Origin: Rhynchonema sp. JSB1_4
Lineage: Eukaryota > Nematoda > Chromadorea > Monhysterida > Xyalidae
DNA length: 64,000 bases
Reading direction: 5' to 3'
NCBI GenBank assembly: GCA_030248065.1
Contig: JASAMV010006792.1
Location: 20,827 to 84,826 of the forward strand
The notes under the pieces were generated by a model. That model ran no database searches. It saw only the letters and a list, made by a program, of their open reading frames with translations, and was not told the origin of the DNA. Positions 1 to 64,000 of the stretch are shown one piece after another. The translations under genes and the position numbers were made by a program. Position 1 is the first letter of the stretch. Each line of letters starts with the position of its first letter.

Positions 1-1623
1 GTGCTGCTGGGTCGCAAAGCCGACGCACCGGTCACCGTGGTCGACCTTGGCAACCGGGTCTACCGCGCCAGTTACAAGCCGCAGATTTCCGGTGAGAATT
101 ATAATGATTTTTTTTATTTCAATCGAATCCAAACCATTATATGCAACTCGACTTGAAACTCAGGCAAATACAACTTGGAAGTGCTCTGGAACGACGAAGA
201 GATCGACGGCAGTCCGTTCAAGGTGGATGTCGGCGAGACGGGCGGGGCTGATAAGATCATTGTCAACACCGACACGCTCAAATTCGGCATCATCAAACAG
301 GAACTGCAGACCACCATTGATACGAGATTAGCCGAGCCAGGTTCAATACGAACATCATTTTAGCAATCCTTCCGACATTAATTGTTTCTTCAAATTTGAA
401 CATGACCGATTCACATGATAGGCCAACTGAGCTGCGAATGCGTCGGCCCATCGGGTCTGTGTCACAGCGCGTTGTTCGATAACGACCACGACGGCACGTA
501 CACACTCGTGATGAAACCGACCGAAGTCGGCAAGCATAATCTTTCAGTTAAATACACCGGCGAACACGTTGAAGGTTCAATTTTGTGATCTTGAAGAGTG
601 TTGCTGGATTTTGAAGGTTCCCGTGACACTGAAGTTGTCTGGCACGTTGGCTGTTTGCAGGCAGTCCATTCGCGATTTACGTCTCTCACCCGCCCGATCC
701 GAACAAGGTGCGTGTGTACGGGCCAGGTGTTGAACACGGCATTCTGTCACGGTATCGTTCCAACTTCATGGTCGAAACGAAAGGCGCCGGCGCCGGCCAG
801 CTGACCGTACGTGTACGAGGACCGAAAGGTATTCGGGAGTTTCGAACTTAGTAGCTGTGCGTTTGATTTCTTGCAAACACAACCTGCAGATGCGAAGTCA
901 AAAGGCGCAACTTTTCGAATCGAATATCTTTGGGATATTCCCAATTGTACAGCAAAGTCTTGATTGCCTGAGTCGACCTGCTTTCGCAGACCGGTGGTGC
1001 ATCAGGTCGTCGTCAGTGCGACAGCACTAGATGGTCCCGTGAACCGATGCCACGGGCTTTGTGCAGTTTAGAACACGATAGTGTGGTTGTTCTCATCGTT
1101 CATAGATGACCACTGCTTGTGCGCAGGACGAGTGACTCATTCCACCATTCGCATCACAGGTGCGTTCAACGTCGACATGACACGCGAGTCGAAACAGGAT
1201 CGCACCATTCACTGCAAGTACGAGCCGCGCGAGCCGGGCGATTACGTGATCGAGGTCAAATGGGCGAACGAGCACGTTCCCGGCAGTCCGTTCATGGTGA
1301 TGATATTCGACACTCAGGCCGAACTCGACCGATTCCTTCGCGGTCAACCGCCATCCCCGCCGCCAGGGACGCCATTCCTGCCTCCCGGTTGGGTGGGACC
1401 TCCACCTGGCATGATTGGACCTCCCGGCCCGATGCCGCCACCAGGTATGATCTACGGACCTCCACCCCCACCGGGTGCCTTCATTGGTGGCCCGCCACCT
1501 CCGATGATGTCCGGGCGACCGATGCTGCCCCCGCCACCCGTACCGGCAATCACATATCCGGACAGCACTCTTCACAGTACGGCCAGGAGAAGGCATCGTC
1601 AGTCGTTGCAGAATGGATACTAG
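1..1623 (+). CDS. Filamin-family protein, 3' end (last five exons, C-terminal Ig repeats and Pro-rich tail)
   Basis: Filamins crosslink actin and scaffold signalling proteins through arrays of Ig-like repeats. Exons read as 1-91, 164-340, 422-574, 661-828 and 1160-1623. All are joined in the same phase (G|GT donors, AG|GC or AG|GT acceptors), and the stop is at 1621-1623. Seen in the translation: the repeat-ending motif GSPF occurs three times (DGSPFKVDVG, EGSPFAIYV, PGSPFMVMIF), with EPGDYVIEVKW in the last repeat, which is typical of filamin domains. After the last repeat comes AELDRFLRGQ, then about 95 residues rich in PPPG/GPPG and a basic end. That tail could bind profilin, WW or EVH1 modules (inference). 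I see no canonical vertebrate-style C-terminal dimerisation repeat after it. The gene is cut by the window start, so the actin-binding CH domains are not visible. A Drosophila jitterbug-like filamin is a reasonable alternative label. Confidence 0.9.
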
Positions 1624-2061
1624 ACGATTTTGTATTGTTTTTATTTTATTTCACTTGAGGATTTCACAGATCAATTACAGGAATGATCAAAATAATACAT
1701 GAATACATCACTGCTTATCATTTATATATTGTAAATGTCAATTTTGTTCCCTTTGTATTTTGAATATGTTGCAAATGTATGCCTGTTACAAAGCGCTCAA
1801 GATAATTAATCTATGTGTATACATTTTCTATAACTATTGCCAATGGTCTATACCATCATTGTCCCGAATGTTGCTTGCACTTAGTCGCAATATAGCGCCC
1901 CAAATCCCCATCTTTTTTTACATTACTTGTACATTCACATAATCCTGCAAGAAAATTTCGTTCAAGATCGGTGCTTGCTAAATTTTCTTGTGCTTGTGGT
2001 ACAATGTTGGCAATTTTATTCAACTTCGAGGAAAGATGCCTTCCCTTTTTATCAAATTGTG
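1624..2061 (+). other. Probable 3' UTR and downstream sequence of the filamin gene
   Basis: AT-rich sequence with no credible ORF. AATAAT-like hexamers lie near 1690, but no perfect AATAAA is close. A canonical AATAAA lies at about 2630, so the transcript end is not fixed. Confidence 0.4.
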
Positions 2062-2336
2062 GTTAAGGGCTACATCATATAGACCCGAAACCCGAAACAT
2101 AAATTTTTTCCATGTCCATGTTTCGGGTTTCGGGGAAGAAAAAACCCGAAACCCGAAACACAAAGCATGATAATCGAAAATGTTTCGACTGACTGTATAA
2201 ATTGTTCACGTCAGCTACAAGTGGAAAGACCGAAACATTTTCGATTATCATGCTTCGTGTTTCGTGTTTTTTTTCAAAACCCGACACATGGACATAGAAA
2301 AAGTTTATGTTTCGGGTCTATCTGGTGCAGCCCTAA
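2062..2336. mobile_element. Inverted-repeat MITE, termini AGGGCT...ATAGACCCGAAAC
   Basis: The left end (AGGGCTACATCATATAGAC) is mirrored at the right end (GTCTATCTGGTGCAGCCCT). Inside are repeated CCCGAAACCCGAAAC blocks in both orientations. The terminal motif CCAGATAGACCCG recurs in the element at 52062-52292. An internal block matches a fragment near 60190-60300, so this is a dispersed family. No transposase is encoded, and the target-site duplication is unclear. Confidence 0.7.
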
Positions 2337-4097
2337 CATAAATTTTCGGGTGTTTGTAATCAATGTATACTGTATGATTATTGCTTCAAAGTTCTATTGT
2401 TATAATCACAGCGCTACTTCGGGAATTTTACATTGATACAAACGAGATGACTAATTGAAGCTTGGGGTGCAGGACAAAATGTGTACTTTGCTCTGCTTTC
2501 ATGTCATTTACTTTTATGATATCCGTAGCCTATTTTAGCAGTTTTATTTTTTTGCATAATAACAAAATGATTATTATTAATACGAAACACGCTGTTTATG
2601 CAATGTGCCTACACTGTTTAACTTCATGAATAAAAACTTGTTAAAAACCGCTTGAGATTACAATACAATCAAAAATCACTGAACCTGGGGAAGCCACTGT
2701 GAGATCATTACACAAAACCGCAGTGTTAAAAAACAATTATTTGCCCAGCCATAAATGCATCACAAATTACTGGAATGGACTAACAAGCCTGTTTTTGCGC
2801 CATCGCTTTCCATTTCTGAAACGGTAGAAAATCTATTTTGTGATAAGATCATGATCAATAATAATGTTAAGAAAATAGGAAAACGAACGGACCGCTTTCT
2901 CTTCGGTCGCCAACGCACGAAACTGTTGCATTGTGAATCGATTGAACTCGTCACTATGATCCTCCGCGTTTTTGCCGAATTCCTCCGCCAAACGGTGACG
3001 TTCCTCCGCCAGCCACATGGAAAAGGCCGATGGCCTGAAACAGTGGGATACATGTTTTACCGGAGCCGAGAAGATCAGTTAAGCTGTCGTCAGGCGTTAC
3101 GGGCCAGAACAGGATCGTGCCACTGGCATTGCGCGAAACATCTGATCATTTGACGAGGTATTTGATTGGGTTTTTACATCATTGCCAGCCAACCCACTGG
3201 CAAGGAGAAGCTGGAGTGGGTCAATGGACGCTGTCTATTTTGTGTTGCGCCAATTCAGTAGACGAAATCTGCAGCGGTGCGCCCAAATTACCACCAACTA
3301 AATAAACGTAAGTCATTGCAGGGCACGTGTGTTGTGAAAAAATTGCTCTCATCTCAATTCGGCAATGCTCAGCCGTGTTCGATCTCAAAAATTCGTGTCA
3401 TTTATTGTTGTTGTCACAAACTAGGCGCTTCGACAATTGATTTAAGGTGAAAGATATGGTTTGTGGTCGGCGGGGCACTCGACAGCCAACATCTAGTTCC
3501 CGACACCCGAGAAAAAAGCCGACACCCGAAGTCTTTGAACCAAAAACAGACAAAATGTTGCTCATTTGCATCACCAAATGTAATTTTTTCTCAGTTTACT
3601 GAATTCAAGTTTCAAATTTCAAACGAAATAAACATCAAAGTGTCACATTCTCAACTTTCGGAAGCATTTGGCTTGAAGAAAATTTTCTCTCAAAATTCTG
3701 CTCACGGCGAAACCGATGTTTTGAACCGTAAATGTTCGGTATCGGCTGTCGGTCTTAAAAAAACCGACATCCGACACCCGATATCCCTCTGCCTGTCTAC
3801 AGTGAAACATTTGTAGTCACACATTTGGTCACACAACACACGAATTGCACTCAACCGCATATTGGGTTGTGATGAAGATCGATAGAATAGAGAACACAGA
3901 AATGTTTCACGATAGGTATAAGAACGGCCTGCAGTTGGAGCAAAACAATTCCCAGGTTCACAATTCGCAAACAGAAATCAACAAGTAAAAGTCCAACAAC
4001 ATGTTGGAGACTGACTTTTCGTTTATCCGACCTGTCGAGTGTTTTATGACTAAAATGGATTTGCTCTTTGCGACCTAGTGCAAACGCGGCATTCTGC
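2337..4097. other. Gene-free intergenic stretch
   Basis: Nothing with homology or splice context is recognised. The open frames on both strands around 2755-3150 and 3463-3816 have composition expected by chance. Several CGACACCCGA-type repeats occur at 3505-3535 and 3765-3785, in a decayed inverted arrangement. Confidence 0.5.
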
Positions 4098-4532
4098 AGG
4101 CTCTCAAAGTTTTGATAAAACACAACTTGCTCTCAAAGTTTGGATAAAACACAACTTGCTCTCAAAGTTTGGATAAAACACAACTTGCTCTCAAAGTTTG
4201 GATAAAACACAACTTGCTCTCAAAGTTTGGATAAAACACAACTTGCTCTCAAAGTTTGGATAAAACACAACTTGCTCTCAAAGTTTGGATAAAACACAAC
4301 TTGCTCTCAAAGTTTGGATAAAACACAACTTGCTCTCAAAGTTTGGATAAAACACAACTTGCTCTCAAAGTTTGGATAAAACACAACTTGCTCTCAAAGT
4401 TTGGATAAAACACAACTTGCTCTCAAAGTTTGGATAAAACACAACTTGCTCTCAAAGTTTGGATAAAACACAACTTGCTCTCAAAGTTTGGATAAAACAC
4501 AACTTGCTCTCAAAGTTTGGATAAAACACAAC
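4098..4532. repeat. 29-bp tandem repeat (minisatellite), about 15 copies
   Basis: The unit GATAAAACACAACTTGCTCT plus CAAAGTTTG repeats head to tail with a constant 29-bp period. The copies are essentially identical apart from the first, which has one base missing near 4111. Such homogeneity implies recent expansion or ongoing homogenisation. Confidence 0.97.
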
Positions 4533-5161
4533 TTATCACTCAAAATCTCAACAATCTGAGTGTAATCGCAATGACCAAACTCACTTTGCCGGTGACGTTG
4601 TTTTGCCAAACGGCAACCGCGACTGTTTCACTTGTTTCGTGGGCTGTCGGGGTTGAACTGCCGGCAGTTTGGTTGCCGGTTTTGACATCATGTCGAACAC
4701 ACTGCTGCTGTGGTTGGCTGTGGTGGTTACGTTGTCGCTGGTGGACTGAAAGACATGTGCGCAGAAAGGCTGATTATACTGTGGTCAACTCAAGTGGTCA
4801 AATCAGCTCGTCAACTCACAGTGGCCCTGAGCGAGTGCGAGAAATAGTATACATGATGGCACATGGTCAGGAATACAGCCAACCTTGAAAGGATTTCTGC
4901 TCGAAGCCGCTGATTTGCTCGGATCCAGCGTCGCTGACCAGTCCAGTGAGTTTTGATCGTTGCTCTGGAATTTTCTGCACATATAGGTTATTCTCATGGA
5001 ACATCAGGTTTGTGATAAACGCGTTTTGAACTTGATCCGCGGCAGCACCGTAAGTTGTTGCGCTCGATCAATCGCTGCTACGAACGGATATTACTCGTCG
5101 GTATCACACTCTCAATCCGGTAAACCAAACACCGAATCTAATCCGATTCCGTGACAATTAA

Positions 5162-5701
5162 AGGGTGTGTCTAACGTCTCTTAACCCCATGTTTTATGAG
5201 GTGCAATCGAAAGATGACCTCGACAGCCCGCCGTGTGCAAAAAACCGCGTCTTGTAGCTCGCTAAATCGCGAAATCTTGAGGGTTACTTTTCGAATTAAA
5301 TCAATTTCCGGACACAAATCTCCAGGCGCTTTTGAGCGGGCGCTACTCACGTTTGGCGTTTTTCTGCTAAAACATTGCATGTTTAAGCGCGGCTCAGCCG
5401 CCTATACAATGCACGTACACGCTCAACACACACCGCTCTGGCTGCTGGCTTGACTGTGGACACAGTGAATGTTTCATTTAACACATAGAAGCTGGTTTGT
5501 GTGTGTTTCGCTTCGTAGCTCTTTTCCGTCTGCTCAGTCTGAATTTTGTGTCCGGAAATTGATTTTATTCGAAAAGTAACCCTCAAGATTTCGCGATTTA
5601 GCGAGTTAGAAGACGCGGTTTTTTGCACACGGCGGCCTTTCGGGGGCATCTTTCAAGTCCGCCCAAAAAAACATGGGGTTAGGAGACGTTAGACACACCC
5701 T
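5162..5701. mobile_element. 540-bp inverted-repeat MITE flanked by TTAA
   Basis: The termini AGGGTGTGTCTAACGTCTC and its reverse complement sit directly inside TTAA at 5158-5161 and 5702-5705. Arms of more than 150 bp carry blocks such as GTGCAAAAAACCGCGTCTT in opposite orientations. TTAA duplications are the target of piggyBac-type transposases (family knowledge). Assignment to that superfamily is inference, because the terminal bases are not the usual CCC. Confidence 0.8.
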
Positions 5702-6125
5702 TTAAGCAAGAGAGACTGACATGGAAGTAGTAGATCACCGAAAAACAAACAAACATGCGACGTACCAGATGGTCGTCATGCATTCCACTCATGTCCTGTG
5801 TGTCCATATGGTCGCCATCATGATCAACCGTCCGTTTGCGTTTCACGCTGGTCGCACGTGGTCGCGGAATGTGGTCGTCGCCGCCAGCACTGTCCGCCAC
5901 GGACGACACACGTTGACTGCAAATGACGAAATAACGTAGGAAACATTGAAATTAGGATGACGAACAAAACACGTGCGTCACGCGCTACGAAGTAATTTTG
6001 ATGATGACCTGTTGCACAGAACAGTGGTGTCGTCTCGAAATCAAAAAGTCGCAGGATACCCCTGGCCGAAAATTTCGGATTCTCGGATATAGTCACCCCC
6101 AAAACCCCCACCCCCCACACCAACA

Positions 6126-6154
6126 ACAAAAAAAAAAAAAAACAAAAAAAAAAA

Positions 6155-6220
<66 letters not shown>
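6126..6220. repeat. Poly(A) tract with sparse C interruptions
   Basis: About 90 bases of A with three C interruptions at its left end follow a short CA/CCC-rich segment. It may be the tail of a retroposed sequence, but nothing recognisable precedes it. Confidence 0.9.
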
Positions 6221-6223
<3 letters not shown>

Positions 6224-6758
6224 ACACATAGTGAACAGAGCGGGAACCGGTCGGTTTGATCACTATGCCTTTAAAACGCTTCGAAAAAGAGCCAATTTTC
6301 AACGCAGTTTGAAAAAATATCACTTTTTTGAGATGGGTCAAAAAATGACATTTTTGGTGCGGTGGTTGTATGTATTAGAAAGCGATTTCTGGCACGTTTA
6401 TGGCGAAAATAGACGCGAAAACGTTTTTTTATAAAATAGTTTTGCCGTTTTGTCAACAGATTTCTGACCTGTGTTTGTGACCCTGATCAAGGCACTGCGT
6501 TACCAACTCTATGAGTAACTTTTGGTGAACATTCACTCTCACTCCATCCTTGAAAATTGCAGAACGACTTACTGTATATTGAAAAATTGAATCGTTTTAC
6601 ATCAGGATTGTTTGACAAAACCAATGTTTGATAAAATCACAGCTCCGTATTTATCTCATCACAACATTTACGCATTGCGCAGAACATTTTCACGAACGAG
6701 GTACTCAACAAAGCTTCCAGCGACAATCACCGATTATCGAACAATTACTCGTCCAATA

Positions 6759-23279
<16,521 letters not shown>

Positions 23280-23878
23280 GATGCTGTGCTGGTTTTCACC
23301 CAAAAAACGCTTGATAAAGGATCACACTCCGTTTTCCATTTCAGTTTTGCTTTTTCAGTTTTTCGAACACTAAATTCAAAAATTTTCTCTGACTTTCCGT
23401 TTCGCGCGCGATGATCCTGATTCGGGCAGGCAACAATTCGATGCACTCCGCTCCGGATTCAAAGCTGCAGGGAGCGTCATCCGGTAAACATAGTGTTTCA
23501 CTTGCAACATACCAGAATTTTCCACATAAAGCCCCCTATTTATGCAGTACAAACCACCCCATTTCACATACGAGGGTCGACTATAAAAAACAATCTGGGC
23601 ATGCCTCAGGCCAATCGTGGCCAAAGTCGTACCAGTCCAACCGCCTTCAAAGTTGATCGGTCGATAGTGTAGAGACAGATTACTGTTCGAACCGAAAGTG
23701 GGTAGGATATGATGCACTTTTAATAACGGGGAGCGCATGTACATTCCATGATGTATTTTTGTCGATTTTCTGATTCAGGGGGATGCACAAAGGTAACAAT
23801 AGGGTATATATGTGTCACTTGTATAGTATTTCCTTTTTATGCGAGTCAAAGGAAAGCCGTGTCAACGTTCTAAGCCAA

Positions 23879-24077
23879 CTCCTAGCTGAGGTCGAAATCC
23901 ACGACTCTCCTTGAAAATGCAAAGAAAGAGAAATCACATGTGACATGCACGCCGCCAACGTCACCAGAAGCCTGAAACATTGTTTCGTGCGCCGGAATCT
24001 TACGTGGCGTGTGACGTCTGATTTCTCTTTCTTTGCATTTTCAAGGTGAATCGCATATTTTCGACCTTAGCTAGGAG
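23879..24077. mobile_element. Inverted-repeat MITE upstream of WDHD1
   Basis: Termini CTCCTAGCTGAGGTCGAAA and TTTCGACCTTAGCTAGGAG mirror each other. Inner arms share AAAATGCAAAGAAAGAGAAA in inverted orientation. CAA follows and precedes the ends, a possible 3-bp duplication. It lies about 600 bp 5' of the WDHD1 start codon. Confidence 0.8.
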
Positions 24078-24661
24078 CAACTGGATCGCACGTTGAGTGG
24101 GTGTTTGGACCAATATAATACGGAAAGACTATACATAGTTGCGTGATAAAGACAGCCCCTATGAAGATGATTATGTGATTTAGCCCATAAACATCCGCCA
24201 CACACAATCACCTGGATTGTAAACAAGATAAAAACAGGAAGATATGCGGGGGGCCATACGCAGTGCGTTATTATTCTCTGAGGCTAATTTCCGACGCTGT
24301 GCGTTATTCGGAACCATGAAAAGGCGGCTGAACGCAAGCGCTTGCGTAACTTCAATGGGAGGTCGGGCAGCAGTATAATCTCGTTTTTTATATGTTAGCT
24401 AGATTTCGTATAAGATCACTTATGACCAACAATGTATTTGTTTTCATTTGGCCCTCGTGTGGGAACTTGTGGAGGAACGAACCTCTGTTCTTATGTATAT
24501 TTCAAGTATGTATTGGTCGCACAATGACTTTATAAGAATTGGTCAAATTTTTTTCCTGAATCGTAAAGAGGGAAAGTGACGGGGCAATCACGTTGCGTTA
24601 CGCGATCGCACACAAAGCATGCAACCAATGGAATGTTTCAGACCCGCAGCAACGTGGGAGC

Positions 24662-25363
24662 CAGGGTTGGAAAAAAAATTTTTTTTAAACAAGTTTTTTT
24701 TAAAAAAAAAATTTTTTTTTTAAATTTTTTTTTAAAAGTCTCAGATTCGGAGAAATTTTACCAAATTTGCCTAAAAAACGCGCAAAATCGCGAAAAAATG
24801 CAACTTTAATTGACAAGTCACTTTTGTGACTTGGTTTGCATCACTTATGAAGGGTGTTTACGTCATTTCGATGCGATCCAACAGTCTGTGCTTGTTATGG
24901 ACCTATGATTGCTGCTCTGTGGTATCAGACACAACGGTTTGTGGTCGAATAAGCAAGATTCACTCATAAACCATACAGAATTGAGAATATAAGCTGCAGA
25001 AATATTTGTCGGGTCGCTGAATCAGTCGTATATGACCGACCCGATGGGGTATGACATCAAAGTACCATGTAAGTACATACATACTGTGTCTCATGTATCA
25101 CGGGGAGGTATAATAACATCATTTGGGGCATCTTAGATACCAAATACATGCCCCAAAAGTGATTTTGTGAAGAAAATTCTTCGACCCTTGAGAAAAAATG
25201 ACAAAAATAACCCCCAAAAAGGCCATTTTTGGACGTTTTAGAACATCTTGTTCCCCCGAAAAATTTTAAAAAAAAATTTTTTTTTAAAAAAAAATTTTCA
25301 AAAACCTTTTTTTTAAAAAATAAAATTTTTTTTTAAAAAAAAAATTTTTTTTGCCCAACCCTG
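24662..25363. mobile_element. hAT-like MITE, CAGGGTTGG family, 8-bp target duplication (copy A)
   Basis: Begins CAGGGTTGGAAAAAAAA and ends TTTTGCCCAACCCTG, flanked on both sides by GTGGGAGC (24654-24661 and 25364-25371). Homopolymeric A/T blocks line both ends. The interior is nearly the same as 33375-34065 (for example GACAAGTCACTTTTGTGACT). Confidence 0.93.
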
Positions 25364-25388
25364 GTGGGAGCTCTGCTAGATTTATTTT

Positions 25389-26060
25389 TAGCTGAAAATG
25401 TTTTGTGAGAATCACAAATAGCACAGTGGTTAAGAGTGACTGAACGTAAAAATCAGGATCGATTTGATGAATTCTTTTATGGTCATTGGCTGGAATTCAC
25501 AAAACAAAGTCAAGCTCAACGTCAAAGTTCAAAGTCAGATGTTTCGGCCTCACGCTGGCTCGTGCAGCAGACGCGATTTTCTAAACGAAGGATCAAGTTT
25601 GACGCATTATTGTGCACGATTGGATGCGTTTCTCGGGATGCTGTTATTTGAAGGACGAAGCACAAGCGTTTCAGAAGATTATTTCTGAGTTATAATAATT
25701 TCTGACAGATGGCATTGAAATAATGTGGCGATCATTGATCGATTTTTGAACCTCCGTTGGTGATCGTCTGTTCATTTCTTTGCCTCTTTTCAGAAATTCA
25801 TGGAACTCAGAAATACTCTCACAAAACGCTTCTGTTACATCCCTATAGTAATATTTTGGCTAGATAAACATCCAGTCTTGCATAATAATGAGTCAAAGTT
25901 GACCCTTCGTTTAAAAACTTGCGTCTGCTGCACGAGCCAGCGTGACGCCGAAACATCTGACGTTGAACTTTGACGTTGAGCTTGACGGTGAGCTTGCCTT
26001 TGTTTTATGAATTCCACCCATTGTGCGACCAATATAACCACAACACAGGTTCCACCACTG
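25389..26060. repeat. Inverted-repeat element and dispersed repeat
   Basis: Segments around 25500-25615 and 25875-26000 are reverse complements, sharing CACGCTGGCTCGTGCAGCAG and TCAAAGTTGA-like parts. The segment 25389-25480 recurs inverted at 52430-52497, with GCACAGTGGTTAAGAGTGAC. A related block lies inside the MITE at 56795-57402 (CAGACGCG...TTTCTAAACGAA). No gene is recognised. Confidence 0.65.
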
Positions 26061-29000
26061 CCCAAAGCCGTTGATAGTGTGTTTCACGTGGTATAGTGCA
26101 CCGAATGCTGTGCTATTCAGATTCTGTTGACAACGTTATCCGGTGGCGGGCAACCAAGAGCAACAGCACAAACTATGATGTCATCTGCACACATCAGGAT
26201 CCTTTTGAATGACGTTTATGGGCGATAAAACCGCGCAAAGCAACACAACAATAATCATATTGGTCCCTTGAGTCCCGACGGGACACGTGGCCATGTGTAT
26301 TCCACGCAGACTTCCACTTGGAAAACCTTAGGGGCCCTGAGTCGATGCTGGCTATCTGGAAAATGGGGGTGCACTGGCAATGATGAAAAAAATCCATTCA
26401 GAGCGCCCGAGGCATTAAATAAAATTTTTTCACGTGAAACTCCCTAGACCTGTTTCGGGTGAGGGGGGGAGGTGTTTAAGTGGAAAACTCCGATGTGAAC
26501 CTTATGTACATATCTGTTACTTGTGGTCACATGTTAAGCCCATCCGTTCCTTCATCATATATTGATCAGTTCGCTTGCTGACGGTCATGTGGTCTCTCTC
26601 TGTTGTTTACGTCGTTTTTATTTTGGCCGTCAGCCGGCAGGCCGACCCATCCGAGATAAGGCCTCTTTCTCAGAGCCATTCTGGCCACATGCGAAAAACC
26701 AGCCAGCCAGCAACGCGCGCGCGCGGCTCTACATTGAAATACAGCAGCAGGTCGAACCCTATTTTCGGGCCTTGTGTTCGCTTTCAACGCGCACTTTCAA
26801 CGCGTATACTGCACATGTCTTTTCGGCGCCGCTATATGTAACTATTGCGGTATCTTGAGCCGCTAAGTCCAACTCAGCAGCGTGTAGCTTGGTATATATA
26901 AATGCAGTTAGCTGGCGAGAAAATAACACTGTTTTTTCTCGCTTCCCTGGCCTCCGAAAAGTGTCCCAATATCCAAAATAACAAGGTTGCCACTGCGAGT
27001 GTTTCGAAGTCACTTCTAGTCACTTTTTTCTCCTTGGGTGCCTGTCTACATGTGATCAAAATGCACTTTAAGCTAAATCTGGTTCATGCCAACCTGCCAT
27101 ATTGCTCAAACACTATTTTATGTGGTTTTCTGCCGGAGTAGATATGGCGACTGGTATAATAAACATTTGTTTTAGGCTGTGGGCTATTTTTTCTGGCACA
27201 CCATATAGCCTCTTTTCAGCATGAACTATGGCACCTCTGGTTACGCTGGTCAAACGGGAGCTAATTTATGGCCGATATGTCAAACTTGGTGATTCGGCTG
27301 GCCCGCCAGCGGTTTTGCCTGTGCTTGAAAATGTGTTCAGACCGTATATGCAAATACGATTAGTTCTGCCGTGGTTGCGCAATCGTTTCTTTCAAATGTG
27401 CTGGACGGGCAAGAATCTTCATTTTCATTACATGAGGTGTGACAAAAAAATCTCTTCCAAGACGAGACACCGGACAGGTCTTCAAACTTTGCTACTAATG
27501 GACACTCCTCCCATCTGCAATCTATGGGAACAAGCTGCAGCAGCGCATGCTTTCCTGGTCTGCATCTGGCCCGATGCGTTCACGAAGCCGCATAGTACAT
27601 GGCTAGTTTGCGACCGCATGCATTTGAATGTGGGCCGCTGTATAAGTACACGCACTATCGCACGGTTCTAGCTGCCGTCAGCAATATACATGTGTAGTAG
27701 TTGAGCCCTTTACATGTACACACACGGACAACTTGTGCCTGCCAATAGCACACGTGCTCTACCCGCAAGCTGTGAGCGCTGACTGGGGCACTATACATAC
27801 ATATATAGTTTTTGCACTTTTGCGCATGCATCATCTGCGTGCAAGAAAGGCGAGCTCTGTGGCTCACGCGCGCTTGCTGGCTCCATGCACTTGCAAAAGT
27901 GTAGGCGCTCCTCGTTTCTCCGAGACTTAGGTATGTATGGATATGTTTCAGACTGAAAGCTTCTGTTTGTTTGGTCGCGGGTGCGGAAACAAATTTTCCG
28001 TACTATGTAGTTTTCTGAAACTGCATACTAAAAAGGGTCCTTGCTCCTGTTTACGAATGCAATGCAGTGAGCTGAAGGCAGGTACACAGCTGCCCATTAG
28101 CTCGTTGGTATACCACGAACATATGTAAATACCTATAGCTTTGTCAACAAAGTATACAATCTGTGCATGTTTTCAAACATTGATATTGTTCCCTTGTGCC
28201 TGATAGAGTTTCTTGTTTCAAATGTGCCCGCCTGGGCAGGCATAACCATAATACCTGCCATAAAGCTCTTCCTGCTCAAATCATCGTCACCTCAGGGCAT
28301 TCCTTTTTGGATTTGATCAAATATTCAGAAATTAGTATCCGCAGTGCCGATACCGAGATGCATAAAGCGGGTTACTCTGTAAGCTTTATTGCATTATTAT
28401 GCAAATATACAGTAGTAGGTACATGTCCAGCGTTGCATCAGAGACTTTATTTTTAGTAACGGGTAATTTGCAGAATGTGATTATTTTTATGAAGTTTCCC
28501 GGAAAATATCTGTCGCAAAAAAATATAGCATGTACAGGCAATGAGGCGGCGGTTTTGTATATAATCGCGTGTGCCCATTATACGCCCACGTGCAAGATGG
28601 TGCATTTCTGGGTTTGGGATGGAGGAAAAAGCGGGCGAAAAATCGATTTCCACAGGCTCCTGACAAATTCAACAATCTGCTTTAGTAAACATTAATCATT
28701 CATGACCCACAATGAATTAGATACGTACAACACATATACACAATGATGAAGTTAATTCTGCACGAAATTTTCCACCCGGACAAAAAAGATCTGTTTTTGA
28801 CAAATAGTAGGACATTTTTGAGTCGCTGTTTTATTCACCAGTGATGAGCACAAAGCTTTATGAACCGCAATTTTGTTTATGGCACCCGCGCAAACACATA
28901 CATATATACGAGGTTACCACTATTTTTTTATTACGTATGCTGATCACGATTCGTTGCTATTTACCTATTTGCGTACGTATCTCGAGTTGGCTAATTCGCA

Positions 29001-29138
29001 TAATTCAGCATCGATTAGCGTCAAGCTAAATATAAAGCATAGCATCAGATGTGACAGGGACCAAGTGCGTGGGTTTTTTTTTTCAGAGAATACGTAATAA
29101 ATAATAACTTCACGCGCTGAAAGCACAAACAAGTCAAC
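26061..29138. other. Gene-free intergenic stretch before the globin gene
   Basis: No homology or exon chain is recognised on either strand. The longest open frame (27228-27671, +) has an ordinary start context but no recognisable domain or spliced partner. The area is rich in short alternating TGCATG/CATGTA motifs. Promoter elements of the globin gene presumably lie at its right end but are not identifiable. Confidence 0.5.
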
Positions 29139-32100
29139 ATGCAACAAATAATTTCACGGATGTTCGAGAAAATAAAGGCGACGAAATTGATGGAAAGGGA
29201 AGACGAAAGAAGGACCCAGAGGGTCGGCGGAAAGAAGCATTTGGGCAAGACCGACAGCTCGAACTTGAATGGGAACGAGCAGAAACATCTGAAACGTGCC
29301 GAGCCGTATGGTACGCTTTTGGAAGTGACTGGGGGTTATTTGAAAATACATATGAACACGAAAGATTTACAATCAAAATTTTTGCTTCGCCATCTTCCAC
29401 TTTTCTGGCTAACCTGTGTGTGCATGCTCAGACCTGTGCGTCCAAGCTCAGGTTTAGGCGCATACGCACGCCGAAATTTGGTATCTTGTCTGGTCGAAAA
29501 GTCAAATTAGTCCCGTCACCTCTCGGATTAAAAAGACCGCACCTGGGGAACTCGGTCGGTTCAGGCTATAGGAACAATAACCTTTTCGGATTTTTAGTTC
29601 CTGGTGCTGTGAGTAAAAACAAAGCCTGGTTGTGCAAATCATGCGTATGCGCAAACGCCACAAGTAAACGGTGTCTTATTCAGAGACCTTCTTGCTGCCC
29701 CGTTCCATTCAACTCTGGCCTTCCCCATTCAGGCAAAGTGTCCGAGCTAACCATCCTCGATCAGTCCCTGACGGTGGTCGAGAAACGCGCCCTTCGCATC
29801 ACCTGGCTGCGCATGCAAGGTCGTCAGGGTCAGGGCAATGTGCACTTGTGCGAACGTGTTTTCGACAAATTGACACGAAGGTGTCCCAAACTTCGACAGG
29901 TACAGATTGCGATTATGATCATTCGTAACCTGTATAGGTGTATGTTTTCGCTCTTCATGGTGACCCCCTTAACGGGATCGGAAAATTACTGCCATTTTAT
30001 GGTACTTTAATTCCATGTTCGACCACATGGCACTTTTGTAGTTTTTAAAGCTCAAAATGATTAGAGAGCCACTGTCGTTAATTAGAGTGAATGAACTCAC
30101 CCATTAATTAGAGCTAATTATTTTATGGAGCGAAGGATTTCAGCGTTTCTATCGCCCACTGCGTCGACATCAATCTGAAAGAGTAAGCATTCAACAGCAC
30201 TCTATGGATGAGATATAAACCAAGTTCTCGGCACATGAACGAGCGGTTATTTATGCCTCTGTGAAACATCGCAGCATAACGTCAAGCGTGTTTTGTGGCA
30301 TTTGGCTGATGTTTCACACAAACTTTAGAATCGATGCTAGATATACATAACTGCTCATTCACGCGCTCAAATTCAGTATAGTTTGGTTTCCTTCCATTGC
30401 CTTGCCCCAATATGTCCATCCCTGATGAGTTCCACGGCTCTATGGCTGGGTATAATCTCATTTATTGTAAAACGTTTGCGTGTTCTTGGCTGCAGTGTTG
30501 GTACAGGTGTGACGGTGCATTTGCAGCGCTGATTTTAACGGCGAAGCGCAATGATGCCTAAAAGTGATGACATAACTTTTCAGGTTTTCTGCAAGCAATA
30601 CGTGGTGAATGCACTTCAACACAAAGGCGCCCAACGAGAGTCCTATGCGACAATTCAGGGTCAGTACTTTGTAGACCCTTGGCCCCAAGAATTTTCCTGA
30701 ATCAAGGTATAAATCACTGAAGATGTCCCCTTGCACGTTCAGGCCACGCTCGTATGCTGTCCGAATACATTGACTACTGTATTTCGTGGCTGAATGACGA
30801 AGTTGTGGGGCTGGCTTATGAACACAATGAAAACGTGCAGCTCAAGGCGAAATTGATCGGTATATATACAGACAATTTTACACATGAACGTCACAACTTA
30901 CATGTTTCCAATATTCGTAAATGGATATGGAGTTCGTTCAACTGGCATGTGCTATGTGTTCTTCATGGTGGTTACAATGGCCGCCTTGCTAATTTCCGAT
31001 CATTTATGAAACACAACAAAGGCATACCAAAAGTCTAAATCGATAAATCAATCAACATCATCACAATATCTCTCGCAAATATCACTTGTTATTATTTTAT
31101 ACAGGCCGATGTCACAGCTGCCTGTTACCGTTCGGCGTGCGCGGCAACACCTGGGAACTTTTGGGCGAAATTTTGGCCGAAGAAATTCTGACGTGCGAAT
31201 GTGTGCGAAACTGTTTGAAAGGACATCGCGCTTGGAATATGCTCATTGTGACCATCATCGACCATCTCAGGTCCGGTTTTGAGCAGGGCGTCAAACTGCA
31301 GGTCGGTGTTTTCAGCTTTGTTTATTGTATATTTTTGGTCGCAGCAGCTTCATCGCGAACGCTTTTAAGCGTTTTCACAAAAATATGGTTTTGAACTTGT
31401 AAACTCTAAGTTTGGTCATGACAGCACTGCTGTATTAACCACCGTAAAACCTTGGCCGAACAAATTTTTACACTGCTCAAAACTACTTGTGCGCCGCTCT
31501 CTGCCACAAAGTACAACCTACCAAAAGCGAAAATTTGTTCATGTCGAGTGTCCTCCGCCGCGTAGGTACGATCCATAGGGTGGCATTTTCGAAACGGTGT
31601 AAAGCTCAGTTGGGTGTAAAGGTCGGTGTAAGCTCGGTCGGTGTCAGCTCGGTGTAAACATGAAACATTCCACGTTAACAGCAGGCAATGTTTCATGTTT
31701 ACACCGAGCTGACACCGACCGAGTTTTCGATTGAGCTTACACCGACCTTTACACCCAACTCACCTTTACACCGTTTCGAAAATATCACCCATATACTGTA
31801 GTTGGCGATGGCGATCCATATGGTCCTTCAGTGTCTTGCTTTTTTGCACCTCATGATAACAACAACTGTAGTACATATGTGGTGGCATTGCAGCACGAGA
31901 AAAACCGAAGCGCCTGCTCGACACCGATGGAGGACTACAGTCGCACGCCGAGTCCGCTGCTTTCCAACGTGGCAGCTAACAACGATGATGTTTCATCGAG
32001 TCTACCACAAGACGAAGAGGCGGAATTTGGCCGACAGTTCAGCTACAATCCCTATCAGCCGTTCTCGAAAGTGAGCGTACTCGCGCAAAGACTGCCTCAG

Positions 32101-32632
32101 GCGCTGGAACGCATTCGCTTTGCTGCAGGTACATATGTATACAGCTGTTCGGTTTTATATTGAGTGTGAAACATCAAAGATGTAAAGGCCGGTATGGACT
32201 TTATGCCCACAAAGAGCACACGGGCCAAACAGGATCTTATAGTCCCAGGTCCTCATTTCGTACCAAATCTTAAATTCGACTTTAAAATTTTCAGGTTCAA
32301 GTCGTCGCACAATGCCAATGAGCCAATCGGACTACTCCCCAATTCGGGAGCACACGAAGGCCACCACCTCCAGCGGCAATAATGGGCCGACGCCGCGACA
32401 TGACAGTCCAATTCCGCACGCCCAAGTGCTGTGCGCACGGCCGGAGTCACTCGAAGCCCAGCATGCCGGGAATCGTCGTGGTTCGTGGCATTTCCTCTGT
32501 GACGCCGAACCGGAGGAGAATGCGTCCGTTGAGGCGCAGGAAGCGTTCTTCGATCGACTATTCGACACGACGGCCACGAATCACGCCAGGCGTTCAATGT
32601 CGGTGGTCGAGATTAAACCGGCGGATGTTTGA
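29139..32632 (+). CDS. Globin with N-terminal extension and long Ser-rich C-terminal tail
   Basis: A haem-binding globin of unknown ligand role, probably cytoplasmic or nerve-type as in nematode globin families (inference). Exons: 29139-29310, 29733-29899, 30584-30659, 30743-30859, 31105-31301, 31894-32128, 32295-32632. Phases agree at every join, giving about 430 residues. Residues 1-57 are a basic extension. The fold starts LTVVEKRALRITWLRMQG (A helix), then VFDKLTRRCPKLRQ (B/C). GHARMLSEYIDYC places His at the distal E7 position. LIGRCHSCLLPFG carries the proximal F8 His, followed by TWELLGEILAEEIL (G helix) and NMLIVTIIDHL (H helix). The last about 190 residues are hydrophilic, with many Ser-Pro pairs (RTPSPL, SPIRE, HDSPIP), and end in VVEIKPADV. 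Such tails are candidate phosphorylation regions. The exact start codon in exon 1 is inferred. A MITE sits in intron 5. Confidence 0.92.
31578..31790. mobile_element. GGGTGATATTTTCGAAAC-type MITE (copy 2) in globin intron 5
   Basis: Near-perfect hairpin of 213 bp with ends GGGTGGCATTTTCGAAACGG and CCGTTTCGAAAATATCACCC. ATA lies directly outside both ends, which would be a 3-bp target duplication. TGAAACAT and ATGTTTCA meet at the loop (31670 and 31689). Confidence 0.88.
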
Positions 32633-32937
32633 TATTTTTTTAGATATGCGATATAACGTATATACTATTTTTTAGTAATTTCGGTTTAAACACGGTATAG
32701 GGCTGGCTTGTGACGTTCGAGCGACTTTCGGGTTTTGAGCTCGTTAGAGACATAAATGTCGAAATAAACCCCGACGGCTGGCCTGCGTTTTCCACTTTCA
32801 TATTGGACCTGAAGTTTTCCATCGACCAGCATCATCTCTATTCTTTCATTAAGGGAGCTTAAAAAGTGTTGATTGCAAAATTGGCGGGAACCCGTTCGAC
32901 AAGTCTTTTATCAAACACCCCTTCCTTTTACATTATA

Positions 32938-33100
32938 CCCCTGCTTTTTTCATTATATTTCCGTTTCCCGTAGTGGCTTTTTTTCTATTTATACCCCTGC
33001 TTCTTTTCATTATATTTCCGTTTCCCGTAGTGGCTTTTTTTCTATTTATACCCCTGCTTCTTTTCATTATATTTCCGTTTCCCGTAGTGGCTTTTTTGTA
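32938..33100. repeat. 57-bp tandem repeat, three copies, downstream of globin
   Basis: CCGTTTCCCGTAGTGGC recurs at 32961, 33018 and 33075, a constant 57-bp period. Units are nearly identical. AATAAA near 32763 upstream is a candidate polyadenylation signal for the globin gene. Confidence 0.93.
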
Positions 33101-33374
33101 CCCCATGATATTTTTCCAATATTTCTTGTCGTTCTTTTGTCTTTGGACTCCGAATTTTGTCAATAACAAAATGTTACTATGCCCACTTCACAGCGTGGTC
33201 TATGTACACTTTGAGCTTCATATATTTTACGGAGTGCCACACACCGACGTTTGTTTGCCCTCATATTACGTAATAAAATAAATCACTTCAATCTGTAGGA
33301 ATGAATCTTTCGTTGAGCTGGCTCTGGGCAGGAAAAGAAATATGGTTGCTATCAAACGAGACAAGTCTGGCCTT

Positions 33375-34065
33375 CAGGGATGGAAAAAAATTTTTTTAAA
33401 CAAGTTTTTTTTTAAATTTTTAAAAAAAAAATTTTCTTTTTAAAAAATTTTCTTTTTAAAAAGTCTGAGATTCGGGGAAATTTTACCAAATTTGCCTAAA
33501 AAAACGCGCAAAATCGCGAAAAAATGCAACTTTAATTGACAAGTCACTTTTGTGACTTAGTTTGCATCACTTATCAAGGGTGTTTACGTCATTTCGGTAC
33601 GATCTAACAGTCTGTGCTTGATATGGACCGATGATTGCTGCTCTGTGGTATCGGACACAACAGTTTGTGGCCGAATAAGCAAGATTCACTCATAAACCAC
33701 ACAGAATTGAGAATATAAGCTGCAGAAATACTGGTCGGGCAGCTGAATCAGTCGTATATGACCGACCTGATGGGGTATGACATCGAAGTACCATGTAGGC
33801 ACATGCATACTGTGTCCCATGTATCAAGGGAAGGTATAATAACATCATTTGGGGTATCTTAGGTACCAAATACATGCCCCAAAGGTGATTTTGTGAAGAA
33901 AATTTTTCGACCCTTGAGAAAAAATGACAAAAACCCCCAAAAAGGCCATTTTTGCACGTTTTAGAACATTTTGTTCCCCCGAAAATTTTAAAAAAAAATT
34001 TTTTTTCAAAAACCTTTCTTTTTAAAAAAAATTTTTAAAAAAAAAATTTTTTTTGCCCAACCCTG
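33375..34065. mobile_element. hAT-like MITE, CAGGGTTGG family, 8-bp target duplication (copy B)
   Basis: Begins CAGGGATGGAAAAAAA and ends TTTTGCCCAACCCTG, flanked by exact CTGGCCTT at 33367-33374 and 34066-34073. Interior colinear with copy A at 24662-25363. Confidence 0.93.
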
Positions 34066-34073
34066 CTGGCCTT

Positions 34074-35159
34074 TTCACGCTCGCCGAGAAAGCGAGGATT
34101 GTTAACAAAATGAATCAGATTAGAAAAATGTCAAAGCTTTTCTCAAACCTTTTGTAAAAATGTTCTTGAGCCAGCGAAAACAAAAAGGCATATTCATATT
34201 CAATGAGATGTACAAAACCGGCGCTCGTTTTACCATTGCTTCACACGCATTTACAATAAGGAAGCGCAAACAACAATTTTTTTATTTCTGCTTGCTTCAT
34301 GTTGAACTCTCGTCTTCGTTGACGATAATTGCACCAAATAAACTTCGGTGACCTTCGTTCCACAGCATGCCTTGTCTCGTTCTTCCGCCATGATTTTCAA
34401 AAAAGAGAGGCTTGTAGTGCTTGGTGCATTAGCTATGCCAATATTTCCGCTAGGGTTGACCGAAATTGGCAAGCAAACTGCTGCGGCAGAAGAGCTATTT
34501 TGACGCAACATGCATTTCTGCTGTCTCATTTTCATCAATCAGATTTTGGACAAGACAAGACCACAAAGCATCAGTTTCGGCTCCGACATTTCTGCAAGTC
34601 AAGAAACATCAAGTGCTGGGCGATTGATACCGCGCTTCACTTCGCTGACATGACAAGCCCTTGGAATTGGCTCAAACCATGCAGCTTTTCTAAATTGGGA
34701 GAAATGTCGCGCCAATAGACATTAGGAACTCTCAACTTGCAGCTTTCTCATAAAGAATAGCGCTCTTGCAAGCGCGGGTAGAAATTTGTGGTTCAGCTGA
34801 ATCGTAATGATTTTGTCCAAATAAATAATATTATACATAGGTGCTAAACGCGTATATAAGGTATATACGTTTGCTTTGCTGGTTGGTAGTCAGTGCTTGC
34901 TTTCCCATGTTCTACAGTGCCCCAGCGTTAGTTTATTATTCACACACAGTGTATGCGCAGCTTCGTAAGTCAAAATGTTCACACGTGCCATGCCTCAAAA
35001 TCCAGTTATGTTGTCATGCTATGTTCACAAATTACACTCGCTTCCGTGCCTTTGCATGACCAACCCCGCACATGCCTTTATGGGTCGCTTGCATGATTTT
35101 ATGAGGAAACATTGTTTCATTGGTGCACATGGGTTCCGTGTTCTAGCCACACAACACCG
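34074..35159. other. Gene-free intergenic stretch
   Basis: Open frames near 34251-34718 overlap on opposite strands and show no domain. Nothing is called. Confidence 0.45.
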
Positions 35160-35167
35160 ATGTTAGC

Positions 35168-35678
35168 CAGGGTTGGGCAAAAAAACGACGGCGTTTTTTC
35201 TTAAAAAAACGACGTTTTTTTTAAAAAAAACGCCTGGGTCGTTTTTCGTTTTTTTTAAATCCTGAATTTCCTTGATTTTCCCTGATTTTTCAGGGAAAGT
35301 ACCCTGATTATCAAGGAAAATCAATTTTTTGTCCCATTTTTTCAAAAAATTTTCGACCAATTTTTACTTTGTCGAGATACGTCGATATACGGAGTTTGAC
35401 TTTCAGTGATGACCGCGGCCAAAGTTGGTCCCACGATGCGGGTCTGATATGGGATCTGAGCAACTCGCTAGAAAAGGGTTGAAACCTGTTTATTTTGCCT
35501 CAGAACACATAGAATGACTTCATTTAACCACGTTTTCTTCCCAACATGAGCGTTTTCCAATTTTTTTGGGGGCATATTTTGGTCATCTGGGCGTTTTAAA
35601 AAAACGTTTTTTTAAAAAAAACATTTTTTTAAAAAAAAAACGATTTTTTGCAAAAAAAACGTTTTTTGCCCAACCCTG
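35168..35678. mobile_element. hAT-like MITE, CAGGGTTGGGC subfamily, 8-bp target duplication (copy C)
   Basis: Begins CAGGGTTGGGCAAAAAAACG and ends CGTTTTTTGCCCAACCCTG, flanked by ATGTTAGC at 35160-35167 and 35679-35686. The interior (CAGGGAAAGTACCCTGA, GATACGTCGATATACGG) is shared with 59527-60022 and with the truncated copy at 63722, but differs from copies A and B. Confidence 0.93.
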
Positions 35679-35686
35679 ATGTTAGC

Positions 35687-36840
35687 TCATGGTCATGACT
35701 ATGTTTTCACACAAGCATACATTACGGTTTACATCAATTTTGGCCATAAACCATAAATGTACATATGGTACTGAACAGCGCTTGTGTCTCATGTTCATGA
35801 ACATTTTCGTTCGTTCTTAGGTCGTCGACAAAAGTTCTCCCCCGTCAGACACAAACGCAGTGCACTGTTTTCGCTCTGATTTGTTGCGCAATGCACCTCG
35901 CGGGACACTTGCGTCTACGACATTAGTATCGGCCAACATTTCAGGCACATGTACATGCTATTCTGCGTGAACCAAATAGTCAGCATGTTTGTGCTATACT
36001 GACTTGAGCCATGCTTACGAATTATGCAACTTATATACTTATACGTTTTGTACAAGAGTCATTTGGGCTGCCTTAGGACCCGGTTTCTTTGTGACCCGAC
36101 GAACACAAAGGAACCAGTACACTACAAATTTCACGAACTCGGGCTTTCTTTCAAGGGGCACTATTCGGTAGTGCACATGCCAACATGTACAATCCTTGTA
36201 CTTTTCTAGTTTAGTTCATGCCCAAGTACAGAATGTTTTGTGCCGCAGAAACATTTGGTAATGAGTGTGTTTGGTGCTAAATAGAAGATAAACAGGAAAC
36301 TTAATTGCAAAAGTCAGCCTGTTTCGTTCCGATTTTACCGGTAATGTTGCACCCGAGACTTGGTTGCAGGACGAAAAAAACCCGAATAGATCCCTATTTG
36401 ACTCAATTTGGAACATTTCCGAATAGAGCCCCATGGGGTTCTATTCAATGGGGCTGTAACCGGACAATTCCAGTACTTTGTTGAATCATGTGCTTTGTAA
36501 GCACCAAATCAAGAACAGATTTCCGAGAACTTGCCTAACTTCCAAGCTAATGCCGCGACCTGGGGGAGGGGGTTCTTAAAAGTTCGTGCCCGGCCTGACC
36601 CGGTGCCATTCTTTATTCTCCAGGCACTTGGAAGCACACACGTGCACTTGCTGTTACGTAGCAACGAAAACTCGCAGCAAATTTTACCAACGTATGCGGG
36701 CACGCTTTTACCTGGCTGTACTTTTCATCAAAGTGAAAGCGAACTTTCAGACTGAATTGATCACAAATTATCATTTTATCATCGAAAGTGCCTCTCGAAT
36801 TGATGGTCAAATGACGGTCTCAAATTATCAGCGATAAAAG
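35687..36840. other. Gene-free stretch upstream of the first Pmp3 gene
   Basis: No exon chain is recognised. The promoter of the Pmp3 gene should lie at its right end, but no TATA-type element can be assigned with confidence. Confidence 0.4.
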
Positions 36841-37402
36841 ATGGCAATCAGAGACTGTTGTCTGATACTTTTGGCGTGCATTTTGCCGGTGAGTCGTAGA
36901 TGTCTTCAATTTTCAATCCAGTTTTTGTACGTCGTTGAGTGGCTTGCGGTGCGGGTTTACCCGTCAAGTTCAAACTGTCTGAATTATACGAAACAACAGT
37001 TGTTGTTTTGTTTGCTGAAATTCAGGTGTTGTGAATTGGTACCCGAAAGAGAGCCCACATTTCTGTACCGTATAAGTTCGGGGGCTTCCGGTATTGTGTC
37101 GGAATATAGGATGCCACCGCCCACCGGTATAGTTTGGCGGGTGCGCTGCCACCGAAGATGACCAGGCTGCACCGTGGCAATTTCCCCAACTCAGTACAGT
37201 ATTTTCATCGCACCTACAAATGTTTCAGCCGCTGGCCGTCTGCCTACATCTAGATAATTGCTGTTCAATCCACGTACTGATCAACATTCTATTCACCATT
37301 CTGCTGCCGTATCTCGGCGGTATCATTCACGCGATTTATGTGATTTGCTGTGTTCGACCCGGAGCCGAACTCGTCGCGACGCAGGAGGGCGACGATCTAT
37401 GA
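36841..37402 (+). CDS. Pmp3/UPF0057 small membrane proteolipid (copy 1)
   Basis: Pmp3 proteins are very small two-helix plasma-membrane proteolipids. They are linked in yeast and plants to membrane potential and cation or cold stress; their role in invertebrates is little known. Two exons, 36841-36888 and 37229-37402, join phase 0 across a GTGAGT donor and TTTCAG acceptor, giving about 73 residues. Seen: MAIRDCCLILLACILP (helix 1 with the family CC motif), then PLAVCLHLDNCC. Next come VLINILFTILLPYLGGII and HAIYVICC, matching the family pattern of a short loop, a second helix with LP/GG, and an H-A-x-Y end. A short acidic tail ELVATQEGDDL follows. The intron falls at the LP|P position, as in the paralogue near 53.5 kb. 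Confidence 0.93.
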
Positions 37403-38984
37403 GATTGTTTATATACTTCGATTGAAACATCAAAGGGACGCATTCTTGGTGAGGTGATGAATGAAAATTTCAAAAAAAACGCGGTACCATTTGCTTCGAC
37501 GTTGGAATATCATTCCGTTTCCAAGTGCTGCATTGTTGCATTACTCCACTTTGTAAATGCATCTGCACACCAAAATGTGCCCGCAAATCTGCACGCGTGT
37601 GAATTATACACACCTTGGCAGATAGTCGAGTAGGAACTGTTTTTCCACATAAAGCTTTATTTCCTTTGACGCCAACAAGTGTGTGTTGAACAAATTGACG
37701 TGCATAGCACACCATGCTGAATGCATTGTTGGCAAGCGTTTTGCAAAATTTTTCACAGACATTCAATCTTTTGCACTTGCCCCTTTATGACGTCTTTCAT
37801 TTGTGTCCTTTGAATTCTGTCAAGCGCTATCTATTGTAATCGGATCAGATTTGTCTTGTTTTCAATTACGCTACTGAAAGCAGTCAGATAAGCCAGACAG
37901 CATCCGATGCGTCTGCAAAGTTGGATATCGTCTTTACGGGTGGACATACGGTAGGCTAAATTCGGAATCCGGAATCCGGAACACGGAGATAATCTAGCTA
38001 CAAGGGTTAATCATAAACTAGACTAGTTTGAAATATTTTCGGAGTCCGTGCACAGAATTTTGTGCTCAAAAAATCCGGAACCCAAGATATTTCAGGATTC
38101 CGGTTTCCGAACCTAACCTAAAACCCGCCCAGCTGTTTTGGTCAGATTTATTTCAACTAATCAGGTGCCTTAGCTCTATATGACCAGCTAACGTTTCGCA
38201 CTCCAAAAGATTTGTGTGGTGTTCAGCTTGAATTTTTGTATTTCCTTGCTTCATATTGAAATTAACGCACACTTTAGTTCGATAAAATACACATTGTAAG
38301 CATCTTGGAATAATTGATCTGTATGATTCCTTTTATCCAAGGAAATATAATATCGCCATGACGGTGATGTGCAATTACAGTGTATGTACTCGTTGTATAC
38401 AGTTTGTCCCAATTAATTACACTGAGGACTTATTCGGAAGTTCTTAAAAGCAGTTTGATATAAATCTCAACATAGAAGCATGTCCCAAATAAGCCGAACT
38501 GGGGGCTGTAAATCGAACATAATCGCATAATCTTTTAGGATTTTATCTCATAATAGTGTACTTGTTCAGAAATATTCGTTATACAACGTTGTGGAGCACT
38601 TGATCGCAAGATATCGTGTTGGAAAACAATTCCTGAGTGCTGGCAGACAAAAAGAAAATCACAAATCGAAATGCTTCCTAGTTTCATGGGCACAATTGGC
38701 ATCATTTTGTTGCAAACTCTGTTTTTGAAGTTATTCGTGACTGACAGCACATTCAAGTCAGAATTGAAAAGGTCTATCGCCAAAGACTGTTAAGATGAAA
38801 ACACACAATACAGCGCGTGCAGAAAATGCGAAAATGAATACAATTGCGGAACCAAGTGTAGAATCCGGTCATTTTGCGTTGTCAATTTTGTGCTTGATCC
38901 AGCTCACAAAGTGATCCACCTGGAAAAGCAAGGTTATATCTGGAAATGCAACAGTGATGTGGAATAAGGTGCTTCTAAAACAGG
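37403..38984. other. Gene-free intergenic stretch after Pmp3 copy 1
   Basis: Nothing coding is recognised. It contains the small inverted-repeat element at 37952-38120 and otherwise unremarkable AT-rich sequence. Confidence 0.45.
37952..38120. mobile_element. Inverted-repeat MITE, CCGGAATCCGG family (copy 3)
   Basis: Starts TAGGCTAAATTCGGAATCC and ends CCGAACCTAACCTA. Diverged from copies at 14181 and 14392. Confidence 0.65.
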
Positions 38985-38994
38985 AAGGCGTATG

Positions 38995-39625
38995 TATGTC
39001 TGTCTGTCTGTGGCCCCCTCCCTCTCTTTTCACTCTCCTCTCTATCCCTTCCCTCCCTCCTTTTTCTTTCCTTTCCCCTTCCTTCCCTTTTCTCTTCTCT
39101 TTCCTTCTCTTTCCAATTTTCACTCTCCTCTCTTTCCCTTCCTTCCCTCCTTTTTTCTTTCCTTTCCCCTTCCCTCCCTTTTCTATTCTCTTTCCTTCTT
39201 TTTTCCAATTCCCCTTTTCCCCCTTCTTGACCTCCCCTCCTCTTTTTTCTTCCGTCCTTCTCAGGCCAGTCTCCTCTCTTTCCCTTCCCTCCCACCTTTC
39301 TCAAGCCCATTTTCCACTCTCCCCCTCCTATTTTTAACTCCGTTTCCCCCCTTCCTTCCCTTTTCTCTTCTCTTTCCTTCTTTTTTCCAATTCCCTTTTC
39401 CCCTTCTTGACCTCCCCTCCTCTTTCCCTTCCCTCCCACCTTTCCCACCTTTCTCAAGCCCATTTTCCACTCTCCCCCTCCTATTTTTAACTCCGTTTCC
39501 CCTTTGTTATCTTCCGTTTCTTTTCCACCACGCTTCACTCTTTTTTTTTCCTTTACTCCTCTTCTTCTTTTAACCCTCTTTTTCCTTCCATCGTTTTGCT
39601 TTCCATCCATTTCGCTTTTCATTTT
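38995..39625. repeat. Polypyrimidine tract, about 630 bp
   Basis: Almost entirely C and T on the plus strand, in imperfect repeats of TTCTCTTCTCTTTCCTTC and CCAATTCCC type. Two long subunits (about 39150-39330 and 39350-39500) resemble each other. The open frames on both strands are by-products of the two-letter composition. Long mirror-type Pu/Py tracts can form triplex DNA (established knowledge). Confidence 0.95.
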
Positions 39626-39659
39626 CTCACTGATTTGATTTCAATGAACTGAGATTATT

Positions 39660-39775
39660 TTCAACTTCTTGACCTCCCCTCCTCTTTTTTCTTCCGTCCT
39701 TCTCAGGCCAGGCACGGCACGGGCGCGGCGCTGTAGCCGGGCCGTAGGCACGGGTCCCGTCTAGTATCTATGAAA
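39660..39775 (+). repeat. GC-rich dispersed repeat ending CCCGTCTAGT, possible Helitron-type 3' end
   Basis: CTTGACCTCCCCTCCTC repeats a part of the preceding tract. A GC-rich block ends ACGGGTCCCGT (a small hairpin) then CTAGT. The block (GGCACGGGCGCGG...GCCGTAGGCACGGG) recurs reversed at about 54893-54940. A hairpin followed by CTAG and T is what Helitrons show at the 3' end. The hairpin is short and no TC 5' end was found, so this is tentative. Confidence 0.35.
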
Positions 39776-39974
39776 GCGAATGCTGATCTGTCCCTCGTAT
39801 GTTTTTTTAGCCGCCAGATCGTGGCCCCGCACAAATTCCGGTTTTGAAATTCAAGGAACTATACCTATGTAGCTTCAATTCAATTCCAGCTGCACAGTTA
39901 TACACTAAACGTTAGGGTTAAGATGGCACAAATGACTAGGCGTCGAGCAGTTATGCTCATCATGTGTTGCAAAA

Positions 39975-42900
39975 TCATTTCTCAAGCCTAAATGTGACAT
40001 GAAAACAGCGCACGTTGGTGAAAAACGTGGTTCCACGCGCATGGGCGCAATCAGCGCGCACGCCCTTGGGAAATGCGCTATGAGAGGTCAATCCTTGCAG
40101 AAACCAAACGTCGTCTTTTGAGCACACCACCGGTCCGCCGGAGTCACCCTGGGTAGAATATAGAAATTAGACATTTTGACGGCGTCGTTCGCTGGGGATG
40201 ATCCTGGATTTAATGTGACGCCAATCTCTATATACTTCCTCTGCGCAGACTGAGTAAAGGTGGCGCACAGGTGCCACGGTTTTTATAGTGCCCTAAACCC
40301 CGCCCGAATAGAGCCCTTGTAGTTTCCGAGACCCCCTCCTGCCAATTCATAGTTGGAACTGGCTTGCCAACCCTAGCGAGACCATAACTTCAAAGACTAA
40401 ACTGACATTACATTTCGTGTGTTGTACAGGTACCTACGCTCCAGTTAAGATATTTCTCCGCATTCGGGCTCATTTTTTCTCTATTTCTCTTGCCCTATTT
40501 CTACACAGTACAAAAGTGATATATTTTTACAACTTCACTTTTATTTGGCTGGAATATGATCCCGATTAGAATGCCGGGTCGTGTCGTGATCGCGATAAGG
40601 CTTTCAATAATGGGGATCATCGGAAGTTCGTGTCGGGTTCATTCCTGTTCAAGCGCTGCTGCCCAGAGAACCAACCCGACAAACGTCCGCCAACGGCTGG
40701 CCATGTCGAACCGAGCAGAACTTGCTGTTGCGCAGCGCGTCTTGCAACGGTCGGGACGCATTCGGATAGCCGAGTTTGAGGCCGGACTTCGAATTCGCCA
40801 ATGCCGCAAAACAATGCTCGGTGTCGGCTACCGTCAGCATCGCTTGCTTCAGTGGGCCGTGGTAGGCTGCTGTAAAAGGTTCGTTTCAAGTGTCGTTCGT
40901 CGTATAGAACTTTTTATGTCTGTCAGGTGCAATTTTCTGTCGACATTTTTATTTATCTAACCGATTTCCCTGCGGCTTGCAGCGGTAGAATTGATACATG
41001 GAAAGTATTTTGGTTATTTTAGTTCATAATTCGAACCAAGTCCCCCTCCCCCCTCCCGAGCCGACGAACGGTAGCGAGTTGGTTCGAAAGAACGTTCTTT
41101 ATATGTCCATCTCTCAAGACACCGAAGACTACAGTATTTCCTAAGCCCCTCTCAGTGCATGGCTGAAAAAATAGAAGCCCCCGCCCCCTGGGCGTCACAC
41201 TCATATTTCATTGCCAATCAGTGGTTAATAAAAAAATATTTTATTCAAACCCCATTTTTTTTAAAAAAAATTTTTTTAATTTAAAAAAAATTTTTATTCC
41301 AGCCAAAATCTGCCCAACACGATAAAAAAATGAGCACTCCAGCACAAAATAGGGGTATTTTTGTTACATAATGTGTTCTAAGTGCATACAAAGCACAAGC
41401 GATACGAAAACCATGCTATCCAATGGTCGATAAGTACCAACCATAGTCAGGTACACACCCGTACCGTTCCCCAGGTGGGCTTTCTGATATTCGGGATGGG
41501 AATTTTGGGTGAAATTATGACGTCTAGGTACGCGACCAATGCAAATAAGCTGCACATAGTGTGAAATTAGAGTGGATACAAAATAGAATCACTCCTTTCG
41601 GGTCTGGGGCATGGATAAATAAATGCCCACCCATTCACATGTACGTGTGTAGTCATATGAGAGGCCCTGCGAGTGTGTGCACTATGTCCAGATGCCACAA
41701 AACAACGATTACGGCACCCAATACACCCATGGTAGGGTTAGGCGATGTCAACAGTAGCAATTTTTATGCAAAAAAATAGCACTTTTAGAGCAAAAAATGG
41801 AGAAATTTCCGAATTTTGAAATAATAAAAAAAAATTTTTTAACTTTCTGGAGGAATTTTTTTTAATAAAAATTAAAAAAAAAAAAACACTGTTGCCAACG
41901 CTCGTTTTTAGCAATATGTTCACTGATTGTAATTTTAGTTTGTTTTAGAACATTTCTTACTTGGTCAACAAAACACTTTTTCCTGCATTATTTTTCAGAT
42001 TTTAGCCTGCTTGTCATTCTAAATAACGAGGTTTTCAATCTCACACAAGAAATAGATGCCCCGGTCGCAATAGAAGCCCCCTCTAATAAAAGCACCCTCA
42101 GAACCACGGTTGAAAAAATAGAAGCCCAGAGCTTCTACTGGAGGAAATACGTTAATCCGGTAACCCGACAATTTTCAAAATGTCGCAAAATATGAAAATG
42201 CGGCGCAAACAACCACCAACATTGATTCTCGGTCATTCCCCAGCCAGTGGTGAAACAGTGCGCGCCGATGGGCAGCTCGGCGGGCAGGCAAACGGGTTGA
42301 ACGTGTGCGTTGAATTGGATCGCATCATCGAACACGAGAACTGCAACCTTGAACTGGCACATATACTTAAACAGGTGGAAACAATTTGTGTCAACGAAAT
42401 CAAACTTGGTGATCGGCCCGGTCTTGGGCCTTGATGAGGCGACTAGTTTCGACCAGCGTAAAGGTTGTGACCAGATCCGAAATAACAACTTTTAGCCTGG
42501 TCGAAATTTGTGGCATCAGCAACCCTCGGAATATCTTCAATGCAACAAAAATTCACGTGATCAGGGCATCACCGACTTATCACCAGGCTCGATTTCGCCC
42601 TGTATATGTTTCAAGGCACAGCTTTGTGAGTCAAACCAGGAGATGGCTTTGGTCGATGCCTTGCCTTGTGCCTGGTTTGAGAGATTGCGTATCAAATACT
42701 TTTACAAATACTTTTTCGTCCACTGAAAGCTACATACAGTATGTAGACCATTCTCGCACTCCTGGGCTTATTACGACCCCCAAGTGGTCGGCCAAACATA
42801 GTGGCATAGGATTGTTACTTACAATGCGTCCCACCATAAGGATAAACCACCCCCAACAACAGCAGCAACAACGTACGTGCGATGTCGCCAATCATGTGTA

Positions 42901-44250
42901 TGGTGTTGAAGTCTTCACTGATAATGATCTTTGATGGATGGTACACGGTGGCGTTGTAATTGTCCGGATTACGTCGGCCTTCGGCACTGACGCGTGCCGA
43001 ATCGTGCATGCCTACGAACACGTCGATCAATTGCGGCACCAACGATTCATTCAGATAGAACTGCCACTCGGTACTGGAACAGAAACCACGCTGGCATGGC
43101 GTAGGAAGATTGCGATTCCGCTTCCCCTTCAGTATCACTACATCGGCATGCAATGCGGAAACATGGACCAATATTCCTCGCGCCCATTCTGGGCTGCTTT
43201 GGTCCGGCTGCGTGTTGACCAGCCAGCGTTGACATTTACGCTGACGACCAAACAATTGCCTCTCGGGGCTAATAGTTTTGTTGTCAATTCATGTCGTCAC
43301 TAATAAAGTCGTCGAAGAAGCAATAATACAAGAGAACCAAATGAACGCGAAAACAATACATGTGATTTGACGACAAAATGTGATGACATGATTTGACACG
43401 ACACTACTGTCAGCCCCGCTCGATCCACCCCTATCGCAACACTTACACACAATGAGCAGCAGTGATCACGTGACGCGCGTCAATAACCGATCCGCCGCAA
43501 CGACACAACTGATCATGTACGTCAGGCACAAAGCGTCGTCTTTGCACCAAGCACACTTGCCACGGCCAGCTGTGCGCGATCGCTGGTTGGCCGTCTGCAC
43601 ACAAGAGCGAATATTGTGCATAAATTAGGTTTTTGGGAGACATTTGCCTTAATTTTTGCCGACAAGTTCAGTGACACCAAGCCAGGTCGTGGCAGTGCAC
43701 CAGACATCATTCTGACCACAAAAGAGAATTTTTATTCCGCTATGATTACATGAGTGAATGCAATGCTACTCTGGGCTATTTGCATCCTTGTTGTGTTTTG
43801 TCTCTAATCGTGACGTTGAGCAACTCTTTTTTACTTACATTCATGAACTGGCCTTTGCACTGTATCTTCTGACACTTTTACCTCACCGTGAAACTTCGAA
43901 TGTTCACGTTTTGGGAGACACCTTGGATTTAGCTTTAGTCAAGGAAAACTTTGGTGAGCCCGACTAATGTGCGGAAACGCACATACGCCCATACGCACGA
44001 GGTAGGATGGTGATCTGGCCTATTACGACAGTACACCCTGCTCAAGTACTGATAGACAAATCTATAATTAGCCATATTCATAGAGTGTCTGGCGACCAAC
44101 ACTAACTATGTATCAACGGAACAGTAGGTGACTCTGGTTCATCGTCGCGCGGATAATCCACCTGATTCACGTAGTCTTGATCTTCCAGCATCGACACATC
44201 TGGTGGGATTCGTGGCACGCCGCACGTGGACTTTCGCTGATTCTTGCCAT
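39975..44250 (-). CDS. Trypsin-like serine protease (S1/chymotrypsin fold), triad intact
   Basis: A secreted-type endopeptidase cleaving after Lys/Arg (inferred). Exons (- strand): about 44250-44123, 43594-43447, 43073-42877, 42340-42221, 40869-40676, 40148-39975. The first carries CGVPRIPPD, the Cys-containing propeptide region. Next, AHSWPWQVCLV and GGSVIDARHVITAAHCV carry catalytic His. DIALLVFDDAIQF, formed across the 42877/42340 junction, carries catalytic Asp, followed by VQPVCLP and CFTTGWGMTE. Then ADTEHCFAAL, and DVCR|GDSGGPVVC with catalytic Ser; Asp six residues before it fits trypsin specificity. Joins from 43447 onward agree in phase. The link between the first two exons does not, and no RIVGG activation site or signal peptide was found, so one or more 5' exons are missing. 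The last exon may splice onward after FFTN. Confidence 0.9.
41225..41300. repeat. A/T homopolymer block in protease intron
   Basis: Alternating runs of T and A, like the ends of the CAGGGTTGG elements but without their termini. Probably a remnant. A second such block is at 41820-41885. Confidence 0.5.
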
Positions 44251-44469
44251 CTGCAAGAGAATACGTGGTGTAAGAGACACCATTATAGTCGTTACTGGTG
44301 TAAGAGACACCATTATAGTCGTTACGCTTGCTGGGTTTATTACATTAAGGTCATACTCCAACTGGAGGAAAAACCTTTGTCACGCACTTTTTGAATCGTC
44401 CCCCTGTTGCGGTCCTTCCCCACCGAAGGTTGAAAGCTGGCGAGCCAGGATCCAATCACGATAGAAGAG

Positions 44470-44495
44470 GATCTGTGTGTGTGTGTGTGTGTGTG
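44470..44495. repeat. (GT)n microsatellite just outside the palindrome
   Basis: About ten GT dinucleotides, followed by a C run, immediately left of the 4.8-kb palindrome. The right flank has no matching tract. Confidence 0.85.
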
Positions 44496-44789
44496 TTGCC
44501 CCCCCAAACCACGTAATGCTAAGCGACATATGGTTCATTCCCTATAGTGCGCTTTCTGAAAATTTTGATCGTGCGCTATTTCAACAATACTCAACCGAAT
44601 GAGCTCAAACTTGCACACAATGTATATACCGTGCCCCAAAATGGCCACACAAAATTTCATCCCGCTGCGTGCCCACACGCGCAATCGCGGGCAAGATACA
44701 GTTGTCATTTTTGTAAAAACGTTCTTTCCCTTTTTTTTTCCACAAAAGAGTAGTCAGGGCCCAGACGTTACTGAACACCAGAAATGTTA

Positions 44790-45065
44790 ATATCGCATAT
44801 AGGGTTTTCGCACACGAGAAACACGATGGTGCTATCGCCGACTTCGTAACTCCACGACTGAGACCGGTTCCAGACCATGACCACGACTTTTTGTATGTAA
44901 AGTGTGCTTCCCGAAGTAAAATTTCGCCGAAAAGTTGGGTTACCAGAACTATTAAAGTTGTTTATGTGGTTTTCGTACTCGAGAAACACGGTGGTGCTAT
45001 CGCCGAGTTCGTAACTTTTAGTATGAACGGTTCCAGACCATGACTTTTTGTACAGAATGTGTGGT
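44790..45065 (-). repeat. Duplicated about 130-bp segment within each palindrome arm
   Basis: CGAGAAACAC(G)..TGGTGCTATCGCC and TTCCAGACCATGAC occur twice in tandem. The 102-codon open frame over them (mirrored at 48760-49068) therefore repeats the motif GDSTxVFLxxEN. It has no recognised domain and is not called as a gene. Confidence 0.6.
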
Positions 45066-45269
45066 TCTAAAGCCAAAATCAGCGGTTATATGTGTTTTTA
45101 ATTTTTGTTACGTCAAAAATATATTAATTCCAATACGTTAAATGTTTTTCAGCTCAAAAAGAGCCATAATGGACGCTCAGACACACACAATAATGCATTA
45201 GTGCACGCTACGTAGTTGCCTGATTCATAAAGCGCACAATGTATTAAACACAACACACAGCCAGCCAGC

Positions 45270-45325
45270 CAGACACACACACACAGGCAGGCAGGCAGCC
45301 AACACACACACACAGGCAGCAAGCA
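45270..45325. repeat. GCCA / CACA / GGCA microsatellite, left arm
   Basis: Short runs of CCAG, CA and GGCA in two rounds. The equivalent in the right arm (48515-48575) has the two CA blocks in different lengths or order, one of the few places where the arms differ. Confidence 0.8.
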
Positions 45326-45384
45326 CAACAGGCAATGCAGCAATGCACGCGTAGTTACATATGTAGTAAAGATTGTGAAGGAGA

Positions 45385-45460
45385 TTGGCGAAGCGATGTC
45401 CGAGCGGTATAACGCGCAGCATTGAAGATGAAAGGCCGCGGGTTCAAACATTCACGCGCG
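45385..45460 (+). repeat. tRNA-like segment (possible SINE head), left arm
   Basis: GATGTCCGAGCGGTATAACG resembles a Leu/Ser-type A box and D arm. GCGGGTTCAAACATTC resembles a T arm/B box about 45 bases on, close to tRNA spacing. A clean anticodon stem and acceptor stem do not form, so this is a decayed tRNA or a tRNA-derived SINE rather than a working gene. The mirror copy is at about 48375-48450 (-). Confidence 0.35.
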
Positions 45461-46334
45461 CAGCCAACTTTGTTGTATTTTTATTAACTTTTAATGAATT
45501 CTGCGTAACATTTTTTCAGTTTTTTCGTGTTTTTATTTGAGATTAATTATTAAGCACAGGTGCGGTTCGCAGTTTATGCGCTGTGATGTCATTCATGATA
45601 AAATACCGACAAGATTTCAACTTCTTAATTAAAATAGCTGTTGCTCTCTAACATTCGAAGCTTTTTCCGCATTTATAATTTGACTTTCGTGGGAAAGTTA
45701 AATAGTAGTTTTTACGTAACATTGAATCCAAGATCAGATGCGGCGGCCAACACCAAAGCAATCTGGAGACTGATGTTTGACACTTATTTCATTGCTGAAG
45801 CTGAAGGGACAGGTTGCATGGAAGTTCATTGCACAGCTTTGCTTGGTACTAAACCAACAAGTGCCATTCTCTGAGACGATGCGCAATCAGTGCGCTATAA
45901 TTGATGGTACCTAGGGTGTCAAATACATACCTGGCGGTAAATTAAAAAAAATAAATAACTTGACAAGTTACCATGTTCCTCAAAAACATAGACATGCTCG
46001 TGGGGCACTGCGTTAGTTTTGTTTCAGTGGTGGGTGAAGACGCAGACACAAGCGTGTCTCCATTGTTAGAACCCCATAGTGAAATCGAAACACAAAATTG
46101 GCCTTATGTCACGATAACCACCGATTCATATATCCTGCCAAAAAGTACAGCATCCTTAAACTAACCCCCACACCTCATTGCGCTCATGTGCGTTGATTAC
46201 TTGAGAAAAGTCTGACGGTCGACATTTTCTTAGTTAGAACCATTGCTTGCCGGAACTGAAAACTTTCTGTGCCTGATTTATCCGGGTTCTCTGTTTGACG
46301 CTTGCGCGATATAAAAGAACGACACAAGAAAGAA

Positions 46335-46870
46335 AAATGCCCCAAGGGGCATAAAAGAAATATGGTTCCCTGGCTGACTGGCATAAAAGAACGATACTAG
46401 CTTGCACCACTTTGCTGATGTTTCATTAGGCACTGGAATAAACGTAAGTGTGTTCTGAGCTGTTTGATACCGAACAGTAGACATTGAACCATATTCCCGG
46501 CGCGAACTCTTTTGAACCAACACCCAGCCGATATCGAAACTTTCGTGCAAACCCAGGCAACTGTTTCTTCTTTTCAACCTCACGACGGTAACTGTGCAGT
46601 CTTCGGTTGCGCACGATGGTTTAACAAAGAGAGGAGTAAAGAGAATATTGCAATCTTTCAATATCTCCGTGCCCTGTGTCTCTGGTGGCAAGACAGCACG
46701 CGCCGGGAATATGGTTCAATGTCTACTGTTCGGTATCAAACAGCTCAGAACACACTTACGTTTATTCCAGTGCCTAATGAAACATCAGCAAAGTGGTGCA
46801 AGCTAGTATCGTTCTTTTATGCCAGTCAGCCAGGGAACCATATTTCTTTTATGCCCCTTGGGGCATTTTT
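46335..46870. mobile_element. 535-bp inner inverted-repeat element, left copy
   Basis: Ends are about 170-bp inverted repeats running from AATGCCCCAAGGGGCATAAA to CCATATTCCCGGCGCG. They enclose about 190 bp of unique core. The second copy lies inverted at 46967-47503, so the palindrome centre holds four copies of the 170-bp end sequence. No transposase is encoded. Confidence 0.8.
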
Positions 46871-46966
46871 CTTTCTTGTTATTTTTTATACTCATTTCTA
46901 TACCATATCAAAATTTTTTCTATATATTCTTTTTATTTTACTTTCATTTTTTATTTAATAATAAAA

Positions 46967-47503
46967 AATGCCCCAAGGGGCATAAAAGAAATATGGTTCC
47001 CTGGCTGACTGGCATAAAAGAACGATAACTAGCTTGCACCACTTTGCTGATGTTTCATTAGGCACTGGAATAAACGTAAGTGTGTTCTGAGCTGTTTGAT
47101 ACCGAACAGTAGACATTGAACCATATTCCCGGCGCGTGCTGTCTTGCCACCAGAGACACAGGGCACGGAGATATTGAAAGATTGCAATATTCTCTTTACT
47201 CCTCTCTTTGTTAAACCATCGTGCGCAACCGAAGACTGCACAGTTACCGTCGTGAGGTTGAAAAGAAGAAACAGTTGCCTGGGTTTGCACGAAAGTTTCG
47301 ATATCGGCTGGGTGTTGGTTCAAAAGAGTTCGCGCCGGGAATATGGTTCAATGTCTACTGTTCGGTATCAAACAGCTCAGAACACACTTACGTTTATTCC
47401 AGTGCCTAATGAAACATCAGCAAAGTGGTGCAAGCTAGTATCGTTCTTTTATGCCAGTCAGCCAGGGAACCATATTTCTTTTATGCCCCTTGGGGCATTT
47501 TTC
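46967..47503. mobile_element. 535-bp inner inverted-repeat element, right copy
   Basis: Mirror of 46335-46870, with one extra A (GATAACTAG versus GATACTAG near 47025). The two copies are separated only by the AT-rich loop 46871-46966. Confidence 0.8.
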
Positions 47504-48374
47504 TTTCTTGTGTCGTTCTTTTATATCGCGCAAGCGTCAAACAGAGAACCCGGATAAATCAGGCACAGAAAGTTTTCAGTTCCGGCAAGCAATGGTTCTA
47601 ACTAAGAAAATGTCGACCGTCAGACTTTTCTCAAGTAATCAACGCACATGAGCGCAATGAGGTGTGGGGGTTAGTTTAAGGATGCTGTACTTTTTGGCAG
47701 GATATATGAATCGGTGGTTATCGTGACATAAGGCCAATTTTGTGTTTCGATTTCACTATGGGGTTCTAACAATGGAGACACGCTTGTGTCTGCGTCTTCA
47801 CCCACCACTGAAACAAAACTAACGCAGTGCCCCACGAGCATGTCTATGTTTTTGAGGAACATGGTAACTTGTCAAGTTATTTATTTTTTTTAATTTACCG
47901 CCAGGTATGTATTTGACACCCTAGGTACCATCAATTATAGCGCACTGATTGCGCATCGTCTCAGAGAATGGCACTTGTTGGTTTAGTACCAAGCAAAGCT
48001 GTGCAATGAACTTCCATGCAACCTGTCCCTTCAGCTTCAGCAATGAAATAAGTGTCAAACATCAGTCTCCAGATTGCTTTGGTGTTGGCCGCCGCATCTG
48101 ATCTTGGATTCAATGTTACGTAAAAACTACTATTTAACTTTCCCACGAAAGTCAAATTATAAATGCGGAAAAAGCTTCGAATGTTAGAGAGCAACAGCTA
48201 TTTTAATTAAGAAGTTGAAATCTTGTCGGTATTTTATCATGAATGACATCACAGCGCATAAACTGCGAACCGCACCTGTGCTTAATAATTAATCTCAAAT
48301 AAAAACACGAAAAAACTGAAAAAATGTTACGCAGAATTCATTAAAAGTTAATAAAAATACAACAAAGTTGGCTG

Positions 48375-48450
48375 CGCGCGTGAATGTTTGAACCCGCGGC
48401 CTTTCATCTTCAATGCTGCGCGTTATACCGCTCGGACATCGCTTCGCCAA
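48375..48450 (-). repeat. tRNA-like segment (possible SINE head), right arm
   Basis: Reverse-complement twin of 45385-45460, identical over the A-box- and B-box-like parts. Confidence 0.35.
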
Positions 48451-49582
48451 TCTCCTTCACAATCTTTACTACATATGTAACTACGCGTGCATTGCTGCAT
48501 TGCCTGTTGTGCTTGCTGCCTGTGTGTGTGTGTGCTGGCTGCCTGCCTGCCTGTGTGTGTGTGCTGGCTGGCTGGCTGTGTGTTGTGTTTAATACATTGT
48601 GCGCTTTATGAATCAGGCAACTACGTAGCGTGCACTAATGCATTATTGTGTGTGTCTGAGCGTCCATTATGGCTCTTTTTGAGCTGAAAAACATTTAACG
48701 TATTGGAATTAATATATTTTTGACGTAACAAAAATTAAAAACACATATAACCGCTGATTTTGGCTTTAGAACCACACATTCTGTACAAAAAGTCATGGTC
48801 TGGAACCGTTCATACTAAAAGTTACGAACTCGGCGATAGCACCACCGTGTTTCTCGAGTACGAAAACCACATAAACAACTTTAATAGTTCTGGTAACCCA
48901 ACTTTTCGGCGAAATTTTACTTCGGGAAGCACACTTTACATACAAAAAGTCGTGGTCATGGTCTGGAACCGGTCTCAGTCGTGGAGTTACGAAGTCGGCG
49001 ATAGCACCATCGTGTTTCTCGTGTGCGAAAACCCTATATGCGATATTAACATTTCTGGTGTTCAGTAACGTCTGGGCCCTGACTACTCTTTTGTGGAAAA
49101 AAAAAAGGGAAAGAACGTTTTTACAAAAATGACAACTGTATCTTGCCCGCGATTGCGCGTGTGGGCACGCAGCGGGATGAAATTTTGTGTGGCCATTTTG
49201 GGGCACGGTATATACATTGTGTGCAAGTTTGAGCTCATTCGGTTGAGTATTGTTGAAATAGCGCACGATCAAAATTTTCAGAAAGCGCACTATAGGGAAT
49301 GAACCATATGTCGCTTAGCATTACCATGCTAGCTCCGATAACGACTATTGAGATTCTCTTCACCATCAACTCTCTCTACTTCCCTGAGCACACGACAAAG
49401 TTTCGAAGATGTAGTTGTGGTAGAGTTTTTTACAGTTCTTTCCCTCTTCCTTTTTGCTCTTTTAGCCCCCCCGACACTCTGCAGTCAGTTTTCCCACAAC
49501 TGATTTTTCTTCTTTAATTTTTTCCCTCAAAAAGAAAGGCTTTTTAAAGAATTTTAATATTTTTTTTTTTTTTTTTTCTAAC

Positions 49583-50228
49583 GAGCAATGTCGTTCAAAT
49601 CCACTTGTCCCCACACATTCTTCGGGTGCTCAGGAGGTATACTTTTTCTGTCGATGTATTCAAGCACATGACCTTGGTGCATGATCATTTTTATCGGATG
49701 GTATACTTGAGCGGAGGAGAGATTTTTGCGCTCCTCCAGTCCGACGTACACGGACACGTACTTTGGCACACGCTCTTGTTTGAGGTACAGCCACCAGACC
49801 TGCCTGAAATTCACGCTGTTATACCCTTAATTGATCCTGGCGCTTCGACGGTGGGCGTGGAAATATTGAATCGCATCTTGGCTTGATAGTTATAGGTGAT
49901 AAGTGTTGCCCTATTTTTCATCATAAGTGCTTCGCACAAAAAATCGACTGCATCGAGAAACATTAACGTTGTCGGCAATGTTTAGCTTTTCAGAGCCCGC
50001 AAAGTCACAGCTACAGTTACGATTGTGGTTTTCAATTTCACGCGGTATAATATAGCGTGCCACCAAACCAGCGCGCACTGCTCAAACTCACTAACAAGCA
50101 CTTGGCTCCGGTGATCACGTGATGTCGGTCGATGATCGCTCCGCCACACACACACTCAGCTTTGCCATCAACGAACTGATCGTGTATGATGATAAGCACA
50201 TGCCATGGCCAGCTGTGCGGGATTGCAT
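49583..50228 (-). pseudogene. Partial S1 protease paralogue with His-to-Lys catalytic change
   Basis: Two exons, 50228-50096 and 49803-49583, correspond in order and intron phase to the His and Asp exons of the protease at 39975-44250. The first reads IPHSWPWHVLII, VCGGAIIDRHHVITGAKC. The family motif TAAHC has become TGAKC, so catalytic His is Lys. The second reads YVSVYVGLEERKN and ends DLNDIA at a GTTAGA donor, keeping the Asp context. Both exons are open and splice sites look intact. No exon with GDSGGP, nor the VQPVCLP exon, is found downstream; the 4.8-kb palindrome begins about 260 bp away. It is either a truncated pseudogene, an inactive homologue whose other exons were lost, or alternative exons of the neighbouring gene. 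Confidence 0.75.
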
Positions 50229-50272
50229 CTGCGTGGAAGTACGGAAATGTTCATGTCACAAGCACTCACCAC

Positions 50273-50985
50273 CAGGGTTGTTTCAAAAAAAGTGGTCAAT
50301 TAAAAAATTTTTTTTTTAAAAAAAAAATTTTTTTTTTGAAACTCAGATTTTGCTTTTTTTTAATAAAAAAAAAGTTGCCCAAAATGGGCTGAAATGTCCA
50401 AAAATGGCCTTTTTCGAGGCAAAAAATTGGCACTTTTTTTCTGTGGACGAGACAATTTTTCCAAAATCGCGCCTGCGGCGCCCTGTATTGTCCCCAAATC
50501 CGTACAGGGATCCGCGGGGCTGGTCTTTTATAGTGATGTGGCACCGATAATGTACTACTACATGCTACTACACATGTATATATGCAGGTCTGGTGCAAAA
50601 CCGGGCGCGCAAAGTCGATCTGACGCGCAAGATTTGGGCTGTAATCGATATTTTTATGGTCGTATATCAGATATACGGCATTAGATGCATTAAAATACGT
50701 TGTACGGCATGCTACAATACATCAGAGTAACATCGTTAGTGAACATCAACCTCAGACTGGTCGGAGACCATGGAATCTGCACAATACTACCGGGTGTCAC
50801 CACACAAGTCCGGTCTGAGGCGAAAATTTTTCAATTTTTGAAAAATATGTTGTATCGATTTCACTTATCCTGAAACGTCGTTTGCAACACTTTTTCTAAT
50901 AAAAAAATTTTTCGTCAAAAAAAAATCAAAAAAATTTTTTTTTCAAAAAAAAGCTCGTTAATAAAAAAATTTTTTTTCAACCCTG
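50273..50985. mobile_element. hAT-like MITE, CAGGGTTG subfamily, 8-bp target duplication (copy E)
   Basis: Begins CAGGGTTGTTTCAAAAAAAG and ends TTTTTTTCAACCCTG, flanked exactly by CTCACCAC at 50265-50272 and 50986-50993. It lies just 5' of the protease paralogue. The interior differs from copies A-D, making a third subfamily sharing only the termini. Confidence 0.92.
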
Positions 50986-50993
50986 CTCACCAC

Positions 50994-52061
50994 TCATCAC
51001 CAGAATGGCATTTGTTCATAACACCAATATGAGAAAGACAGATCACAAATGTTGTCTGTGCCCATGGTGCGAATTATATCTGTGCGCGCAACGTCCACCA
51101 TACGATTTTAGCCTTGTCAGATCTGTGGATGCAGTTTCGGCCCATAATGTTAGACTGCAACGGCGCCCCGACCAACTTTGTAGGTTGAGTGAAACATAAG
51201 CGGTCACCACAGATCTCTTTTGTCAGTGCAACGTCCACAAACCATCTATCCGTCCTGATCTTTAATCTGAAACTTACTCTACTTGCACTTTAACGATTGC
51301 AACCAACCGTGAACTCCCTTTCCTGATGACAAGTTCGGTTGAACAGAAGGTACGCCGCATTTCGGGCGCGATTCTGCAAAATGTGCTCTTCTATGAAAGA
51401 ACATATGCATCTAAAGCATGACGAAGGCGAAATTATATTTTTACTGTAGCGTATATTTTACTGTGAATTGCACAACTTTACGTGTATCTTCTTCTCCGCA
51501 ACACAAACAAACCATTGTCGAGTCTGCAAGCATCACCAAACACCATCAACAGAAAAAGAGCCGAAACTTTGCAGCTGATCATGATGAGACTTGCATGTGC
51601 GCAAAAATTCGGTACGGGTTTTGTGCAAAGTTAATCGTTTCTGTGCAAAATGATAATAATGGATGATTCTATTTTGTCAAAAGCTGCTTTGCTCTGTTAT
51701 GCACAGCTGCACATCTTGGCTCGCGCTTTCATGATGAATGAGCCTGTTCTTCAATGTTGCACACCCGCGTTCAACAAACTCTTCGGGGTCGATGCCGCAC
51801 TCAGCGAAAATACCTCATGCCGGGTAGTACGTCAGGCCGAAAAACCTCATGATGCGACAATACATCAAATGGAAGATAATGTACCTCATGCGAAACACCA
51901 AACACCTTCGGTTTCCCCCACACAATGCGTAGTAAGTACCCGAACATAGTCTAAAGTTTGAGAACAATATGATTGCACACGCATAAAATAAAAGCCATGT
52001 ACATAGAATGCTCATGTAGGCAAATACCGTCCCCGGGCACACAACAACCTAAATCAATAAA
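50994..52061. other. Gene-free stretch
   Basis: No exon of the protease paralogue (CGVP-type) or any other domain was recognised on either strand. Confidence 0.45.
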
Positions 52062-52292
52062 GGCTCGACCAGATAGACCCGGAGCTCGAACACATAAGGG
52101 TCGTATTTATATATGATACGCAAAGCATCAAGTGCACATCGTTCCGGGAAAAATGCACTGTGAAAGCAGTCTACGAGAGCTGCAGACATGGACCCACTGT
52201 AACCTTGGCGGTACACACTGTAGGTATAAATACGACTTAAACTGTTTCGTACACGTTCAGAATTCGGGGCTCGAGTCTATCTGGGCGAGCCC
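52062..52292. mobile_element. Inverted-repeat MITE, termini GGCTCG-CCAGATAGAC
   Basis: The left end GGCTCGACCAGATAGACCC and the right end GTCTATCTGGGCGAGCCC are inverted. Inner TCGTATTTATA and TATAAATACGA also pair. Related by its ends to the element at 2062-2336. Confidence 0.75.
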
Positions 52293-52381
52293 AAGCTGAA
52301 ATCCGACACCAAAACTGACGAAAACAAGCAGATAATAAATAGCCGACGCCAAGAAATGTTTGCGGGTTTCCGATTGCAACC

Positions 52382-52497
52382 TTGTATTGGTCGCACAATG
52401 ACTATATAAGAATTCATCAAATCAATCCTGATTTTCACGTTCAGTCACTCTTAACCACTGTGCTATTTGTGATTCTCACAAAACATTTTCAGCGGAA
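52382..52497. repeat. Dispersed repeat shared with 24.5 kb and 25.4 kb
   Basis: TATTGGTCGCACAATGACT matches 24512-24530 in the same orientation. The following TTCAGTCACTCTTAACCACT matches 25421-25445 inverted. The GTGGTTAAGAGTG part is faintly A-box-like, but no B box follows. Confidence 0.65.
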
Positions 52498-53425
52498 AAT
52501 AATTACCGGTCCACACGTTGCCGCAGGTTGCTTCTCTTTACACACATCCTTAGTGCATCACGCAACGCAACCATGCCCCGCACGTCCCCTTCCAAAAAAA
52601 AAAAACCAAAAAAAACACACACCAACAAATACCAAATTTTGAAATCACACGCACACCAAAATGAAAAGCTGGAATGAAAAAGAACATTTTTTTCTAACTA
52701 CAGTATGTACAGAACCGTTAAAGTTAATACCGGCATAAATGGACAAGAAAACGAGATCCCATATGAACAGAACAATTTCGCTCGGAAATTTCTGTACGTA
52801 GTACCGTATTTTTTCCGAAAAGCCAATAATTTATATAAAATAAATAAATGCAAGTTTGGACACTAATGTAAAACAAAACAGAGATCCTTTTAGGAAGCAG
52901 CAAGAATGGTGACCGATTCTTTGGCCGTGGACTGCAGTGTTCGATTTCAGAAAGTTGTTTCGGCTTATAGTACTGTGGTCAACTCATCAGATCATCGACT
53001 CCTGTCGTCAACCCCTATGTACAATTTCTTGCGCTCATTTTTAGGGCTGCTTGACTTGACGACTGTACCATTGGCCGTTGTTTCTTCTACAAGGAACAAA
53101 CGCAGTGTGACATAGCCCCTGGCGACAGTGGCAATACATTCATGAAGCAACGCGTGAGTGGGTACCATGAACGGTACCATGAACAAAATGCCATCTCTCT
53201 AAAATCGACCACCATGCTTTCCCCATGGAACGAGTTTGAGAAATTACAGCATTTTTTTCAACCCTCAGCATTGTAGTTTCTGTGATATAAACATAGCTTT
53301 GTAAATGTCCGAAGACAGGCAAAATTGCCTCACATTTTCAACAAACCCTTGAAACCGTAGCAGCCCACAAGATTGTATCGTTTGATCATAAAATCTGAAT
53401 ATTATAAAATAATATCGGATCGCAA
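52498..53425. other. Gene-free stretch with short A runs
   Basis: Nothing recognised. The open frame near 52906-53115 has no domain. Confidence 0.4.
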
Positions 53426-53644
53426 TCAAATCATTCTATCGAATGATTCGCCCTGGTCATTTATGGATGTCGCTTTGATCACAACGATTCTCTGCACGGG
53501 CGTGGGGCACGGCGGGTTGACATAGAGTACAATGTAGAGGGCGTGAAGCACACCACCAAGGTATGGCAACAGAATCAGTAGACAAACGTTGAACAGCACC
53601 TGCACCTCGCAGCACTTCTCGTAGTGCAACATCACCGCGCACGG
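53426..53644 (-). CDS. Pmp3/UPF0057 paralogue, exon 2 (copy 2)
   Basis: The translation PCAVMLHYEKCCEVQVLFN, then LLILLPYLGGVLHALYIV, is colinear with the second exon of the Pmp3 gene at 36841-37402 (PLAVCLHLDNCC, LLPYLGGIIHAIYVI). It also starts directly after a TTGCAG acceptor. The C-terminal tail is longer, about 30 residues (NPPCPTPVQRIVVI and so on), ending at a stop at 53426. The first exon, expected to encode a CC-containing helix ending in LP before a GT donor, was not found in the few hundred bases upstream. It may lie beyond a long intron or be lost. The opposite orientation to copy 1 argues against a simple tandem duplication. Confidence 0.85.
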   Translation of the reverse strand, partial: PCAVMLHYEKCCEVQVLFNVCLLILLPYLGGVLHALYIVLYVNPPCPTPVQRIVVIKATSINDQGESFDRMI

Positions 53645-54327
53645 CTGCAAGGTTAAGAAAATGTGCCTTTGATTATGCTCTGAATACCTACAATCTGATT
53701 GTTTTTAGAATGAGGCATTTTGCCAGGCTGTCACTGATGTACTGATGGATGACACACAATTTCAATCAGCAAACGCAAAAATTGTTCCCAGACCATGGTT
53801 TGCTATCGAATGTGGTGGTGCCGTGGCCTAGTTTTACTGCACAAAGTGCAGAGCCCTGCACTAAGGCTAACTTTTTCGTAAGAACATCAGAAATATATGA
53901 TAATGCACAAAATAATCCAAAAGTTTTAAGAAATTCTTCACCGGTAGAATCATCGCGAGTAGGAGTTCGATCAGATATCTCGTCCATGAACTCATAATAG
54001 AGTTGTTCAGTTGTGGAATTAATTTGGCTTCGAATATCAGCGTTTTGTGATGGGGTTGAAACATCCACCCCACCAAGTAACGGAATACAAGCAGGTTTGA
54101 CCAGATGAGATCTTTTTAGTTTTGGAGAGCTCGTACTTTGCCGAGTTCGGTATTTTTATTCAAGCTCTATTATCGCAATCGCAAAGGTCGGATATTTGAG
54201 TACCCAACAGCTGCCGTCCGTTTTCATCGAAACATGTCTGTCGCTGTCAATATGGCCGATAACGGGTGTGTAGCTGGTGCAAGCAAACAAGGGTGTCATT
54301 TGCAAATCTGCATCACACGTGCAAGGG
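53645..54327. other. Intron or upstream region of Pmp3 copy 2
   Basis: Searched for the missing first exon on the minus strand without success. Open frames overlap on both strands around 53750-54070 and have no domain. Confidence 0.4.
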
Positions 54328-54641
54328 TATAGTCTGTTGATTATATTTCGACATAGTGTATAAGCCCCATTCAGCGATGTTTGGAGCGGGCTGGGTCGAC
54401 GCCATTCTAAATGAATGTTTCAAGCATTGCTAACTCAGGCAAAAGACCGATTGAACATTGCTTGCCGCGTGGCGCAAAAACACGTGGCCTGTCATCGCAC
54501 AGCACCAACAATGTTCAATGGCTCTGCGAATGAGTTGGCAATGCCTTGAAACATTCATTTAGAATGGCGTCGACCCAGCCCGCTCCAAACACACCGGAGC
54601 AGGGCTTATACAATATGTCGAAAAATAACCAACAGACTATA
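54328..54641. mobile_element. Inverted-repeat MITE, termini TATAGTCTGTTG
   Basis: Arms of about 110-130 bp: TATAGTCTGTTG at the left and CAACAGACTATA at the right. Inner GGAGCGGGCTGGGTCGACGC is mirrored near 54565-54590. ATGTTTCA and TGAAACAT lie symmetrically at 54417 and 54548. Confidence 0.85.
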
Positions 54642-54884
54642 GAGAAAAATGTCATGGAAAGCATGGTGTGTCCTATGCCCGAATTAAAGGCTTTTATTTA
54701 GGGTTAATTTTTGTGTCCATATATGCGCAGTACTGCTATTACATATTTCTGCGAGTAATGGCAATTAACATACACTGGGTATGTTCGGAAAGAAAACTGA
54801 ATCACACACGTCAATGAATGGCGGAACACATCGAAAACAGAAAAATATGTGACTTGATCAGCAGACGCAGTATTTGGGAAAACT

Positions 54885-55065
54885 ATTCGGGACCCGTGCC
54901 TACGGCCCGGCTACAGCGCCGCGCCCGTGCCGTGCCACCCCCCCCCCCCCCCCGAAGACCCGTTAGCATACCCAAAGCTACCCGTGAAAATTGACCCGTT
55001 CGCACCTCCGAGGGAGGGGGCCACAGACATACATACATACGTCTTCCTGTTTTAGTAGTATAGAT
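54885..55065 (-). repeat. GC-rich dispersed repeat, reverse copy of 39700-39750
   Basis: CCCGTGCCTACGGCCCGGCT is the complement of the block near 39740. A long C run (54948-54963) and CATACATACATACG follow. In the 39-kb copy the CT-rich tract sits on the other side. Confidence 0.7.
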
Positions 55066-55992
55066 TAGGTCTATTCACCAGCAACAGACGAAACGGGATA
55101 TTCATGTATTATAACATTTATACACCCGGCACCAAACCCAAAGCCAGGTTTTGAGCTATAATATGTCACGAAGGAACTGAACAGAACGCATGACCATAAA
55201 ATGCTTTATCCTTCACGGAACACAGCTACGCCTCTGCCTTAACCTAAACCTTGACACATTTCGTCGATAGCCTTGGGACAAACAACCTCATTATTACTAT
55301 CCAAAAAAGAAGGAAATGAAAACATCTTTCAATGAAAAGAAAAAACAAAGTGTCTTTCAAAAATAGCCCGTTATTGGTGCTCGCAGGCAACTCACTGGGA
55401 ACCCGGAGGGTTCGACATGTAATAATCGAAGGATATTAAAATAGTTCATACTGAAAAAACCATGTTCCGGAAGCAAAGCGTGTGCGTGTGTGTGCGCCCT
55501 CGTTCGATGTCAGAATTCTGTCTTGCGTCAGCACGGCACGATAACCTTTCTGATGGGAGCTCTCCTAATTAAAATTATACCTACCCAGAGCCAGCCATAT
55601 TGTATGTATAGTACTCTACTCGCATGACTTCAGGCGAGATGTCAGCACGTAAATCATGGGGCAGAACAGTTTTCGCCAGGTCTGCCATAAAAATCACGGG
55701 AACTTTCAAGGGAAGATTTCTACGATTTTCACCAGTTAAGCCTTTGGATGTCTTGCGGTTTGTTTTCGGATCATTGGATCACATGGGTTCCGTACCATCA
55801 AGTGAAGGAGGTCAAGAATGACGCACTAATGTATATGTTACACAGTATCTATATATGTATGTACGCAGTAGTGTGACAAGGTTTCTAATCAACTATGAAT
55901 AGGTTGACATGCTATGTACAACACACCTACTACTCTAATGTCACTTTCTGTCAGAAGTTCGATTATCGCAGCCGCATTAGCGCTGCTTCCTG
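55066..55992. other. Gene-free stretch
   Basis: No recognisable exon. The 65-codon frame at 55624-55821 (+) has no identifiable domain. Confidence 0.4.
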
Positions 55993-56308
55993 CTAGGTCA
56001 GACGTTGAGTGATGAGGCCATCTGTGTACTGTACATGTACATACTGTCGGATAGAACTAATCAAAAAGTTCATGCTTTGTTTTCCAGAGCAACTTTGTTG
56101 CCCCACGGCCCTCTTCGTGACCGTTGACACGGTGAGATAAGCACGAGAATTAATAATATTCTGCTGACATGCATCGCAGTGGGAAAAAAACTTGAGACCC
56201 GCTAAATGTAAAGATCGAACTAAGGGTACCAGCACGTATAGTCCGTCCACCGGCTCATGGCACTTTGTGTTGCTGATGCTGGCTGGTTTGTTCCCTTCCT
56301 CCACGTTC
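55993..56308 (-). CDS. Unidentified candidate exon, about 100 codons
   Basis: The open frame follows a TTTCATTAG acceptor-like site and reads NVEEGNKPASISNTKCHEPV, then DGLYVLVPLV and HCDACQQNI, ending in a stop. It has five cysteines and no domain I recognise. The main support is that its start is repeated inverted at 56495-56580, acceptor included, and that the HEPVDGL-encoding part resembles 63515-63540. That shows a repeated unit but not necessarily a gene. Confidence 0.25.
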
Positions 56309-56494
56309 TAATGAAAGAGAAATTGAGTGCGACCGATTTTGCAAAAAGAAATTAAAAATGATAAAACGTGTCGAAAAAGATTGAATTCAATCAAATTTAA
56401 AATTAAAAAATAAAATGGATAAAACACGTCGATTTCGTTAAAGAACACAATTTAGGAGCAAAAATACTTTTTTTCGGAAACTGAATTTCTTTTT

Positions 56495-56580
56495 CATTAG
56501 GACGTCGAGGAAGGGAACAAGTCGGCCAGCAGCATAACAAAGTGACATGAGCTGATGGACGGACTATACATATATAGTTT
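56495..56580 (+). pseudogene. Inverted, stop-containing copy of the start of the 55993-56308 exon
   Basis: TTTTCATTAGGACGTCGAGG and GAAGGGAACAAG match the exon start, with substitutions and a small deletion. The frame runs into TGA soon after. The two copies face each other about 180 bp apart. Confidence 0.5.
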
Positions 56581-56794
56581 AACTGCTGCAGAAATCGGAG
56601 ATGAAGAGCGCTATTGCAAACATCAGCAGATAAACTGGTATGTAATGATCAGGGAGCAAGTTGACTCAAGTAATATATGTATACTAGTCATTGACTTGAC
56701 AGACATAATAGTTGGGCACGGGGTCAATAGAAGTGTCATTCAGTCATCAATGACGTCAATTAGCTATACTGTATCTGCTATACATACAAACATA

Positions 56795-57402
56795 GGGTGA
56801 TATTTTCGAAACGGTGTAAAGGTCAGTTGGGTATAAAGGTTGGTGGAAAGCTCGGTGTGAGAAAGTTCAGTGTAAGCTCGGCGTAAGCTTGAAACATTGC
56901 ACGCTGAGCAAACTGCAGACGCGCGTTTCTAAACGAAAGGTCAACTTTGGCAGTTTGCTGTACAAGCGTAAATCGTTTGTTTGAAATCTAATTCATCTAA
57001 GCTGGTTCCACAAGCGTTTCTAAACGATATTTATGAATTTCGTAATCTTTTATGGAGCCGTTTTAATTTCGTGCCGCAATCAGTTAGTGACGTCAAAATT
57101 TTTGGCACCGTCGTCAATGAATCTTCAATTTCTCAACAGCCTTGCGTCGAAATGTTTGTAACTTACAATATTCCTTTAAAACGTTTGTGCAACCAGCTTA
57201 AATGAACCAGATTGCAAACAAACGCTTTGCGCTTGCACAGCAAACCATCAAAGTTGACCTTTCGTTTAGAAACGCGCGTCTGCTGCTTGCTCAGCGTGCA
57301 ATGTTTCAAGCTTACGCCGAGCTACACTGAACTTTCTCACACCGAGCTTTCCACCGACCTTTACACCCAACTAACCTTTACACCGTTTCGAAAATATCAC
57401 CC
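56795..57402. mobile_element. GGGTGATATTTTCGAAAC-type MITE (copy 3) carrying an inner inverted element
   Basis: Outer ends match the copies at 7014 and 31578, again with ATA on both sides. Instead of a tight loop, about 400 bp is inserted between TGAAACAT (56890) and ATGTTTCA (57300). The insert has its own inverted ends GCACGCTGAGCAAACTGCAG and CTGCTTGCTCAGCGTGC. It also contains TTTCTAAACGAAAGGTCAA, related to 25.5-25.9 kb. Confidence 0.88.
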
Positions 57403-58099
57403 ATACAGGTACGTGTCTGTACAGATACGTACGCATGCCCATTGACCAGTGCCATGGCAATATAATTGCACCGTCGACGTCATCAAAGTTTGCCAGCAAG
57501 AAGCGGAATATTGAGCACACAAATCGTTGACCAGACCTATGTAGAATCAACTTGAAACAACTTTTTTTTTGAATTCCCCGTTCGCTAAAAAGCCTCTGAA
57601 ATTAAGTGCATGTCGATAAACTGCGTCAGCAGCTCAGCGGCATTATTAACCCGATGTTTGTAAACTATAAAATAGGATAGACTTAACCGGTAAGCACTTC
57701 CGGAGGAAGACAAACGGTGCTTTAGCGCTGCGTGAAACATAATATACAGAAGACGGAGTAGTGCCTATAACGTTCACCAATTTTATGGAGTTCATAATTT
57801 TCACTGGTTTAATTGAAAGCGCTTGGTTACTTCAGAGCAAACATACCATTTTTGCCAAATGAGCAAAGGAAAGACGTAAAATTATTTCAAAATTTTCAGT
57901 TTACGAAAATAGCACTTACGTGCAAATTCACACCTAAATGTGAGCACACATAATGCGAGCAACTTGCCAAACTCTGTCACGGACGACACGGTCGCAGCAC
58001 GGGCGCGCGTGCAGAATAGCAAAAAAGCCATGCGCCTGATGCCGCCCGATTTAAATGCCATGCCTTATACGAAAATCTCTAAACTCTCACGAAACAGTA
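57403..58099. other. Gene-free stretch
   Basis: Nothing recognised on either strand. Confidence 0.4.
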
Positions 58100-58217
58100 C
58101 AGGGTGTGCAAATGTGCACGTTGCGCCCGTGCTGTGCGCCCGTGCTGAGCGTAAACTGTAGCGACGCATAGATGGTCGGTGCTGCCGCTGCTGCATTGGT
58201 ACTAGTTGCACACCCTG
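58100..58217. mobile_element. Small MITE flanked by TA, termini CAGGGTGTGCAA
   Basis: CAGGGTGTGCAA at the left and TTGCACACCCTG at the right, with TA directly outside both (58098-58099 and 58218-58219). A TA duplication is the Tc1/mariner hallmark. Total length is 118 bp. The interior and right flank are rich in GCGCCCGTGC repeats. Confidence 0.75.
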
Positions 58218-58219
58218 TA

Positions 58220-59526
58220 CCGCGCCCGTGCGCCCGTCGTGCAAGCGCTCGTAACGCGCCCGTGTCGCCCGTGAAAGATCATGCGCCAGCGACGAGATTC
58301 ATACGGAAAGAATTCCGAAATCGTTTTATGTGTGCACATTCCGCAGACTTCCTTGTGGCATTACGCTACCGTTAACTTTCAGAAGATGACTCAAATACAG
58401 CATGTATAAGGTACAGCGAGCACTTACCTACTCTTATTGCATGATGGGTGGCATGTCAAGCTGTTTGCGAGTGACAAGCTTGGCGGACCATCAATTATGT
58501 ATAGTACACTTATACTCCCACGCTCGCTGATGGAAAGACGTCCCACGGAAAGGTTTACGCACGGTATAATTGCCTCAAATAATCTGGCTTGCAGAGGACG
58601 AAGCCGTGTGCAAAAATGACTGACAGCTCCGAGATATATTACATACCTGGGGGAGCAACTTTAAAGCGCTACAGCTATGTTCTTAGGGGTGGCTGTTGAA
58701 GGTTCGTTCTGATGTTAACTACGAACCTAAACAACACTGCAGCGCTGTAACCGCCCTGCTTGCAACTAAGCACTCTTGGGTCACCCTCCATGCGAGATGT
58801 ACTTTGTCGATAACCAGGGAAGATCAGGATCATACGATTATCGCTGATTGTGATGAAAAGGTCACCAGACAGACAGGCTCTTTAAGCATGGAGCTGGACA
58901 CATCATGCATAAAGCGTGTTGTGAACCATCACTGGAACCTTTAAACTTATTCAAGACGGTCACGACAGGGAATTCTGAAATGGGCACCCGCATATCCGAC
59001 GCACATCAACAATACATGCATACATGGAAGTTAGCATGATGTGTGCCGAAATCCTCAAGGCAAAAGGATACAGCCTATGATTGAGCCTCAAAGTCAACTG
59101 AAATTTCCCGGTTGCCCAATCTTAAGATAAGACATCTCACGGAAAGCAGTCGCCACAACACGCACAAAATAATCAAATTAAAAGCGACCGGGTTGCGAAT
59201 TAGCACTACTTCTTGGCAGCTGGGGCTCGGAGGTTAGAACAAACTTTGGTGATTGGTCCGGCTCTGCGACATTCGTCACAAAAAGGCTGCGAGGTGACAT
59301 AGAATTGGGCTTTGGCTCAGGCTTGCGCGTAGACATAGTTGTAGCCTCTGCTTAAGTACTCATGTATAGTGTTGGTTGTGCTAAAGCCTTCGCTCGAAGT
59401 AACGCTTTAAAAGCCTTTACTTCTGGGGGACTAACTTTTATAGCACCCAATAAAGACATGCTTGATTGTTTGATACACACAGATGCCTTACCGGACCCAT
59501 CACCAAACACCAGGCATGGTGGTCGC
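58220..59526. other. Gene-free stretch
   Basis: GCGCCCGTG-type repeats at the left end, then unremarkable sequence. Open frames at 58696-58944 and 59352-59621 lack recognisable domains; the latter runs into the adjoining transposon. Confidence 0.4.
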
Positions 59527-60022
59527 CAGGGTTGGGCAAAAAACGTTTTTTTCCAAAAAATCGTTTTTTTTAAAAAAAACGTTTTTTTTAAAACGCCCAG
59601 ATGACCAAAATATGCCGCCAAAAAATTGGAAAACGCTCATGTTGGGAAGAAAAGGTGGTTAAATGAAGTAATTCTATGTGTTCTGAGGCAAAATAAACGG
59701 GTTTCAACCCGTTTCTAGCGAGTTCTTAAGATCCCATAGCAGACCCGCATCATGGGACCAACTTTGGCTGGGGTCATCATTGAAAATCAAACTCCGTATA
59801 TCGACGTATCTCGACAAAGTAAAAATTGGTCGAAAATTTTTTGAAAAAAATGGGACAAAAAATTGATTTTCCTTGATGATCAGGGTACTTTCCCTGAAAA
59901 ATCAGGGAAAATCAAGGAAATTCAGGATTTAAAAAAAAACGAAAAACGACCCAGGCGTTTTTTTTTAAAAAAAACGTCGTTTTTTTTAAGAAAAAACGCC
60001 GTCGTTTTTTTGCCCAACCCTG
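59527..60022. mobile_element. hAT-like MITE, CAGGGTTGGGC subfamily (copy D)
   Basis: Begins CAGGGTTGGGCAAAAAACG and ends CGTTTTTTTGCCCAACCCTG. It is in the opposite orientation to copy C at 35168-35678. Flanking octamers (GTGGTCGC and GGTCAGGC) do not match, unlike the other copies, which suggests rearrangement at one end. Confidence 0.88.
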
Positions 60023-60186
60023 GGTCAGGCATCTGTTCCATGTAATTAAATTTGACCGATTTCGAAACAAACAACACCGTCTAATCTGGGTCTTGAAGCA
60101 AGCGCGCGAGGGCAGGCCAATTTGTTGACGTCACTTGATCTGATATCATATTGGACACAGAACACTAGCAGCTATTTGTGTGTAAG
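60023..60186. repeat. Inverted repeat arm, partner of 63558-63721
   Basis: About 160 bp, including AATTTGTTGACGTCACTTGA, matches the complement at 63558-63721 with few substitutions. Copy D adjoins it here and a truncated copy adjoins its partner, so the duplication postdates the transposon insertion. Confidence 0.9.
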
Positions 60187-60189
60187 ACC

Positions 60190-60300
60190 AAAACATTTTC
60201 CATTATCATGCTTTGTGTTTGGGGTTTCGGGTTTTTTTTCAAAACCCGAAACATGGACATAGAAAAAATTTATGTTTGGGTTTCAGGGTTTGGCTTCTCG
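60190..60300. repeat. Fragment of the 2062-2336 MITE family
   Basis: AAACATTTTCCATTATCATG and CCCGAAACATGGACATAGAA match the interior of the element at 2062-2336 with substitutions. Confidence 0.7.
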
Positions 60301-60380
60301 TGGCTCTGCTCTTTGGCCCTAGATTTTGAAACCATCGCTTGAATCGAATGCATCTTTTGACCCATCCTACACTATTTCAG

Positions 60381-60889
60381 GCCTGACCGGCCCACGGGTG
60401 AGCCAGGCATCGTCGGTGCACCGGGTATATCGGGGCCAAGAAGGGTAGGAGGGACCGCAGGGTCCACACGGCCGGGACGCCGGTTACTGTATGTTGTGTC
60501 AAAGTGGCAACATTGAGCGACCCCAACCCGGAGCGGGCACGGGTGGTCAGGTGCGACCCACACCCGCGCCAACCCGTCCCCGACCGGGGCCCAGCACCCG
60601 CACCCAGGCCGCAGTACCCTCAGACACCCAGACCGCGACCCCGACCCTTGGTGCGACCCATCCAGCCGGTGTACCCGTCACCCCAGGCCCAGGCCCCCCG
60701 TTCCGTACACGGAGCCCCCACCAAAGTTTGTCACCCGACAGAGACAGGGTCAAATCATTCCGTTCACCGAACCCCCCGGAACAGACAACCGCCCCCGGCT
60801 TCGGCGTCAGACCACCCCATCCAAGACCAGGACCGGAACCCGGACAGGTGCAGCCAATTCAGCCGATCAATCTCAGTATCCAGAAATAG
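60381..60889 (+). CDS. Collagen-like and Pro-rich candidate exon(s)
   Basis: After a TATTTCAG acceptor at 60380, one frame reads GEPGIVGAPGISGP, four clear Gly-X-Y triplets. That frame then becomes basic and stops near 60510. Possible donor at CGCCG|GTTACT (60483). Overlapping frames from about 60491 to 60889 are strikingly Pro/Arg-rich (PTPAPTRPRPGPSTR, PVTPGPGPPF). They could be a downstream exon joined at GGTCAG|GTGCG near 60551. The order collagen triplets then Pro-rich region is only a suggestion. No other collagen exons are seen upstream, so this may be a relic. Confidence 0.35.
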
Positions 60890-60952
60890 CCAGCCGGTCG
60901 GACCAATTGTGGCCCCGTACACTTTCAGACGGAAGTTCATAAATTGTTAAAT

Positions 60953-61730
60953 TTTTCATATTTGGTTTTGTTATTCCAAATCGCGGCATATAATGCAAAT
61001 GTGTTTATATCAGTGACCCTCGCGATCTGGCACCGACTTTTGAGAGCGCTTGGAGATTTTTGCTGAGCATCGTTAATCATAAGTCTGGCATGCTAAAAGG
61101 GCTTTTCATTGAGGTCGAACAGATCCACCCTGGTGCCAGTCGATTTTGGGGTTCTCAAAGAATTTCCATGCGATAAGATTCTTGCGTCATTGTCGAGGCT
61201 TAGGCCCATTATTCATTGGTTCGAATCTCACGCGGTCATATTATTATTGTTATTATTATTTTGTCATGCATTTTCAAAAATTCACCCAATTTGTTTTCAC
61301 TGTCCATTGTTTACAGTATATCCACAGTGTCATAAAAAATTCAATAACAGCGAGCTTACTGTATAAACGCTGATATCAATAGCAGTTGTTATTGTTGAGA
61401 ACGTAAAATTGCGATGTAAGTAAAGATATCAACGGACTGTCTAAAACAATGGTCCAGCGCCTCCAGCATACAAGATTCAGCATTACCGACGCAAAAATTG
61501 GTGGCATGTCACCAAGCAAAGCGAGCTGTGAAGCATAAAACCTATGGGGTTGCAATGCTGAATCCTACAGTTTAGTTGCGCTGTTTGACACCAGTTTCAT
61601 AAAAGTTCCACATTACAACACAGCGAGATTACTGTATAGACGATGATTTACAAGAGGTTTACAAGATTGTAAGGACATTGTAGGACATATCTAATTTATC
61701 TGCCTTGAGAGTGGCTCTATGTATCTTGCA
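60953..61730. other. Gene-free stretch
   Basis: AT-rich, with a (TTA)n run at about 61240-61262. GATTCAGCATT-type sequences around 61475 and 61555 form a small inverted pair. Nothing coding is recognised. Confidence 0.4.
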
Positions 61731-61991
61731 TTAATAATCCAGATCACAACCGCCATAGAAGTTGATCAGGTTTGAAATTGGCGCGTAACTTTGAATGCAA
61801 TAGACATCCGTGGTGCGGTTAGCTGCTCGAGAGCTGCCGAGTTCGTAACTTACGTAGTAGCAGACACCAGCCTGTGATGTAATACCCTGAATCATCAAGG
61901 CTGTTAATTCAGAGAATATTGCAGCGGTGCCTTTGGATGTCACAGAAAAATCGTACCGTAATCGAATCGTCACCCACGCACGGTCGGCCAT
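61731..61991 (-). CDS. Unidentified ORF or exon, 86 codons
   Basis: Reads MADRAWVTIRLRYDFSVTS, then GVCYYVSYELGSS and FYGGCDLDY before a stop. Composition (beta-strand-like, paired Cys) is protein-like, but I know no family. An in-frame stop two codons upstream means it must start at this ATG. The alternative frame, entered from an ACAG acceptor near 62013, reads FQILTNGRPCVGDDSITVRF and stops at 61908; it joins in phase with the candidate exon 62195-62085. The first 28 bases from the ATG recur exactly at 63973-64000 on the plus strand. Confidence 0.35.
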   Translation of the reverse strand: MADRAWVTIRLRYDFSVTSKGTAAIFSELTALMIQGITSQAGVCYYVSYELGSSRAANRTTDVYCIQSYAPISNLINFYGGCDLDY

Positions 61992-62084
61992 TGGTCAGAA
62001 TTTGAAAATCTGTAATCTCAAAATGCAGACTAGAAAAGCTTTTTGTTCGAATCATTTGTTTTTAAAGTAAAAAATCCAAACCTT

Positions 62085-62195
62085 GGACTTGCGCAATTCT
62101 GTCGGCCGCATTTTGAGCAATTGAACATCCAATATTCGCCAGGTCTCGAATCAAAATGTTTCGGTCAGCGGCTGTACCAGTGAGATCACAGTCAC
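62085..62195 (-). CDS. Unidentified candidate exon
   Basis: Reads WCDCDLTGTAADRNILIRDL, then ANIGCSIAQNAADRIAQVQ, up to a GTTTGG donor. Acceptor side is weakly defined (CATCTGAG). It likely belongs with 61731-61991 and possibly 62583-62675. No family recognised. Confidence 0.35.
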
Positions 62196-62582
62196 ACCAC
62201 TCAGATGTGCTCATGAAACATCTACCGATTGAAGTGTTAGGCTGAGAAAAGCAGTTTGAATTGTTTTTGTTGTCATCTTATCTTGTGGGACCGACCGACC
62301 ATTATCGAGGTGTCCCCTCTCACAGCGACTCTCCATGTGGTGAAGGTTGGAACTTTCCCTTGTCGTAAATACGTTTTTGACTGACGTGTTGGTGCCCAAA
62401 ACATGCACATTTTTATAGTAAACGTATGGGGCACTGTTTCAATTTCACGCACAAAAGTTTGTATATAATCAGTCCTATTCATTGAGGCGTCCGAAATCGA
62501 ATTCGAGGGATCTGGGAGGCTATCGGCTTATCGTACAATCATCATGCCTTGTGAAAAGCGGAGAAACAAAAAATAAACTTAC

Positions 62583-62675
62583 GGAATCAGCATCCACTTT
62601 GCCCAAATAGCCGCATTCCCAGTTTTGTACCATGTTGCCTGGCTTGATGTCACTGTTATCTTCATAGCTCTTCTG
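62583..62675 (-). CDS. Unidentified candidate exon
   Basis: Between a TGTGCAG acceptor and a GTAAGT donor, one frame reads QKSYEDNSDIKPGNMVQNWE, then CGYLGKVDADS. A second frame is also open, so the frame is not certain. Confidence 0.3.
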
Positions 62676-62862
62676 CTGCACACCCAATAGCCAGAGGGAA
62701 GCCATAGAAAAGTCTTAAATGGGGCTGGGCCAAGTTTGATGGTTTGGGCAACCCCACGACTGCGTGTGCACTATGACAAAGACGAAGGCTATATTTGAGC
62801 ATGGACTAACTTCGACACACGAGGAGTTTTTGTTCCCATACGTAAACATCAGAGGAACTTAC

Positions 62863-63060
62863 CGAATAAAAGAGTGAAGAATAAAGCCTTCATTATCCAG
62901 AGCGCCAAAACCCGCCGGCTCATCTTTTGTCATTATGCAAAAACAATCTGCATACATACGCATAAAATTTGTGTGTTCCATGAGCAGAAGCCAGCCTGTT
63001 TCCTCCGTGCATTTTAGCTTTTCACGTGTGGCAGCAGCTTGCCTTTTTGCACACATTTTT
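62863..63060 (-). CDS. Unidentified candidate first or internal exon
   Basis: Reads KCTEETGWLLLMEHTNFMRM, then YADCFCIMTKDEPAGFGALD, up to a good GTAAGT donor. Its end phase does not match the favoured frame of the next candidate exon, so the chain is provisional. No signal peptide or domain recognised. Confidence 0.3.
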
Positions 63061-63557
63061 TCGATAATGTGACATTTTCAGACAGTATCTGGCATCACAA
63101 TAATTGTACTTCGTTCAGTCCACCCATCCGCTCATGAGATGCCCAGTTACAACTAGGTACATAACAGGGCAGTGTTTGTTGATGAAAGTGAAAAACGAAT
63201 GTAAAAGAAATTAATACACAATTTGTCTCTTTCTGTAATTTACCTACTTATTTTGAGGCCTAAGATTAAGTCGCCGTTTGGGAGAGCTTAAGCCTAGCCT
63301 AAAAGTAAGTCAGGGAGTTACAAAAAAGACACAAATGTGTCCAGTCCATGAATTTCTCTTCCATTCGTTTTTACTCATGTTAGCTAGCTTTTCCGCCTAT
63401 CTCGTGCGCATTGCGGTTCTTGCCGACAAATGTGTCACTTTGCTGAATAAAAAATTACTGTAAACTTTCTCTTGTTTTTGAAGTAAGAGAAACACGTAGA
63501 ACAGCGACAGGGCGTCTCATGAGCTAATGGATGGACTAAACATACCACTCACTGCTT

Positions 63558-63721
63558 ACTTACACACAAATAGCTGCTAGTGTTCTGTGTCCAATATGAT
63601 ATCAGATCAAGTGACGTCAACAAATTGGCCGGCCCTCGCGCGCTTGCTTCAAGACCCAGATTAGACGGTTTTGTTTGTTTCTTAATCGGTCATATTTATT
63701 TACATGCAACAGTTGCCTGAC
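63558..63721. repeat. Inverted repeat arm, partner of 60023-60186
   Basis: Complement of 60023-60186 with a few substitutions (for example GGCCGGCCCTCGCG versus GGCCTGCCCTCGCG). It leads directly into the truncated transposon at 63722. Confidence 0.9.
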
Positions 63722-63967
63722 CATGGGTTGGGCAAAAAAAACGACGGCGTTTTTTCTTAAAAAAACGACGTTTTTTTTAAAAAAAAACGCCTGGGTCGTG
63801 TTTGGTTTTTTTTTTTTACGGAATTTCCGTGATTTTACCTGTTTTTTCAGGGAAAGTACCCTGAACATCCAGGGACATCAATTTTTTTTCCAAATTTTTT
63901 CTAAAAATTTTAGAACAATTTTTACTTGTCGAGATACGTCGATATACGGAGTTTGATTTTCAATGAT
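63722..63967. mobile_element. Truncated hAT-like MITE, CAGGGTTGGGC subfamily (copy F)
   Basis: Starts CATGGGTTGGGCAAAAAAAA and follows copy C/D to about GATTTTCAATGATGAC. It then switches to sequence matching the start of the 61991 ORF instead of the rest of the element. Confidence 0.85.
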
Positions 63968-64000
63968 GACGGATGGCCGACCGTGCGTGGGTGACGATTC

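What the first reader, a model, noticed from the sequence alone, without database searches (positions are those of the whole stretch)
44514..49323. A 4.8-kb near-perfect palindrome between two serine protease units
Two arms of about 2.36 kb are inverted copies around a 96-bp AT-rich loop. They differ only in repeat-tract lengths and a few single-base indels, so the structure is young or kept identical by gene conversion. I see no target duplication and no transposase. It separates an intact protease gene from a paralogue that stops at an exon boundary about 260 bp from the palindrome edge. It could be a foldback transposon, a template-switch inverted duplication that truncated the paralogue, or an assembly artefact. 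The length differences between arms argue against a simple assembly mirror.
Basis: partly seen in the sequence, partly recalled or inferred. Interest (0 to 1): 0.75.

Follow-up and report, generated by a model that had tools for sequence, protein, structure and literature searches.

The report
Two back-to-back copies of a Helitron
The palindrome is two copies of a young jumping element of the rolling-circle (Helitron) type lying tail to tail beside a damaged protease gene, and this element carries a small end segment that occurs in both orientations about equally often in the genome, much as parvovirus ends flip and flop.

Summary
The palindrome is real. Each arm is one copy of a ~2.38-kb non-coding repeat; all 40 scored copies match at 99-100% and 361 exact 5' ends exist in the 204-Mb genome. 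The repeat has Helitron marks: 5'-TC, a hairpin 12 nt before a CTTG-3' end, no target duplication, insertion between A and T (A before 17 of 20 copies, T after 17 of 17 intact ends). A relative shares its first 1,366 bp (94.5%) about 10 kb upstream of Rep and PIF1-helicase matches. So it is a tail-to-tail pair of non-autonomous Helitrons, not a foldback transposon. Contig C2644, probably the other haplotype, has 1.75 kb with a trypsin exon that the window lacks, where the window has the pair.

The unexpected part: the element's 3' end is a perfect 181-bp inverted repeat around a 194-bp segment found in either orientation, 36 against 37 exact matches, even among copies with no substitution between them in the body. 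A substitution in one arm is mirrored in the other. This resembles parvovirus flip/flop. My paper searches showed no such report for Helitrons. Mechanism is inferred.

The parts
44513..46878 (+). left Helitron copy (winL); first 14 nt of the element missing; 3' end CTTG followed by T
46964..49338 (-). right Helitron copy (winR); intact 5' TC end preceded by A; last 8 nt before the usual 3' end replaced
46880..46963 (.). AT-rich spacer between the two 3' ends; 46880-46956 has no other match in the genome
46324..46504 (+). arm b of the 3' inverted repeat, left copy (181 bp)
46505..46698 (+). invertible segment c, left copy (194 bp), '+' orientation
46699..46879 (+). arm b' of the 3' inverted repeat, left copy, with the 3' terminal hairpin
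47137..47330 (-). invertible segment c, right copy, also '+' with respect to its own element
47331..47511 (-). arm b, right copy
44474..44496 (.). short TG repeat at the left edge of homology to C2644, where it is a repeat of about 290 bp or more
49339..49577 (.). 239 bp between the pair and the truncated paralogue, no other match in the genome
49578..50250 (-). truncated trypsin paralogue; exon 50041-50250 matches Trypsin profile 6-46
39978..43667 (-). the other trypsin gene (exons 43446-43667, 42138-42491, 39978-40166)

Best explanation
The palindrome is two copies of one young, non-autonomous Helitron family, tail to tail, about 85 bp apart. Each element has a 5'-TC end, a ~1.81-kb non-coding body (A) whose beginning is shared with a longer relative that lies upstream of Rep and helicase exons, and a 3' end built as a perfect 181-bp inverted repeat (b/b') around a 194-bp segment (c), ending in a hairpin and CTTG. 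Shown: the family, its ends, A|T insertion, copy number, both orientations of c. Inferred: a RepHel enzyme made elsewhere nicks at TC, peels off one strand, stops at the hairpin and inserts it between A and T. Inferred and less sure: c inverts often because b and b' can pair, so copying or recombination across the hairpin reverses the loop; one route is an inverted dimer A-b-c-b'-A', either strand of which gives a valid element with c one way or the other. The pair arose in one inverted-dimer or inverted-duplication event (slightly favoured) or by two insertions, on a haplotype that lost about 1.75 kb including coding sequence of a trypsin paralogue.
For: Arms. 679 candidate places, the 40 scored all 99-100%. 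361 exact 5' ends, reversed control 0; 609 exact 3' hairpin ends, control 0, two per intact element. Single units in 19 of 20 10-kb loci. A before 17 of 20, T after 17 of 17 intact ends, three altered 3' ends set aside. Predicted 6-bp hairpin, 12 nt before the end of CTTG. Longer relative on C166: 1,366 bp at 94.5%, Helitron_like_N about 10 kb downstream, 68.6 bits, PIF1 above cut-off in two frames. Orientation of c: 8 and 14 of 22 copies read; 36 and 37 exact matches, controls 0. Arm substitution mirrored in 6 of 6 copies that carry it, of 22 aligned. C2644 comparison.
Against: The 3' end of the C166 element was not found up to base 108349 and no exact copy of the family's 3' end is listed on C166, so the enzyme is linked by neighbourhood only. 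No exact head-to-tail circle junction in the genome. 3 of 20 copies have T or G before the 5' end. No complete A-b-c-b'-A' dimer was seen. 610 bp of the C2644 stretch were not read. Two ends of the pair are damaged, so the pair is not two clean insertions.
Confidence: 0.85

Rival explanations
1. The pair comes from two independent Helitron insertions that landed tail to tail.
For: Both copies equal the family majority in A; 3 of the 152 other pairs compared also have 0 substitutions. The CA tract differs: winR has the commonest tract form, winL a form of its own. Head-to-head neighbours 1.2 kb apart on C479 and tail-to-tail neighbours 2.7 kb apart on C97 exist.
Against: Shared marker combination absent from the 19 other aligned copies. 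By my arithmetic from 361-600 copies, tail-to-tail pairs within 100 bp are expected 0.02-0.04 times per genome. Both copies have damaged ends. The tested spacer is not found on C2644 or elsewhere.
Confidence: 0.42
2. A long-armed foldback (TIR) transposon.
For: Overall shape: long inverted arms, short loop, no transposase frame.
Against: 19 of 20 10-kb loci hold one unit; L029 also has a diverged partial copy about 4 kb away. Among 13 shorter loci, 7 of which are copies already counted, L004 alone shows a second unit, head to head. The tested loop occurs once. No target duplication.
Confidence: 0.02
3. Segment c is inverted after insertion by ordinary recombination or template switching between the two perfect arms; transposition plays no part.
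For: 181-bp perfect arms in 19 of 21 units measured; a 1:1 ratio is the expected equilibrium; orientation hardly follows descent (5 changes, shuffled mean 6.7).
Against: Three copies with 0 substitutions in A already differ in orientation, so inversion would have to be fast compared with mutation. A shared arm substitution is mirrored in the other arm, single-copy ones (L032, L035) are not, which fits change during copying, on very few sites.
Confidence: 0.4
4. The two orientations of c are an assembly artefact: reads too short to cross arm b, so the assembler chose at random.
For: Random choice also gives 1:1. Contigs often begin inside an element: about 13 of the first 100 listed 5' ends.
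Against: Copies carry their own substitutions and insertions deep in the body and neither the 43 loci checked nor the window hold runs of N; that needs reads anchored over a kilobase or more, far longer than b. Reads were not available.
Confidence: 0.12
5. The palindrome is an assembly mirror or a folded-back read.
For: Near-perfect arms.
Against: The copies differ at 5' end, 3' end and CA/poly-T tracts; the flanks are different sequences that both match C2644 in the right order.
Confidence: 0.03

Closest known systems
Canonical Helitrons: Helraiser/Helibat1 (PMC4778049, passages seen) and HELPO2 of Pleurotus (PMC4289320, passages seen)
   Same: 5'-TC; [quoted passage not shown] A/T insertion; no target duplication; CTTG end as in HELPO2; non-autonomous copies outnumber enzyme-coding ones.
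   Different: Helraiser ends in CTAG. The passages seen describe no 181-bp inverted copy of the 3' end and no segment found in both orientations.
Composite Fusarium Helitrons (PMC5148889, passages and section 16 seen)
   Same: Self-insertion in opposite orientation is proposed there to reverse an internal part and to duplicate termini; a self-insertion could have made b and b'.
   Different: Those are Helitron2 elements with short asymmetric terminal repeats; the reversal is a rare historical event, not a 1:1 state within a family.
Parvovirus/AAV flip-flop termini (PMC3087758, passages seen; AAV details recalled)
   Same: A terminal hairpin found in two orientations; [quoted passage not shown] the initiator proteins are of the HUH class (recalled).
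   Different: No capsid gene seen in the copies; one hairpin end only; integrated copies; no dimer intermediate shown here.
Foldback and Galileo elements (recalled)
   Same: Long inverted arms with little between.
   Different: Here the mobile unit is a single arm with Helitron ends and no target duplication.

Membership tests
Helitron (non-autonomous) | 5'-TC terminus at a constant boundary | tested here: met
   20 of 20 copies read have the TCGGAGCTAGCATG end at the flank boundary; 361 exact ends genome-wide
Helitron (non-autonomous) | hairpin about 10-12 nt before the 3' end | tested here: met
Helitron (non-autonomous) | 3'-CTRR | tested here: not met
   CTTG in 17 of 20 copies, altered in 3; CTTG is reported for HELPO2 (PMC4289320), so this lowers the 'canonical' label, not the order
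Helitron (non-autonomous) | insertion between A and T, no target duplication | tested here: met
   A 17 of 20; T 17 of 17 intact ends. Inferred from flanks; no empty site was aligned
Helitron (non-autonomous) | related element encoding Rep-helicase with the same ends | tested here: inconclusive
   C166: same 5' end, Helitron_like_N and PIF1 matches downstream; 3' end not found
Helitron (non-autonomous) | circular intermediate with joined ends | tested here: inconclusive
   no exact joined-end sequence in the assembly; free circles cannot be seen this way
Foldback/TIR transposon | inverted arms bound one mobile unit and recur together | tested here: not met
Foldback/TIR transposon | target-site duplication | tested here: not met
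   flanks of 20 copies and of the pair
Parvovirus-like rolling-hairpin replicon | terminal hairpin sequence in two orientations at about 1:1 | tested here: met
   36 against 37, one unit on C1053 counted in both
Parvovirus-like rolling-hairpin replicon | inverted dimers joined through one shared hairpin | tested here: inconclusive
   only a 7-bp trace at C1053
Parvovirus-like rolling-hairpin replicon | free intermediates primed from the hairpin | not testable with these tools
   needs DNA from cells

The most novel reading that the evidence does not exclude
A eukaryotic Helitron family has acquired a parvovirus-like hairpin terminus: an inverted copy of its own 3' end makes a 181-bp stem whose loop is flipped as the element replicates, so Helitron transposition can pass through hairpin-primed inverted dimers, and palindromic pairs such as the one in this window are integrated products of that route.
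Probability: 0.25. Interest if true: 0.8.

Novelty: new variant of a known kind. Interest (0 to 1): 0.5.

Why it matters
How a Helitron strand is completed and ended is still partly inferred. A family with a 1:1 invertible end gives a natural record: each copy stores an orientation, so rolling-circle, hairpin-primed and post-insertion recombination models predict different dimers, different linkage of the two arms and different behaviour at single loci. It also shows two young Helitrons and loss of part of a gene together on one haplotype, and warns that a near-perfect palindrome in an assembly may simply be two fresh transposon copies.

Tried and rejected
Foldback transposon: rejected. Gene conversion as the cause of the 0 substitutions between arms: not needed, both equal the family majority. 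Rfam on the window at gathering threshold: 0 matches. Plasmid records with the left copy: no match; viral contigs with the first 21 bases of the 5' end: no match. A zinc-finger-like reading of segment c: no Pfam match up to E 10. Similarity of the pair to the six Helitron_like_N loci as first fetched: none; the C166 link appeared only when its upstream DNA was read. 3' end of the C166 element: not found. Exact circle junction: none. Naming the species: a filamin exon gave 27 hits, the named ones from leafhoppers (58-63%) and Trichinella (58-73%), on partial coverage; species left unnamed. The excess of '-' among the 22 read copies (14 of 22, p = 0.29) is not significant and is not seen in the genome-wide count (p = 1.0).

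Rows dropped before counts: L020, L024, L032, L036 (large inserts) from the full-length alignment; L028 from the A alignment, because its anchor carries a substitution; winR and L021 (no intact 3' end found) from the unit set, and L019, L020, L022 (over 620 bp) from its alignment; L030 could not be measured for arm mismatch; L030 and the window copies were left out of the rate test, which used 14 copies; L024, L032, L036 were left out of the pair list. L010-L016 were fetched as best matches to b-c-b' and L043 was picked from that list, so their arms are not an unbiased sample; the 20 10-kb loci were picked from the best matches to the outer 788 bp.
Full report
OBSERVATION. The inverted arms are present as described. 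They run from 44513 to about 46870 and from about 46964 to 49324; the right copy of the element continues to 49338. The outer ~1.8 kb differs by no substitution; the differences are a poly-T length, a CA/CAGG tract and a single-base indel.

WHAT THE ARMS ARE. The window lies in a genome of 203.9 Mb in 5,747 contigs. The outer 788 bp of the left arm has 679 candidate places; the 40 scored, both window arms included, match at 99-100%. I read 20 loci of up to 10 kb picked from these. In 19 of 20 the element matches lie at one site and form a single unit in the order A (about 1.81 kb) - b - c - b', in some copies with an insertion or deletion; L029 also has a diverged partial copy about 4 kb away. 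Of 13 shorter loci, seven are copies already among the 20; of the other six, L004 has a head-to-head neighbour 1.2 kb away. The true 5' end is TCGGAGCTAGCATGGTAATGC; the left copy of the pair lacks its first 14 nt. An exact 37-base pattern finds 361 such 5' ends, reversed control 0. The 3' end is a predicted 6-bp hairpin, 12 nt, ending in CTTG; its exact pattern has 609 places, control 0; an intact element has two, one in each arm. The base before the 5' end is A in 17 of 20 copies (T in 2, G in 1) and the base after CTTG is T in 17 of 17 intact ends; three copies with altered 3' ends were set aside. These are Helitron marks as given in passages of PMC4778049 and PMC4289320, which reports a CTTG end for HELPO2.

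AUTONOMOUS RELATIVE. Six places in the genome match Helitron_like_N above cut-off; none of 14 control genomes does. One, C166:96873-97286, lies about 10 kb downstream of a 5' end of this family (C166:86904) that matches 1,366 bp at 94.5%. PIF1 helicase matches above cut-off follow on the same strand, with a sub-threshold ubiquitin-hydrolase match after them. Of 68 relatives of the helicase part, the named ones include PIF1-like proteins of parasitoid wasps at 28-40%. No 3' end was found up to base 108349, and C166 is not among the exact 3' ends, whose list covers that contig. The link between 5' end and enzyme is likely but not closed.

THE FLIPPING SEGMENT. In the 22 copies read, segment c lies one way in 8 and the other way in 14. 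The A-b junction is the same in both kinds, and so is the 3' end where intact. A 197-base exact pattern from the end of A through b into c occurs 36 times for one orientation (both window copies included) and 37 times for the other, controls 0 (binomial p = 1.0). One unit on C1053 is counted in both. The pattern samples only part of the family and leaves out the six-copy clade described next. Orientation hardly follows descent: on a tree of A from 21 copies it needs 5 changes (bootstrap 5-6; at least 2 forced by starred branches; shuffled mean 6.7, 57-59 of 500 shuffles as low; 13 of 17 inner branches unresolved). L029 and L031 (one way) and L034 (the other) have no substitution between them in A. 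A substitution carried by six of 22 aligned units occurs in b and, as its complement, in b' in all six; five of them have c one way and L034 the other. Arms are perfect in 19 of 21 units measured; L032 has one mismatch, L035 an insertion. In 14 copies the arms carry 1 private substitution in 5,092 copy-bases, the later part of A 29 in 14,259, c 8 in 2,716 (Fisher p = 0.003 for arms against that part of A). Fewer changes in the arms could also come from consensus calling, and unbiased conversion alone would not lower the count; I do not lean on it. Folded as a single strand the unit is one long stem.

MECHANISM. Inference. The 3' end of a peeled-off strand can fold so that b' pairs with b and, if extended, copies A, giving A-b-c-b'-A'. 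Each strand of that dimer starts with TC and meets a hairpin and CTTG, but c reads in opposite directions, which gives 1:1 without further assumptions and copies an arm change to both arms. Parvoviruses replicate through such hairpins and head-to-head or tail-to-tail dimers (passages of PMC3087758; AAV flip/flop recalled). A weak trace: at C1053 a 3' end runs on into 7 bp of the reversed end of A before joining A near position 1527, as if copying had gone round the hairpin; seven bases could be chance. Against: no full dimer seen and no exact circle junction. Recombination between the arms after insertion predicts the same ratio and is at least as likely. I searched the open-licence library with Helitron terms combined with flip, hairpin, palindrome, dimer or inversion, plus a general flip-flop transposon search that returned nothing, and saw no report of such a segment in the listings; subscription papers are not covered.

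COULD IT BE ASSEMBLY? Some contigs begin inside elements (about 13 of the first 100 listed 5' ends), so reads did not always span a copy, and a random choice by an assembler would also give 1:1. But copies carry their own substitutions and insertions deep in the body, and neither the 43 loci checked nor the window hold runs of N. That needs reads anchored over a kilobase or more, far beyond the 181-bp arm. I did not see reads.

THE PAIR IN THE WINDOW. Both copies equal the family majority in A, so their identity shows youth. The 19 other aligned copies each carry one of three clade markers (9, 6 and 4 copies); the two window copies carry none. This favours one origin or exchange between the arms. 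Different CA-tract forms weigh a little the other way. The tested spacer, 46880-46956, is found nowhere else. winR has its 5' end after A; winL has its 3' end before T; the other two ends are damaged. By my arithmetic, pairs this close are expected 0.02-0.04 times per genome. I give a joint event slightly better odds than two insertions.

THE PROTEASE. C2644 matches both sides of the pair at 98%: window 43700-44496 and 49578-49900. It also matches 60900-61900 at 96%, but inverted. It is probably the other haplotype; a near paralogue is not excluded. Between the first two matches it has 1,748 bp where the window has 5,081. That stretch begins with a long TG/CG repeat and holds an exon matching Trypsin profile positions 94-151; the window paralogue has an exon for positions 6-46, and no second copy of the later exon was found in the window (only the neighbouring gene matches). 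About 610 bp of the 1,748 were not read. The window haplotype has therefore lost coding sequence of the paralogue. Whether the pair caused the loss or came with it is open.

VERDICT. An ordinary kind of element makes the palindrome; the 1:1 flipping end is the part worth following.

Noticed in passing
window 60900-61900 against G000:C2644:18796-19791: Matches C2644 at 96% but on the opposite strand, while 49.6-49.9 kb matches in the same direction. Inverted repeats at 59817-60186 and 63559-63927 flank this stretch, so an inversion between haplotypes is likely.
   Followed up: partly
window 9540-10794: Inverted repeat of 488 nt, 98%, 279 nt apart, with about 50 TA units in the middle; perhaps another mobile element.
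   Followed up: no
window 19238-22700: Many 60-285 nt direct and inverted repeats built from GGTACACTA and GGGGAAATTAGTGTACC-like units.
   Followed up: no
window 4100-4534: 29-bp unit repeated 15 times at 99%.
   Followed up: no
window 1072-1623: Filamin-like exon; named hits are from leafhoppers and Trichinella, partial coverage.
   Followed up: partly
window 714-810, minus strand: tRNA-Ser (CGA) prediction, 97 bases.
   Followed up: no
L030 and L035, 5' end of the element: The first ~23-25 bp of the element are present twice in tandem at the 5' end, like the duplicated 5' termini described for Fusarium Helitrons (PMC5148889, section 16).
   Followed up: no
G000:C260 and G000:C97: C260 has three b-c-b' units 2.3-2.6 kb apart; C97 has two elements tail to tail with about 2.7 kb between.
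   Followed up: no
listing: Spacing of the two 3' hairpins within one unit falls into classes, 526-528 and about 533-540 bases, so a second length form of segment c exists that was not compared.
   Followed up: no
L046 (G000:C166:104850-106849): Sub-threshold ubiquitin-hydrolase (UCH) matches downstream of the helicase exons; possibly part of the longer Helitron.
   Followed up: partly
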